Below, piece after piece: positions 1 through 52,017 of a stretch of DNA of 52,017 nt (positions are counted from its first letter, which is position 1; each line of letters starts with the position of its first letter). Both the position numbers and the translations under genes were made by a program. The notes under the pieces were generated by a model that worked only from the letters and a program-made list of their open reading frames with translations, searched no databases and was not told the DNA's origin. The stretch comes from an uncultured Archangium sp. (GTDB taxonomy: Bacteria > Myxococcota > Myxococcia > Myxococcales > Myxococcaceae): assembly GCA_903905455.1 (NCBI GenBank), contig CAIVGN010000016.1, forward strand, positions 1 to 52,017, read 5' to 3'.

Positions 1-429
1 CACGATGCCCGCCAGCTCGGCCTTCAGGTGGAGCGCGTTGGCGCTGCGCGGGGGCAGGCGCGCCACGAGGCCCTCGAGCACCGCGATGGCCTCGGCGGGC
101 TTGCCGCGCTGGACGTAGAGGTCGCACAGCGTGCGTTGGGCACTCACCACCTCGAGGGTGTCAGGCCCCCGAAGCGCGAGCAGCGAGGTGCAGAGCCGCA
201 CCAGGGCGTGCTCGGCCGCGGGCCAGTCCTGCATGGCGACGCAGACGTTGACCAGGGCCATCGCCGCGTCGGTGCGCACCTGCGCCACGTCGAGCTCGGC
301 GACGGCGAGGTTCCAGGCCGCTTCGCAGTCGGCGCGCGCGCGGTCGAAGGCGCCGGTGCGGGCGGCGGAGAGGCCCTTTTCCAGCAGGCGCGCGACGCGC
401 TCTTCGGGGGTCTTGAACAGGAAGCCCAT
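1..429 (-). CDS. TPR-like helical repeat protein, C-terminus beyond the window
   Basis: The minus-strand frame is open from an ATG at 429 to the left edge, giving 143 codons without a stop, so the gene is truncated by the window. The product starts MGFLFKTPEERVARLLEKG and continues with Ala/Leu-rich helical pairs spaced like tetratricopeptide repeats (residues about 15-50, 55-95 and 100-140). The last visible part, 'RGKPAEAIAVLEGLVARLP', fits a TPR helix. No signal peptide is visible, so it is probably a cytoplasmic protein-interaction module. It follows hipA on the same strand after a 54-bp gap and might be read through from that operon. Its partner is unknown. Confidence 0.7.
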   Translation of the reverse strand, partial: MGFLFKTPEERVARLLEKGLSAARTGAFDRARADCEAAWNLAVAELDVAQVRTDAAMALVNVCVAMQDWPAAEHALVRLCTSLLALRGPDTLEVVSAQRTLCDLYVQRGKPAEAIAVLEGLVARLPPRSANALHLKAELAGIV

Positions 430-483
430 GGCCTGGCATCCGAACTCGGCGCGCGTCCCCGGGCAAGTTGTCGGCCTGCGAAC

Positions 484-1743
484 TCAGCGACCCGCGCGGG
501 CCTTGCGGGGGGCGTAGTCGCGCTTCACCCCGTCGAGCCGCCGCTGGACCTGGCGCGTCGTGGCCGCGGTGACCCCGACGTCCTTCGCGGTCGCCGCGAA
601 GGCGTCGACGGCGCGCTCGACCTTGCGGAGGGCCGCTTCGGCCACGGGCGCGCTCAGGGCTGCGGACTTCGCCAGCGCCAGGAGGTGAGCGCGGGTCGGC
701 TTCAGGGCCTCGCCCATGAGCGAGGTGCTGTGAAACCCGCCGGGCCCGCTCGAGGGCGTGAGGTCGAAGGCCGGCGACAGCGTCCACTCGCCACGCGCGT
801 CCATGAGGTAGGCGACGTTGTGCGCGTGATCATCGCGGTTGCAGGCGAGCACGTTGAACGCGGCCCGGCGAAACGCCTCGAGCACCTGGGTTCGGTCGCG
901 CGTGAGCGAGAAGGTCGCCGCCAGCACGCCCTGGTAGTCGAGCGAGGGCAGCCGGTGGCTTTCGTGCAACAGGCCTCCGATGGTGTGCATGTGCACCCGG
1001 TGGTTGCCGACGCGGTCGAAGCGGCGCACGCCGAAGGCCCGGCGCTTCCCGTCGAGGGCGAAGAGCCGCGTCACCGGCACGTCGAGGCCCGCCTTGCGCG
1101 CGAGCTGCGCGTAGGTTTCCTCGAGCAGCCCCATGTCCTTCGGGTCGTCGCCGGCCGCGAACTTGATCAGCCAGTGCTCGAAGCCCGGGGGAATCTGCGT
1201 GGCGCCGGCGACCATGGTGTCGTCCGGGCCGACGCCCACCACCACCTTGGGCCGCGCGCCGCCGGGTGAACCACCGGCCAGCTCGAGCGCGGGCAATACC
1301 TTGCTGACGCGACCCTCGAAGATCTTCAGTGACTCGTGCTCGACCTGGCGGAGGCTCAACGCAAGGGCCTCGTTGTCGGGCCCGCCCTCCGCCGGGTGGA
1401 AGGTGAGCGCCCCCATCCCACGGTCTCCGAGCGCCCGCAGCCAGGTCAGCACCGAGACGCGTTCGGGGTCGAGGCCCGCGGCGCGCATGCGTCGGTGCAT
1501 GAGCACCAGGCCCCACCCGCCCGGGAGCGAGTCGTGGAACAGCCCGTAGAGCCCATGGAACTCCCGCGGGCCCTCGTCGAAGACCCCGGGCGCGAGCGGC
1601 AGCTTGAACGGCGAGAGCTCGAGGCCCGACTCGAGAAACAGGGGGTCGTACTGGAAGTGAACGCGGCGCTCGGCGTCGAGCAACCGCCCCACGAGCCGAG
1701 AACCGGTGGCCGTCGAGAGGCGGACGTCGACGTCCATGCTCAT
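484..1743 (-). CDS. hipA: HipA-family serine/threonine kinase toxin
   Basis: A 419-residue HipA-like kinase, close to the usual 430-440. HipA toxins phosphorylate aminoacyl-tRNA synthetases (GltX in E. coli) and stop translation. An N-terminal HipA subdomain covers about residues 1-120. A glycine-rich loop GGSPGGARPK lies at 157-166 and a core lysine at 194 in WLIKF. The catalytic loop RDDHAHN (303-309) places D304 and N309 where E. coli HipA has D309 and N314, and SPAFDL (323-328) supplies the DFG-like Asp327. All kinase elements look intact. The ATG at 1743 overlaps the hipB stop codon (ATGA), so the two are translationally coupled; the frame extends further upstream but only antisense to hipB. 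The target in this organism is not known. Confidence 0.88.
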   Translation of the reverse strand: MSMDVDVRLSTATGSRLVGRLLDAERRVHFQYDPLFLESGLELSPFKLPLAPGVFDEGPREFHGLYGLFHDSLPGGWGLVLMHRRMRAAGLDPERVSVLTWLRALGDRGMGALTFHPAEGGPDNEALALSLRQVEHESLKIFEGRVSKVLPALELAGGSPGGARPKVVVGVGPDDTMVAGATQIPPGFEHWLIKFAAGDDPKDMGLLEETYAQLARKAGLDVPVTRLFALDGKRRAFGVRRFDRVGNHRVHMHTIGGLLHESHRLPSLDYQGVLAATFSLTRDRTQVLEAFRRAAFNVLACNRDDHAHNVAYLMDARGEWTLSPAFDLTPSSGPGGFHSTSLMGEALKPTRAHLLALAKSAALSAPVAEAALRKVERAVDAFAATAKDVGVTAATTRQVQRRLDGVKRDYAPRKARAGR

Positions 1744-2045
1744 CGCGACGCGCTCCGGCCTCGCTGGCGCTTCGTCTGTCTCGCTTCGATCTCCGCCAGG
1801 GAGTTCGCCCGCGGTGGCTGCAGCAGGGTGTCGAAGGCGTCGAGCGCCCGCATCGCCGAAGCGATCATCACCAGGCGCTCGAGGGAGATCTTCCCCGTAC
1901 GCTCGAAGAGCCGCAGCGTGGGCAAGGCGACACCGGCGCGCCTGGCGAGCTCCGCCTGCGTCCACCCCAGCCCGAGCCGGACCGACCGCGCGCGCCCGGC
2001 GAGGGCCTGGCAGACCTCGGTCGGGCTTTGAAGAACTGACATCAT
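1740..2045 (-). CDS. hipB: HipB-like antitoxin, Cro/C1-type HTH repressor
   Basis: A 101-residue protein with one helix-turn-helix of the Xre/Cro type at about residues 27-70 (WTQAELARRAGVALPTLRLF). This is the standard antitoxin and autorepressor partner of HipA. The C-terminus is short and basic (RQTKRQRGRSASR) and may act as the flexible HipA-contacting or proteolysis tail. Two ATG codons in tandem, at 2045 and 2042, are possible starts. The first lies one base beyond the arm of a 37-bp palindrome, which leaves no room for a Shine-Dalgarno sequence. The antitoxin gene comes first and overlaps hipA by four bases, the usual order for hipBA. Confidence 0.85.
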   Translation of the reverse strand: MMSVLQSPTEVCQALAGRARSVRLGLGWTQAELARRAGVALPTLRLFERTGKISLERLVMIASAMRALDAFDTLLQPPRANSLAEIEARQTKRQRGRSASR

Positions 2046-2046
2046 G

Positions 2047-2083
2047 GTGTCACTTATAGCCAGAATATGGCCATAAGTGACAC
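2047..2083. promoter_or_regulatory. Probable HipB operator overlapping the hipBA promoter
   Basis: A 37-bp inverted repeat with 16-bp arms GTGTCACTTATAGCCA and TGGCCATAAGTGACAC around a 5-bp centre; only one arm position fails to pair. It fills most of the 50-bp gap between hipB and the upstream lipoprotein gene. On the minus strand the arm nearest hipB contains TATAAG, a good -10 candidate seven bases before the hipB ATG. Transcription would then begin at or next to the start codon, giving a leaderless message, and a bound repressor would cover the promoter. The palindrome is directly visible; the promoter assignment is inference. Confidence 0.72.
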
Positions 2084-2095
2084 CCGGATATCAGC

Positions 2096-2863
2096 TCACA
2101 GGCAGGTGCCGAAGGACGTGCCCGTCGCCGGGTTGCACGTGGTGCCCCCGGTGCAGGTGGGCACGCCCGCGTCGCCGTTGCACAGCTGGACGCACTTCAG
2201 GCCGGCGCCGCTGACGTTGAAGCACGCCGAGCCGGGGACGCACTCCGAGGGGGCGCCGAGGATGGTGTTGCACGCCCCGCCGACCGCGATGCTGCCTGCC
2301 GTGGTGCAGACCGTGATGGCCGAGGTGCCACCGATGGTCGGCAGGCAGCTCTTGGTCGAGTCAGCGCACGCCGCGCCGAAGAGCTGGCAGGGCAGGAGGG
2401 GGTCGGGGCCGTAGCAGACGCCGAAGTCGACGCCCGAGGCCGCGGTGCACGAGCCCGAGAGACAGCTCGGGGCGCCGCCGTCACGGTTGCAGAACTGCGT
2501 GCATTGCTTGTTGCTGCCGCCGGGGATGACGACGTTGAGGCAGATGTTGCCCTTCTTGCACTCGGGCGGGTCACCCAGGATGTTGTTGCAGTTGCCGTCG
2601 GTGGCGATGGTCCCCGGCGTCGCGCACACCGCCGTGGTGCCGCTGCCCGTGGGGTAGCAGCCCTTCGCGCTGTCTGCGCACGCCGCGCCGAGCGGGGCAC
2701 AGGACGTCGTGCCACCGCCACCGCCCGTGGCGCTCCCGCCACCGCTCCCACCGCCCGTGCTGCCACCGGTGCCCCCTCCGGTGCCGGCATCGACGCCCGA
2801 GGGCGTGCCGCACGCGAGGAACAGGGACAGGACGACGAGGGCGGTGCTGAGGCGAGCGAACAA
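2096..2863 (-). CDS. Secreted lipoprotein with two 12-cysteine repeats
   Basis: 255 residues from a TTG at 2863, chosen because GGAG lies six bases upstream and the product then begins with a lipoprotein signal (LFARLSTALVVLSLFLAC) with an imperfect lipobox. A Gly/Ser/Thr linker follows (about residues 30-58). Then come two homologous modules of about 95 residues, each with 12 cysteines in the same order: CAPLGAACADSAKGC and CQLFGAACADSTKSC begin them, and both end in a 'G(V/T)C(Y/L)' segment. All 24 module cysteines could form disulfides, so an exported, oxidised surface protein is likely. The frame stays open far upstream, but that part is antisense to the next gene. The function is unknown. 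Confidence 0.75.
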   Translation of the reverse strand: MFARLSTALVVLSLFLACGTPSGVDAGTGGGTGGSTGGGSGGGSATGGGGGTTSCAPLGAACADSAKGCYPTGSGTTAVCATPGTIATDGNCNNILGDPPECKKGNICLNVVIPGGSNKQCTQFCNRDGGAPSCLSGSCTAASGVDFGVCYGPDPLLPCQLFGAACADSTKSCLPTIGGTSAITVCTTAGSIAVGGACNTILGAPSECVPGSACFNVSGAGLKCVQLCNGDAGVPTCTGGTTCNPATGTSFGTCL

Positions 2864-3004
2864 GGAGACTCCGTTGAGGAAGGTGAGCCCCGCGCCCAGC
2901 GCAGGGGCCCGTGGATTTAGCAGTGGCCCCGCGGTTGGCCAGCGAACGGCCCCGCCGCAAATGCTGCGCTGAGCCGTTTGCGCCCGCTGGTGGATCATCG
3001 CGGC

Positions 3005-5233
3005 ATGCGCCGAGCGAGCCTGGCTCTCGTGGTCCTCTTCACCTGCCGAGCGATGGCGGCAGATTGGTACGTCACTCCCGGCGGCGATGACGCGGCGGCG
3101 GGCACGCAGGCCGCGCCCTTCGCGACGCTCACGCGGGGGCTCGCACGTTCCGCCAGCGGAGACCGGGTGTTGCTCGAGCGAGGCCATACCCACGCCGCCG
3201 CCGGGGTGAGCGTGCCTTCGGGCCGCACCCTCGCGGCGTATGGCACCGGCGCAGGCCCCGTCCTCACCGCGTCGACGCCGGTGAGCTTCACCGGCACGTG
3301 GAGCCAGGACGCGCGCGTGCGCACCGTGGCGGTGGGCAGCAAGGTGCTCGCGCTCTACGTCGACGGCCGCTTCGTCCCCCTGGCGCGCTACCCGAACACC
3401 GGCTTCCTGCGCATCGACAACGACGACAGCCCTGATCAGATCATCGACGCCGAGCTCGCCAGCCGCCCCGGTGTGGCCGCGGGAAGGTGGACCGGCGCGC
3501 AGGTGCGGTGGCGCCGCTGGAGTTGGTGGTGGGAGACGCGGACCATCACCGCGCACGCGCAGGTCACCACGCTCGACCTCGGCGCCGGGGGCCGCTTCCA
3601 GGACCCGTTCTCCGACCCGGGCTCGGGCTACTTCATCGACGACGACCTCGACGAACTCGACGCCCCCGGCGAGTGGTTCTGGGGTGGCGGAACGCTCTAC
3701 GCATTCCCTCCCACCTGGGCCACGGCGCAGAGCGTGTACGAGGTGGTCACCAGCACCGACGGCGTGAAGAGCGCGGGTGCGACGTTCAGCGGGGTCCAGT
3801 TCCAGCGCTTCGCGGGCACCGCGCTCGAGCTCGACGGCCCGAGCACCATCGAAGACTGCACCTTCGCGCAGCTCGAGACGAACGCCGTCGACTTCACCTG
3901 GAACGCGCAGCCCTTCACCATTCGCGGCTCGACCTTTCGTGACGTGCGCAACGTGGCCATCTCCGGCTGGGCCGACCCCGCGGGCGCGGGTGGCTCGCTC
4001 ATCGAGCGCAACACCTTCACCCGCATCGGCATGGAGCGCGGCTACGGAGGCAGCGGCTCGTGGCACGCGGCAGGCATCGTGCTGGGCCGGCTCAAGGCGG
4101 GCGTGGTGCGGCTCAACCGCTTCGTCGACGTGGGCTACGCGGGCGTGCTGCTGGGCAGCGATGGGCAGACGGTGGAGCGCAACGTGCTGGTGCGCACCAT
4201 GGGCACGCTCAACGACGGCGCGGCCATCTACACCAACTGCAACGCGTCCATCATTCGCGAGAACCTCATCCTCGACACCATCGGCGACCTCGAGACCTCG
4301 CACGAGTGGTTCCCCCTGGGCAACGGCATCTGGCCCGAGTTCCTCTCGAACTTTCACGACACGCGCATCGAGGACAACACCATCGCCGGGAGCAACGGGC
4401 TGGGCATCATGTTGCCCAACAACTTCACCTGCACCGTCACCGGCAACGTGGCCTTCGACAACCGCACCGGTGGGCTGGGGCTCTCGGGCAACACCAACGA
4501 TGACCAGGCGCACACCCTCGCGCGCAACACGCTGGCCGCGGTGCTCCCCTCGCGGCGCCTCGTCCGGCCGGAGAACCTCACGCACTGGTGGTTGCCGCCG
4601 TACCCCGCGCCGACGCCCATCGCGCTCTCCTTCGAGGCGGGCGTCGACTACGGCTCGATGACCGACACCACGTTCATCGCCCCGGCGAGCAACGCGCACG
4701 TCATTCGCGAGGGGAACAACGACTTCGACACGCTCGCCGCGTGGACCGCCGCCGCGCCGAGCTGGGCGAGCGCCACCGGCAGCAGCGTGGTGCGCAAGAA
4801 CGCGGTGCTGCTCTTCAACGACACCGAGGCCGCGGTGGAGATGACCGTGCCCGCGGGGACGTGGACGAGGCCCGGCGGCGCGGCCGTGGGCGTCAGCGTG
4901 CACCTCGAGCCGTTCCGCAGCGTGGTGCTGGTGACCGACGGCGCCGTCGCGGCCACGCCTCCGTACTACGCCGCCTCGGGCATCGACTGGCGCGCGGCCG
5001 AGCCGGGCCTCGCGGTCACGGGCGGAGGCAGTGGCGCGACGGGTGGTGGGAGCGCTGCGACGGGTGGCGGCAGTGGCTCGGTCGACGCCGGTACGCAGAC
5101 CGCGGACGGTGGCTCGATGACGACGACCACGGGCTCGTGCGGCTGCACCAGCCTCGAGGGGCTGGGCGCGCTGGCGGTGCTGCTCTCGTGGTTGCGGCGG
5201 CCGACGTCTGCGCGGCGGGCGACGCACCGGTAG
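3005..5233 (+). CDS. Secreted right-handed parallel beta-helix protein with MYXO-CTERM-like tail
   Basis: 742 residues from the ATG at 3005, preferred over an in-frame ATG at 2978 because it starts a clean signal peptide (MRRASLALVVLFTCRAMAA). Next comes a DUF1565-like segment (DWYVTPGGDDAAAGTQAAPF). From about residues 260 to 510 there are short Asn/Thr-rich rungs such as 'IERNTF', 'RLNRF', 'VERNVLV' and 'RENLIL', typical of PbH1 repeats in polysaccharide lyases and related carbohydrate-active proteins. A Gly/Ser/Ala linker leads to GSCGCTS, a hydrophobic stretch and an Arg-rich end (LRRPTSARRATHR). This matches the Cys-TM-Arg plan of the myxobacterial MYXO-CTERM surface-sorting signal. The substrate is not evident. 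Confidence 0.82.
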   Translation: MRRASLALVVLFTCRAMAADWYVTPGGDDAAAGTQAAPFATLTRGLARSASGDRVLLERGHTHAAAGVSVPSGRTLAAYGTGAGPVLTASTPVSFTGTWSQDARVRTVAVGSKVLALYVDGRFVPLARYPNTGFLRIDNDDSPDQIIDAELASRPGVAAGRWTGAQVRWRRWSWWWETRTITAHAQVTTLDLGAGGRFQDPFSDPGSGYFIDDDLDELDAPGEWFWGGGTLYAFPPTWATAQSVYEVVTSTDGVKSAGATFSGVQFQRFAGTALELDGPSTIEDCTFAQLETNAVDFTWNAQPFTIRGSTFRDVRNVAISGWADPAGAGGSLIERNTFTRIGMERGYGGSGSWHAAGIVLGRLKAGVVRLNRFVDVGYAGVLLGSDGQTVERNVLVRTMGTLNDGAAIYTNCNASIIRENLILDTIGDLETSHEWFPLGNGIWPEFLSNFHDTRIEDNTIAGSNGLGIMLPNNFTCTVTGNVAFDNRTGGLGLSGNTNDDQAHTLARNTLAAVLPSRRLVRPENLTHWWLPPYPAPTPIALSFEAGVDYGSMTDTTFIAPASNAHVIREGNNDFDTLAAWTAAAPSWASATGSSVVRKNAVLLFNDTEAAVEMTVPAGTWTRPGGAAVGVSVHLEPFRSVVLVTDGAVAATPPYYAASGIDWRAAEPGLAVTGGGSGATGGGSAATGGGSGSVDAGTQTADGGSMTTTTGSCGCTSLEGLGALAVLLSWLRRPTSARRATHR

Positions 5234-5265
5234 CGGTGAGGTTTGGCTGCGCCTGAGCCTCGAGG

Positions 5266-5743
5266 CTACGGGCAGGGACTGCGCGGCACGTCCGCCCAGC
5301 CGCTCACCCCGTTGACCTCGAAGTGCAGGCGCAAGAGTGAGGTCTGACCCAGCGGCGCCTCGTCGATGAAGACGAAGCCTCCGTCGATGGGGTCGTGCAA
5401 GGTGTCGAGGCGGGAGCCGGTGAGCAGGTCCGGACCATTGAACGAGGCCTGGTCCGGAGGGCCCCTCCCGTCGACGTAATCTCGACGGGAGACGATCGGC
5501 AATCGCTGGCCTGCCGTGATGCCCCCGTCGTCATCGGACACCAGCAGCAGGTACGCCGAGCGCCCCAACTCGCGTCGTTGCGCGAGGGCCGTGCAGTCGT
5601 TGCGCGGACCATCGGTGACCCACACGCCCAGTCGATTCGGCGCTCCCCGGGACCCCGCACGCGCAGAGGAAGACGCCGATGAAGGAGGCACGCAGCACAG
5701 AGGGCGACGGGGTGTTCACGGAGGCGAGACGCAGCCCCTCCAA
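5266..5743 (-). pseudogene. Small lipoprotein gene with an apparent frameshift
   Basis: Two overlapping minus-strand frames look like parts of one gene. The upstream frame (starts at 5743 or GTG 5698) encodes a signal peptide with a lipobox-like end, LRASFIGVFLCACG. The downstream frame, ending at 5266, encodes the body: 'LGVWVTDGPRNDCTALAQR', then 'SAYLLLVSDDDGG', ending 'VNGVSGWADVPRSPCP' with two cysteines. A one-base shift around 5640-5660, inside the run GGGGTCCCGGGG, would join them. Either the gene is broken, the base call is wrong there, or the body is translated alone from a GTG at 5691 without export. No family is recognised. Confidence 0.45.
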
Positions 5744-5835
5744 ACTGTCGCATCGCGAGCTGCTGAAGGGCGGCTCCGCAGAGAGAGGTTCATTCCGGTG
5801 GAGCTTCGGGGCCGCTGGTGCCTTGTTCTGCCTCC

Positions 5836-8800
5836 ATGCCCACCTTCGAACTCCAGCACACGCAACTCCCCGGCTTCGCGAAGACCTGGCCCGATGAGGT
5901 CGCGCGCATCATCTCCGAGCGGCTCGAGTCGGAGATCGACGCCGGCGATGTGCGCACCATCGTGCTGTCCATCGTCCGCGGCACGCAGCGCGTCGGGGTG
6001 TGGCTGAAGCTCGAGTGGGACAACTACCCTGATGCCGAAGACACCGCCTCGGCCGTCGGCTTCCTCTCGCTCGCCCCCTGGCTGGACCAGGTCGACGCGG
6101 TGTCGCGAGGGGAGCTCAAGCTGGCGGCGCCCACGGGGTGGGCCCCGCACGTCCCGCTCCACTTCGAAGGCCCCGAGAAGGACGGTGCCTTCAAGGCTTG
6201 CTGGCTCGAGCTGCACCGCGCGCTGACCGCCACGGCCATCGAGGTCGGCACGCAGCAGCTCGCGACGCGCTTCAGGCAGCCCGTCGGGCTCTTCGTGTCC
6301 ATGTCGGGCACCGAGGCGCGGCTGGTGGCTTTCTGTGACCCCGTCGGTGGCCCCCTGTGGCCCCTCCAGGAGCTCCGCCGCGAGCACGGCTTCAGCAGCG
6401 TGTATCCCCAGGCCTCGCTCGGCCCCGCGGGCATCACCATCTTCTATCCAAAGGGGGAAGGTTCCGACGAAGGTGGCGCGCCCTGCATCCGCCGGCGCCC
6501 GCTGGCGTCCATCGAGCGCGCGACGGTCGACGACGACGAGCTGCACCTCCACTTCGAAGGCGAGCCGTTCCCCATTCGGTTCAGCGCCGGGCACACCAAG
6601 GAAGAGATGGGCGGCCCCGACAGGAAGGACGTCACCGCGGCGCTGCGGGACTGCGTGAGCGCGGCGGGCAAGCTCTCGACCGGCGAGGTGCGCGTCGAGC
6701 TGCCTCGAAGCCCCGAGGCGTTCGTCGCGGCCCTCGAGGCCCAGGGTGAAGAAGAGGACGGCTGGCTCAAGCAGCTCATCGCCACGCACGGCGCGCAGGC
6801 CGTCAGCGCGTTGATCAACGGCGTGCATCTTGGTGAGAAGCGCCTCGCCGAGCTGCACCAGAAGATGGCCTCGCTCGCCAGCGACGTCGAGGCCTGGGCG
6901 CTCGTCGTCGAGCACTTCCGCCACGTCGCGGGCGAGGAGCGCGCGGACTGGGGTTGGATGGAGACGCGCGCGCTCGTGGCGCTCGGTCGCTGGGACGAGG
7001 TGCTCGCGCCGCAGCGCGTGGTCGAGGACCAGCCCGGCAAGAAGAAGGAGAAGAAGCCGAGCCCGGAGAAGGCGCTCGCGCTCTTCACGCGGGGTGACGA
7101 AGCGGCCGCCCGCGCCGAGCTCGACGACAGCACCGACGGTGACGTGCTGGCCGTGCGCGCGTTGATCGAAGTGGAGCGGTCCCCGGAGGCTGCGCGGTCA
7201 CTGATTACCCGCGCCCTCGCCGACGGCATCCGCGCTCACCTCGAACTCCACGTGAAGGCACACCCGGTGCTGGGCCAGGTGCTGCGGGAACACGAGGCCT
7301 TCGAGGCGTCGCTCGTCGCCAGCCGGGCCGCCGTCGCCGCGCTCACGCCTTCGACCCTCGACATCACCCAACAGGCCAGCCTCACTGCTGCTCCTGCGCG
7401 CAGCCTCTTCGCCGCGGCGTTCTCCGAGGAGGGGGACGGGAAGTTCAGGGTCGCGCTGCGCCGGGCCGAGGGGTGGCTCGCCGTCGAGAGCGACACGCGC
7501 GTGGTCGAGCTCCGCCCGGGGCAGGTGCCGGTGGTGCTGTGGGAAGGGGAGGGCATCGAGGCCGTCGTCGAGGTGCCCGGCGGGCTCGTGGTCACCACCC
7601 AGCGCGCCCTGGTGTTGCTCGATGCGCGAGGCGTGCCGCAGGCCGAGTTGCTCAGCCCGTTGCGCTTTCAGGACCCGCTCGTGGCCCACGGCTCACTCGT
7701 CGCCTGCGGCTTTGGCGACACGCTGCGGCTGGCGCGCGTCGAGGGCGGCACCGTGACGTGGTGCGGCGCCATCAAGGTCAACGAGCGGCAGCACGTCCAC
7801 TCCATCGGCTTCACCAGCGCCACGCAGTTACTCGCGGCCTCGAGTGACGGCCTGGTACTCATCGACACCTCCGACGTGATGCACCCGCGCGCGACGGCCC
7901 GCGTCGAGGGGCAGTTCGAGATCCTCGACACGTGGGCAGGCCACGCGTTGCTCAAGCGCGACTCGGGTGCGCAGTTGCTCGACGTCACGGCGATGAAGGG
8001 CCTGTGGCACCTCGCGCTCGGTCATTCTCCCTCGGTCGCCCAGTCCACCGACGGGCGCGTCGCGCTCGCGTGGCGTGGGGAGGTGGTGCTCGTGGATCCG
8101 AAGACCCTCGCCACCGAGCGGTGCCTCCTGCAGGGCTCCGACGGCTCGGCCCTCGATGACACCCTCGCGGTGCGGGTCGAGCCGAACCGCGTCGTCGCCT
8201 TCACCAAGCAGGAGGGGCTGATGTCCCTCGAGCCGGTCGCGCTCGACGTGGGCGCGCTCGAGCAGGAGATCGCCGCCAGCCTGCTGAAGGTGCGTGGGTG
8301 GGCAGACGAGCACTTCGCGAAGTGGCTCGACGGGGGCGTGCCCGTGCCCGGTGGCGAGGAAGAGGAGGACGCGGAGGACTCAGTCGCGGAGACCGAGCCC
8401 TTCGGCGGCGCGCTCGGGCGGTGGGTCGGGCCTGTCGCCTCCCTCTACCCGCAGGGTCCGCGGTCGGTGGTCAACACCTCCAGCGATGGCTGCGTCGAGC
8501 TGCGCTTCGAGCGCAAGGACGCTCCACGCGCGAAGCGGGGTGAGAATGAAGACGACCGGGCGAAGGCTGCGAGGCGCCTGGCCGAGACCGTGCAGCACAC
8601 CCGCGAGTTGCTCGCCCGCACGCTCCGTGAAGAGGCCCTGCGCAGCATTCTCCGAGAAACCGCGGCGAAGGTCGCGGGGCGCGCCCCGGTGCGTGACTTC
8701 GTGCTCGGGCTCTCGTGCGACGGGCTCACCATTCTCGACGTGCTCACCGGCGGCGGCGCGACGCCTCCCTTCCGCGAGGTGGTCAAGCCGCCGCCCGCGC

Positions 8801-10311
8801 GCAGCCTGCGCCAGCAGATGGGGCGCAACTGGTACCGCTCGGTCGACGCGTGGACGCAACGCGCGCGTCGTGACGCCGCCTTCCGCGCCGAGGTGCTCGA
8901 GCTGCTCGCCGAGGGAGAACTGGAGGCCGCAGACCGCGTGGCCTCGGGGTTGCTCGACGTAGACCTCGAGGGCTGCGCGCAGGCGTGGCTCGCGGCCGCG
9001 GAGGTGGACCTGCCCTTCGCGCTCGATGGCCTGCTGCTGCTGGCCGGGCGAGGCCACGCCGAGGGGACGGCGCGGTTGCTCACGCTCATCGACGACGAGG
9101 ACACCGACCTCTCCCTGCCCGCGCGGCGCGTGCTGGGCCGCCTCGACGAAGACGCCGCGATCGACCTGGTGCGCGGTTGCCTGGAGGGGCTCGAGGACGA
9201 CGGCGACGACCAGGTGCCCACGCGCACCCTGGCGGCGTTGTCCGACGCGCGGCTGGTGCAGTTGAAGGACGCGCTGCTTGCCGCGAAGGAGGTGCTCGCG
9301 CGGCCCGACGCGCTCCTCGTGCCGCTGGTGCGCGCTGGCTGGGTGCCCGACGCGAAGACGCTGCAGGAAGGTCACCAGCTGCGGCTGCAAGACGACGACT
9401 TCATGGGCGACCTCTTCGGCGACGAGGAGCCCGACCCGACCGCCACCGCCGTGCGCCTGCACCTCGCGCGGCAGGTGGCCGAGAACGCGGGCCGCGAGGG
9501 TCCGCTGTGGCCCGTCGACGCGCCCGTGGAGAAGTCGAAGCTCGGAACGCAGCGCTTCCTCTCGGTGGCCTGGCCGCTGTGGGAACGCAGCGGCGCGCTG
9601 GCCCGCGTCTTCGAGGTCGCGCCTGCGCGGGCCGCGAAGTCCCTCCCGGCCGAGGGGCAGAAGTACGGCCCCGACGCGTGGCTCGCGTTGCAGGTGCTGC
9701 ACCAGGCGCTGCTGCGCGGTCACGAGGGTGCCGGCGCGCTCGCCACGGCGTTGGAGGTGGCCTCGTTGCCCGCGGACGCCCGGGCGCAGGCGATGCAGTT
9801 GGCGCGCGCGTCGCGGCTCCAGTTCGGCTGGGCGCTCAGCAAGCAGGCGCGCTTCGCCGAGGCGCGCAAGGTGGCCGACGCGGCCGTCGCCGACGCCCCC
9901 GACGATGGGCAGACGTTGTTCTTCGAGGCGCGGCTGTGCTGGCTCGAGAAGAACGACCCGCGCGCGGCCATGCCCCGCATCGAGGCGGGCCTGCTGCGCG
10001 CCACCGACGGCGTGGGCCGGTCCCGGCTGCTCAACCTCTACGGCGCCGCGTACGACGCGCTCCACGAGGTCCCGAAGGCGCTCGAGTGGTTCCACAAGGC
10101 GCTGCTGATCAGCGACGCGCAGGGCGTGGACCACGACACCGGGCAGAAGCGGGGCGACGCGGCCATGACGCACGCCATCCTCTCGAACATCGCCGAGTCC
10201 CACTGGAAGCTGGGGCAGCCCGTCGAGGCGCGGCAGTTCGCCGAGCAGGCGTCACGGCGGGGTTCGACGACCGACATCGTCAAGACCATCCTCGCGGAGG
10301 CGAAGGCGTAG
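5836..10311 (+). CDS. Very large cytoplasmic repeat protein (propeller-, HEAT- and TPR-like regions)
   Basis: 1,491 residues from the ATG at 5836; an in-frame GTG at 5818 adds six residues. There is no signal peptide or membrane segment. The N-terminal 330 residues resemble no family I know. Residues about 360-500 are Ala/Leu-rich helical repeats. About 535-800 alternate short strands with Gly/Asp turns ('DGLVLIDTSD', 'DGRVALAWRGEVVLVDPKT'), suggesting a beta-propeller. Residues 1050-1150 look like HEAT-type helical pairs, and 1325-1488 are TPR-like (FAEARKVADAAVADAPDDG; KALEWFHKALLISDAQG). No catalytic motif was seen, so a scaffold role is the safest guess. It ends convergently 15 bp from the next gene. 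Confidence 0.7.
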   Translation: MPTFELQHTQLPGFAKTWPDEVARIISERLESEIDAGDVRTIVLSIVRGTQRVGVWLKLEWDNYPDAEDTASAVGFLSLAPWLDQVDAVSRGELKLAAPTGWAPHVPLHFEGPEKDGAFKACWLELHRALTATAIEVGTQQLATRFRQPVGLFVSMSGTEARLVAFCDPVGGPLWPLQELRREHGFSSVYPQASLGPAGITIFYPKGEGSDEGGAPCIRRRPLASIERATVDDDELHLHFEGEPFPIRFSAGHTKEEMGGPDRKDVTAALRDCVSAAGKLSTGEVRVELPRSPEAFVAALEAQGEEEDGWLKQLIATHGAQAVSALINGVHLGEKRLAELHQKMASLASDVEAWALVVEHFRHVAGEERADWGWMETRALVALGRWDEVLAPQRVVEDQPGKKKEKKPSPEKALALFTRGDEAAARAELDDSTDGDVLAVRALIEVERSPEAARSLITRALADGIRAHLELHVKAHPVLGQVLREHEAFEASLVASRAAVAALTPSTLDITQQASLTAAPARSLFAAAFSEEGDGKFRVALRRAEGWLAVESDTRVVELRPGQVPVVLWEGEGIEAVVEVPGGLVVTTQRALVLLDARGVPQAELLSPLRFQDPLVAHGSLVACGFGDTLRLARVEGGTVTWCGAIKVNERQHVHSIGFTSATQLLAASSDGLVLIDTSDVMHPRATARVEGQFEILDTWAGHALLKRDSGAQLLDVTAMKGLWHLALGHSPSVAQSTDGRVALAWRGEVVLVDPKTLATERCLLQGSDGSALDDTLAVRVEPNRVVAFTKQEGLMSLEPVALDVGALEQEIAASLLKVRGWADEHFAKWLDGGVPVPGGEEEEDAEDSVAETEPFGGALGRWVGPVASLYPQGPRSVVNTSSDGCVELRFERKDAPRAKRGENEDDRAKAARRLAETVQHTRELLARTLREEALRSILRETAAKVAGRAPVRDFVLGLSCDGLTILDVLTGGGATPPFREVVKPPPARSLRQQMGRNWYRSVDAWTQRARRDAAFRAEVLELLAEGELEAADRVASGLLDVDLEGCAQAWLAAAEVDLPFALDGLLLLAGRGHAEGTARLLTLIDDEDTDLSLPARRVLGRLDEDAAIDLVRGCLEGLEDDGDDQVPTRTLAALSDARLVQLKDALLAAKEVLARPDALLVPLVRAGWVPDAKTLQEGHQLRLQDDDFMGDLFGDEEPDPTATAVRLHLARQVAENAGREGPLWPVDAPVEKSKLGTQRFLSVAWPLWERSGALARVFEVAPARAAKSLPAEGQKYGPDAWLALQVLHQALLRGHEGAGALATALEVASLPADARAQAMQLARASRLQFGWALSKQARFAEARKVADAAVADAPDDGQTLFFEARLCWLEKNDPRAAMPRIEAGLLRATDGVGRSRLLNLYGAAYDALHEVPKALEWFHKALLISDAQGVDHDTGQKRGDAAMTHAILSNIAESHWKLGQPVEARQFAEQASRRGSTTDIVKTILAEAKA

Positions 10312-10326
10312 GCGCGGCCTGACCCC

Positions 10327-10539
10327 TCAAGGGGCTGCGGGCGCGACGTGCTCCGTGTAGCCGGGGTCGCGGTGGTTGAAGTCGGGGTTGTGCGCGTCCC
10401 AGCACTCGTGCCCGCAGAAAATCAACTGCAGGCGCTTGCGGTTGCAGGTGGACACGGTGCACTTCACGTAGGCGCCGCCGAAGGGGATGGGCTTCTTGCA
10501 GATGTTGCACTTGCCCCAGTTGCCGGTCTCGACCGTCAT
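10327..10539 (-). CDS. Small zinc-ribbon-like protein
   Basis: A 70-residue protein from the ATG at 10539. Cysteines are arranged CNICKKPIPFGGAYVKC, then C at 'STCNRK', then CGHEC, followed by a His-rich 'WDAHNPDFNHRD'. This is enough for one or two zinc sites of the treble-clef or ribbon type. No signal peptide is present. The first Cys pair followed by 'KPIPFGGAYVKC' resembles LIM/MYND-like small modules, but I cannot assign a family. It is convergent with the large repeat protein gene; CCCCTCAAGGGG in the 15-bp gap could form only a very small hairpin. Confidence 0.7.
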   Translation of the reverse strand: MTVETGNWGKCNICKKPIPFGGAYVKCTVSTCNRKRLQLIFCGHECWDAHNPDFNHRDPGYTEHVAPAAP

Positions 10540-10568
10540 GGCTGGACGCTACTCCATGCGCTGACGCC

Positions 10569-10640
10569 TCAGAACCGCGCCTGGAGATACAGCTGGCCCC
10601 GCACGGTGAGTTGGTCGGCCTTGCCGGAGTACGAGAGGTT
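10569..10640 (-). pseudogene. Remnant: last 23 codons of an outer-membrane beta-barrel gene
   Basis: The minus strand from 10640 reads NLSYSGKADQLTVRGQLYLQ then ARF and a stop. Alternating polar and hydrophobic residues with a terminal Phe are the classic last strand and BAM recognition signature of outer-membrane beta-barrels. The piece stops exactly where the IS91-like sequence begins at 10641, so the rest of the gene is gone. It is too short to name the porin family. Confidence 0.5.
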
Positions 10641-10808
10641 GCGGTGGCGCTGGTGAAGCGCTTGGTGGCCCTCGTGCCCCCGCGGGGACTGCACCTCACC
10701 TGCTTCCACTTCAGTCTTCGCGCCCAACGCACGCCTGCGCGCGTCCGTCATGCTGGCTCCCCGCAGGCGCCCGTCGTCACCACGGAGAGGGCGCCTCGGG
10801 CCATCGTC
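10641..10808 (+). mobile_element. IS91-family transposase fragment, copy A (decayed)
   Basis: Plus-strand translation gives 'ALVKRLVALVPPRGLHLTCF' in one frame and, after a one-base shift, 'SVFAPNARLRASVMLAP'. This is the well-known IS91/IS801 transposase segment in which a leucine-rich stretch and 'VPPPR.H' precede 'GVFAPN..LR'. The shift lies in CACTTCAGTC and is identical in copy B (14703-14871), to which this copy is nearly identical over 168 bp. The IS sequence ends at 10808, at the junction with an unrelated BNR-like fragment. No terminal IS features or GTTC-type target are visible. Confidence 0.72.
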
Positions 10809-10940
10809 GGCGTCGCCTCGGACGGCAAGGGCGCATGGTCCAGCGACGACGACGGCTCGAACTGGACGCGCGCCTCGAACTTCCCAGCGGGAAACGGCCT
10901 GCTGTACCTCGCCTCAGGCGACCTCAGCGCCTGCCCGTGA
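10809..10940 (+). pseudogene. BNR/sialidase-repeat-like gene fragment
   Basis: Immediately after the IS91 fragment the plus strand continues GVASDGKGAWSSDDDGSNWT, then 'RASNFPAGNGLLYLASGDLSACP' and a stop. The 'S.DDG.NW' core is the Asp-box (BNR) motif found in sialidases and in Vps10-like or photosynthesis-assembly propellers. Only about 43 codons survive and there is no start. The fragment may be part of a secreted propeller protein whose two ends were lost. Confidence 0.4.
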
Positions 10941-11193
10941 CAGGCCCGCGACGGTGCGCTGCAGTTCGACGAACCGAAGCTCCGTCAGCTCCCCGCTGGG
11001 CACGAGCGCGTCCACGAGACGACCTCGAGGACTGTGTAGTTCCAACCGACGTGCAGAGTCCCGCCCGGTTGCCGGGCGTGAGCTGCTTCTGACCAGCGTG
11101 GAGGTGCCCGCTGCGAAGCCGCGTCGCGCCCTCGTCTTGCGGGCGCTCGGCCTGACGGAGCCAGTCCTCATGGTCGACTGGAGCAATCGCGTT
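10941..11193. other. Non-coding stretch between fragments and the TetR gene
   Basis: No frame with convincing protein character is seen on either strand. The plus-strand frame continuing from the BNR-like fragment reads 'ARDGALQFDEPKLRQLPAG' before a stop at about 11035. This could be more of the same decayed gene. No hairpin with a T-run was found. Confidence 0.35.
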
Positions 11194-11868
11194 TCAGCGA
11201 AGAGCTGCCCGTTGCTGCTGCTTCCGCAGCGTCTCCAGGCCGTCGAGGAGCAGGTCGAGGCCCAGCTCGAGCTGGTGCAGGCCGCTCTGCCGCCCGGCGA
11301 TGACCTCCTGCGACATGCCATTGAGCCACGGGAAGTGCTCCACCGGGATCAGCGGCAGGAACTGCTTCGCCGCCGACGCGTACTCGGTGGAATCGATCGG
11401 GAAGTTCAGCGCCTGGAAGGTGAAGCCGTAGGTGTACGCGTCGAGCGCGTTCCACGCGTGGTCGGCCAGGGCGTAGGGGAAGCCCCCTTGGACCAGCACC
11501 CCGATGGTCTGGTCCACGTAGCGCAGCATGCGGGGCCCGATGTTGAGCCGGGAGACGAACAGCATCGTCGCCCACGGGTGCCGCATCAGCACCGTGTGCG
11601 CTGATTGAGCCCGCCTTCGCATCGCCGCTCTCCAGTCACCGCCCGCCACCGGGAGATCGATCTCGCTGACCACCAACTCCACGAGCCCATCGAGGATCTG
11701 CTCCTTGTTGGTCACGTGGTTGTAGAGCGACATCGCCTCGACCTTCAGCGCCTGCGCGAGGTTGCGCATGGAGAGCGCGTCCAGCCCGTCCTTGTCCGCC
11801 AACTGCAGCGCCGCGCTCATCACGCGCTCCGGCGTCAGCGGCGCCCTCTTCCTGGGCTTCGACTTCAT
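11194..11868 (-). CDS. TetR/AcrR-family transcriptional repressor
   Basis: 224 residues from the ATG at 11868 (MKSKPRKRAPLTPERVMSA). Longer in-frame starts exist up to 11940 but would run through the operator region. The N-terminal helix-turn-helix spans about residues 10-57 ('ALSMRNLAQALKVEAMSLYN' is the recognition region), followed by an alpha-helical ligand and dimerisation domain resembling TetR C-terminal domains. The gene is divergent from an SDR/MDR pair. The 95-bp gap between them contains a 15-bp palindrome, so it most likely represses that pair and itself until a small aldehyde, ketone or quinone-like ligand binds. The ligand is inference. Confidence 0.85.
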   Translation of the reverse strand: MKSKPRKRAPLTPERVMSAALQLADKDGLDALSMRNLAQALKVEAMSLYNHVTNKEQILDGLVELVVSEIDLPVAGGDWRAAMRRRAQSAHTVLMRHPWATMLFVSRLNIGPRMLRYVDQTIGVLVQGGFPYALADHAWNALDAYTYGFTFQALNFPIDSTEYASAAKQFLPLIPVEHFPWLNGMSQEVIAGRQSGLHQLELGLDLLLDGLETLRKQQQRAALR

Positions 11869-11888
11869 ACATACAGCGTAAGCCATGC

Positions 11889-11928
11889 TTGACAGGACTG
11901 CCATGCTGACGTTACTTACGGCGTAAGT
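11889..11928 (+). promoter_or_regulatory. Promoter and TetR-type operator for the SDR/MDR pair
   Basis: TTGACA at 11889-11894 is a perfect -35 hexamer on the plus strand. About 17 bp downstream, where the -10 should be (TTACTT, poor match), begins the palindrome ACTTACGGCGTAAGT (11914-11928): two perfect 7-bp arms around one G. A further half-site GCGTAAG occurs at 11876-11882, near the TetR start. Operators overlapping the -10 are typical for TetR repressors. Confidence 0.6.
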
Positions 11929-11963
11929 CGACCAGCGCATGGTCGCCAGCCAAGGGGTCCGCC

Positions 11964-12884
11964 ATGTCGCTTTACGAGCTGTTCAGGTCGAAGGGTCCCA
12001 GTGGCTTTGGCTACGGCTCCACCGCCGAGCAGGTGACCGAAGGGGTGTCGCTCGGGGGGAAGACCTTCCTCGTCACGGGCTGCAACTCGGGCCTGGGCCA
12101 GGAGGTGCTGAGGGTCGTCGCGCTGCGGGGCGGCCGCGTCGTGGGCACGGCGAGGACGCAGGAGAAGGCGAAGGCGGCCTGCGACGGGGTGACGGGCCAG
12201 ACGGTGCCGCTGGCGTGCGAGCTGTCGGACCCCACGAGCGTGAAGGCGTGCGTGGCGGAGGTGAAGCGCCTGGGCCTGAGGCTCGACGGCATCATCTGCA
12301 ACGCCGGCATCATGGGGGTCCAGACCGAGCAGTGCTTCGGCTACGAGAAGCAGTTCTTCACCAACCACATCGGCCACTTCATCCTCGTCACCGGGTTGCT
12401 CGAGCAGCTCATCGACACGGGCCGCGTGGTGATGCTCAGCAGCGACGCGCACACGATGGCGCCGAAGGACGGCATCCAGTTCGACGACCTGGCCGGCACC
12501 GCGGGCCAGGCCGACATGAGCAGCTATGGCCACTCGAAGCTGGCCAACCTGCTCTTCGCCAGGGAGCTCGCGCGCCGCTTCGCCGGAACGGGGAAGACCG
12601 CCAACGCAGTGCACCCTGGCGTCATCCACACCAACCTGGGCCGGCATACGAACCGGGTCTTCATGTTCTTCTTCGGCCTGCTGGGGCCGCTGGTGCTCAA
12701 GAGCGTGCAGCAGGGCGCTGCGACTGCGGTCTACGTCGCCACCCACCCCTCGGTCGCGACGCGCTCCGGCGAGTACTTCGCCGACTGCAACGTCGCGAAG
12801 GCCAGCGCCATCGCGGGTGACGCGGTGATGGCGAAGCGGCTCTGGGACGTCTCGGAGCAGATCGTCGCCGGCCTTCCCCACTGA
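11964..12884 (+). CDS. Short-chain dehydrogenase/reductase (retinol-dehydrogenase-like)
   Basis: 306 residues. The Rossmann motif TGCNSGLG is at 39-46, the NAG motif at about 112-114, the catalytic Ser in 'VVMLSSDAH' and the catalytic Tyr188 and Lys192 in YGHSK. This is the classical SDR set, with the length and 'SSDAH' style of retinol-dehydrogenase/WW-oxidoreductase-like bacterial SDRs that use NAD(P)H on aldehydes, ketones or alcohols. A hydrophobic stretch 'VFMFFFGLLGPLVL' near residue 235 may touch the membrane or bind a lipophilic substrate. It is the first gene of a two-gene unit divergent from the TetR repressor. Confidence 0.87.
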   Translation: MSLYELFRSKGPSGFGYGSTAEQVTEGVSLGGKTFLVTGCNSGLGQEVLRVVALRGGRVVGTARTQEKAKAACDGVTGQTVPLACELSDPTSVKACVAEVKRLGLRLDGIICNAGIMGVQTEQCFGYEKQFFTNHIGHFILVTGLLEQLIDTGRVVMLSSDAHTMAPKDGIQFDDLAGTAGQADMSSYGHSKLANLLFARELARRFAGTGKTANAVHPGVIHTNLGRHTNRVFMFFFGLLGPLVLKSVQQGAATAVYVATHPSVATRSGEYFADCNVAKASAIAGDAVMAKRLWDVSEQIVAGLPH

Positions 12885-12917
12885 CCTCGTTCCTCCCTTC
12901 ACCCCACAGGAGCTCCC

Positions 12918-13886
12918 ATGCAGGCCATCGTTCATCGCACCTACGGTCCTCCCGATCTCCTGACCCTCGAAGAGATTGAACGACCCGTGCCCGGTGACGA
13001 CGAGGTGCTCGTCCGGGTGCACGCCGCCGCGGCCAGCGTCGCCGACGTGCACATCATCACCGGCACGCCCTACCTCATCCGCCTCAGCCCCTTCGGTGGC
13101 CTGCCGGGGCCCAGGCACCGGGTGCCCGGCGCGGCGATGGCCGGCACGGTGGAGGCGGTCGGCGCGAAGGTGACCAGCCTGCGCCCCGGCGACGAGGTCT
13201 TCGGCCAGGCCACCACCGGCGCGTTCGCGGAGTACCTCGTCATGCCGGCGAAGCTGCTGGCGCCCAGGCCGACCAACCTGTCGTTCGAGGAAGCGGCGCT
13301 GGTGCCCTGGGGCGCCACGGCGCTGCAGGGCCTGCGCGTCGCCGGGCTGAAGGCGGGCCAGCGGCTGCTCGTCAACGGCGCCTCGGGCGGGGTGGGCACC
13401 TGGACGGTGCAGATCGCCAAGTCGATGGGAGCCCACGTCACCGCGGTCTGCAGCACGCGCAACGTGGAGTTGGTGCGTTCGCTCGGCGCTGACGAGGTCA
13501 TCGACTACACGAAGGACGACTTCCTGCAGGGCGGGCCTCGCTTCGAGGTGATGATGGACCTCGTGGGGAACCACCCGCTCTCAGCGTGTCGCAGCGTGCT
13601 CACGCAGACCGGCACCTACCTCCCCTGCTCCGGCGGAGGCGGTGACTGGGTCGGCCCCATGTTCCGCATCCTCATGGGCCTCTTCAGCTCGCTGTTCAGC
13701 ACGAGGAAGTTCAAGACCTTCGTCATGACGCCGAACCAGGAAGACCTCCTCTTCCTCAAGGGGCTCGTCGAGTCCGGCCAGGCCACGCCCATCGTGGAGC
13801 GAGCCTGGCCGCTGCGCGAGGCTGCCCAGGCGCTGCACCACGTCGCGCAGGGACACTCGCGGGGACAGACCGTGCTCAAGGTCTGA
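12918..13886 (+). CDS. MDR-family NAD(P)-dependent oxidoreductase (quinone-reductase/alcohol-dehydrogenase type)
   Basis: 322 residues with ATG at 12918 and AGGAG eight bases upstream. The GroES-like domain spans about residues 1-125; the zinc ligands of true alcohol dehydrogenases are not evident, as in zinc-independent quinone reductases. The nucleotide-binding motif NGASGGVGTWTVQIAKSMGA begins at 153, followed by 'VTAVCSTRNVELVRSLGAD' and 'EVIDYTKDDF', standard for the MDR superfamily. The gene starts 33 bp after the SDR gene and is probably co-transcribed. Together they suggest stepwise reduction of a carbonyl or quinone compound sensed by the TetR regulator. Confidence 0.87.
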   Translation: MQAIVHRTYGPPDLLTLEEIERPVPGDDEVLVRVHAAAASVADVHIITGTPYLIRLSPFGGLPGPRHRVPGAAMAGTVEAVGAKVTSLRPGDEVFGQATTGAFAEYLVMPAKLLAPRPTNLSFEEAALVPWGATALQGLRVAGLKAGQRLLVNGASGGVGTWTVQIAKSMGAHVTAVCSTRNVELVRSLGADEVIDYTKDDFLQGGPRFEVMMDLVGNHPLSACRSVLTQTGTYLPCSGGGGDWVGPMFRILMGLFSSLFSTRKFKTFVMTPNQEDLLFLKGLVESGQATPIVERAWPLREAAQALHHVAQGHSRGQTVLKV

Positions 13887-14073
13887 TCATCGCTTCGAGT
13901 CGATCGAGCTGGTCCGAAGGGCGGTCGGCGACGGACCCCGGCCTCCACCAGTGCCAGCGCAAGCGAAGTCGGTTGAGCAACGGCGCGAGCGCGGATTCCG
14001 CATGACCCGCAGGGGACCTCCGGTCGCGCGCGGCACCTGACGTGTTGGCCGGGTCCCTGCTCTGTCGGTCGCC

Positions 14074-14335
14074 ATGAAAACTCTCTTCAGGGTGCTGGTG
14101 GCGGTCCTCTCGGGGTGTGGCACGCAGAGCCTGGGCTACAGCGCCGTCAACAGCAGCGCGAAGGTCAACGCGACCAGCACCTCCGCGTGGTCCTGCTCGG
14201 CGACCTCGCGGCTGATGACGGGCAACGGCCTTCCCGACCACGACGTCACGGGCGGCTCGTTCGCCACGCCCATCTCGGCGCAGAACCTCTCGGTCACCTT
14301 CACGCGCGCGCCGACGGTCTCTGCAGACAAGGTCA
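14074..14335 (+). pseudogene. YHYH-domain lipoprotein, truncated after the N-terminus
   Basis: From the ATG at 14074 the product starts with a lipoprotein signal, MKTLFRVLVAVLSGC. It continues 'SSAKVNATSTSAW' and TGNGLPDHDVTGG, then 'TPISAQNLSVTFTRAP'. The 'GxPxHDV' and 'ISAQN' pair is typical of the start of YHYH-domain secreted proteins. After about residue 88 the frame runs into low-complexity Pro/Arg/Ala sequence that is antisense to an outer-membrane protein remnant, so the rest of the domain, including the YHYH motif, is missing. Confidence 0.5.
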
Positions 14336-14597
14336 CCAGGCCGCCGCCCGCAGCTCGAGCTGGAGCCCCGAGGCCAGGGGCAGCTCGACCCCGACGAAGA
14401 GATCCGGCCGCACCTCGTTCAGGTTGATCAGGTTGTTGAGCACCGTCTTGAAGCGCCCGCTGACGAAGAGCGAGCCGGCCTGGGTGGCGACCTCCGCCGT
14501 CAGCACCGGCACGAAGACGTCGCCGAGCGGGGGCAGTCCCCAGGCGTTGGCCCAATCAAAGCTCGGCAGGCGCGTGGTGGCGTTGAAGGGCCGGGCC
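14333..14597 (-). pseudogene. Remnant: C-terminal part of an outer-membrane beta-barrel-like gene
   Basis: The minus-strand frame ends at 14333 with 'SGLQLELRAAAW' and a stop. Upstream it reads 'LFVSGRFKTVLNNLINLNEV' and 'RPDLFVGVELPL', amphipathic alternating strands with a terminal aromatic residue as in outer-membrane barrels. The segment begins at the IS91-like sequence of copy B and abuts the truncated YHYH gene on its other side. No start or signal peptide survives. An in-frame ATG exists at 14623, but that part belongs to the IS-derived sequence. Confidence 0.45.
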
Positions 14598-14925
14598 CTG
14601 GGCTTCTCACTGCACGCGGACACGGCCGTGCACGGCTTCGACAGGGTGGGGCAGCAGCGGCTGTGTGGCTACGGCGCGCGCGGGCCCGCGTTGGAGTTGA
14701 CGGCGGTGGCGCTGGTGAAGCGGCTGGTGGCCCTCGTGCCCCGGCGGGGACTGCACCTCACCTGCTTCCACTTCAGTCTTCGCGCCCAACGCACGCCTGC
14801 GCGGGTCCGTCATGCTGGCTCCCCCGCGGGCGCCCGTCGTCACCACGGAGAGGGCGCCTCCGGCCATCGTCAAGCGTGCCCGGCTCGACTGGGCCACCGC
14901 GCTGGCCCGCACCTTCGGCGCCGAC
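14598..14925 (+). mobile_element. IS91-family transposase fragment, copy B (decayed, internal deletion)
   Basis: The plus strand reads GFSLHADTAVHGFDRVGQQR and 'LCGYGARGPALE', matching the IS91 transposase stretch 'lHa.t.v.a.dr..LeRLcRY..RP'. It then jumps, through an internal deletion near 14690-14703, to ALVKRLVALVPRRGLHLTCF. A one-base shift in CACTTCAGTC puts the continuation SVFAPNARLRASVMLAP in another frame, which goes on to 'RLDWATALARTFGAD' and a stop at 14926. The same shift is present in copy A. Confidence 0.75.
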
Positions 14926-14928
14926 TGA

Positions 14929-15010
14929 CGAGGCGCAAGTCGATCGCCTGAAGGTCTCGACTCCGCAGGCCCCGGTGTCCCTCGTGTTCCGCATCGTCGA
15001 GAAGCTCTGA
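14929..15010 (+). pseudogene. C-terminal gene fragment downstream of IS91 copy B
   Basis: Directly after the IS-derived stop codon the plus strand reads DEAQVDRLKVSTPQAPVSLV and ends 'FRIVEKL' with a stop at 15008-15010. The composition looks like a genuine protein end, but no start or family can be recognised. It is probably another gene 3' end brought next to the IS sequence. Confidence 0.3.
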
Positions 15011-15011
15011 G

Positions 15012-15602
15012 TCAGCCCTCGGTGCGAACCCAGTTCGCGAAGGCCTCGACCAACGCGGGTGGGTTCGCGGCTTCGTTCTGCAGCGCGATCTTCTCGTAGT
15101 ACTCGAGCTCGTGAATCAGCACCGGCACGGGGCGGCCCAGAATGCGGGTGATCTCGCCGCTCGCGTGGAGCTCCTTCACCACCTGCACCGCGACGCCCAC
15201 GAACTCGTCCGTCAGGGCTTCGTCCAGCTTCAGCGTGGCTTCGAAGTCTCGATCCTGATCCTCGTCGGAGTACCAGATGCCACGCACCGTGGCCCAGGCC
15301 TGCCGAAGTGACGCGCCGAGGGTGTCGGAGCGTTCGCCGCACACCTCGACCAGCGAGTTCTGCAGCCAGAACGCGAAGTTCCACCGCGCCTCGTTGGGGC
15401 CTGAGGCCCGCGGGGTGCACTCCGCCACCTGTCGCTCGGTATTGAAGCCCACCGTGATGCTCGGCCTGCGCGGGTCATCGTCGAGGTCCTGAACCCAGAG
15501 CGAGATGACGTAGAGGTCAGCGCGATCGTCGGCCGAAATGGAGCTGAGCGCTTTGATCAGCTCGCAGCGCAGGTGCGTGGACAGCTTCATGGTCTGCCGC
15601 AT
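15012..15602 (-). CDS. Uncharacterised cytoplasmic protein, DUF4303-like
   Basis: 196 residues from the ATG at 15602 (MRQTMKLSTHLRCELIKAL); the second Met, at 15590, is an equally good start. The order is an alpha helix, then 'DLYVISLWVQDLDDDP' and 'SITVGFNTERQ', Trp-rich 'EARWNFAFWLQN', and 'WATVRGIWYSDED' leading to a helical C-terminus. The beginning resembles DUF4303/SMI1-associated proteins, where a strand 'fyalsl..dd...p.i.v.fNTe' follows a first helix; this link is by eye only. No signal peptide is present. Similar proteins often occur as immunity-like or orphan genes in myxobacteria, but nothing here proves that. It survives intact between decayed fragments. Confidence 0.6.
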   Translation of the reverse strand: MRQTMKLSTHLRCELIKALSSISADDRADLYVISLWVQDLDDDPRRPSITVGFNTERQVAECTPRASGPNEARWNFAFWLQNSLVEVCGERSDTLGASLRQAWATVRGIWYSDEDQDRDFEATLKLDEALTDEFVGVAVQVVKELHASGEITRILGRPVPVLIHELEYYEKIALQNEAANPPALVEAFANWVRTEG

Positions 15603-15801
15603 TGTTGCCTCGAATGCATGAAACCACGAGGAAACCAGTGGCTTCTCGCACTTGAGGAAGGCGACTCGAGAGGGTGACCCGGACCGGCGCTGCAGCGAGT
15701 CACGTGAGTCACCTTCTTCGCGGCGAGGGGCCTGTTCGCGGCGAGCAAAGCTGCTCGCGACTTTCAACGACTGCTTCCCTGTTTGCTGTTGTCGTCACAC
15801 G

Positions 15802-15882
15802 ACACCGCCAGAACGGATTCTACAAAAACGGGGTTGGAGACACTTTTTGCAGAATCCGTTGCGCGGCAGAATCCGGCGGTGT
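15802..15882. repeat. Nested inverted repeat (hairpin or miniature element end)
   Basis: The inner arms AACGGATTCTACAAAAA (15812-15828) and TTTTTGCAGAATCCGTT (15844-15860) pair at 16 of 17 positions around a 15-base loop. The outer arms ACACCGCC (15802-15809) and GGCGGTGT (15875-15882) are perfect. GCAGAATCCG also recurs as a direct repeat at 15849 and 15867. The A/T runs stand out against the GC-rich surroundings. It lies upstream of the macro-like pseudogene. It could be a terminator-like hairpin, a protein-binding site or a tiny transposable element. Confidence 0.6.
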
Positions 15883-15903
15883 GGCTCGAAGCGGTGTTGC
15901 TCA

Positions 15904-16389
15904 GTGGTCGGCTCGCGTGGCGTCGAAATCCGCGTGGTGCAGGGCGACCTCCTCGAAGTCGATGCCGATGTGCTCGCCGTGAAGCACGCGCAGGGCTTTC
16001 ACTCGTCTGACGGGCTGGTCGCCAGCCGCCTCGAAGCCAAGGGCGTCTCGCGCCGCACCTTCGAGGCCGAGGCCAACGAAGGTCGCTTCTCTCCGACGCA
16101 GGGAGCGCTCGTCGCGCGCGAGGTATTGTTCGTCGGCACCGTGCCTTAGAGCTCGTTCGGGTACCACGACGTGCGCCGCTTCGCGTCTCGCATCCTCGAG
16201 TTGCTGCAGACGCGCGGTACGCCGGTGCGCACCCTGGCGCTGACGGTGCACGGCGCGAACTGTGGCCTCGACGAAGGCGAGTCGGTGTTGGCGCTCGCTG
16301 GCGGGCTCATCGACGGTGTTCAGCGAGGTGCGTGCCCGGGCTCGCTGCAGAAGATCACCATCGTCGAGAAGCGTGAGGGGCGGGCTTAG
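15904..16389 (+). pseudogene. Macro/aminopeptidase-N-like domain with an in-frame TAG
   Basis: From a GTG at 15904 the product reads 'VEIRVVQGDLLEVDADVLAV' and 'KHAQGFHSSDGLVASRLEAKG', then 'ALVAREVLFVGTVP', and is stopped by TAG at 16147-16149. The same frame resumes 'SSFGYHDVRRFASRILELL' and continues through 'LALTVHGANCGLDEGESVLA' to 'LQKITIVEKREGRA' and the final stop. The 'vvqGDl.e..aDvla' opening is that of macro domains and of the macro-like N-terminal module seen before CHAT or other domains in myxobacterial proteins. The downstream partner domain is absent, replaced by IS91 copy C debris. One nonsense mutation plus loss of the 3' part suggests a dead gene. Confidence 0.5.
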
Positions 16390-16499
16390 CGGCTCCAGCA
16401 GACGTTGATGGTGAAGCTCACCGGGCTCTCGGGCGTGACGCTCTCCGGTGGTGCGTTTCGGGTCGAGCGTCCCGCAGGTGCGGCCCCGGTGGCGCCGTC
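16386..16499 (-). pseudogene. C-terminal gene fragment antisense to the macro-like gene end
   Basis: The minus strand reads 'GAAPAGRSTRNAPPESVTP' then 'ESPVSFTINVCWSR' and a TAA at 16386-16388. The final strand-like segment with a Cys looks like a real protein end. No start, signal or family is visible. It lies between the macro-like pseudogene and IS91 copy C. Confidence 0.25.
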
Positions 16500-16533
16500 A
16501 CTGCCGACGCACGGCGTGAAGGCCGTCGGTCAG

Positions 16534-16831
16534 AAGCAACGCACGCCTGTGCGCGTCCGTCATGCTGGCTCCCCCGCCGGCGCCCGTCGTCACCACGGAC
16601 ATGGCGCCTCGGGCCGTCGTCAAGCGTCCGCGGCTCGACTGGGCCACCGCGCTGGTCCGCACCTTCGGTGTCGACGTGTGGCGGTGTCCCTGTGGTGGCA
16701 CGCGCCGCGTGAGGGCCGTCGTCACCCACCACGCCACGGCCGAGGCCATCTTGCGCTCCATGGGGCTGCTGCCGCCGCGCACGCCCACGCCGCTGGCCCA
16801 CTCGCCGCCTCAGCTCTCGCTGGGACTGTGA
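16534..16831 (+). mobile_element. IS91-family transposase fragment, copy C (C-terminus preserved)
   Basis: The plus-strand frame open from an ATG at 16562 to the TGA at 16829-16831 encodes 'MLAPPPAPVVTTDMAPRAVV', then 'RLDWATALVRTFGVDVWRCP', 'CGGTRRVRAVVTHHATAEAI' and 'LRSMGLLPPRTPTP'. This is the canonical C-terminus of IS91/IS801 transposases ('rl.Wa.LlarvF.iDvl.CP.CGg.mr..a.I.d...i..iL..LgLp'). Homology to copies A and B begins at 16534. The catalytic Y-x-x-x-Y region is absent, so the fragment is inactive. Confidence 0.78.
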
Positions 16832-16914
16832 CGCCTGGGGGTCTGCGTGTCCCGACAGGCACGGCACGCCTGCGCCCACACCCTCGGAATCCGCCCTCCG
16901 GGCCCGCTCCAGAG

Positions 16915-17634
16915 ATGCAGGGAACTTCCCGTCCTCCTCGCTGCGCGCCCCTGTCCTCAGGCTCATGCCCCGAGCCCCTCCCGGGCTTCGTAGGGTTGTT
17001 CTTCCTCTACTTCGACAATGAATTCGACGCAGAGCGGAAGCCCGCCGAGTTGCTCACCTTCGCGCTGATCAGCGAGGGGCAGCAGGTCGGTGAGCTCGTC
17101 ACCGGCAGCGGCTACACCACCGAGCTCCTCTCGCGCGCCGTGGGTCCGCTGGGGGTGGTGTACGGGCAGAACCCGCGCCGCGCGCTCACCCGGGGCAGCG
17201 AGGCCACGCTGCAGGAACGCGTGCAGCGGCTCTTCAACGTGGTGCGCCTCGACCGGGCCCTCGACGACCCGTTCCCGATGCACCTGTCGAACACCCTCGA
17301 CCTCGTGCTGAGCAACGCGACGTACCATGACGCCGCGTGGCTCGGCGCCGACCGCGCCCGGCTCAACCACGCCGTGCTCCGGGCGCTCAAGCCGGGCGGG
17401 CGGTACGTGGTGTGCGACTCCGCGGCGGGCGAAGGGCGCGGTGACCTCGACGCCCTCACTGCGCACCGCATCGAAGAGCGCACCGTGCGCGAAGAGGTGC
17501 TGCGCGCCGGCTTTCGCTTCGACGCCGACGCCGGCGACCTGTGCGACTGGAATGGCTCACCCATCGGCAAGGCCGAGAAGCCCGAGGCGCACGACCGCTT
17601 CTGCCTGCGCTTCGTCCGCCCGCACGAGCCGTAG
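16915..17634 (+). CDS. Class I SAM-dependent methyltransferase (COG4798-like), N-terminus doubtful
   Basis: The C-terminal 210 residues are a clear methyltransferase: 'FDAERKPAELLTFALISEGQ', then 'VGELVTGSGYTTELLSRAVG' as the SAM motif I (usually D.G.G.Gy.te), 'PLGVVYGQNPRR', 'LDLVLSNATYHDAAWL' and 'ALKPGGRYVVCDSAAG'. This matches predicted methyltransferases of the COG4798 group, which normally have a signal peptide. Here no export signal is seen. The frame reaches an ATG at 16915 only through sequence that follows the IS91 copy C stop by 83 bp, and a TTG at 16996 is the other candidate start. The original 5' end may have been lost. The acceptor is unknown. Confidence 0.65.
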   Translation: MQGTSRPPRCAPLSSGSCPEPLPGFVGLFFLYFDNEFDAERKPAELLTFALISEGQQVGELVTGSGYTTELLSRAVGPLGVVYGQNPRRALTRGSEATLQERVQRLFNVVRLDRALDDPFPMHLSNTLDLVLSNATYHDAAWLGADRARLNHAVLRALKPGGRYVVCDSAAGEGRGDLDALTAHRIEERTVREEVLRAGFRFDADAGDLCDWNGSPIGKAEKPEAHDRFCLRFVRPHEP

Positions 17635-17689
17635 GGCGCCAGTCGCGCCGCGGTGTTCCTCGCGATGGTGAACTGGCATACGGGGGCCC

Positions 17690-18397
17690 ATGCGTGCCTC
17701 CACCGTCCTGACCGTCAGCGCGTTCCTCGCATGCACCGGGTGCGGGCCGCGCTCACCCGACCTTGAGCCAGACGCCGGTGTCCCGGAGGTCGAGGACGCC
17801 GGCGTCTACGTGCCGACCGACGTGTCCGCGCGCTGGGTGAGCCCGAAGGGTGGCTTCTTCTTCCTGGTTCAGGGCGACCGCGTCTGGAGGACCTTCCTGC
17901 AGAACGACCCTCCCCAGGGGTGGGAGCTGGCCCCCCAGCGCTTCGAGCTCGTCGATGCCCCCACGTCGGGCGTGATGACGCTCGACCGTATCGACGGTGG
18001 CGTGGCCATTGGCGTCAAGGGCACGGTGACCCGCTGGAAGGGCGCGGCCGACAGCGTCTTTCAGTTCGAGCTCTGCCGAAGCCAGAAGGAGATGGACGTC
18101 ACCGTGGCGTGCACCGGCAGCATCCTCTCGACGGGCAAGGGCAACGCCGATCTCACCGTCTACTTCGGCAACTACTTCGCCGATGGCGGCACCAGCGCCT
18201 GCTACGGCACCTCGTCAGACGTCTACGAGCGCACGCTCTCGCAGAGCCCGGGCGGTACGATCCACGTCGTTGGCCGGATCGCCGAGACCTGCCAGTTGAT
18301 CACCTTCACCGCGAGTGCGGGCGTAGGGCCCTTCAGCAGCACGGAGCTGCGCGGGTCTGCGGCCATCGACGTGTCGGTCAGGATCACGGCGCGCTGA
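17690..18397 (+). CDS. Secreted lipoprotein of unknown function
   Basis: 235 residues from ATG 17690. The signal peptide MRASTVLTVSAFLACTGC ends in a lipobox-like LACTGC. Next comes a short Asp/Gly/Val linker with 'PDAGVPEVEDAG', the 'DAG' linker common in myxobacterial lipoproteins. The remaining roughly 190 residues look beta-rich and contain three cysteines outside the signal ('LCRSQKEMDVTVACTG', 'GTSACYGTSS', 'ETCQLITF'). Strand-like segments 'VWRTFLQNDPPQGWELAPQ' and 'ADLTVYFGNYFADGGTSA' suggest a jelly-roll or similar sandwich. It stands alone; no operon partner is evident. Confidence 0.75.
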   Translation: MRASTVLTVSAFLACTGCGPRSPDLEPDAGVPEVEDAGVYVPTDVSARWVSPKGGFFFLVQGDRVWRTFLQNDPPQGWELAPQRFELVDAPTSGVMTLDRIDGGVAIGVKGTVTRWKGAADSVFQFELCRSQKEMDVTVACTGSILSTGKGNADLTVYFGNYFADGGTSACYGTSSDVYERTLSQSPGGTIHVVGRIAETCQLITFTASAGVGPFSSTELRGSAAIDVSVRITAR

Positions 18398-18503
18398 AAG
18401 ACGGACACGCCGCGCACGCGAGGAGGAAGTCCCTGCAGCACCGTCGGCGGCAGGCGCCGGGGAGCCCGCCTGGTTCGAGGCCCGCGCGCACTCCCGTGCA
18501 AAG

Positions 18504-18735
18504 TCAGCCCTCGAGCCGGTCGAGCATGAGCTGGGCGCCGTCGACGCAGTCGCTCCCCTTCGGGCTCCAGCCCGCAGCGAGGACGAGCGGTGGGCTGTTG
18601 GACCAGGGCGATGCCGCCACCACCACCCGCGCGCGACATCATCGAGCCGCCCGCGGTGACTGCCCCTTCGACCTCGGTGGAGCCCACCGCTCCGACCACC
18701 AACCCCAGCACCAGTGCGATCATGCGCGGGCGCAT
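18504..18735 (-). pseudogene. Small secreted protein gene with apparent frameshift
   Basis: The minus strand starts with a good signal-like sequence, MIALVLGLVVGAVGS (ATG 18723; ATG 18735 is also in frame), followed by 'GAVTAGGSMMSRAGGGGGIA'. In the next frame a plausible end follows: 'SPPLVLAAGWSPKGSDCVDG' and 'AQLMLDRLEG' with a stop at 18504. A one-base shift in the Gly-codon run around 18600-18625 would join them into a protein of about 75 residues. The intact alternatives read as Arg-rich shadow sequence. No family is recognised. Outside this ORF I see nothing in the 368-bp gap 18398-18765. Confidence 0.3.
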
Positions 18736-18765
18736 CGCACAAGTGGCGCTCTTGCGGGCGGCTGA

Positions 18766-19944
18766 TCAGCTCCGCGCCTTGAGGAACGCCTCCAGGCGAT
18801 CGAACGCCTGGGTGAGCACCTGCTCCGGCGGCAGGAACACCACCCGGAAGTGCCGCGTGCCCGGCTTCTGCCCGAAGCCCTCGCCGTGCACGAAGAGCAC
18901 GCCCGTCTCGCGCACCAGCTCGAGCACGAAGGCCTCGTCACCGCCGGCCCATTCGCGGGTCAGCGACGGCATCGCGTAGAACGCCCCCTGCGGCTCCACC
19001 ACCGACACCCCGGGCATGGCGTTCAGCCGGGACACCATCAAGTCGCGGCGCGACCGGAGCTTGGCCATCACCTCGGGCACGTGGTTCTGCGGCCCCTCGA
19101 GCGCGGGCTTCACCGCGTAGTGGAACGGCCCCGGGCCACACAGGCGCGCGTCGGCGAGGCGCTGCACCGCGGCCGCCACGTCCTTGAGCAGCTTCGGGGT
19201 GTGAATCGCCAGCCAGCCCACGCGCCAGCCCGGCACGAGGTACGCCTTCGACAGCCCGTTGAGGGTGATCAACGGCACGTCATCCGCCACCGTCGCCGTG
19301 GGCACGTGGGTGCCGCTGAACAGCAGGCGGTCGTAGATCTCATCCGAGATGACCACCAGCCCGTGACGCCGCGCCACGTCGAGCACGCCGGCCAGCTGCG
19401 CGCGGGTGGCGACGGCGCCGGTGGGGTTGTTGGGGTTGCACACCACGATGGCCTTGGTGCGCTTGGTGATGCTCGCCTCCATGGCCTCGGCGTCGATGGC
19501 CCAGCCCCGCGACTCGTCGAGGTAGTACGGCACCGCGGTGGCCTGCAGCCGGGCGGCGATGGCGTTGTAGAGCGGGTAGCCGGGGCTCGGCAGCAGCACC
19601 TCGTCACCGGCCTCGAGCAGCGCGGTCAGCACCAGGTCGAGCGCCTCGCTGACGCCGGAGGTGATGAACACGTCTTCGGGCCGCACCGCCGGCTGCATCG
19701 ACGCGGCGACGGCTTCCCGGGCCTCGCGCAACCCGGCCGAGGCCACGTACTGGTTCTTCCCGTCGCGCAGGGCCTTGACCACCGCTTCCACCAGGTGGGG
19801 CGGGGTGGCGAAGTCGAAGCGCAGCGGGTCTCCGATGTTGCACGGCAGGATCTTCATGCCGGTGGCCTCGAGGCGCGCGGCCTCGGCGGCGATGTTGCGG
19901 ATGGCGTACTTCACGTTGGCGATGTGCCGGGCAGGTTGGACCAT
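18766..19944 (-). CDS. Class I PLP-dependent aminotransferase (AlaA/AspC type)
   Basis: 392 residues from the ATG at 19944, with AGGAAG upstream; the frame stays open to 20118 but that part crosses the divergent promoter region. Fold type I motifs are in order: 'GDPLRFDF' (N-terminal substrate loop), '[12 protein letters not shown]', '[11 protein letters not shown]', '[10 protein letters not shown]' with the PLP-ring Asn, '[11 protein letters not shown]' with the Asp/Tyr pair, '[17 protein letters not shown]' with the Schiff-base Lys, and 'HFRVVFL' with the carboxylate-binding Arg. The '[13 protein letters not shown]' loop and opening are closest to alanine/valine-pyruvate aminotransferases such as AlaA. 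Substrates are likely alanine, glutamate and pyruvate. It is divergent from the cyclophilin gene. Confidence 0.87.
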
Positions 19945-20020
19945 GGGGGGGAGCTTCCTAGCAGAGCCGTTCACACTCCTCTCCAATTGGAGCGTCGGTG
20001 CGATAGGTTCCCGCCCCAAC

Positions 20021-20530
20021 ATGCCCAACCCCACCGCAACGTTTGAGACGTCGCTCGGCAACTTCACCGTCGAGCTCTTCCAGGACCAGATGCCGCTGAC
20101 CGCCGGCAACTTCATCAAGCTCGCCCAGAGCGGCTTCTATGACGGCCTGCACTTCCACCGCGTCATCAAGAACTTCATGGTGCAATTCGGGTGCCCGAAC
20201 TCGAAGGACCCCATGAGCCCCCGCGCGGGCCAGGGTGGTCCCCCGAGCGGCAACATCAAGGACGAGTTCACCGCGAAGATCTCCAACGAGCCGATGACGC
20301 TCTCCATGGCGAACACCGGCCGGCCCGACTCGGGTGGCAGCCAGTTCTTCATCAACGCGGTGCACAACAGCTTCCTCGACTGGTTCTCGCCCGGCCAGTC
20401 GCGGCACCCGGTCTTCGGGAAGGTCACCGACGGCCAGGACATCGTGAAGAAGATCGAGACCACCCCCACGGACGGTGACGATCGCCCCCGCACGCCGGTG
20501 AAGGTCATCAAGGTCACCATCAACGCGTGA
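20021..20530 (+). CDS. Cyclophilin-type peptidyl-prolyl cis-trans isomerase
   Basis: 169 residues, the usual length of a single-domain cyclophilin, without signal peptide, so cytoplasmic. Motifs are '[15 protein letters not shown]' (catalytic Arg-Phe region FHRVI), '[19 protein letters not shown]' (Gln-Phe-Phe of the active site) and '[18 protein letters not shown]'. Catalyses Xaa-Pro isomerisation during folding. The ATG at 20021 is chosen because the protein then begins directly with the first strand ([15 protein letters not shown]). Its stop codon overlaps the end of the convergent deacetylase-family gene by 11 bp. Confidence 0.92.
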
Positions 20531-21374
20531 CGTACCGCGCGGCGCACGCGCGCAGCGTGTTGTCGTGGATCTCGAGCACCTTCGGGATGCTGCCGTCGGG
20601 CTGCTGCTGGTAGCCCCCGGCGAGGTTCCACGCGACGGGCACCGCGCGCGCCGCCAGTGACTGGAACACCACCTCGTCCCGCTCGTGCAGCTGCCTCGTG
20701 GTGAGCCAGCCGCCGAGCGGGTCGTCGCGGTGCGGGTCGGCCCCCGCCTGGTAGAGCACCACGTCGCAGTCGGACAGCGCGTCGAGCACCCCGGGGAGCC
20801 ACGCGAAGAACGCCTCCGCGTCACGCGGCCGGTGGAAGTGTTTCCCCGCGGTGAAGTGCCGCACCCACGACGACGCGCCCAGGTGCCCGATGATGGCGTC
20901 GGTGCCGTCGCCCTCGTGGTGGTCGCAGTCCAGGATGCCAATGCGCCGCGCCCCTTCCGCGCGCAGCGTGGCCGCCGTCACCATCAGCCCGTTGAAGGTG
21001 CAGAAGCCCGCGGGCTGCTCCCAGCGCGCGTGGTGAAAACCCGAGCACGGTGCCACCGCCACGCCCCCGTGCTTCCAGGCGTGCCGCGCCGCCGCGCACA
21101 TGGCCCCGCTGGTGAAGGGCAACGACGCCGCCACCTCGGGTGAGCGGTTGCCGAAGCCGTTCTGCAGGCGCCCCTCCAGCACCCCCCGCACGAAGTCCGC
21201 GTCGTGGGCGAGGCTCAACTGCTCCACGCTCACCGCCGCCGGCGCGTGCACCTCCAAGGGCAGCCCCAGCGCCTGCCACGAGGCCACCACCTGCTTCGGC
21301 TTGGCGGCGCTCGGCGAGTACGAGCGGGAGTCGGCGACCATCTGCGGCGTGAAGAACACGGGGATTGTTTTCAT
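20520..21374 (-). CDS. Histone-deacetylase-superfamily zinc hydrolase
   Basis: 284 residues from ATG 21374; the frame continues upstream but only antisense to the LysR gene. The HDAC superfamily active site is intact: '[17 protein letters not shown]' (HH pair and substrate channel), '[16 protein letters not shown]' (zinc-binding Asp and His), and '[16 protein letters not shown]' (second zinc Asp and the GGL-like turn). In bacteria such enzymes (AcuC, acetylpolyamine amidohydrolase and relatives) remove acetyl groups from proteins or small amines; the exact substrate cannot be told here. The protein is shorter than AcuC. It is divergent from a LysR regulator whose start lies 79 bp away, so the regulator may control it. 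Confidence 0.85.
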
Positions 21375-21453
21375 GCGCCCACAGTGTCGTGTTCGGGCCT
21401 GACCAGAAATGCAGGGAATTGCAGGAAGCCTGACGATGGAGTCAGGTGTGCCC

Positions 21454-22299
21454 ATGGCGCGCTTCTCCCTGCAGGGCTTGTCGTTGGACCGGCTGCGCTC
21501 GTTCCTCGAGGTGGCGGACGCCGGGGGCCACGCAGCGGCGGCGCCGGGCAACCCCGGGCGGCAGAGCCAGCTGAGCCGGCAGCTGGGCGAGCTGGAGACC
21601 GCCCTGGGCCAGGTGCTCTTCGTGCGCCGGGGGCGGCGCCTGGAGATCACCCCGGCCGGGACCGCCCTGGCGCGGGTGGTGCGCGAGCTCGACCAGGGGC
21701 TCCATGACGTCGCCGCGGCCGAGCGGGGCCCGGCGCGGGTGCGCCTGGGCGCCGGGGACAGCGTGCTGCAGTGGCTGGTGTTGCCCAGGCTCCCGAAGCT
21801 GCTCCCGGCGCTGGAAGGGGTGGAGCTGGAGCTGGGCGCGCTGGACTCCGACGGCGTGGCCGCGGCGCTCCAGGACGGGCGCATCGACCTGGGCCTGCTG
21901 CGCGCCAGCGAGGCCACCCCGGAGCTCAAGGCGGCGCGCCTGGGGCGGGTGAGCTACGCGGTGTTCAGCGCGGTGGGCCGGGGCAAGCTGCCGCTGGCCG
22001 CGCCGACCTCCGAGCGGGGCCTGGGCGCGGCCCTCGCGTCCATGGGCCCCCTGGGCCTGCGCTGCGAGACCTTCCCCCAGGTGGCCCAGGCGGTGCGCTC
22101 CGGGGCCTTCGCCGGCGTGCTGCCCACCTTTGCCCGGGGCCAGTTCCCGGCCGCCGAGTTCCGCGCCCAGGCCCTCCCCGCCCTCGACGCGGTGGGAACG
22201 CCGCTGCTGCTCGCCTGGCGTCCGCGCACGGTGGAGCTGCGGCCGCAGGTGAAGCGGTTGGCGCTGGCGCTGCGCGCGTGTGGTGACGGGCTGCGTTGA
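21454..22299 (+). CDS. LysR-family transcriptional regulator
   Basis: 281 residues from ATG 21454; in-frame ATGs at 21436 and 21409 would add up to 15 residues but reach into the 79-bp divergent promoter region. The N-terminal winged HTH is 'LSLDRLRSFLEVADAGG', then 'RQSQLSRQLGELETALGQ' and 'LFVRRGRRLEITPAGTALA'. The recognition helix region is slightly unusual (AAPGNPGRQSQLSRQ). The substrate-binding domain follows with 'RVRLGAGDSVLQWLVLPRL' and 'GRIDLGLLRA'. LysR proteins usually regulate the divergent gene, here the deacetylase-family enzyme. Confidence 0.83.
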   Translation: MARFSLQGLSLDRLRSFLEVADAGGHAAAAPGNPGRQSQLSRQLGELETALGQVLFVRRGRRLEITPAGTALARVVRELDQGLHDVAAAERGPARVRLGAGDSVLQWLVLPRLPKLLPALEGVELELGALDSDGVAAALQDGRIDLGLLRASEATPELKAARLGRVSYAVFSAVGRGKLPLAAPTSERGLGAALASMGPLGLRCETFPQVAQAVRSGAFAGVLPTFARGQFPAAEFRAQALPALDAVGTPLLLAWRPRTVELRPQVKRLALALRACGDGLR

Positions 22300-22359
22300 A
22301 CCGTCCGGAGCGCTCGACATCGACTTGCCTTCGGCGACGGCCCCGTTAGATCGGGGAAC

Positions 22360-24084
22360 TTGGAGGCGGGGATCCACACTTCAGGCGTCCGGGGGCGCTA
22401 CGCGCGGTTGGCGGCGTGGCTGACGCCCCAGCTCGCGACCGAAGACCTCACGGACCGCGCCGGCTTCCTGGTGGACATCTGGCTCTTCTCCTTCGGGGCC
22501 TTCACCTGCTTCCTGCCGCTCAACCTCGCCAGCGGCATGTGGGGCCAGGTGGTGCTCACCGGCGTGTTGTTCGCGGTGGGGGCGCCGCTGCTGGCGCGCT
22601 TTCGCCACGCCACGCGCATCGAGGGCACCGCGCAGCTCACGCTCGCCGCCTTCACCTCGAGCTTCGGCGTGGCGTCCATCCTGCAGACGCCGGTGGACTA
22701 CAGCAACCTGGCCGCGATGGTGCTGGTGCCGGTGATGGCCGCGTACCTGCTGCCGAAGGCCGGCGGTTGGTGGATCCTCTCCGCCTCGCTCACCGTGGCC
22801 CTGGTGGTGACCCTGGCGCAGCTCGGCTTCACGGTGCCGGTGACCGACGCCGCCCCGCCGCTGAGCGTGGTGTTCAACCTGGCCACGGTGCTCACCGCCG
22901 CCTGGCTCTTCATGCGACGCACGGTGCACATGCGCGAGCGCTCCTTCGCCCGCATGCGGGAAGCCGACCGGGCCAAGAGCGTGTTCCTCGCCACCATCAG
23001 CCACGAGATCCGCACGCCCATGAACGGGGTGCTGGGCATGGCCGAGGTGATGCTCAGCGACCCCCTGCCGCCCGAGCAGCGCGAGCGCCTCGAGGTGGTG
23101 CAGCGCAGCGGCAAGGTGATGGTGCGCCTGCTCGACGACCTGCTCGACGTGATCAAGCTCGAGACGGGGAAGCTGGAGATCTCCCGGGCCCCCTTCTCGC
23201 TCGAGACCACGCTGCGCGACGTGGCGGCCCTGGCCACCTCGCTGGGGGAACAGAAGGGGCTGGTGGTCGAGTATGCCCCCGCCGCCGACCTGCCCCGCGA
23301 GGTCGAGGGCGATGGCCACCGGCTCTCCCAGGTGCTGATCAACCTCGTCTCGAACGCGGTGAAGTTCACCGCGGCGGGCGCGGTCACCCTGCGCGTCACC
23401 CGCGGTGAGGGTGCGCTGGTGCACTTCCAGGTCAGCGACACCGGCCTGGGCATCGCCCCGGAGGTGCTGCCGCGCCTCTTCACGCTCTTCCACCAGGCCG
23501 ATGGCTCCACCACCCGCCGCTTCGGGGGCACGGGCCTGGGCCTCGCGCTCTCGCAGCAACTGGTCACGCTCATGGGCGGGCGCATCGCGGTGGCCTCGTT
23601 GGCCGGCGAGGGCAGCGTGTTCTCGTTCTCGTTGCGGCTGCCCGCCGCGGTGGTCGAGGCCGCACCCGCGGGCGCGCGCCCCCAGGGCCTCGTGCCGCGG
23701 TTGCCGGTGCTGGTGGTCGACGACAACCCGGTGAACCTGCGGGTGGTGAGCGCGCTGGTGCAGCGCTCGGGCTTCACCGTGGTCAGCGCCACCAACGGGC
23801 TTGAGGCCGTCGCGGCCGCCACCGCCTCCCCGTTCTGCCTCGTGCTGATGGACCTCCACATGCCCGAGATGGACGGCCTGGAGGCGGCGGCCCTCATTCG
23901 CGCGATGCCGGCGCCCGTCGGGCTGACCCCCATCGTCGCGGTCACCGCGTCGTCCGGCGCCGATGAGCTCGCGGCCTGCCGCCAGGCGGGCATGAACGAG
24001 TGCCTCAGCAAGCCCATCAACCCGGCGGCGCTGCACAAGGTGTTGCGCACGCTGGCGACCCGGGCCGAACCGCCGCAACCCTGA
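22360..24084 (+). CDS. Membrane hybrid sensor histidine kinase
   Basis: 574 residues from a TTG at 22360. The N-terminus carries about six hydrophobic segments (residues 35-190, such as [18 protein letters not shown] and '[14 protein letters not shown]') with no large periplasmic domain. It may therefore sense within the membrane or through a linked partner. Next come HisKA with the phospho-acceptor His215 in '[12 protein letters not shown]', the HATPase domain (N box '[11 protein letters not shown]', G boxes 'DTGLGIAP' and '[12 protein letters not shown]') and a C-terminal receiver with Asp498 in '[13 protein letters not shown]' and Lys in '[11 protein letters not shown]'. It converges on the kinase operon downstream with an 18-bp gap. 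It has no Hpt of its own. Confidence 0.9.
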
Positions 24085-24102
24085 CCCCAGGCGCCGGGGC
24101 CT

Positions 24103-25218
24103 TCAGCCCTGGGCTACCGGCTGCAGCTCGAACCAGAAGCCGCTGCCCTGGCCCAGCACGCTGTCCACGCCGATGCGCCCGCCGTGGGCCTCCACCGCCA
24201 GCTTGCAGAACGTCAGGCCGAGGCCCGTCGAGTTCCGCCGGCCCTCGCGCTGGGCGACGACCTGGAAGAACTTGTCGAAGACCTTCTCGCGGTCCTCGGG
24301 GGCGAGGCCCGGGCCGTTGTCCTGGATCAGCACCCTCAGCCCGTCGCCGGCCCGGCTGATGCTGGCGGCGATGGTGCCGGTGTTGCGGTTGGTGAACTTG
24401 AGCGCGTTGCCGATGAGGTTCTGCACCACGCGGCCGATGAGGTGCGCGTCGCACGAGAACGGCGCGAGGTCCGGGGGGGCGTCGAAGGTGAGCGTGCGGT
24501 GCGCCCTGACGGCGCTGAACTTGTCGAGCTCGGCCTGCACCAGCGCGGCGAGGTCGACGGGCGAGCGCTGCAGCGGCATCTCGGACGTCTCCATCTTGCT
24601 GACGTCGAGCACGCCGCTGACCATCTCCACCAGCACCCGGGTGGACTGCACCGAGTCGGCGAGGGCCTCGCTCGCGTCTTCGGACAAGGGAGTGCCCTGC
24701 ACGAAGACGAGGTTGCTGAGCATCACCGACAGCGGCGAGCGCATGTCGTGCACCAGCATGTGCACCAGGCCGTCGCGCAGCTCTTCGAGCTCCCGCAGCT
24801 TGTCGTGGGCCTGCTGCAACGCGCGCTTCTGGTTGCGCAGCTGCAGGTGGGTCCGCACCCGCGCGGTGACCTCCTCGAACTGGAAGGGCTTGGTCACGTA
24901 GTCGACGCCGCCGGCGACGAAGGCCCGCACCTTGGCCGAGGCGTCCGAGAGCGCGCTGATGAAGATGATGGGGATGTCCTTGATGGCCGGATCCGCCTTG
25001 AACCGCTCACAGGCCTCGAAGCCGTTCATCTCGGGCATGTTGATGTCGAGCAGGATGAGGTCGGGCGGGTTGCGGGCGGCCGCGCTGAGGGCCAGCAGCG
25101 CCCGGGGGAAGACCTGCACCCGGTAGCCGTCTTCGCGCAGCACGCTCTCGAGCAGGCGAAGGTTGTCCGGGGTGTCGTCCACCACCATCACCGTGGGCCG
25201 ATGCTCGTCCTTGTTCAT
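24103..25218 (-). CDS. Receiver-histidine kinase fusion (REC-HisKA-HATPase)
   Basis: 371 residues from ATG 25218, one base after the stop of the upstream kinase gene. The receiver comes first: acidic pair 'VMVVDDTPDN', phospho-acceptor Asp58 in 'LILLDINMPEMNG', Lys110 in 'YVTKPFQ'. A short coiled coil (about 125-150) leads to HisKA with His157 in 'HMLVHDMRSPLSVM', then HATPase ('VVQNLIGNALKFTN', 'DNGPGLAP', 'STGLGLTFCKLAVEAHGG'). No membrane segment, so it is cytoplasmic and receives phosphate from another kinase. The 'HDMRSPL' His box is of the HisKA_2/phytochrome-like flavour. It is last in a three-gene operon. Confidence 0.9.
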   Translation of the reverse strand: MNKDEHRPTVMVVDDTPDNLRLLESVLREDGYRVQVFPRALLALSAAARNPPDLILLDINMPEMNGFEACERFKADPAIKDIPIIFISALSDASAKVRAFVAGGVDYVTKPFQFEEVTARVRTHLQLRNQKRALQQAHDKLRELEELRDGLVHMLVHDMRSPLSVMLSNLVFVQGTPLSEDASEALADSVQSTRVLVEMVSGVLDVSKMETSEMPLQRSPVDLAALVQAELDKFSAVRAHRTLTFDAPPDLAPFSCDAHLIGRVVQNLIGNALKFTNRNTGTIAASISRAGDGLRVLIQDNGPGLAPEDREKVFDKFFQVVAQREGRRNSTGLGLTFCKLAVEAHGGRIGVDSVLGQGSGFWFELQPVAQG

Positions 25219-25219
25219 C

Positions 25220-27703
25220 TCAGGTCTCTCCCCGTCGCAGCCAGCGGTCGAGCGTCTCGTATTCGTACTGTTCGGCCAGGGCCGCCAGCGGCCGGGCGGC
25301 GCGCGGCTCGACCTGGCCCACCTGGCCCAGCTGCTGCGCGAGGCCGGCCATGTCGCCCTCCGCGATGGCCGCGCGCATCGCCTCCACCAGGGACGGGGGC
25401 AGGGCCCGCAGCGCGGCCGCCAACTCGGGCCCCGGTTCCCGGGCGGGGATGGGGGTGGCCGAGTGCGTGTAGCGCAGCCCCAGGGCCCGCTCGAGCTCAC
25501 TGAGAATGGCCTCCGGCAGGAAGGGCTTGCGCACGTAGGCGTGGACCCCCAGCGCGAGGGCGTTCGCCTCGTCGTCGGCGGTGATGCTGGCCGACACGGC
25601 GATGATCGGCGTCGCCCGGCCGGCCTCGGTGGCCTTGAGCCGGCGGATCGCCTCGAAGCCATCCATGCCGGGCATGCGCAGGTCCATGAGCACGGCGTGC
25701 GGTGACCAGCGCTCGGCCAGCTCGAGGGCCTGGGCCCCGCTGCTGGCCTCGAGCACCTCGAAGCGCGCCTCCTTGAGCAGCGCGCCGAGCAGGGCCCGGT
25801 TGTCGGTGACGTCGTCCACCACCAGCACCCGCACCGTGTCCGTGCCCGGGGCCAGGCCCAGCGCCCCCCGCCGGCCCGGGGCCCGTGCGGAGGCCCCACG
25901 GTCGACGTCTTCGAGCGACACCGCGAAGCGGAAGCAGCTGCCCTCGCCGGGCTCGCTGGTCACGGTCAGCGTGCCGCCCATGAGCTCCACGAAGTTGCGG
26001 CTGATGGCCAGGCCCAGCCCCGTGCCTCCGAGAGCGGCGCCGCGCTGGCCCTGCTGGAAGGGTGTGAAGAGCCGCCCCAGGTCTTCCGGGCCGATGCCCA
26101 CGCCCGAGTCGCACACCTCGGCCACGAAGCGCAGCGCGGCCTGGCCCACGACGTCGGCCGCCGCGGCGGGCTCGGTGCGCACCCGCACGGTGACGTAGCC
26201 GCGCTCGGTGAACTTGATGGCGTTGCCCAGCAGGTTCACCAGCACCTGCCGCAGCTTGCCCTCGTCGCCGAGCACCTGTCCCAGGTGGTGCGAGCCGCGG
26301 TCGACCACCAGGGACAGGCCCCGGGCCTCGGCCGAGGGCCGGAACATGGTCTCGAGGTCGTCCAGCAGCGCGCGCAGCGAGAAGCGCGCCGGCCGCAGCA
26401 CGGCCTCGCCCGACTCGATGCGCGACATCTCGAGGATGTCGTTGAGCAGCCCCATCAGGTGCCGGCCGCTGCGCAGGATGGTCTGCACGTGCTCGGCCTG
26501 CCGGGGCACCAGCGAGGCGTCGAGGCCCAGCATCTGGGCGAAGCCCAGGATGGCGTGCATCGGGGTGCGGATCTCGTGGCTCATGTTCGCCAGGAACTGC
26601 GTCTTGGCCCGGTTGGCCTGGTCCTTCTCGTGCGCGAGGCGGTTCGCGTTCTCGGTGGCCAGGCGCAGGTCGCGGTGCTGCTCCACGCGCACCAGGGTCA
26701 TGCCCAGGTGGTCCGCCAGGAAGCGCAGCAGCGCCTGGTCTTCGGCCGACCACGCGCGCGGCTCGTGCACCGAGTCGAAGCGCAGGAAGCCCAGCGCCTG
26801 GTCACCCACCACCACCGGCAGCATCAACACCGAGCGGATCCCCAGCGCTTCCAGGGCGGCCCGCTCGCTGGACCAGGCCGCCGGGAGCTGCTGCACGTCG
26901 GCAATGGACATCGCGGCCGCGGAGCCCACGAATTTCTTCCACGCGGGGACGCGCGGGGTGGGCTGGGCCTGGAGCACCTGCTTGCGCGGGGCGACGCCGG
27001 GGGCACACCACTCGTGGGTGTTGTCCACGGTGTCCATCGAGGGCGCGTACCGAAAGAGCTGGGCGCGGTCGACGTGGGCGAACGATCCGATGCGGCGGAG
27101 CACCTCGTCGAACATCGCGTCGAGGTTGCCGGAGTCGGCCCGCAGCAGGTCAGAGGAGGTGCTCATCAGGAGCTCCTCGAAGGCGAGGCGCCGGTAGAGC
27201 TGGGTCTCGGTGGTCTTCTGCGCGGTGATGTCCTGGTGGGTGCCGAACATCAGCAGCGGCTTGCCTTCAGCGGTCCAGGTGGCGACCTGGCCGCGGTCGA
27301 GCACCCAGACCCAGTGCCCGTCGCGGTGCTTCATGCGCGCCTCGCACGCGTAGTACTCGAGCTCGCCCGCGAAGTGCCGCTGCAGCAGCGCGGCGCTCGC
27401 CGCGAGGTCGTCGGGGTGGGTGAGGCGCGTCCGCGTCTCCAGGGAGATGGGCGCCAGCTCGGCGAGCGTGTAGCCGAGCACCTCGGCCCAGCGCTCGTTG
27501 AAGACGGTCTCCTGGGTCTGCACGTTCCACTCCCACGTGCCGACGTTCATGCCGCCGATGATGGCGCTGAGCCGCGCACGCTCTCGCTCGAGCGCGCGGT
27601 GGGTCTCCTGCATCAGGTCGAGTTCTTCGGGCGAAAGCACGCGGCGTGGACCTCGAGGCGCCTCCCCGGGTGGGGCGAGCGGCGTCGATCCGTGTTTCAG
27701 CAC
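25220..27703 (-). CDS. Soluble PAS-GAF hybrid histidine kinase
   Basis: 827 residues with no membrane span. The order is: N-terminal linker (coiled coil, about residues 20-50), PAS_3 (about 50-165, 'MNVGTWEWNVQTQETVFNE' and 'GTHQDITAQK'), GAF (about 170-345), HisKA with His376 in '[12 protein letters not shown]', HATPase ('LVNLLGNAIKFTE', 'DSGVGIGPED', 'GTGLGLAISRNF'), receiver with Asp674 in 'VLMDLRMPGMDG', and a C-terminal helical bundle (about 750-827) without an obvious Hpt histidine motif. The GAF domain could bind a small ligand or haem; no Cys signature of a bilin site was seen. Middle gene of an operon, preceded by a single-domain receiver. Confidence 0.9.
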   Translation of the reverse strand: MLKHGSTPLAPPGEAPRGPRRVLSPEELDLMQETHRALERERARLSAIIGGMNVGTWEWNVQTQETVFNERWAEVLGYTLAELAPISLETRTRLTHPDDLAASAALLQRHFAGELEYYACEARMKHRDGHWVWVLDRGQVATWTAEGKPLLMFGTHQDITAQKTTETQLYRRLAFEELLMSTSSDLLRADSGNLDAMFDEVLRRIGSFAHVDRAQLFRYAPSMDTVDNTHEWCAPGVAPRKQVLQAQPTPRVPAWKKFVGSAAAMSIADVQQLPAAWSSERAALEALGIRSVLMLPVVVGDQALGFLRFDSVHEPRAWSAEDQALLRFLADHLGMTLVRVEQHRDLRLATENANRLAHEKDQANRAKTQFLANMSHEIRTPMHAILGFAQMLGLDASLVPRQAEHVQTILRSGRHLMGLLNDILEMSRIESGEAVLRPARFSLRALLDDLETMFRPSAEARGLSLVVDRGSHHLGQVLGDEGKLRQVLVNLLGNAIKFTERGYVTVRVRTEPAAAADVVGQAALRFVAEVCDSGVGIGPEDLGRLFTPFQQGQRGAALGGTGLGLAISRNFVELMGGTLTVTSEPGEGSCFRFAVSLEDVDRGASARAPGRRGALGLAPGTDTVRVLVVDDVTDNRALLGALLKEARFEVLEASSGAQALELAERWSPHAVLMDLRMPGMDGFEAIRRLKATEAGRATPIIAVSASITADDEANALALGVHAYVRKPFLPEAILSELERALGLRYTHSATPIPAREPGPELAAALRALPPSLVEAMRAAIAEGDMAGLAQQLGQVGQVEPRAARPLAALAEQYEYETLDRWLRRGET

Positions 27704-27756
27704 AGGGCGTGCCCCCGTGCCTCACCGAAGCTACCGGGCAGGTCCCGCGGGGTGGG

Positions 27757-28158
27757 TCAGTGTACCGACTCGGGCGCCGCGGCCTCCTCGGCCATCGCCA
27801 CCAGGCGGATGAGCTTGCGGCCGATGCTCGGGTCGAAGGGCTTGGTCTCGTAGTCGAAAGCGCCCAGCTCCAGGCAGGTGCGGCGGGTGAACTGGTCTTC
27901 CACCCCCGAGAGCACCACCACCTTGATGTCCCGGGTCTCGGGGTCGCGCTTGAGGCTGGCCAGCAGGTCCCGGCCGTCCACCTTCTGGCGCAGGTCGAGC
28001 AGGATGAGGTCGGGGTGAACGCGCTTGGCGAGCGCCACCACCTCGGATTCGGTGTCCTCGGTCACCTCGAAGCCCGCGTGCCGCGCGAAGCGGCTGAGGG
28101 CGGTCACGAGGTTCGCGTCGTCGTCGGAGATCAGGATCTTGGGTTCGAGGGAAGACAT
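27757..28158 (-). CDS. Single-domain response regulator (stand-alone receiver)
   Basis: 133 residues that form one receiver domain and nothing else. The acidic cluster 'ISDDDANLV', phospho-acceptor Asp55 in 'LILLDLRQKVDG', Ser84 in 'VVVLSGVED' and Lys106 in 'YETKPFD' are all present, so it can be phosphorylated. It has no DNA-binding output, so it probably acts through protein contact or passes phosphate along, as CheY- or DivK-type proteins do. It heads the minus-strand operon with the two kinases, 53 bp before the next start. Confidence 0.88.
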   Translation of the reverse strand: MSSLEPKILISDDDANLVTALSRFARHAGFEVTEDTESEVVALAKRVHPDLILLDLRQKVDGRDLLASLKRDPETRDIKVVVLSGVEDQFTRRTCLELGAFDYETKPFDPSIGRKLIRLVAMAEEAAAPESVH

Positions 28159-28420
28159 GCCCGCCTGATTTGCAAGGCGTGCGCCGTCGGGCCCCGAGCG
28201 GAAATCAGGGAGGCCCGCGTTATCCGGCGGGGTGAGGTCGCCGCGCGGGGGTAGCCCTGACCCGGCGCTGCGCGGGATCGTCGCCGTCGACCTCGATTCG
28301 AGCGGGCGGTACTTTTCTTCGCTCGACGGCGGCGCGCTTCACCCGGTCGGGGGGGCGACCCGGCTGATCAGGTGCGGGGGCTTCCGCGCCCGCGAAGGTG
28401 CATGCGAGGCTGGGCGCCAC

Positions 28421-28918
28421 GTGTCGCTCTCCCTCACGTTGTTGGCGGTGGTGCTCGGAGCCGACCCCGGCGCCTGTCCGCGCGAGCTCTTCCGCATCGA
28501 GCGCAGCAAGAACGCGAACGTGGTGCTCTACGAGGTGACGCCGGGCGAGGCCACGGTGCTCGACCGCGACGCGCCGGTGACCGCGTCGTGGCTGCTGCTG
28601 GCGAGCAGCGGCAAGCGCGAGCCGCTCACCTTCTTCGAGAAGCTGTTCGCCTATGGCTTCGAGGTGCAGGTCTCGAAGGTGGCGGACAGCGCGACGTTGA
28701 CGCTCAAGGCCCTCAAGGCGCGGGCCATCCGGGTCTCGCGGCGCGAGCAGTGCCCGGTGGCGACCACCACCGTCGGCGGCGCGGAGGCGGTGCTGCAGCG
28801 GGTCTACGTGGCGACCGACGAGGGCGGGGCGGTGCCGGGGGTGAAGTACGTCGAGCTCATCGGGGTCGACGTGGTGACGGGCGAGGCCCGGACGGAGCGC
28901 GTGGTGCCGCCGCGCTGA
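28421..28918 (+). CDS. Exported DUF4833-like protein
   Basis: 165 residues from a GTG at 28421, chosen because it begins a signal peptide (VSLSLTLLAVVLGADPGA). Upstream in-frame starts exist but encode low-complexity sequence antisense to nothing recognisable. The mature part begins 'CPRELFRIERSKNANVVLYE', the hallmark of DUF4833 ('lF.IqRskNaN.v.Ye'), then 'APVTASWLLLASSGKREPL' and beta-rich segments to 'YVELIGVDVVTGEARTERVV'. It is predicted to be periplasmic. DUF4833 has no known activity. It is divergent from the kinase operon and 42 bp ahead of the deaminase gene, possibly in one unit with it. Confidence 0.75.
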   Translation: MSLSLTLLAVVLGADPGACPRELFRIERSKNANVVLYEVTPGEATVLDRDAPVTASWLLLASSGKREPLTFFEKLFAYGFEVQVSKVADSATLTLKALKARAIRVSRREQCPVATTTVGGAEAVLQRVYVATDEGGAVPGVKYVELIGVDVVTGEARTERVVPPR

Positions 28919-28960
28919 GCGCTTTGGACTTCGCCCCGCAGACGTGGTGAGGCGCGGCGC

Positions 28961-29452
28961 ATGAAGGAAAAGCACATTCGCGTACGCATCGAGCAGTGCC
29001 TCGCGCTGGCCAAGGCGTCGAACTGCCCGCGCCGGAAGTTCGGCGCCCTGCTGCTGGACCCCGAGCGCAACGTGGTGCTGATGGACGGCTACAACGGCGG
29101 CCCGCGCGGCGGCGGCGAGCTGTGCGGCGGCGACACCTGCCTGCGCGACGACCTGAAGGTCCCCTCGGGCACGCGCCTGGAGATCGGCTGCCACCACGCC
29201 GAGATGAACGTCATCTGCAACTGCGCGGCGTCGGGCGTGGCCACCAAGGGCGCGTGGCTGGTGGTCACCGGCGAGCCGTGCCTCATGTGCGCCAAGCTGA
29301 TGCACCACGCGGGGCTGACCCGCATCATCGTGGTGGGCGGCGGCTACGCGGGCGAGAACGGCCTCCAGTACCTGGCGGCCCACGGGGTCACGGTGCAGAC
29401 CGTCGAGGGGCCGCAAGACCCCCGGCTGGCGGCGGCCGTCACCGGCTCCTAA
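28961..29452 (+). CDS. Cytidine/deoxycytidylate deaminase-family zinc enzyme
   Basis: 163 residues. The zinc site is complete: His79 and Glu81 in 'GCHHAEMN', and Cys107 and Cys110 in 'GEPCLMCAK'. An extra metal-binding-like region 'ELCGGDTCLRDD' (residues about 53-64) is typical of dCMP deaminases (ComEB type), which turn dCMP into dUMP for thymidylate supply. A role in RNA or antibiotic deamination cannot be ruled out. No signal peptide. The stop codon overlaps the end of the convergent kinase gene by four bases. Confidence 0.88.
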   Translation: MKEKHIRVRIEQCLALAKASNCPRRKFGALLLDPERNVVLMDGYNGGPRGGGELCGGDTCLRDDLKVPSGTRLEIGCHHAEMNVICNCAASGVATKGAWLVVTGEPCLMCAKLMHHAGLTRIIVVGGGYAGENGLQYLAAHGVTVQTVEGPQDPRLAAAVTGS

Positions 29453-32400
29453 CGCCTCGCTTCGCCCCGGGCCCAGGCCCCGGCGTCGGCCGCGAGCAGC
29501 TCGTAGGCGCGGGCCAGCGCGGCGACGTCGGCGGGGTCGATGCGCTGGCCCGCCTTCTGGCGCTCGTGGAGCCGCAGCGCGCGCTCGTACACCCCCTCGC
29601 CGCCCAGCTGCCGCGCGAGGCCCTTGATGGAATGCACCGCGCGCCGGGCCCCGTCTTCGTCATTGGCCTGGAGCGCCTGCGTGAGCTGGCCCAGGAGCTC
29701 GCGCACGTCGCGCGTCGAGAGCTCCACCAGCTGCCGCGCGATGGCCTCGTTGCCCCCCAGCCGGGTGGTCAACAGCACCGGGTCGAAGTGGTCGGGCGCG
29801 GTCGCCAGGGGCAGCCACTTCGAGATGACCGCCACCAGCTGCGTGAGGTCCACCGGCTTGGTGAGCACCCCGTCCATGCCCGCGGCCAGGCAGCGCTGCC
29901 GGTCTTCGGCGTAGGCGTCGGCGGTGAAGGCGATGATCGGCACCCGCGGGCGGCCCAGCACGCGCTCCCAGTCCCGGATGCGCTCGGTGGCCTCGACGCC
30001 GTCCACGCCGGGCATCTGCAGGTCCATCAGCACCACGTCGAAGGCCCCGCCGCCGGTGATCGCCGCCACGCCCTGGGCCCCGTCCACGGCGAGCGTCACG
30101 CCCAGCCCCAGCTCGACGAGCAGCTGCTCGACGACCGCCCGGTTGGTGCGGTTGTCTTCCACCACCAGCACCCGGCCCTGCAGCCGCGGCGACGCGGGTG
30201 ACGGTGCCGCGGCGGGGCGCGCGGGCGCGACGGCTGGCCTCGCGGGGGCGCGCTCGAGCTTCACCCGGAACCAGAAGCGGGCGCCCTGGCCCGGCTGGCT
30301 CTCGACGCCCACCTCGCCGTCCATCAACTGCGCCAGCGACTTCACGATCGACAGCCCCAGCCCGCTGCCCCCGAAGCCGCGCGTGGACGAGCTGTCCACC
30401 TGCGAGAAGGTCTTGAAGAGCAGCGACTGCTTGTCCAGGGGCACGCCGACGCCGGTGTCCTGCACCGAGAACTCGACCAGCGCGCGGCCGCCCTCGAAGC
30501 CGAGCTCCCGGCCCTCGACGGTCACCTGGCCGCTGGGCGTGAACTTGAGCGCGTTGCCCACGAAGTTCGAGAGCATCTGGCGCAGCCGCAGCGCGTCGCC
30601 CAGGTAGGCCTGGGCCGGGGGCACCCAGCGCCCGCTGAGCCCCAGGCCCTTGGTGGCAGCCTCCTCGGCGAAGAGCTTCTGGCTCTGGGCGATGAGCTGC
30701 GCGGGGTCGACGAAGCCGGGCTTGAGCTCGAGCTTGCCGGCCTCGACCCGCGAGATGTCGAGGATGTCGTTGAGCAGCGTGAGCAGCGCCTCGCCCGACT
30801 CGTAGATGGTCTGGGCGAAGCCGAGGCGGTCGGCGTCGCCCAGGCTGGGCTTTCGCAGCATCTGCGCCATGCCCAGGATGCCGTTCATCGGCGTGCGCAG
30901 CTCGTGGCTCATCGTCGCCAGGAAGCGGCTCTTGGCCACGTTGGCCTGCTCTGCGGCGATCATCGCCTCGTGGAGCGCCGCCGTCTGCTCTTCGACCCGG
31001 CGCTGCACCAGCGCGGTCTTTCCGGTGGTGGCCAGCAGCAGCACCTGCAGCAGGGTCACGAAGAGCAGGCCCGCGAGGCTCAGGACCCACGCTCGCCACG
31101 GGCGGTGCGCCTGGCTCCAGGTCGCCGTGGGGCGCGCGGTGAGGGTCCAGCTCCGGTCGAGCATGCTCAGCGTGGTCTGCCACGCGAGGTGGAGGTCGGG
31201 CGCGGCGCCGGCCGGCTGGGACTCGTAGAGCAGGCCCTGGCCGTCGGGCGCGCTCGCGTCGCGCAGCTCGAAGCGCAGGTCCTGGGGCAGGGCGCCGACG
31301 GCCAGCCGCACCGTCTCGCCCACCTTGAGCACGCCGACCGCGAAGCCCATCAGCGTGGGGGGGCCCGACCCGCCAAAGGCGCCGCGGTAGGCCGGGTTGA
31401 GCGTGAGCACCCCGATGCGCTGCTGGTCTTGAACCAGGGTCAGCGGCGCGGTCACCGCCGGCCGTCGCTGCCGCGTCGCCCGGGCGATGGCGTCGGCCCG
31501 GGTGGGCTCGGAGTTGATGTCGAAGCCCAGGGCGGCGCGGTTGCCCTCGAGCGGGGCGATGAAGGTGACCGGCACGTAGGCCGCCCGCGGCGCCGCCGGC
31601 ACCAGGGCGCGCTGCCCTTCGCGCTGCGTGATGCGGAACGGGGTGCCGGCCCCGCGGGCGGACCTCGCCGCCTCGAACGGTGCGCGCTCGGCGTCGGCCA
31701 CCACCGCGTTGAAGCTCAACGCCGAGATGTCGGGGTTGTCCTCCAGGGTCTTGCGCGTGAAGTACTCGAACTCCCGTTCGCCGACCTCGGGGGTCACCTC
31801 CAGCAGCCGCCGCAGCGACGCCAGCACCTCGGCGTAGGCGTTGAAGCGCTGCTGCAGCCGCTGCGCGAACACCTCGCCCTCGTGCTCCACCAGCTCGCGC
31901 TGCTGGTCGAACTCGAGCCGCGAGGCCACGAGGAAGCCCACCGTCACCAGCGAGAGGCTGACCAGCATCAGCACGCCGATGACCGGGAGGCTCGAGCGCC
32001 AGCGCGGGCTCTCCCGGTGGATCACCGCCACCGCCAGCGGGGCAAAGACCAGCACCCCGAAGGTGTCGCCGGCCCACCACGTCCACCAGGTGGTCCACGC
32101 CTCGCCCGGCGCCAGCATCCCGGTGGCCCACAGCGCCGCCACGGCCACGCTCGCGGAGACGACGCAGGCCAGCGGGCCGCCGAGCGCGAGGAAGAGGGTG
32201 ATGTCGCGCTCGGCGTCGAGGCGCCGCACCTGCTCCCCGAGGTACCGGCGAATGAGCGCCGCGCCGATCAGGGCCTGGGCCGTGGCCCCCATGGCGATGG
32301 CCAGGGCCAGCGCCACGCTCCCGGGCCCGAGGTGGCCGTGCCACAGCGTCTGGGCGAGGTTGAGGCTGGCCGAGCCCAACCACACGGCCGCGGCGAGGCG

Positions 32401-32565
32401 CCGACGCGAAGCCTCGAGCAGGAGGGCCAGCGCCAGGCCCGCGGCCGGGAACACCGGGCTGGCGTAGCCGGGGGGGATCGCGAGCTGCAGCCCGAGCGCG
32501 CCCAGCACGGCATAGCCGAGGGTCGCGGCCAGGAAGACGCGGGGGGTGACGGTGGAGGGGCTCAT
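29449..32565 (-). CDS. MASE1-CHASE hybrid histidine kinase with REC and Hpt domains
   Basis: 1,038 residues from ATG 32565 (an in-frame ATG at 32583 adds six). The order is: MASE1-like membrane block with about eight helices (residues 10-300, starting VFLAATLGYAVLGALGLQL), CHASE sensory domain (about 330-480, 'ALGFDINSEPTRADAI'), a transmembrane helix near 500 (LSLAGLLFVTLLQVLLL), HisKA with His554 in 'TMSHELRTPMNG', HATPase ('LSNFVGNALKFTP', 'DTGVGVPL'), receiver with Asp848 in 'VVLMDLQMPGVDG', and Hpt with His978 in 'RAVHSIKGLARQLGG'. This is a complete His-Asp-His relay and the only clear Hpt in the window. CHASE domains usually bind small extracytoplasmic ligands. Confidence 0.9.
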   Translation of the reverse strand: MSPSTVTPRVFLAATLGYAVLGALGLQLAIPPGYASPVFPAAGLALALLLEASRRRLAAAVWLGSASLNLAQTLWHGHLGPGSVALALAIAMGATAQALIGAALIRRYLGEQVRRLDAERDITLFLALGGPLACVVSASVAVAALWATGMLAPGEAWTTWWTWWAGDTFGVLVFAPLAVAVIHRESPRWRSSLPVIGVLMLVSLSLVTVGFLVASRLEFDQQRELVEHEGEVFAQRLQQRFNAYAEVLASLRRLLEVTPEVGEREFEYFTRKTLEDNPDISALSFNAVVADAERAPFEAARSARGAGTPFRITQREGQRALVPAAPRAAYVPVTFIAPLEGNRAALGFDINSEPTRADAIARATRQRRPAVTAPLTLVQDQQRIGVLTLNPAYRGAFGGSGPPTLMGFAVGVLKVGETVRLAVGALPQDLRFELRDASAPDGQGLLYESQPAGAAPDLHLAWQTTLSMLDRSWTLTARPTATWSQAHRPWRAWVLSLAGLLFVTLLQVLLLATTGKTALVQRRVEEQTAALHEAMIAAEQANVAKSRFLATMSHELRTPMNGILGMAQMLRKPSLGDADRLGFAQTIYESGEALLTLLNDILDISRVEAGKLELKPGFVDPAQLIAQSQKLFAEEAATKGLGLSGRWVPPAQAYLGDALRLRQMLSNFVGNALKFTPSGQVTVEGRELGFEGGRALVEFSVQDTGVGVPLDKQSLLFKTFSQVDSSSTRGFGGSGLGLSIVKSLAQLMDGEVGVESQPGQGARFWFRVKLERAPARPAVAPARPAAAPSPASPRLQGRVLVVEDNRTNRAVVEQLLVELGLGVTLAVDGAQGVAAITGGGAFDVVLMDLQMPGVDGVEATERIRDWERVLGRPRVPIIAFTADAYAEDRQRCLAAGMDGVLTKPVDLTQLVAVISKWLPLATAPDHFDPVLLTTRLGGNEAIARQLVELSTRDVRELLGQLTQALQANDEDGARRAVHSIKGLARQLGGEGVYERALRLHERQKAGQRIDPADVAALARAYELLAADAGAWARGEARR

Positions 32566-32592
32566 GCGGGCGCTGCGCTGCATGCTACCGCG

Positions 32593-32903
32593 TCAGGGGC
32601 CGCCGGCGCCGGCCAGCACGCGGCTCGCCGGCGGCAACGGCGCCTCGGCCCGGGCCTGGTCGTCGTCGTCCAGCCAGCGCACGTGGCCGCCGTCGAGGTC
32701 GTAGATGCCGCGCAAGCTGCGCAGGTGCCCCGCTTCGACCAGCTCGCGGATGAGCGGGCTGCGCTCGATGACCTCGCCGGCGGTCACGTTGGCCTCGGCA
32801 CCCTGGTGCACCAGCGCGTCGCCGGGACCACGCGCGGCGCGTCGGTCGCGGCGAGCGTGCCCAGGGCCTGCACACACACCAGCACCGACGAGAGTCGCTT
32901 CAT
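32593..32903 (-). pseudogene. Exported beta-carbonic anhydrase gene lacking its catalytic core
   Basis: The minus strand begins with a signal peptide, MKRLSSVLVCVQALGTLAA, then 'TDAPRVVP'. After a one-base shift it goes straight to AEANVTAGEVIERSPLIREL, 'VEAGHLRSLRGIYDLDGGHV' and 'RWLD', the last third of a beta-class carbonic anhydrase ('anV......l..spil...v..g.l.ivga.YdL.tG.V'). The roughly 100 residues between, which hold the CxDxR and HxxC zinc ligands, are missing. An internal deletion plus frameshift explains this. The product cannot hydrate CO2. Confidence 0.6.
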
Positions 32904-33089
32904 GGACTGCCTCCGCGCGCGGCACTCAGCAAGGAGCGCACCGGGTGCAAGCGGTGGATCTCCTGCCTGCCGGGGCGGGGTGTTTCTGCCGAGCGGGTCG
33001 GTTCGCACGCCGGCGCCGAGGCCCCGGCCTGGTCGGGCGCGGTGGGTGTGGGTGGGAGTTTCCCGCGGGCCGTGCTCCGTGCGGGCTCG

Positions 33090-33812
33090 ATGCGTGACGG
33101 GACTCGAGTCGAGGACGCGGTGGGGCCGGCGCTGACGAGCCTGGGCGCGCAGCTGGGGGGGGTGGTGCCCGCCTTCGCTCGCGTGCAGTGGCGCCGGGGC
33201 GTCGTCACCTTGACCACCGCGGAGGGCCGCGTGACGGGGTCGCTGACCGCGCCGCGCACGTTGGTGTGCGCGCTGCCGCGGAGATCGGCCCCGGTGCTGG
33301 GGCTGACGGTGTGGCGCCCGGAGCCTGGGGCCCGCGACGCGGTGTGGCGCGCGCTGCAACTCGACGGCGCGGCCCACGACGGCGGGCTCACGCTGGCCCG
33401 CACGCTGCGTGACGCGGGCGCGCAGGAAGAGGCGCAGCTGGCGTGGTCCGCCGCCGACTCGCTGCTCACCACCGAGGACGAGGGCGGGTTCTTCCCCCGC
33501 TGGCCCGGCGCGGCCCGGGTGCTGGCCGGCAGCTCGGCGTCGGCGCCGAGCCTGGTGGAAAAGCTGCTGCCGTACCTGAAGTCGAAGTCGAGCCTCGAGG
33601 CGTGTCTCGCCAGTGAGGGCGTGGCCTGGAACGTCGGCGACGCGCTCTTCGACCTCGCGCAGCGGCCGGTGCAGCCCGCGCGCGCCGCGAAGCTCACGCG
33701 GAACCTCGAGCTGCTCCTGCCGAAGCTCGAAGGCAGCAAGGCGCCCGCGGTGAAGGAGGAGGCGCACCTGCTGCGCTGGCCATACATGCTGGCCCGCGAC
33801 CTCCACGGCTGA
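33090..33812 (+). CDS. Unrecognised cytoplasmic protein
   Basis: 240 residues from ATG 33090 (MRDGTRVEDAVGPALTSLG); the frame is open upstream to 33042, but the 48 extra bases encode Gly/Arg-rich sequence and the shorter start fits better. The first half looks alpha/beta ('RVQWRRGVVTLTTAEGRVTG', 'TLVCALPRRSAPVLGLTVWR'), the second half is helical, with 'AQEEAQLAWSAADSLLTTED' and 'PSLVEKLLPYLKSKSSLEAC' resembling weak TPR pairs. No export signal, membrane helix or catalytic motif. The 186-bp gap upstream is otherwise empty. Confidence 0.6.
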   Translation: MRDGTRVEDAVGPALTSLGAQLGGVVPAFARVQWRRGVVTLTTAEGRVTGSLTAPRTLVCALPRRSAPVLGLTVWRPEPGARDAVWRALQLDGAAHDGGLTLARTLRDAGAQEEAQLAWSAADSLLTTEDEGGFFPRWPGAARVLAGSSASAPSLVEKLLPYLKSKSSLEACLASEGVAWNVGDALFDLAQRPVQPARAAKLTRNLELLLPKLEGSKAPAVKEEAHLLRWPYMLARDLHG

Positions 33813-33827
33813 CGACCCGGCCGGCGG

Positions 33828-33872
33828 AAAAAAACCGCGCTCGAAGCGCCCCCTTTAGGCACCTCGAGCGCG
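33828..33872 (-). terminator. Rho-independent terminator of the DUF1508 lipoprotein gene
   Basis: Read on the minus strand, CGCGCTCGA pairs perfectly with TCGAGCGCG (9 bp) around a 19-base loop and is followed by GTTTTTTT. It starts 20 bases after the stop codon of the lipoprotein gene. It is the clearest intrinsic terminator in the window. Confidence 0.85.
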
Positions 33873-33892
33873 TCGTTCCCCCACGACTGCTT

Positions 33893-34669
33893 TTACTTGG
33901 AGCTGCCGACCAGGCCGAAGACCGCGGTCACGCCGCGCTCGGCGTTCGCCTGGCTGGCGTAGAGCTCGCTGCGGCCAATGACCGCGCCGTTGAGCGCCTT
34001 GAGCACGAAGTAGCTCTGGCCGTCGGCCGCCGCGCGGATCTCGTAGCGGGTCAGCTGCGCGCCGTTGCTCTTGACCGAGGCCACGCCGTTCGCCGCGCTC
34101 GCCCTGGTGGTGTAGCCCTGCGACTGGAGCACGATCTGCCCGTTGTTCGCCTTGAGGTGGAAGTAGTACTTCCCGTCGAGCCCCTTGAAGGTCTCGAAGC
34201 GCGTGTCGCCCTGGGTCGCCAGGCCCGACGAGATGATGTTCTTCACGACCTTCTGCACCGAGGCCGCGCCGCGCTCGGCGTTGGCCACCGAGGCGTACAT
34301 CTCGCTCATGCCGATGAGGGCGCCGTTGGCCGCGGCGAGCACGAAGTAGTGGCTGCCGTCGCTGGCCTCACGCTGCAGGTAGCGCATCGTGTCCTGGCCG
34401 TTGACCTTCACCGACTCGATGCCACCCTGGGCGCCGGCCGCCGTCGCGTAGCCCTGGCTGGCGAGGACCTTCTCGCCGTTGCCCGCGAGGAGGTGGAAGT
34501 AGTGCTGCCCGTCCTTGCCCACGAAGGTCTCGAAGCGGCCGGTCGTCGCCGCGAGCTCCGACTGCGCGTCCATGGTGGTGTCGAACTCGCCGTCGACCAT
34601 CGCGTCGGCCGGGCCACAGGCGGTGAAAGCGAGGGCGAGCATCAGGAGCGAGGTGCGGAGGGTGGTCAT
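33893..34669 (-). CDS. Lipoprotein with four DUF1508 (YegP-like) repeats
   Basis: 258 residues from ATG 34669. The signal peptide MTTLRTSLLMLALAFTAC ends in a lipobox. Then come four DUF1508 units: 'GRFETFVGKDGQHYFHLLAG' (about residue 45), 'MRYLQREASDGSHYFVLAAA' (95), 'TRFETFKGLDGKYYFHLKAN' (155) and 'TRYEIRAAADGQSYFVLKAL' (210). Each is followed by 'NG..(I/V)(G/L).S..Y....A' and 'G(I/V/A)..V'. In YegP two such units form one compact domain, so this is two YegP-like domains in tandem on a lipid anchor. DUF1508 function is unknown. The start is well separated from the divergent gene, and a strong terminator follows. Confidence 0.85.
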   Translation of the reverse strand: MTTLRTSLLMLALAFTACGPADAMVDGEFDTTMDAQSELAATTGRFETFVGKDGQHYFHLLAGNGEKVLASQGYATAAGAQGGIESVKVNGQDTMRYLQREASDGSHYFVLAAANGALIGMSEMYASVANAERGAASVQKVVKNIISSGLATQGDTRFETFKGLDGKYYFHLKANNGQIVLQSQGYTTRASAANGVASVKSNGAQLTRYEIRAAADGQSYFVLKALNGAVIGRSELYASQANAERGVTAVFGLVGSSK

Positions 34670-34777
34670 GGTCGGGCTCTTTTCGAGTGAAGCGAGGATG
34701 CAGACCCCGTTTGCACCCTGCGTGCCGGGGGACACTGCTCCGTAAGCCCATGGACTCAGGCGGACCCTGACGGGGAG

Positions 34778-34817
34778 TTGTTGCGCTGGTGCAACAAGGG
34801 TCACTAGAATACAACGG
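34778..34817 (+). promoter_or_regulatory. Promoter with inverted repeat before the GDPD/phytase-like gene
   Basis: TAGAAT at 34805-34810 is a good -10 match eight bases before the first ATG at 34818. TTGCGC at 34781-34786, 18 bp upstream, is a partial -35. The perfect inverted repeat TTGTTGC / GCAACAA (34778-34784 and 34791-34797) covers the -35 and spacer, a possible regulator site. Transcription would start next to the ATG, so a short or absent leader is likely. Confidence 0.4.
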
Positions 34818-36716
34818 ATGATGCGGAGAATGGTGCTCGTGGTGGTGGGCTGGCTGGCGGGCTGTGCCACGGGGGAGCGGGGCGCCCCGGGCGTGGAGGG
34901 GCCGCCGCGGGCGGAGGTCTTCGTGCTGCGCCCCACGCCCATCCTCCCGGGCCAGTCGAGCGGCTTCGCGGTGCCCGGCGGGCCGTGGGAAGGGCAGCCG
35001 GTGCAGGGGTTCTCGGGCCTCACCCTGGACCTCGACGGGGGCTTGCTGGGCATCACCGACAACGGCTTCGGGGCGCTGGTGAACTCCGGCGACTTCTACC
35101 CGCGCGTGTATCGGCTGGCGCTGCGTGATGGGGCGCTGCGCGCCGAGCCGTTCTTCCGGTTCGCGGGTGCACCAGGGCCGCTGACCGGCGCCGACGTGGA
35201 CCCGGAGTCGTTGGTCCGCGCGCCCGACGGCACCTTCTGGGTGGGCGAGGAGTTCGGCCCTTCGCTGCTGCACGTCGACCGCGGCGGGGTGGTGCTGGCA
35301 CAGTACCGCGTGCCGGAAGAAGACGGCGGGTGGCTCCGCTCGCCCGACGCGCCCGAGCTCGCGGGCCTGCTGCGCACCATGCTCACGCTGCGGCGCACCA
35401 CGGGCACCGGCATCGTCTCGCCGGCCGAGGCGATGCTCACCCGCGACGTCGTGGAGCAACTGCACCGGGCGGGCTTTCGCGTGGTGCCGTGGACGGTGAA
35501 CGAGCCTTCGCGCATGCGCGAGCTGGTGGGCCTCGGGGTCGATGGGTTGATCAGCGATCGCCCCGACCTCGCGCTCGCCCTCGACGCCGGGGTGGAGGTG
35601 CAGGGTCACCGCGGCGCGCGGGGCTTGCGACCGGAGAGCACCTTGCCGGCCTTCGAGGCGGCTCTCTCATTGGGGACGCCGACGCTGGAGTTCGACCTGA
35701 GCCTCATCGCCGACGGGGGCGTGGTCATCTGGCACGACCCGCGGCTGGAGGCGCCGAAGTGCACCGGCCCGGGCGATGCGGGCCTGGAGTTGGCTACCGC
35801 GACGCTCGACCAGGTGCAGGCCTTCGCGTGCGACGGGCTGCTGGCGGCGCGGTTCCCCGCCCAGCGCCGCGAGGTGGGACCGGTCACCGCGGCCTTCGTC
35901 GTCGCCGGCCACGCGCCAGGCGCCTGGGCCCCGCTCACGCTGCGGACCCTGCTCGACTTCCTCGAGTTCTGGGGCGCGCTTCACCCGGCCGCGACGCCGC
36001 CGCGGCTCAACGTCGAGACCAAGGGCCACCACCCGGGCGACGTGCTGCAGCTGCGAAGGCACCTGCTGGCCACGCTCACGGGCACGCCCTGGCAGGCGCG
36101 CGCCACGTTGCAGAGCTTCGACTTCGAGAGCCTCGGCCGCGGGCCGGTGCCGACGGTGGCCCTCCTCGAGGGCACGGCGAGCGCGGTGACCGCGAACGTG
36201 GGGCGCAGCAGTGGCTTCGAGAACCTGGGGCTCTCGGCCGACGGCGGCACGCTGTACGCGATGCTCGAGAAGCCCCTCGACGCCTCGCGCGAGCTGCGCG
36301 CCTATGGCTTCGACCTCGGAACCCAGGCGTTCACCGGGGTGGCCTTCCGCTTTCCCCTCGACCCGCGCGCCGTGGCGGTGGGCGACGTGACGATGGTGAG
36401 CGCGACCACCGGGCTGGCGTTGGAGCGCGACGACTCGGAGGGAAAGGCCGACGGGTACAAGCGGTTGATCGCCTTCGAGCTGCCACCCGTGCGCGGCGGC
36501 GTGGTGACGCGGCACGAGGTCGCTGACCTGCTGCACCTCACCCTGCGCGACGGGGGCGCCTTCAGCTTCCCCTTCTGGACCATCGAGGGGCTGACGCGCC
36601 TGCCCGACGGACGCCTCGCCATCGTGGCCGACAACAACTTCCCCTTTGGCCGCGCGAGGCACCCCGACAGCGGCGTGCCCGACGAGACCGAGCTGCTGCT
36701 GCTGGAGCTGCGCTGA
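34818..36716 (+). CDS. Lipoprotein: circularly permuted GDPD domain inside an esterase-like phytase domain
   Basis: 632 residues; the signal peptide MMRRMVLVVVGWLAGC ends in a lipobox (ATG 34830 is another start). About 55-175 are the first half of an 'esterase-like activity of phytase' domain ('GADVDPESLVRAPDGTFWVG', 'EEFGPSLLHVDRGGVVL'). About 185-256 are the end of a glycerophosphodiester phosphodiesterase barrel (PWTVN at 224-228, 'LGVDGLISDRPDLALAL'). About 260-445 are its beginning, with His264 in GHRGARGLRPES, 'FDLSLIADGGVVIWHDP' (His306), 'LNVETKG' and 'LQSFDFESL'. About 450-632 resume the phytase-like domain ('FENLGLSADGGTLYAML', 'EGLTRLPDGRLAIVADNNF'). The GDPD catalytic His and acidic residues appear present. 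The gene overlaps the next by one base. Confidence 0.83.
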   Translation: MMRRMVLVVVGWLAGCATGERGAPGVEGPPRAEVFVLRPTPILPGQSSGFAVPGGPWEGQPVQGFSGLTLDLDGGLLGITDNGFGALVNSGDFYPRVYRLALRDGALRAEPFFRFAGAPGPLTGADVDPESLVRAPDGTFWVGEEFGPSLLHVDRGGVVLAQYRVPEEDGGWLRSPDAPELAGLLRTMLTLRRTTGTGIVSPAEAMLTRDVVEQLHRAGFRVVPWTVNEPSRMRELVGLGVDGLISDRPDLALALDAGVEVQGHRGARGLRPESTLPAFEAALSLGTPTLEFDLSLIADGGVVIWHDPRLEAPKCTGPGDAGLELATATLDQVQAFACDGLLAARFPAQRREVGPVTAAFVVAGHAPGAWAPLTLRTLLDFLEFWGALHPAATPPRLNVETKGHHPGDVLQLRRHLLATLTGTPWQARATLQSFDFESLGRGPVPTVALLEGTASAVTANVGRSSGFENLGLSADGGTLYAMLEKPLDASRELRAYGFDLGTQAFTGVAFRFPLDPRAVAVGDVTMVSATTGLALERDDSEGKADGYKRLIAFELPPVRGGVVTRHEVADLLHLTLRDGGAFSFPFWTIEGLTRLPDGRLAIVADNNFPFGRARHPDSGVPDETELLLLELR

Positions 36717-38206
36717 TGGACGCGAGCCTCGACACCGACCTGCAGCTCCACTCGGCCGACATGGAGGCCGTGGCGCGCCGCCTGGTGGAGCACGCCTGCA
36801 CGCGCACCCAGACACGCAACGGCGCGGTGTTCCTCTGGGACGCGAAGGCGAAGGGGCTGACCGTCGACTTCCACATGGTCGAGGGCGTCATCGTGACGCT
36901 GCCCGGTACCGGCTCGGTGCTCAAGCCGCGCCGTGACGGCCGGGCCAACGGCATCGCCGTGAGCTGCTTCGAGAGCGGCAACCCGTACCTCTGCAACGAC
37001 ACCGCGCAAGACCCGAACTACGCGCGCTACTTCCTCGACGTGTCGGCGGTGCTCGCGGTGCCCATCCCGTGGCAGGGCAAGCCCATCGGGGTGCTCACCG
37101 TCTCGAGCCAGAGGACCGAGGCCTTCGACTATTCGCACGTGCAGCAGCTCGAGGAGATCGCCTCCGCGTCGGCCAAGTACCTGCGCCGGGCGTCGCTGGC
37201 GCGGCAGACGAAGGCCGACGGGCGCCCGTTCGTCATCAAGGGCCTCTCACCGGCGTGGCACGAGGTGGAGCGCAAGCTGGAGCAGGTCTCGGCCACCGAC
37301 GTGCCGGTGCTGGTGACGGGAGAGAGCGGCACCGGCAAGGACCTCGTGTCGCGGGCGATTCACTTCAACAGCAAGCGCGCGGGCAAGCCCTTCGTCACCG
37401 TGAACTGCGCGGCGATCCCCGAGACGATGCTCGAGAGCGTGCTCTTCGGGCACGTGAAGGGCGCGTTCACCGGGGCCTCGTTCGACAAGGTGGGCGAGTT
37501 CCAGAAGGCCGACGGGGGGACGTTGTTCCTCGACGAGCTCGGGGAGCTGCCGTTGATGCTCCAGGCCAAGGTGCTGCGGGCCATCGAGCAGGGCGAGGTG
37601 TCGCCGCTGGGCAGCAACGGCGCCCCGGGGCGGGTGGACGTGCGGTTCATCTGCGCCACGAACCGGGACCTCCCGGCGATGGTGAAGGAGGGGAAGTTCC
37701 GCGACGACCTCTACTTCCGCGTGGGGGTGATCAGCGTCGAACTGCCCGCGCTGCGCACGTACAAGGACAACCTGCCCATCCTCGCGCAGGTGTTCCTGCA
37801 GCAGGCGGCGCAGCGACATGGGCGCAAGGTGAGCGCGCTGAGCAAGGAGGCGATGGCCGTGCTCCTGGCGTGGGACTTCCCCGGCAACGTGCGCGAGCTG
37901 AAGAACGCGCTGGAGCACGCGGTGGTGATGGCCCGCGGCGACACCGTGCTGCCCGAGGACTTGCCCAGGGTGATGCGGGGCGCGGCGGTGAAGGCAGAGG
38001 CGAAGGTGAGCGCGGCTCCGCAGACGCTCGCGGCCTTGCGCGAGCTGTGGCTGGGGCCGCTGGAGAAGAAGTACCTCCTCGAGTTGCTCGACGCGCACGA
38101 GGGGAAGGTGGAGGCCGCCGCGAAGGTCGCGGGCATCAACCGGGTGACCCTGTATCGGCTCATGCAGAAACATGGGCTGACGGTGCAGCGGAGGGTGAAG
38201 GGGTAG
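36716..38206 (+). CDS. Sigma-54-dependent transcriptional activator with GAF domain
   Basis: 496 residues. A GAF sensory domain (about 10-165: 'RNGAVFLWDAKAKGLTVDFH', 'VLAVPIPWQGKPIGVLTVSS') precedes the AAA+ domain: Walker A GESGTGKD at 202-209, sigma-54 contact loop GAFTGA at 249-254, Walker B 'GGTLFLDELGELPL' and arginine finger region 'FRDDLYFRVGVI'. A Fis-type HTH ends the protein ('EAAAKVAGINRVTLYRLMQK'). No receiver is present, so activity is likely set by ligand binding to GAF. The ATG overlaps the stop of the GDPD/phytase-like gene (TGATG), so the two are co-translated and the activator may respond to products of phosphodiester breakdown. That link is inference. Confidence 0.92.
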   Translation: MDASLDTDLQLHSADMEAVARRLVEHACTRTQTRNGAVFLWDAKAKGLTVDFHMVEGVIVTLPGTGSVLKPRRDGRANGIAVSCFESGNPYLCNDTAQDPNYARYFLDVSAVLAVPIPWQGKPIGVLTVSSQRTEAFDYSHVQQLEEIASASAKYLRRASLARQTKADGRPFVIKGLSPAWHEVERKLEQVSATDVPVLVTGESGTGKDLVSRAIHFNSKRAGKPFVTVNCAAIPETMLESVLFGHVKGAFTGASFDKVGEFQKADGGTLFLDELGELPLMLQAKVLRAIEQGEVSPLGSNGAPGRVDVRFICATNRDLPAMVKEGKFRDDLYFRVGVISVELPALRTYKDNLPILAQVFLQQAAQRHGRKVSALSKEAMAVLLAWDFPGNVRELKNALEHAVVMARGDTVLPEDLPRVMRGAAVKAEAKVSAAPQTLAALRELWLGPLEKKYLLELLDAHEGKVEAAAKVAGINRVTLYRLMQKHGLTVQRRVKG

Positions 38207-38552
38207 GGGCGGTGAAGGCAAAGGCCAAAGCCATGGGGAACAAGGGCGTGGTGTGAGGCCAGCGCCGTGCTCGGGTTGATCAGCCCCTCGGCCCCACCGC
38301 GTCGGTGACGGGTGGGTGCAGGCTTCGTCTCGGGCCATGCACTCTGACGGACTCGGTGGTGGTGCGCACCCCCACGGAGTCCGTCAGTGTTGCTGAATCG
38401 AGACGCCGCGCCTTCGAGGGGCTCGCACGTGAGGGGCACGGCCGACGACCCGCGAACGACCGCCACCCTTCCAGCTGCCGTTCACCTCGGAGCCCCCCCG
38501 CGCGCCGCCACGCAGCACCTTTCCCCTCACCCTGGAGTAGCGTCCTGCGCCC
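38207..38552. other. Intergenic region with a long palindrome
   Basis: The 346 bp between the sigma-54 activator and the TPR gene contain no convincing coding frame. The notable feature is the 44-bp palindrome at 38344-38387, listed separately. I found no clear -35/-10 pair and no -24/-12 sigma-54 promoter (TGGCAC-N5-TTGC). Confidence 0.5.
38344..38387. repeat. 44-bp near-perfect palindrome
   Basis: Two 22-base arms with no spacer pair at 20 of 22 positions. The outer arms CTGACGGACTC and GAGTCCGTCAG are perfect; the centre is GGTGCGCACC. As RNA it would form a very stable hairpin, but no T-run follows, so a simple intrinsic terminator is unlikely. It could be a protein-binding site, an mRNA stabiliser for the upstream operon or an extragenic palindromic element. 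Confidence 0.75.
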
Positions 38553-39245
38553 GTGGACATCCGCCGTCTCAAGGAACAGGCCTCCCGTCTCAGCGCTGAC
38601 GGGCGCTACGAGCGCGCCGAGGTGCTCTACCGGCAGATGCTCACCCTGCTGCCCCGCGACGCCAACCTCTGGCTGCGTCACGCCGAGCTCCTCAAGCGCC
38701 TCGACCGCATCGACCCGTCCATCACCAGCTACCGCATGGCCGCCCAGTTGCTCATGGACGCCGGCCACTCCGGCCGCGCCATCGCCTGTCTCAAGATGGC
38801 CCTCGCGCTCAAGCCCGACGACATCGACCTCGTGACCGACATCATCCGCTTCGAGCTCCGCGAGCGACAACACGAGCGCGAGCACCCCGAGCCCCAGCCC
38901 GAGCCGCTGCCTCCCGAGTCCACCGCCGAACCCGAGGCGCCGCCCGCGCTGCTCGCGCTCCCGATGTTCGTCTCCAGCGACTCGCGCATCACCTCGCTGA
39001 TCCCCGAACTCCACGAGCCCATCCCCGAGCCGCGCCCCAGCGCCCCCCGCATTCCCCTCGAGGTCGACTCGCCCCTCCAGCGCTGGCCGCAGGTGCGCCG
39101 CGTGTCCGACACCGAGGTCGCCATCAAGGCCTCCCCCTTCGCCCACTGGGTCGTGGTCACCGCCGCGTCGAACCTCGACGTGCGCTTCTTCGAGCAATAC
39201 CCGGTGAGCGAAGACGCCCTGTGGCTCGAAGAACCCTCGCGCTGA
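38553..39245 (+). CDS. TPR protein with proline-rich linker
   Basis: 230 residues from a GTG at 38553. Residues 1-110 form about three TPR units ('RLSADGRYERAEVLYRQMLT', 'TSYRMAAQLLMDAGHSGRAI', 'ACLKMALALKPDDIDLVTDI'). A Glu/Pro linker follows (about 110-140), then a less conserved region and a C-terminal beta-like piece ('FAHWVVVTAASNLDVRFFEQ'). Cytoplasmic and probably an adaptor. A gap of 15 bp separates it from the NadR-like gene, so the two likely form an operon. Confidence 0.78.
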   Translation: MDIRRLKEQASRLSADGRYERAEVLYRQMLTLLPRDANLWLRHAELLKRLDRIDPSITSYRMAAQLLMDAGHSGRAIACLKMALALKPDDIDLVTDIIRFELRERQHEREHPEPQPEPLPPESTAEPEAPPALLALPMFVSSDSRITSLIPELHEPIPEPRPSAPRIPLEVDSPLQRWPQVRRVSDTEVAIKASPFAHWVVVTAASNLDVRFFEQYPVSEDALWLEEPSR

Positions 39246-39260
39246 TCAGGAGCCGTCCCC

Positions 39261-40406
39261 ATGGGCCTCGACTTCGATGCTTGGTACGGCGGCTCGTATG
39301 ACCCGGAGCCCTCCGGCCCGGTCGCTCCCGTGCCCCTCGCGGAAGGCGGCGCGCTCGCGACCCTCTTCGATTGGGTCCGGCCCCAGTGGGACACCACCTA
39401 TCGCCAGGACCACCGCGTGCCCGGTGACGCCCTGGTCCTCGGCCGGTTTCTGCCCGCGCACCGCGGCCACGCGCTGTTGATCGCCCGCGCCGCGGCCCAC
39501 GTGCAGGGCAAGGTGCACCTCGGCGTCGCGGGCACGACCGGCGACTTCATCCCGCCCAGCGCCCGCTCCACCGCCGTCTTCCAGCTCGTGCCCCGGGAAC
39601 ATCGCGGCGATGCGCTGCAGTGCATCGACGTCGGCGCCGGCCCCGTGGGCGCAGGAGACGCGTTCTGGGCTCCGTGGCTCGCGTGGTTCCGAGCCCAGCC
39701 GAAGCTCGCCGCCTGCCGCACCCTCGTCGCCGGCGACCCGAACGCGCGCCGCTTCGCGGAGTTGCTGGGGCTCTCGTTCCTGCTCGTCGACCGCTCCGAG
39801 CTGCCGCTCAGCGCGTCGATGATCCGCGCCGACCCGTGGAAGCACTGGGAGGACATCGCCCCCAACCTCCGCTCGTACTTCACCCGCACCGTGGCCCTCG
39901 TCGGTCCCGAAGGTGCGGGGAAGTCGACCCTCGGCAAGGCCCTGGGCGCGCACTACCGCACCTCGCTCGCCACCGAGTACCTGCCGCGCTGGTGCAGGAC
40001 CATGGGCGTCGACGTGCCCTCGGTGCAGCAGCTCGCCGGCGAGGTGCTCGAGGGCCAACTCGGCAGCCTCCGCCAGGCCCGCGTCAGCGCCCGCGGCTTC
40101 TGCTTCGCCGACACCGAGTCGCTCTCGCTGTCGCTGTGGTCGAAGCGCCTCCACGGCGTGCCGGGAACCTGGGACGCCGCGCCGCCTTCGCTCACGCTGC
40201 TCCTCGAGGACGCCGCGCCGTGGCTCGGGCGGAAGGACCGCGACGAACCTCAGCAGCGCCTCGCCTTCTTCGAGGCACTTCGGCGCGAATGGAGTGCCCG
40301 CGCGTGGCCCTTCGTCGTCGTGGGTGGGCCCCGGGAAGCGCGCTTCGGCCAGGCCATCACCGCCATCGACGCATGGGTGAAGCAACGCCCCGCCGCCGTG
40401 CGGTGA
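39261..40406 (+). CDS. NadR-like bifunctional NMN adenylyltransferase / ribosylnicotinamide kinase
   Basis: 381 residues with AGGAG about eight bases before the ATG. Residues 55-200 form a nucleotidylyltransferase domain: GRFLPAHRGH (61-70) is the GxFxPxHxGH ATP site, and 'LSASMIRADPWKHWEDI' fits the second motif (iS.t.iR). Residues about 205-380 are a P-loop kinase with Walker A GPEGAGKST (215-223) and a lid-like 'GRKDRDEPQQRLAFF'. This is the catalytic order of NadR, which makes NAD from nicotinamide riboside. The N-terminal 50 residues lack the HTH of enterobacterial NadR and start with 'MGLDFDAWYGGSYDPE', so this is an enzyme without repressor function. The ligase partner could be a related nucleotide rather than NMN. 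Confidence 0.82.
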   Translation: MGLDFDAWYGGSYDPEPSGPVAPVPLAEGGALATLFDWVRPQWDTTYRQDHRVPGDALVLGRFLPAHRGHALLIARAAAHVQGKVHLGVAGTTGDFIPPSARSTAVFQLVPREHRGDALQCIDVGAGPVGAGDAFWAPWLAWFRAQPKLAACRTLVAGDPNARRFAELLGLSFLLVDRSELPLSASMIRADPWKHWEDIAPNLRSYFTRTVALVGPEGAGKSTLGKALGAHYRTSLATEYLPRWCRTMGVDVPSVQQLAGEVLEGQLGSLRQARVSARGFCFADTESLSLSLWSKRLHGVPGTWDAAPPSLTLLLEDAAPWLGRKDRDEPQQRLAFFEALRREWSARAWPFVVVGGPREARFGQAITAIDAWVKQRPAAVR

Positions 40407-40408
40407 GC

Positions 40409-41470
40409 TCAGCTCGGCCCTGCACCCCGCACGCGCATCACGAGAGAAGAGAACCCCCGCGTGACTGACGAACTCAGCGCCACGCACGGCCCCAGCTGCG
40501 GCCGGGGAATCGCGGCGAAGGCCTGGAGCGTGTCCATCAGTTGCTGCCGCGCGAGCTCCGCTCCGAAGCACGCATGTGGTCCCGCACCGAACGCGAGATG
40601 CGGGTTGGGGCGGCGAGCCAGGTCCACCTCGTCGGGCCGCGCGAACACCGCCGGGTCCCGGTTCACGGCGGGAAAGAACACCGCCACCCGTGCGCCCGCA
40701 TCGAGGGCCACGTCTCCCAGTCGCGTGGGCGTGGTCACCTCGCGCACGAAGCGGATCAGCGGGCTGGTGAAGCGCAGCAACTCGTCGACGGCCTCGGGGC
40801 TCGGGTCGAACGGCAGGTCGCGGCGGATCAACACCTCGAGCGCGAGGACGATGGCCATCGCCGTCGACTCATGGCCGGTCTGCGCCAGCAACCGCTGGAG
40901 GTACTGCTGGTCTCCCGGCGAGAGGCCCGCCCCCAGCTCGAAGAAGCGTCCCGGCGCGCCCCGGTGCTCCGCGAGCCAGGAACGCAGCACCGCATCCGCC
41001 CGCTGAAATGATCCAGCGTCGGGCGCCTGCGCCAGGCCCCGCGTCAGCGCCCCGAGGCGCGCGAGGTCCTCGCCTTCCAGCTCGAACGCCGCCCCGAACG
41101 TGCCCAGGGCCAGCGGCTGCGCGAACTCCGTGACCAGGTCTCCACCGCCGCGCTCCACCAACCCCGTGAGCAGCCGTCGCGCCAGCGTGCGGTCTGCGGT
41201 GCTCGGCAGGCTCAAGGTGCGGCGCAGCGAGGTCGAGTGCGGCGGGTCGGAGAGGTTGAGCGAGCGCCCCGGGACCTCGACGTGGAACTTCCCCGTGCCG
41301 AAGCGCGAGGTGAAGGTCTTCGCGTCGGTCAGCACCTGCACCGCCTCCCGGTGACCGAGCACCGCGAAGCGCGTGTCGTCGAGCCGGTGGACCGGGCCCC
41401 CGGCGCGCAAGCCCTCGAGGTGCGCCAGGGCCACGCCGCTCGACCAGGGGCCCGCAGAGAAGAGGTCCAC
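40409..41470 (-). CDS. Cytochrome P450
   Basis: 353 residues from a GTG at 41470 with GGTAGG upstream; the frame stays open to 41650 but that part is antisense to the sigma factor gene. P450 landmarks are: I-helix 'LAQTGHESTAMAIVLAL' (Gly-x-Glu-Ser in place of the usual AGxDT), ExxR in 'VDELLRF', 'FFPAVNRDPAVFARPDEVDL' and the haem loop 'HLAFGAGPHACFG' with Cys301. It is about 50 residues shorter than typical bacterial P450s (around 400), mostly at the N-terminus and B-C region. A monooxygenase of unknown substrate; no ferredoxin or reductase gene is adjacent. It ends two bases from the convergent NadR-like gene. Confidence 0.85.
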   Translation of the reverse strand: MDLFSAGPWSSGVALAHLEGLRAGGPVHRLDDTRFAVLGHREAVQVLTDAKTFTSRFGTGKFHVEVPGRSLNLSDPPHSTSLRRTLSLPSTADRTLARRLLTGLVERGGGDLVTEFAQPLALGTFGAAFELEGEDLARLGALTRGLAQAPDAGSFQRADAVLRSWLAEHRGAPGRFFELGAGLSPGDQQYLQRLLAQTGHESTAMAIVLALEVLIRRDLPFDPSPEAVDELLRFTSPLIRFVREVTTPTRLGDVALDAGARVAVFFPAVNRDPAVFARPDEVDLARRPNPHLAFGAGPHACFGAELARQQLMDTLQAFAAIPRPQLGPCVALSSSVTRGFSSLVMRVRGAGPS

Positions 41471-41532
41471 GGCGTGCAACCTACCGTTACATTGGGTGAG
41501 CCGTGACGCCGCCCTCACGGCCCTCCGAGGCG

Positions 41533-42111
41533 ATGGCGCAGATCCTCTCCCTTCGGCAACCCGATGCCTCCCTCGACGACGGGGTGCTGGTGGACCGCGC
41601 GCTGGGGGGTGCCGACTGGGCAAAGCGTGAGCTCTATCAACGACATGCACCGCGCCTGCTGGGCTTCCTGACGCGGCTCCTGGCCTCCACGGCCGACGCC
41701 GAAGACGCCACCCAGGACGTCTTCGTGGAGGCCTTCCGCGACCTGCTCAAGCTGCGCGAACGCCGCGACTTCGGCCGTTGGGTGATGCGCATCGCGGTGC
41801 ACCAGGCCCACCGGCGCTTCCGTCGCCGTCGCTGGATGTCCTTCCTCGGCAGCGCCAGCGACCTCGACGCCACCTTCAGCGCGCTGGCCGACGAGCGCGT
41901 GAGCCCCGAACGACGCGCCGAGTTGATGTTGATCGAGAAGGCCTTGGCGAAGCTGTCCACCGTCGAGCGCACGGCGTGGTCGCTGCGGCACGTGGAAGGG
42001 TATGAGCTGACCGAGGTGGCTGACGCGCTGGACATCTCGTTGGCGACGGTGAAACGAAAGTTGTCCGCGGCCGAGGCTCACCTCGCCACTGCGCTGGGAG
42101 AGACGCCATGA
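41533..42111 (+). CDS. ECF-family RNA polymerase sigma factor
   Basis: 192 residues from ATG 41533; GTG 41503 would add 10 residues. Sigma region 2 is 'ELYQRHAPRLLGFLTRLL' with 'DAEDATQDVFVEAFRDL' (-10 recognition and core binding). Region 4 is 'LSTVERTAWSLRHVEGYELT' and 'EVADALDISLATVKRKLSAA' (-35 recognition helix). No regulatory C-terminal extension. The gene overlaps the FecR-like gene by four bases (ATGA), a standard sigma/anti-sigma arrangement, and probably drives its own operon. Confidence 0.92.
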   Translation: MAQILSLRQPDASLDDGVLVDRALGGADWAKRELYQRHAPRLLGFLTRLLASTADAEDATQDVFVEAFRDLLKLRERRDFGRWVMRIAVHQAHRRFRRRRWMSFLGSASDLDATFSALADERVSPERRAELMLIEKALAKLSTVERTAWSLRHVEGYELTEVADALDISLATVKRKLSAAEAHLATALGETP

Positions 42112-43001
42112 GCCGAGGCCCGTTGAAGGAAGAGCTGCGTCGCAGCGAGCCGGACCCGGCGGCCCTGGAGCGGGTGTGGAGCGGCGTGCGTGCCCGCGAG
42201 CAACGCAGCAGCGTGTTGCCCCTGCGGCTCGTGGGCGTCGCCGCCATCGCCGGCATCGCCGTGGTCTCGGTGCTGGTGCTGCGCGAGCCCTCGCCGGCCT
42301 CGCGGCTGGTGCCCGAGGTCCATGCGTCGTCGCCGGTGCGGGTGCAGCTCGAGGGGAACTCGTCGGTGGAGCTCGAGGGCAACGCCCGCTTCGAGCCCTC
42401 CGTCAACGACGCCCGGGTGCTCTCGCTGCACGCGGGCCGCGCGGCGTTCACGCTGGGGGCCGGGCCGTGGGTGGTGACGTCGCGGTACCTGAGGGTCGAG
42501 GTGGCCTCGGCGATGTTCTCGGTGGAGGTCGGCGGGGAGACGGACTCGGTGACCGTGACGCGCGGGCACCTGCGGCTGTCGGCGCCGGGCCTCGAGGAGT
42601 TGGTGCTCACCGAGGGCCAGTCGTTCTCCACCGGCGCCTCGCAGGTGACGTGGGATTCGCTGGCCCGCGAAGGCGACCTCGCCGGGGCGTGGCGCTCGCT
42701 GAAGGCCGAGGGCGTGCGCGCCAAGGCGCAGGGCGCCGCTCCGGAGTTGACCCTGTTGCTCTCCGACGTCGCGGCGACCGGTGGCGACGAGGCCCTGAGT
42801 CGCGCGCTGCTCTCGAGCGTGATGAACGCGCCCGACGGCGGGGCCGAGCGCGGGCTGGCGGCGTACACGCTGGGGAAGCGGCTGCAGGCTGATGGGCAGC
42901 GCGCCGCGGCCGCCGAGTCGTTCGAGCGCAGCCTGGAGCTCGGGGTGCCCGTGGAGCTGCGCGACGATGCGGCGCGCAGGGCAGCGCAGACGCGACCGTG
43001 A
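42108..43001 (+). CDS. FecR-like anti-sigma factor, membrane-spanning
   Basis: 297 residues. A cytoplasmic N-terminus of about 38 residues could bind the sigma factor; one transmembrane helix follows (LVGVAAIAGIAVVSVLVL, about 41-58). The periplasmic FecR domain comes next ('NSSVELEGNARFEPSVNDA', 'LSLHAGRAAFTLGAGPWVV', 'AMFSVEVGGETDSVTVTRG'). The C-terminus (about 215-297) is a helical, TPR-like segment. Classical FecR proteins receive a signal from a TonB-dependent receptor; none is encoded nearby. Overlap with the sigma gene indicates coupling. The last 39 codons are duplicated downstream. Confidence 0.88.
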   Translation: MSRGPLKEELRRSEPDPAALERVWSGVRAREQRSSVLPLRLVGVAAIAGIAVVSVLVLREPSPASRLVPEVHASSPVRVQLEGNSSVELEGNARFEPSVNDARVLSLHAGRAAFTLGAGPWVVTSRYLRVEVASAMFSVEVGGETDSVTVTRGHLRLSAPGLEELVLTEGQSFSTGASQVTWDSLAREGDLAGAWRSLKAEGVRAKAQGAAPELTLLLSDVAATGGDEALSRALLSSVMNAPDGGAERGLAAYTLGKRLQADGQRAAAAESFERSLELGVPVELRDDAARRAAQTRP

Positions 43002-43120
43002 TGCAGGCTGACGGACAGCGCGCCGCGACCGCCGCGTCGTTCGAGCGCAGCCTCGCGCCCGGAGTGCCCGTCGAGCCGCGCGACAATGCGGCGCGCAGCG
43101 AGGCCCAGACGCGACAATGA
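42883..43120. repeat. 119-bp tandem duplication of the fecR 3' end
   Basis: The segment 42883-43001, which ends with the fecR stop codon, is followed directly by a second copy at 43002-43120 that also ends in TGA. By eye the copies differ at about 17 of 119 positions with no gaps. Copy 2 lies after the stop and is untranslated. A third short match, TGCAGGCATGACG, begins at 43121 and includes the next gene's start. The shared TGCAGGC at the borders suggests duplication by slippage at a 7-bp microhomology. Confidence 0.85.
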
Positions 43121-43127
43121 TGCAGGC

Positions 43128-44795
43128 ATGACGTTCGCGGCGGTGCTGGTGCTGGCAGCAGCGGGGCTCGAGCCTCGGCTGGAGTCCTGCCCCGACGCGT
43201 GGCTCGACGTGCGGCAAGTGCGGGCTCAGCTCGCGCTCAACCACGCGTTGCCCGACGGTGAAGTGCGCGTTCGCTGCGAGGCTGGTGGGCGCGTGCAGCT
43301 CACCCATCGCGGCGCGAGACGCGACCTGACGCTCACCGGCGCCACGGCGGCGCAGCGCGAGCGCACGCTCTCTCTCTTCATCGCCGCCTGGCTCGAGCCG
43401 TCTCGACTTGTCTCCGCCCCTGTCAGTGCGGGGGGGCGCCCGGACGCTGGTGCCCAGGTCGGCCCCTCACCCCTGCCCCTCTCCCCGCCGCCGCAGGGCG
43501 AGGGAGAGCTGGTCCGAGCGCCTGAAGCCGCTCGCAGCGTTGCCCAGGTCGGCCCCTCACCGCTGCCCCTCTCCCCGCTGCCGCAGGGCGAAGGAGCGCC
43601 TGAAGCCGCTCCCCCCGTTGCAGAGGCCGAAGTCGACGCTGGGCTCCCGGTGCTCCCGCCCGAGCCCCCGCCGCCCACCGAGACCCTCGTGCCCATCGAG
43701 CTCGGCCTCGTGCCCGGCGTGGGCCTCAACCTCCTCTTCCCCGCGCCGACCCGGAACTACTTCGCCCTCGGGCTCATCGGCGTGACCTCGCGGCGGGTCG
43801 ACGGGGCGAGCCTCGGCCTCATCTCCCTCGTCGACGAGCGCCTGCGCGGCTTCCAGTTCGGCGCGGCGACCTCCGCGGGGGAAACGCAGGGCCTGCAGGT
43901 CGGCACGCTCTACGCCTCCTCCACGGCCTCCCTCACCGGGGCCCAATGGAGCGCCGGCTTCACCCGCACCACGGGCACCCTCACCGGGCTGCAGTTCGCG
44001 CTGGTGAACGTCGCGGGGCGGCTCGACGGGGTGCAGCTCGGGACGGTCTCCCTCGCTGACGCGACGCGGGGGCTGCAGCTGGGCGTGGTCTTCGCCTCCT
44101 CCTCGTCACTCGTGGGCGCGCAGCTCGGGCTGGGCCTCAACCGCACCGGGGGCGACCTGGCGGGCCTGCAGGTCGGCACCCTCAACATCGCCGGCGACGT
44201 CAGCGGCGCGCAGTTCGGGTTGATCAACGTGGCCGAGGATCTCACCGGCTTCCAACTGGGCATCGTCAACATCGCGCGCTCCGTGGTGGGCACGCAGGTG
44301 GGCGTGCTCAACGTCTCCTCCGATGGGCCGGCGCCGCTGGGCGCCATCAACCTCACCGACGATGCGCCGGTGCGCGTGGCGCTGACCCTTGGGGACACGC
44401 ACCTCGCGGGCGTGCAGCTCAAGACGGGGGGCACGGTGCTCTACGGCATCGTCTCGCTGGGCTGGGTGCCTCGGGCCCAGGTGCGCGCGGGAGGCGGCGT
44501 GGGGCTGCACCTGGGCGCCGTGACGAAGCCCGGCTGGTTTGGGCAGCTCGAGCTGACCTCGCACGCCACGCTCAACCTCGAGGCCCTCGCGCGCGGCCCC
44601 ATCGCCACCCTCGGGCTGGGCCTCAACGCGGGCTACCGGCTCGCGCCGCGGCTCTCGATGATCCTCGGGCCCCAGCTGTCCCTGATCTTCGGGAACCCGG
44701 GCTTCCCCGGCGCGTCGGTGAGCCTCCTGGGCTTGCCGCTCAACGCGTCGGGCCTCGCCTTCGCGCCGGGGTTGCAGGGCGGCGTCGAGTTCTGA
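43128..44795 (+). CDS. Surface-repeat outer-membrane protein (LA_2272/LA_2273-like)
   Basis: 555 residues from ATG 43128. The first 15 residues (MTFAAVLVLAAAGLE) act as signal peptide. A roughly 100-residue region with two cysteines follows ('LESCPDAWLDVRQVRAQ', 'VRVRCEAGGRVQLTH'). Then comes a Pro/Gly linker (about 110-195) that contains an in-frame repeat insertion. The main part is a series of 'G(L/V/F)Q(L/F/V)G..(N/V/L)(V/I)' repeats ('LTGLQFALVNVAGRLDG', 'VQLGTVSLADATRGLQLG', 'LAGLQVGTLNIAGDVSG', 'LTGFQLGIVNIARS'), as in the LA_2272 surface-repeat family. The end is barrel-like, with terminal Phe in 'GLQGGVEF'. It follows the sigma/anti-sigma pair and is the likely target or signal input of that system. 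Confidence 0.75.
   Translation: MTFAAVLVLAAAGLEPRLESCPDAWLDVRQVRAQLALNHALPDGEVRVRCEAGGRVQLTHRGARRDLTLTGATAAQRERTLSLFIAAWLEPSRLVSAPVSAGGRPDAGAQVGPSPLPLSPPPQGEGELVRAPEAARSVAQVGPSPLPLSPLPQGEGAPEAAPPVAEAEVDAGLPVLPPEPPPPTETLVPIELGLVPGVGLNLLFPAPTRNYFALGLIGVTSRRVDGASLGLISLVDERLRGFQFGAATSAGETQGLQVGTLYASSTASLTGAQWSAGFTRTTGTLTGLQFALVNVAGRLDGVQLGTVSLADATRGLQLGVVFASSSSLVGAQLGLGLNRTGGDLAGLQVGTLNIAGDVSGAQFGLINVAEDLTGFQLGIVNIARSVVGTQVGVLNVSSDGPAPLGAINLTDDAPVRVALTLGDTHLAGVQLKTGGTVLYGIVSLGWVPRAQVRAGGGVGLHLGAVTKPGWFGQLELTSHATLNLEALARGPIATLGLGLNAGYRLAPRLSMILGPQLSLIFGNPGFPGASVSLLGLPLNASGLAFAPGLQGGVEF
43452..43622. repeat. In-frame 90-bp direct repeat of the 'PLPLSP..QGEG' type
   Basis: GCCCAGGTCGGCCCCTCACC starts two units at 43452 and 43542, exactly 90 bp (30 codons) apart. 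Both encode GPSPLPLSP-P-QGEG, and the second is slightly shortened after QGEG. This Pro/Leu/Ser/Gly/Glu peptide is the usual translation of a short GC-rich dispersed repeat found in many proteobacterial genomes. It sits in a linker region and keeps the reading frame. I saw no other copy in the window. Confidence 0.7.
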
Positions 44796-44799
44796 GTTC

Positions 44800-45039
44800 C
44801 TATGTGGTGCCGTTCCGGGCGTGGGTGAAGAGGCCGCAGTGCAGGCACTCGTATTCCCAGCTCGTGTAGTACGTCGTCTCCCAGTCCGAGTAGAGCGACG
44901 AGGCGTCTTCGTAGATGCAGCGCGTCTCGGCGCTCCCGCACCAACCACACAGGCAGAACTGACGGGCAGGCCACGAGAGCGTCGCGAAGGGCACGCCGGA
45001 GCCCACGGAGAGGTGGCCCTGGCTGTCCGAGGGAGGCAT
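44800..45039 (-). CDS. Small Cys-rich putative zinc-binding protein
   Basis: 79 residues from ATG 45039. Cysteine pairs are 'FCLCGWCGSAETRC' near the middle and 'YECLHCGLFTHARNG' at the end, able to make one zinc ribbon. Between them is an aromatic-rich stretch (YEDASSLYSDWETTYYTSWE). No signal peptide. The stop lies five bases after the convergent surface-repeat gene. I cannot assign a family; the cysteine spacing is what makes it likely to be real. Confidence 0.55.
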   Translation of the reverse strand: MPPSDSQGHLSVGSGVPFATLSWPARQFCLCGWCGSAETRCIYEDASSLYSDWETTYYTSWEYECLHCGLFTHARNGTT

Positions 45040-45119
45040 TGATTTCAGGCGCTTGGCTTCGATGCGACATTGCCGAGGGGCCGGGTCTTGGCTCCGTGAA
45101 CCTCTCCTTCGGAGTGCCG

Positions 45120-46304
45120 ATGTCTCGAGTCGTGCTGATGGGCCTGGTGGCAGTGGCGACGTTCTCGTGCGGCCCGCAGGGCGCGCTGAGTCCGCTGGAT
45201 GCGGGCAGCCTCATGACCGGGGGCGGCGTGGCGACGGGCGGAGGCGCGAGCACAGGCGGCGGCAGCGGCGCGACGGGTGGTGGCGGTGGTGGTGGTGGTG
45301 GTGGTGGTGGTGGCGCGCAGACCGGCACCGGCGGAGGGACCGCGGTGCTCAACACCATGGGCTGCCCCGGCGCGCTCACCTGTGAAGACGTCACGGGCGC
45401 CGGCGACTTCGGGTGCCTCGACCTCGCGACCAGCACCGGCGTGCCCGCGAACGCGACGGCGTGCGCCAGCGGGGTGAGCTGCACCAGCGGCTTTACCTGC
45501 TACCGGACCAGCGCCAGCTCGAGCGCCGGGGTGTGTCTCCACGACTGCCCGGGCATGCCCGCCGTCGGTGGAGGCGCCGGTGGGGGCGGTGGCCCGACGA
45601 GCCCCGCGGAGCCGTGGTTCGTGAGCGCGACGCCGTCGGTGTTGATCACCCAGGCCACGACGCTCTCGCTGCCCTTGCCCGACCCGCGGCAGGCCGGAGA
45701 CTTCCTCCTCGCGCTGGTCGACGTCGACGAAGGCACGGGCGCCCGCACCCTCGCGACGCCGGCCGGGTGGACGCTGCTGGGAGGCTGGCCCCTGCACAAC
45801 CTCGTCGGCACGCACACGCCCTACGTCATCCCCGTCACCGAGAACCAGGGCACGTGGCTCTTCACCCACTTCGTGGCGGCCGGTGAGGCACCCACGGTGG
45901 AGTTCACCTTCACCACGGCCACCACGGCGCGCGCTTCCGTCGTGGGCTACCGCGGCGTCAACCCCACCAACCCCGTGCACGACAAGGTGGGCTACGCGCT
46001 CTACGGGAACGGCAACACCAACGGCTTCGGCTCCGGCAACACCACGCTCAACGCCGGCCGCGAAGTGAGCCTCATGGCCACCGCCACCACGGTGCGCGCG
46101 ACCTACAGCACCACCTTCCAGACCAACGGCGTCGTCGAGCGCGTCAACAGCGGCGAGCAGCCCCACGGGCTCAACGTCATCATCCACGACGCCGCCATCT
46201 CCCCGCGCGTCTTCCTCGGGCCCGCCGTGCGCCACTTCCAATCGCCCAGCGGCTCGTCGGACTCGTTCCAGTACACCTTCGCCACGCTGGTGCTGGCTCC
46301 GTGA
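45120..46304 (+). CDS. Secreted lipoprotein with Cys-rich and beta-sandwich regions
   Basis: 394 residues from ATG 45120 (45039 upstream is in frame but covers the promoter of the small zinc gene). Signal peptide MSRVVLMGLVAVATFSC with lipobox, then a Gly/Ser/Thr/Ala linker with 13 consecutive glycines (residues 53-65). A six-cysteine module follows ('MGCPGALTCEDVTGAGDFGC', then 'CASGVSCTSGFTCYR', 'VCLHDC'). The C-terminal 210 residues form a beta-rich domain with 'PSVLITQATTLSLPLPDPRQ', 'TWLFTHFVAAGEAPTVEFTF' and 'ASVVGYRGVNPTNPVHDKV', resembling secreted domains seen in phage-tail-fibre- and adhesin-like proteins. Function unknown; surface or extracellular. Confidence 0.75.
   Translation: MSRVVLMGLVAVATFSCGPQGALSPLDAGSLMTGGGVATGGGASTGGGSGATGGGGGGGGGGGGGAQTGTGGGTAVLNTMGCPGALTCEDVTGAGDFGCLDLATSTGVPANATACASGVSCTSGFTCYRTSASSSAGVCLHDCPGMPAVGGGAGGGGGPTSPAEPWFVSATPSVLITQATTLSLPLPDPRQAGDFLLALVDVDEGTGARTLATPAGWTLLGGWPLHNLVGTHTPYVIPVTENQGTWLFTHFVAAGEAPTVEFTFTTATTARASVVGYRGVNPTNPVHDKVGYALYGNGNTNGFGSGNTTLNAGREVSLMATATTVRATYSTTFQTNGVVERVNSGEQPHGLNVIIHDAAISPRVFLGPAVRHFQSPSGSSDSFQYTFATLVLAP
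45276..45314 (+). repeat. GGT microsatellite coding for 13 glycines
   Basis: Thirteen Gly codons in a row, nine of them identical GGT (45285-45311). The unit is three bases, so length changes would vary the linker without shifting the frame. Located between the lipid anchor and the first folded module. Confidence 0.85.
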
Positions 46305-46307
46305 ATC

Positions 46308-46334
46308 ACCGCGGGTCGCTCACCACGCCGCGGT
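46308..46334 (+). terminator. Possible weak hairpin after the poly-Gly lipoprotein
   Basis: ACCGCGG (46308-46314) pairs perfectly with CCGCGGT (46328-46334) around a 13-base loop, starting three bases after the stop codon. There is no T-run, so intrinsic termination is uncertain; it may simply protect the 3' end. Confidence 0.35.
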
Positions 46335-46404
46335 TGGAAATGGACAGTTCGAAGCCGCCCAGTGGCCCAGGCGCCCCCCGCTCGCCACCCGCCTGCGCGT
46401 CACG

Positions 46405-46500
46405 TTGATCTCCAGCCTGGTGCTCATGCTTGGCCTCACCTGGTGGTTCCAGGTGCGCTGGGTGCAGCGCTGGTCGAGGCCGGGGGCAGGTCAGTCCTGA
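46405..46500 (+). pseudogene. Fragment coding for a single hydrophobic helix
   Basis: From a TTG at 46405 the frame reads LISSLVLMLGLTWWFQVRWV then 'QRWSRPGAGQS' and a stop. The frame is open upstream with 'LATRLRVT' directly before, so it resembles the first transmembrane helix of a sensor protein. No domain follows. It is either a 31-residue membrane peptide or the remnant of a sensor gene. Confidence 0.2.
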
Positions 46501-46634
46501 CGGGGCGGGTCATCCCACGCGCGACCGGCTTGCGCTGAGTCAAGCCCAGGGCTGCCCAGGGCCTCGAACTCCCGGAGGCGCGCGGGGTCCTCGGCTTGCA
46601 TCGCCTCCCAGGGCCGCCGAGGCGGATCCTTCAT
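46491..46634 (-). CDS. Tiny hydrophilic ORF, divergent from and overlapping the GGDEF gene start
   Basis: 47 codons from an ATG at 46634: MKDPPRRPWEAMQAEDPARL, then 'REFEALGSPGLDSAQAGRAW'. It shares bases with the start codon of the cyclase gene on the other strand. The residues are not shadow-like (few Arg runs, a likely short helix), but it is small and of no known family. It overlaps the end of the hydrophobic fragment. Confidence 0.25.
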   Translation of the reverse strand: MKDPPRRPWEAMQAEDPARLREFEALGSPGLDSAQAGRAWDDPPRQD

Positions 46635-48267
46635 GGCGCTCCTTCCCTCCTGCATCGCGGTCGGCGTGGTGGCCAGCCTGGCCGAGGCCGAGTCATGGCT
46701 CAGCTGGCACCACGTGCTGCTGGGCCTGCAGTTGGTCATCTTCGGCGCCTGGGTCGCCCGGCTGCGGGGGGACGTGCGCCAGCGCAAGGCCGCCGAGCGC
46801 CGGCAGTCGTCGCGGGGTCGAACGCTGGAGCTCCTGGCGGCCGGCGCGCCGCTGCCCCGGGTCCTCGAGTCCATCGTCACGCTCGTCGAGGAGGAGCTCC
46901 CCGAGGCCCGCTGCAGCGTGGCGCTCCTCGACCGCGGGGGGAAGAACCTGGGCACGGTCATCGCCCCGCGGCTCCCGGCCTTCTACAACGCCGCCGTCGA
47001 GGGGCTGGCCATCGGGCCCGGGGTGGGCTCGTGCGGCACCGCGGCCTCTACCGGCAAGCGCGTCATCGTCGAAGACGTGCGCACGCACCCGGCCTGGGCC
47101 CCGTTTCGCGAGCTGACCGCGCGCGCGGACCTCGCGGCGTGCTGGTCGGAGCCCATCCTCTCGTCGGAGGGCAAGGTGCTCGGGACCTACGCGCTGTACC
47201 ACCGCACCCGCCACCAGCCCGGCGAGCACGAGCTGCGGGTGGTGGAGCAGGCCGCGCACCTCGCGAGCATCGCCATCGAGAAGAGCACCGCCGACCAGCA
47301 ACTGCGCGATCGCGAGGCCCACTTTCGCCTGCTCACGGAGGACGTCGCCGACGTGGTGTGGAAGACCGATGCCAGCCTGCGCGTGACGTACATCAGCCCG
47401 GCCGACGAGCGGCAGCGGGGCTTCACCGCCGCGGAGATCATCGGGCGCTCGGTGCTCGAGTTGTTCACCGAGGAGGGGGTGGACATCGTCAAGCGCGAGC
47501 TCGCGCGCCGCGTGGAGAGCGAGGCGAAGGGCCTGGCCACTGGCTCCGTGGCCTTCGATGCCCCCCACCGCTGCAAGGACGGGCACGTCATCTGGGGCGA
47601 GGTGGTCTCGAAGCCCACGCGCGACGGGCAGGGGCAGATCATCGGGTACCACGGCATCACCCGGGAGATCACCGAGCGCCGGCAGATGCAGGAGCAGGTG
47701 AGGCAACTGGCCTACCACGACCCGCTCACGCGGTTGCCCAACCGGCGGTTGCTCAGCGATCGCCTCGGCCAGGCCCTCGCCGAGAGCAAGCGGCACGGTA
47801 CGCACGGCGCGCTGATGTTCCTGGACCTCGACCGCTTCAAGGCGCTCAACGACCTGCACGGGCACGAGGCCGGAGACCTGTTGTTGGTGGACGCGGCCAA
47901 CCGCCTGCGGGCCTGCGTGCGCGAGGTGGACACCGTGGCGCGGCTGGGCGGCGACGAGTTCATCGTGCTGCTCAGCGCCCTGAGCGCGGACCGCGCGACG
48001 GCGGACGCAGGGGCGCGCACGGTGGCCGAGAAGATCCGCCTCGCGCTCGAGGAGCCGTGGCCGCTGACGTTGCGGCGTGACGGCGCCGAGCCCCGGGTGG
48101 TCGAGCACCGCTGCAGCGCGAGCATCGGCGTGGCCGTCTTCTCGGGCGCCGAGGGAACGGCCGAGGATCTCCTCAAGTGGGCGGACGCGGCGATGTACCT
48201 GGCCAAGAGCGCGGGCCGGAACCAGGTGCGGTTCCACGCGTCCCCCGAGGCCCGGCAGGCAACCTGA
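46633..48267 (+). CDS. GAF-PAS-GGDEF diguanylate cyclase
   Basis: 544 residues from ATG 46633. One N-terminal hydrophobic helix (about 26-44, HHVLLGLQLVIFGAWVARL) may anchor it. A GAF domain (about 60-220, with 'GSCGTAASTGKRVIVEDV', typical of the GAF_2 type) and a PAS domain (about 235-355, 'GYHGITREITERRQM') feed the C-terminal GGDEF domain (about 365-540) with an intact GGDEF at 439-443. An RxxD inhibition site (REVD) lies five residues before GGDEF, so product inhibition by c-di-GMP is expected. It should make c-di-GMP. No EAL domain is present. The 328-bp gap upstream holds only a hairpin, a hydrophobic fragment and a tiny ORF. Confidence 0.9.
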   Translation: MALLPSCIAVGVVASLAEAESWLSWHHVLLGLQLVIFGAWVARLRGDVRQRKAAERRQSSRGRTLELLAAGAPLPRVLESIVTLVEEELPEARCSVALLDRGGKNLGTVIAPRLPAFYNAAVEGLAIGPGVGSCGTAASTGKRVIVEDVRTHPAWAPFRELTARADLAACWSEPILSSEGKVLGTYALYHRTRHQPGEHELRVVEQAAHLASIAIEKSTADQQLRDREAHFRLLTEDVADVVWKTDASLRVTYISPADERQRGFTAAEIIGRSVLELFTEEGVDIVKRELARRVESEAKGLATGSVAFDAPHRCKDGHVIWGEVVSKPTRDGQGQIIGYHGITREITERRQMQEQVRQLAYHDPLTRLPNRRLLSDRLGQALAESKRHGTHGALMFLDLDRFKALNDLHGHEAGDLLLVDAANRLRACVREVDTVARLGGDEFIVLLSALSADRATADAGARTVAEKIRLALEEPWPLTLRRDGAEPRVVEHRCSASIGVAVFSGAEGTAEDLLKWADAAMYLAKSAGRNQVRFHASPEARQAT

Positions 48268-48300
48268 GACGAAGCGAGGCAGACGTGCTCTAGGGGCGCG

Positions 48301-49620
48301 GTGCGTACGGCTCGTGGAACTCCTCTGCTCGTGGTGCTGGTGCTCGCGGGGTCGTGCGCGGCGCCGGTGGTGGTGACGGCCGACGCGGGCGCGGGCGCGG
48401 AGCTCGATGCCGGGATCGTGGCCGACGCCGGGGGGCCTGCTCCCGATGCCGGGGTGATGGCCTTCGACGCCGGGGCGCCCGACGCGGGCCTGGTGGCGAG
48501 CGTGCTCGAGGTGCAGCTCTTCGGGGTGCCGCAGAACACGCCCGGGGGTGCCGCGCTCTACGTCACCGGCACGTTCAACCAGTGGGCCCCGGGCGACCCC
48601 GCGGCCCGGCTCGTGCCCGACGGCACCGGCGCCTCGGTCACCCGCGTCACCGGCCTGCACGCGGGCGACGTGGTGGAGTTCAAGTTCACCCGCGGCGCGT
48701 GGACCACCGTGGAGAAGACCGAGGGTGGCGCCGAGCTCCCCAACCGGCGCGTGGTGTTCGACCCCGCCTTCCCCCGCGTCGCGGCCTTCGTCTCGCGGTG
48801 GGCCGACCTGCCGCTGCCGGGCGCATCCCGCACCGGGGAGCTCCGCGTGCGCTCGCTCTCGTTGCCCCAGCTCTCGACCACGCGGAATGTATGGATTTAC
48901 CTGCCGCCCGCGCTCGCCGGTGGGCCGACGCGCTTCCCGGTCATGTATGTCTTTGATGCGCAGAACCTCTTCGACCGCGCCACCGCCACGTATGGCCGCG
49001 AGTGGCAGCTCGACGAGACCCTGGAGCGCCTCATCCGCGAGCGGAGGCTGCCCCCGATGATCGTCGTGGCCGTGGAGAGCTCGGCCGCGCGCAGCTGCGA
49101 GTACAACGTGTTCGCCTCGGACCCTCACCCCACGTGCCCCACGGGGGTGGCCCAGGGCGACGCGACGATTGCCTTCCTCGTCGACACCCTCAAGCCCCTG
49201 GTCGACGCCGACTACCCCACGCTCCCCGGCCGCGCGGACACCGGCGTGCTGGGCTCGTCCATGGGCGGCTCCATGGCGGTGCGCGCCGGCTTCGCGCACC
49301 CCGAGGTGTTCTCCCGCGTCGCCGCCCTGTCCCCCAGCTACCAGAACACCGCGACCTCCACGCCGCAGATGCCCGGCTACGTGCGCGCGCGCGGGCTGCA
49401 GGCGCTGCGCATCTCGCAAGACCTGGGCACGGCCGAACAGTTCCGCGACCTCACCACGCCGGTGCTGCTCGCCAACGCGCGCGCCGTCGACCAGGCCCTC
49501 GTCGACGTCGGCTTCCCCGCATCGGAGCACCGGTTCGTCGAGGTGCCCAATGGCACGCACGACGAGGATGCCTGGGCCGCGCGGGTGGGCGAGGTGTTGA
49601 GCTGGGTGTGGAGTCGCTGA
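48301..49620 (+). CDS. Secreted esterase lipoprotein (enterochelin-esterase-like, with starch-binding-like domain)
   Basis: 439 residues from a GTG at 48301. Signal peptide with lipobox LAGSC, then an Asp/Ala/Gly linker with repeated 'DAG' motifs. Residues about 68-165 form a starch-binding-like domain ('ALYVTGTFNQWAPGDPAARL', 'DVVEFKFTRGAWTTVEKTEG', 'LPNRRVVFD'). The alpha/beta hydrolase of esterase D/enterochelin esterase type follows: 'NVWIYLPPAL', 'FPVMYVFDAQNLFD', nucleophile Ser320 in GSSMGGS (G-x-S-x-G), and the catalytic His in 'VPNGTHDEDAW'. Such enzymes cleave esters of carbohydrates or siderophores outside the cell. It sits 33 bp after the cyclase gene. Confidence 0.85.
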   Translation: MRTARGTPLLVVLVLAGSCAAPVVVTADAGAGAELDAGIVADAGGPAPDAGVMAFDAGAPDAGLVASVLEVQLFGVPQNTPGGAALYVTGTFNQWAPGDPAARLVPDGTGASVTRVTGLHAGDVVEFKFTRGAWTTVEKTEGGAELPNRRVVFDPAFPRVAAFVSRWADLPLPGASRTGELRVRSLSLPQLSTTRNVWIYLPPALAGGPTRFPVMYVFDAQNLFDRATATYGREWQLDETLERLIRERRLPPMIVVAVESSAARSCEYNVFASDPHPTCPTGVAQGDATIAFLVDTLKPLVDADYPTLPGRADTGVLGSSMGGSMAVRAGFAHPEVFSRVAALSPSYQNTATSTPQMPGYVRARGLQALRISQDLGTAEQFRDLTTPVLLANARAVDQALVDVGFPASEHRFVEVPNGTHDEDAWAARVGEVLSWVWSR

Positions 49621-49641
49621 GCCCAGGTCGCGTCGGGCGCG

Positions 49642-50199
49642 TCACCCGACGAAGGGGTCGAGCGGGCCGCGCAGCAGCCGCTGCATGCCTTCGCGCGTCA
49701 GTCGCCACTGGGCCGTCCACTCGGGCTTGGACTCGTACTCGGGGTTCGTGAGCACGCCCTCGAGCCAGGCTTCGGCCCGCGGCACCAGCGCCCGCTGCTC
49801 GTCGCGGTGGTACTCGAGGGCGGGCGAGAGCCGCACCTCTTCCGTCGCGCCCGTGGTGGGTCGGCCGAGGGAGAACCAGAACTCGCACGCCTCCGGGAGC
49901 TCCGGGTTGGCGACGGTGACCTTGACCTGGTTGAGCAGGGGCCACTGGGTGACCATCCACTCGAAGCCCCGGCGGGCGTCGGCCTCGGTCTCGAAGCGCC
50001 ACTCGTCGGCGCTGGTCACGGACGCCCGCGCGCCGGCACCCTGAAGTCCGGCGGTGAGCTCCGCCGCTCGAGCCTTGGCGATTCCGCCGACGCTGACGGA
50101 CACGTGCTGTTGCCACCGCGACAGGTGCAGCGTGCCGAAGCCCTCGGTCTCGGAGAAGGTGTGAAGCGAGCAGGGGTACGGCGGCAGCGCGGGGGCCAT
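49642..50199 (-). CDS. Unrecognised protein, no export signal
   Basis: 185 residues from ATG 50199; the frame is open upstream but runs antisense to the next gene. It starts MAPALPPYPCSLHTFSETEG, has 'SRWQQHVSVSVGG' and 'RASVTSADEWRFETEADARR', then 'EFWFSLGRPTTGATEEVRLS', and ends in a helical 'WTAQWRLTREGMQRLLRGPL'. One N-terminal Cys and many Trp. No motif or domain is recognised. It ends 22 bp from the convergent esterase gene. Confidence 0.6.
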   Translation of the reverse strand: MAPALPPYPCSLHTFSETEGFGTLHLSRWQQHVSVSVGGIAKARAAELTAGLQGAGARASVTSADEWRFETEADARRGFEWMVTQWPLLNQVKVTVANPELPEACEFWFSLGRPTTGATEEVRLSPALEYHRDEQRALVPRAEAWLEGVLTNPEYESKPEWTAQWRLTREGMQRLLRGPLDPFVG

Positions 50200-50292
50200 G
50201 GTCCCAGAGGCTAGACGAAGTGTCGCTGCGGTGGGTTGGGGCTCCGAGTCGGAAGGAACGCTTCGCGCGACGAGACGTGTTGAAGAGACGGC

Positions 50293-51264
50293 ATGCGGTC
50301 GTGTGGCGCGAAGGTGGTCCTCGGTGCGTGGTTGGTGCTCTCGGCTCACTTGCGCGCGCAGTGGGTCGCGCACCCGCTCGGGCCGCGCAGCGACCTCGAA
50401 GGCTCGGTGCTCAATGCCCTCGTGCAGTGCACTGGCCTGGGTCCGGAGCACCTCGCGAAGCTCGACGCGGCCTGGGGTGCGGTGCTCGTGGAGGCGCTGA
50501 CCCTTCGACTCGACGCGGCGCCGGAGTCGCTGGTGGGCTTCGCCTCGGCCTTGCGGCTGGGTGTCTCGGCGCTCTCGGTGCTGAAGCGGCTCACGGCAGA
50601 CCCGGTGGTGAAGGAGGGCTTCGCCGCGCAGGACGCGTGGCTCACCGGCGTCGGCAGTGGCGACCTCGCAGCGATGGCGCTCACCGTGCTGCAGTCCGAG
50701 CTCGACGACGTGACGGCCGAACGTGCGAGCGCAAGGTGCGTCGGCGGCAAGGTGCTGGGCTCCATCGGTCCACACGCGCTCGAGCCCGGGCCTCGCGTCG
50801 CCTACCGCCAGCGCGAGTACCCGGCCGAACTCGACCAGCGCCGCCGGTTCTTCCCCTCGGCCGCGCAGTTCGCCCCGCCGCGCCTGCCGCTGCGACGCCC
50901 GTCTCCACGACAGGGCACGCTGCTCGAGGTGCTGGTCGCGCCCTGCCGCCGCAAGGACCTGCCCCCGGTCACCACCACGGCGCGCCGGGTGCTGGTGTCG
51001 ACCTCGCAGCCGCGCGCGTACGGGAAGGCGCTCGAGCTCCTCGTCACGCCCGAAGGTTCTCTCACCCGCGCCAACGCCGACGGCCAGCAGGAAACCTGGG
51101 TGCTCTTCACCGAGAAGGACGTGAAGGAGGTCGACGCCCTGCAGCGCGTGCTGGTGAAGGAACTCGCGGTGACGCGCGCCGAGGTGAAGAGGAGCGAGCT
51201 CGTCGCCGCCGACGCGCGGCCCCGGCTCCGGGCCGCGGTCGAAGCGCTGAAGCAGCGGCAGTAG
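50293..51264 (+). CDS. Unrecognised protein with possible N-terminal signal
   Basis: 323 residues from ATG 50293, which begins MRSCGAKVVLGAWLVLSAHL, a possible signal or single membrane segment with a Cys at position 4. The body has helical segments ('PESLVGFASALRLGVSALSV'), a Pro/Arg-rich middle ('RRPSPRQGTLLEVLVAPCRR') and a Lys/Glu/Arg-rich helical C-terminus (LQRVLVKELAVTRAEVKRSE). No known domain. It is convergent with the last gene, with 12 bp between stops. Confidence 0.5.
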   Translation: MRSCGAKVVLGAWLVLSAHLRAQWVAHPLGPRSDLEGSVLNALVQCTGLGPEHLAKLDAAWGAVLVEALTLRLDAAPESLVGFASALRLGVSALSVLKRLTADPVVKEGFAAQDAWLTGVGSGDLAAMALTVLQSELDDVTAERASARCVGGKVLGSIGPHALEPGPRVAYRQREYPAELDQRRRFFPSAAQFAPPRLPLRRPSPRQGTLLEVLVAPCRRKDLPPVTTTARRVLVSTSQPRAYGKALELLVTPEGSLTRANADGQQETWVLFTEKDVKEVDALQRVLVKELAVTRAEVKRSELVAADARPRLRAAVEALKQRQ

Positions 51265-51276
51265 CCGTGGAGCGCC

Positions 51277-51999
51277 TTACGGCGTGCAGTCGCCGACGAC
51301 GGTGAGCGCCCCCTTGTCGTCCATGCGCAGCACGCCGCCGCGCAGCCCCACCTGGATGACGAAGGTCTGCGTCGGCGCCGCGCCCGCCACGGACACCTTC
51401 GCCGAGGTGATGCCCAGCGTCTTGACGTCGACGCCCACCTTGGAGAGCGAGTTCGAATACGCATCGAACTCCGCGAAGTACGACTTCTCGGCCGTGAAGA
51501 TGGTCTTCAAGGCCTGCTTCATCACCGTCATGCAGTCCGGCGGCGGAGGCGTGGGCAACGAGCCGGTGGTCCACCCGCCGTCCTGCTTCTCGGCGAACAC
51601 CAGCATCGACTTCGCCGCCTTCCCGCTCTCCACGACGGACTCGAGGGTGCGCGTGTCGGTGAGCGGGCCGCTGAGCAGCACGTAGCGGGGCGCGGCCTGG
51701 GTGCCCACCTGGAACATCGGCACCTCGCAGCGGTGCCCGCCCGCATCGAAGAAGTGCAGCGTCGCGGTGCGGTCGGTGTACGCGAGGAGGACCCGGGTCG
51801 CCGTGAACTGGGCGAGCTCGGCCTTCTCGGCCTGCTCGTTGACCGCGCGCTCCACCACCCGCTTCAGGTCGGTCGGCTTCATCGCGCCGGAGACGAAGAA
51901 CGCCTCGAGCTCCTTCGGGGTGGCCAGCAACGCCTTGCGGTCGCCGCCTCCGAGGAGCCAGCCCGGCAGGCGCTGCTCGACCTGGGTGACGAGCTCCAT
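51277..51999 (-). CDS. Protein with a pilin-like C-terminal domain, possibly incomplete at the window edge
   Basis: 240 residues from ATG 51999; the frame is open to the right edge of the window, so a longer N-terminus is possible. The first 140 residues are a domain of alternating strands and helices ('ATRVLLAYTDRTATLHFFDA', 'LTDTRTLESVVESGKAAKSM'). The last 90 are 'MTVMKQALKTIFTAEKSYFA' and 'EFDAYSNSLSKVGVDVKTLG', then beta strands and a terminal 'VVGDCTP'. The helix 'ALK.I.TAE.SYFAE...Y....' followed by a small sheet is the pattern of type IV pilin globular domains in myxobacteria, but the hydrophobic pilin N-terminus is not visible. Function uncertain. Confidence 0.5.
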   Translation of the reverse strand: MELVTQVEQRLPGWLLGGGDRKALLATPKELEAFFVSGAMKPTDLKRVVERAVNEQAEKAELAQFTATRVLLAYTDRTATLHFFDAGGHRCEVPMFQVGTQAAPRYVLLSGPLTDTRTLESVVESGKAAKSMLVFAEKQDGGWTTGSLPTPPPPDCMTVMKQALKTIFTAEKSYFAEFDAYSNSLSKVGVDVKTLGITSAKVSVAGAAPTQTFVIQVGLRGGVLRMDDKGALTVVGDCTP

Positions 52000-52017
52000 G
52001 GTGTGGGCGGCGGGGAG

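Follow-up and report, generated by a model that had tools for sequence, protein, structure and literature searches.

A frameshift shared by IS91/ISCR-like remnants of an uncultured Archangium and its probable transfer between diverged copies

When repeated sequences have a frameshift in common, this is usually taken to prove that they descend from a single dead ancestor. Two fragments of a transposase gene in the genome of an uncultured Archangium sp. (8.6 Mb in 251 contigs, 97.8% complete) carry such a mark, raising the question of how it came to be shared. Both lie in the stretch of DNA analyzed here, an entire contig of 52,017 bases (C16), referred to below as the window. A first-pass annotation of the window had assigned the fragments to an IS91-type element with one extra, inactivating base in CACTTCAGTC, and had proposed that the element died before being copied, or else that the change was spread by gene conversion. 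A third carrier of the same lesion, on another contig, belongs to a different sublineage. We consider it probable (about 0.66) that the ancestor of the two window fragments was already mutated and that the lesion moved between two sublineages, termed X and Y, by transfer of a tract of no more than 42 bp between dead repeats.

Three remnants of an IS91/ISCR-like element

The window contains three copies of the element, A, B and C, on the same strand (+) and inside 6.4 kb. Copy A (10641–10808) is an internal fragment of an IS91/ISCR-like transposase gene that is 96% identical to B and aligns to relatives by tblastn. Copy B, of the same lineage, extends beyond the previously delimited 14703–14871 to about 14589–14925, running from the region before the catalytic tyrosine (RLCGYGARGP) to RTFGAD, where it is truncated. 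Within B, positions 14678–14687 (+) mark the junction of a 66-nt in-frame deletion between 10-bp repeats, GCG(A/C)GGGCCC, that are still separate in a relative from genome G029. Copy C (16537–16831), 91% identical to B over 139 bp and also aligned to relatives by tblastn, retains an intact 3′ terminus of the gene, stop codon included, and starts just downstream of the lesion site; as annotated, it does not include the frameshift region. It is followed by a non-coding right end on the oriIS side (16832–17013, +) that closes in GGGTTGTTCTTCCT (16993–17006), CTA and CTTC, a terminus that also follows further copies, both in this genome and in others. No element end is present in A or B, so that C alone of the window copies keeps a right end, and the 5′ end of the transposase gene is reached by none of the three.

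Intact relatives are known from related genomes, for example a 443-residue open reading frame in G057 (P0001) in which the HUH motif (PHLHC) and the catalytic tyrosine motif (RYGARGP) are both readable. P0001 matches the Pfam families Zn_Tnp_IS91 (9.8e-14) and Y2_Tnp (1.4e-16), a second relative (P0002) matches Y2_Tnp, and intact relatives match the NCBIfam IS91 and ISCR models below strict cut-offs. Pfam searches with fragments A, B and C gave no match, but the fragments do align to P0001 and P0002, and their assignment as IS91/ISCR-like, including the original call for A and B, is supported. About 160–180 bp past the stop codon, the right end of the element consists of GGGTTGTTCTTCCT, three bases and CTTC or CTTG. 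This GGGTTGTTCTTCCTnnnCTTS sequence occurs after C (16993–17013), on contig C43 and at two places on contig C153; G057 is among further genomes that have a near match. ISCR and IS91 elements have in common an HUH transposase, distinct oriIS and terIS ends and presumed rolling-circle movement (PMC13393415). The window element resembles them in its conserved right end abutting a CTTS-type tetranucleotide and differs in that its copies are fragments that domain models do not score and that fall short of the left (terIS) end.

Of the motifs readable in P0001, B retains only that of the tyrosine region, as RLCGYGARGP, and A and C have neither HUH nor tyrosine motif. Both A and B, moreover, lack the N-terminal zinc domain; with this domain and the HUH motif missing, they are dead today irrespective of the frameshift. 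The label inactivating thus calls for caution. An intact transposase of this IS91-like family was not found in the assembled genome, a search of a plasmid collection gave no match, and a scan of genome contigs for copies returned solely the G029 copy.

The lesion and its third carrier

Copies A and B both contain CACTTCAGTCTTCGCGCC. Aligned end to end, 10641–10808 and 14703–14871 are 96% identical, with 6 mismatches and one 1-base gap. At 10710–10713 in A, between TTC-CAC and GTC-TTC, and at 14772–14775 in B (both +), intact relatives read CAC-GGN-GTC and the fragments CAC-TTCA-GTC. The alignment and a protein comparison therefore bear out a shared change with a net gain of one base; rather than a simple insertion, it is the replacement of a GGN codon by TTCA, three bases by four. 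The protein comparison pins the frame break precisely, with ...LVALVPxRGLHLTCFH and VFAPNARLR... in two frames that switch at CAC TTCA GTC. Intact relatives have FHG[V/A/I/L][FY] in a single frame, encoded by CAY-GGN-GTN. Among fetched sequences of related genomes, GGN, mostly GGC, occupies 22/22 distinct intact motif sites and the lesion none, showing that the extra base is not a normal feature of full-length relatives. No other genome of the class has the lesion pattern (147 genomes, up to 2 mismatches). Within TTCCAC, three bases upstream of the lesion, is a TTC that could have served as template, so slippage could have produced the original change. IS91 prefers CTTG/GTTC-type tetranucleotides as targets, and the CTTC at the lesion was considered as the scar of an insertion at the element's own target; a four-base match was all that spoke for this, and the idea was discarded.

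A second indel in A (10759–10762, +), a −1 change giving CCCC where B and C have CCCCC, restores the upstream frame. When differences between A and B were polarized by eye with C and G029, A showed about 2 derived substitutions and 1 deletion, and B about 3 derived changes. With derived changes in both, A is no fresh copy of B, nor B of A. Judged from these differences, A and B are separately decayed descendants of an ancestor already bearing the lesion, in agreement with the proposal that the element had died before being copied.

A search of the whole genome, as the first-pass annotation had suggested, located a third carrier. Allowing up to 3 mismatches, the 8.6 Mb contain three occurrences of the 34-base lesion string and no hit for a reversed control, and the occurrence on contig C43 has 0 mismatches. 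Contamination was ruled out as the source of C43, the GC and tetranucleotide content of which are those of this genome. The C43 copy is longer than the window fragments and is also broken, by other frameshifts and an upstream deletion. It is about 61% identical to B over the 48 codons downstream of the lesion and 63% identical to C over 95 codons. Differences from C (37% of sites; dN ~0.40, dS ~0.90) show an excess at third positions, indicating that most of the separation between the two lineages took place when the gene was still coding. A maximum-likelihood tree built from about 100 codons of the 3′ region recovered (G029,(C,C153)) at 100% and (G004.C122,C43) at 96%, and a topology constrained to unite C43 with C and C153 was rejected (log-likelihood difference 38.5, AU p = 0.0009). 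The C43 copy is thus of sublineage Y, distinct from sublineage X of the window. Both sisters are unmutated: G029, sister of X, has CATGGCGTC, and G004.C122, the sister of Y from another species of the genus, has CACGGAGTC, with GGA-GTC at the site. The G004.C122 copy begins at a contig end, such that Y's sister lacks its 5′ side.

Around the lesion, excluding the lesion itself, B and C43 are identical at 38/38 bases. The same 38 positions show 3–21 differences in 153 pairs of intact copies, although the weight of the match is lowered by motif codons that are conserved anyway. Identity arms of about 21 and 17 bp lie inside diverged context, and the match stops within a few bases on either side, limiting any exchanged tract to about 42 bp. 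The tract therefore has a history different from that of its flanks, as gene conversion between repeats would give: 38 bp and the lesion are identical within copies that the 3′ tree and AU test place apart. A tract of 42 bp or less with arms of this size is shorter than efficient RecA-mediated conversion usually wants.

Routes to a shared lesion

Copying of one dead, frameshifted ancestor, by duplication or mobilization in trans, would account readily for the 96% identity and identical lesion of A and B. Its extension to C43, which would call for a misleading tree, is rather improbable. In the tree, C43 sides with a copy from another species in which the motif is intact, its grouping with the window copies is rejected, and its divergence from C arose mainly in coding sequence. 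Since both sisters are unmutated, a single dead ancestor cannot yield the observed distribution without exchange or recurrence; given also the local identity, it explains A and B and not C43. Recurrence, in which X and Y each acquired TTC independently by local slippage on the neighboring CTTCCAC, has the nearby template in its favor and is unlikely. Among 147 genomes no further copy has the lesion, the X sister has GGC and X would need one more change to reach TTCA, and the perfect 38-bp identity would stay unexplained. That three copies from two lineages of one genome share the change could also suggest a programmed frameshift site in a functional sub-branch, and hence no lesion at all. We regard this as extremely improbable, for every carrier lacks the N-terminal domain or has further frameshifts, there is neither a nearby stop nor a known slippery sequence, and no intact copy has the +1 change. 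Segmental duplication of the locus, also raised in the first-pass annotation, would suit three same-strand copies within 6.4 kb but is very unlikely to have produced A, B and C. Compared pairs have no flanking DNA in common, to either side of A the similarity breaks off within the element, and breakpoints inside the element differ between copies, a contradiction unless all duplicated flank was later lost. Mobilization in trans, the other route named in the annotation, would concern two fragments, A and B, that have lost both element ends, in a genome whose assembly yielded no intact transposase of the family.

The lesion was thus probably copied between dead remnants instead of being inherited by all from a single dead ancestor; with one carrier from a different sublineage, the mark itself has probably been transferred. 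The suggestion that gene conversion spread it gains strong support from C43. According to the short-tract transfer model, A, B and C would be decaying remnants of an IS91/ISCR-like rolling-circle insertion sequence, all from its sublineage X. The sequences show that A and B descend from a copy that already had the GGN-to-TTCA frameshift and that they were later trimmed and mutated separately. The lesion would then have moved without its surroundings between X and Y, as a non-reciprocal transfer of at most 42 bp from one dead repeat of the genome to another, through gene conversion or a template switch during replication. An origin in Y is hinted at by the GGA-GTC of its sister, which needs only GG to TTC, and the new TTC may have been copied by slippage from the one in the adjoining CTTCCAC. 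Because GGA is found at this codon in G004.C122 only among sampled copies, Y is the likelier origin, a weak indication resting on one base.

An endosymbiont is reported to show gene conversion among IS copies that no longer function (Cordaux 2009, Mol Biol Evol 26:1679, as cited in PMC7290912 and PMC4072520), and it has been suggested that recombination of insertion sequences could spread deleterious segments (PMC7290912). The endosymbiont case resembles ours in that dead IS copies exchange sequence within a bacterial genome; here the copies are diverged (about 61–63% identical downstream) and the tract does not exceed 42 bp. The present case is of the same kind, with a short tract and diverged partners, a modest but real instance. 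If general, short-tract exchange can move inactivating mutations from one IS copy to a diverged one and can lead to errors when pseudogene duplications are dated. It is a speculative and improbable further step that very short, template-like exchange among strongly diverged rolling-circle copies, perhaps via single-stranded intermediates of the element, spreads inactivating mutations within a genome and helps to extinguish the family.

Surroundings of the copies

The interval between A and B (11194–13886) holds three complete genes encoding a TetR regulator (− strand), a short-chain dehydrogenase and a zinc-binding alcohol dehydrogenase, possibly a passenger segment flanked by IS remnants. Short apparent pieces of other genes lie beside A and B (10809–10940, 14074–14430 and 14350–14590), giving these surroundings the look of a scrapyard of truncated genes. 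Adjoining the right end of copy C, a methyltransferase-like reading frame lacks an evident start (16999–17631), and its 5′ portion may be where the element inserted. Neighbors to the left and right of the cluster have no common neighborhood in sampled relatives (empty-site synteny), and the insertion history of the cluster is consequently not readable.

Elsewhere in the genome, positions 1–650 of locus L108 on contig C153 contain two element right ends 391 bp apart, one of which runs straight into a 5′-truncated X-lineage fragment, a nested insertion. Right-end sequence without a convincing transposase match alongside occurs near position 1500 of both L135 (contig C93) and L138 (contig C173); these are orphan ends, or belong to other elements with the same terminus. 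Separately, the window contains two adjoining 119-nt direct repeats at 42883–43120 that are 86% identical.
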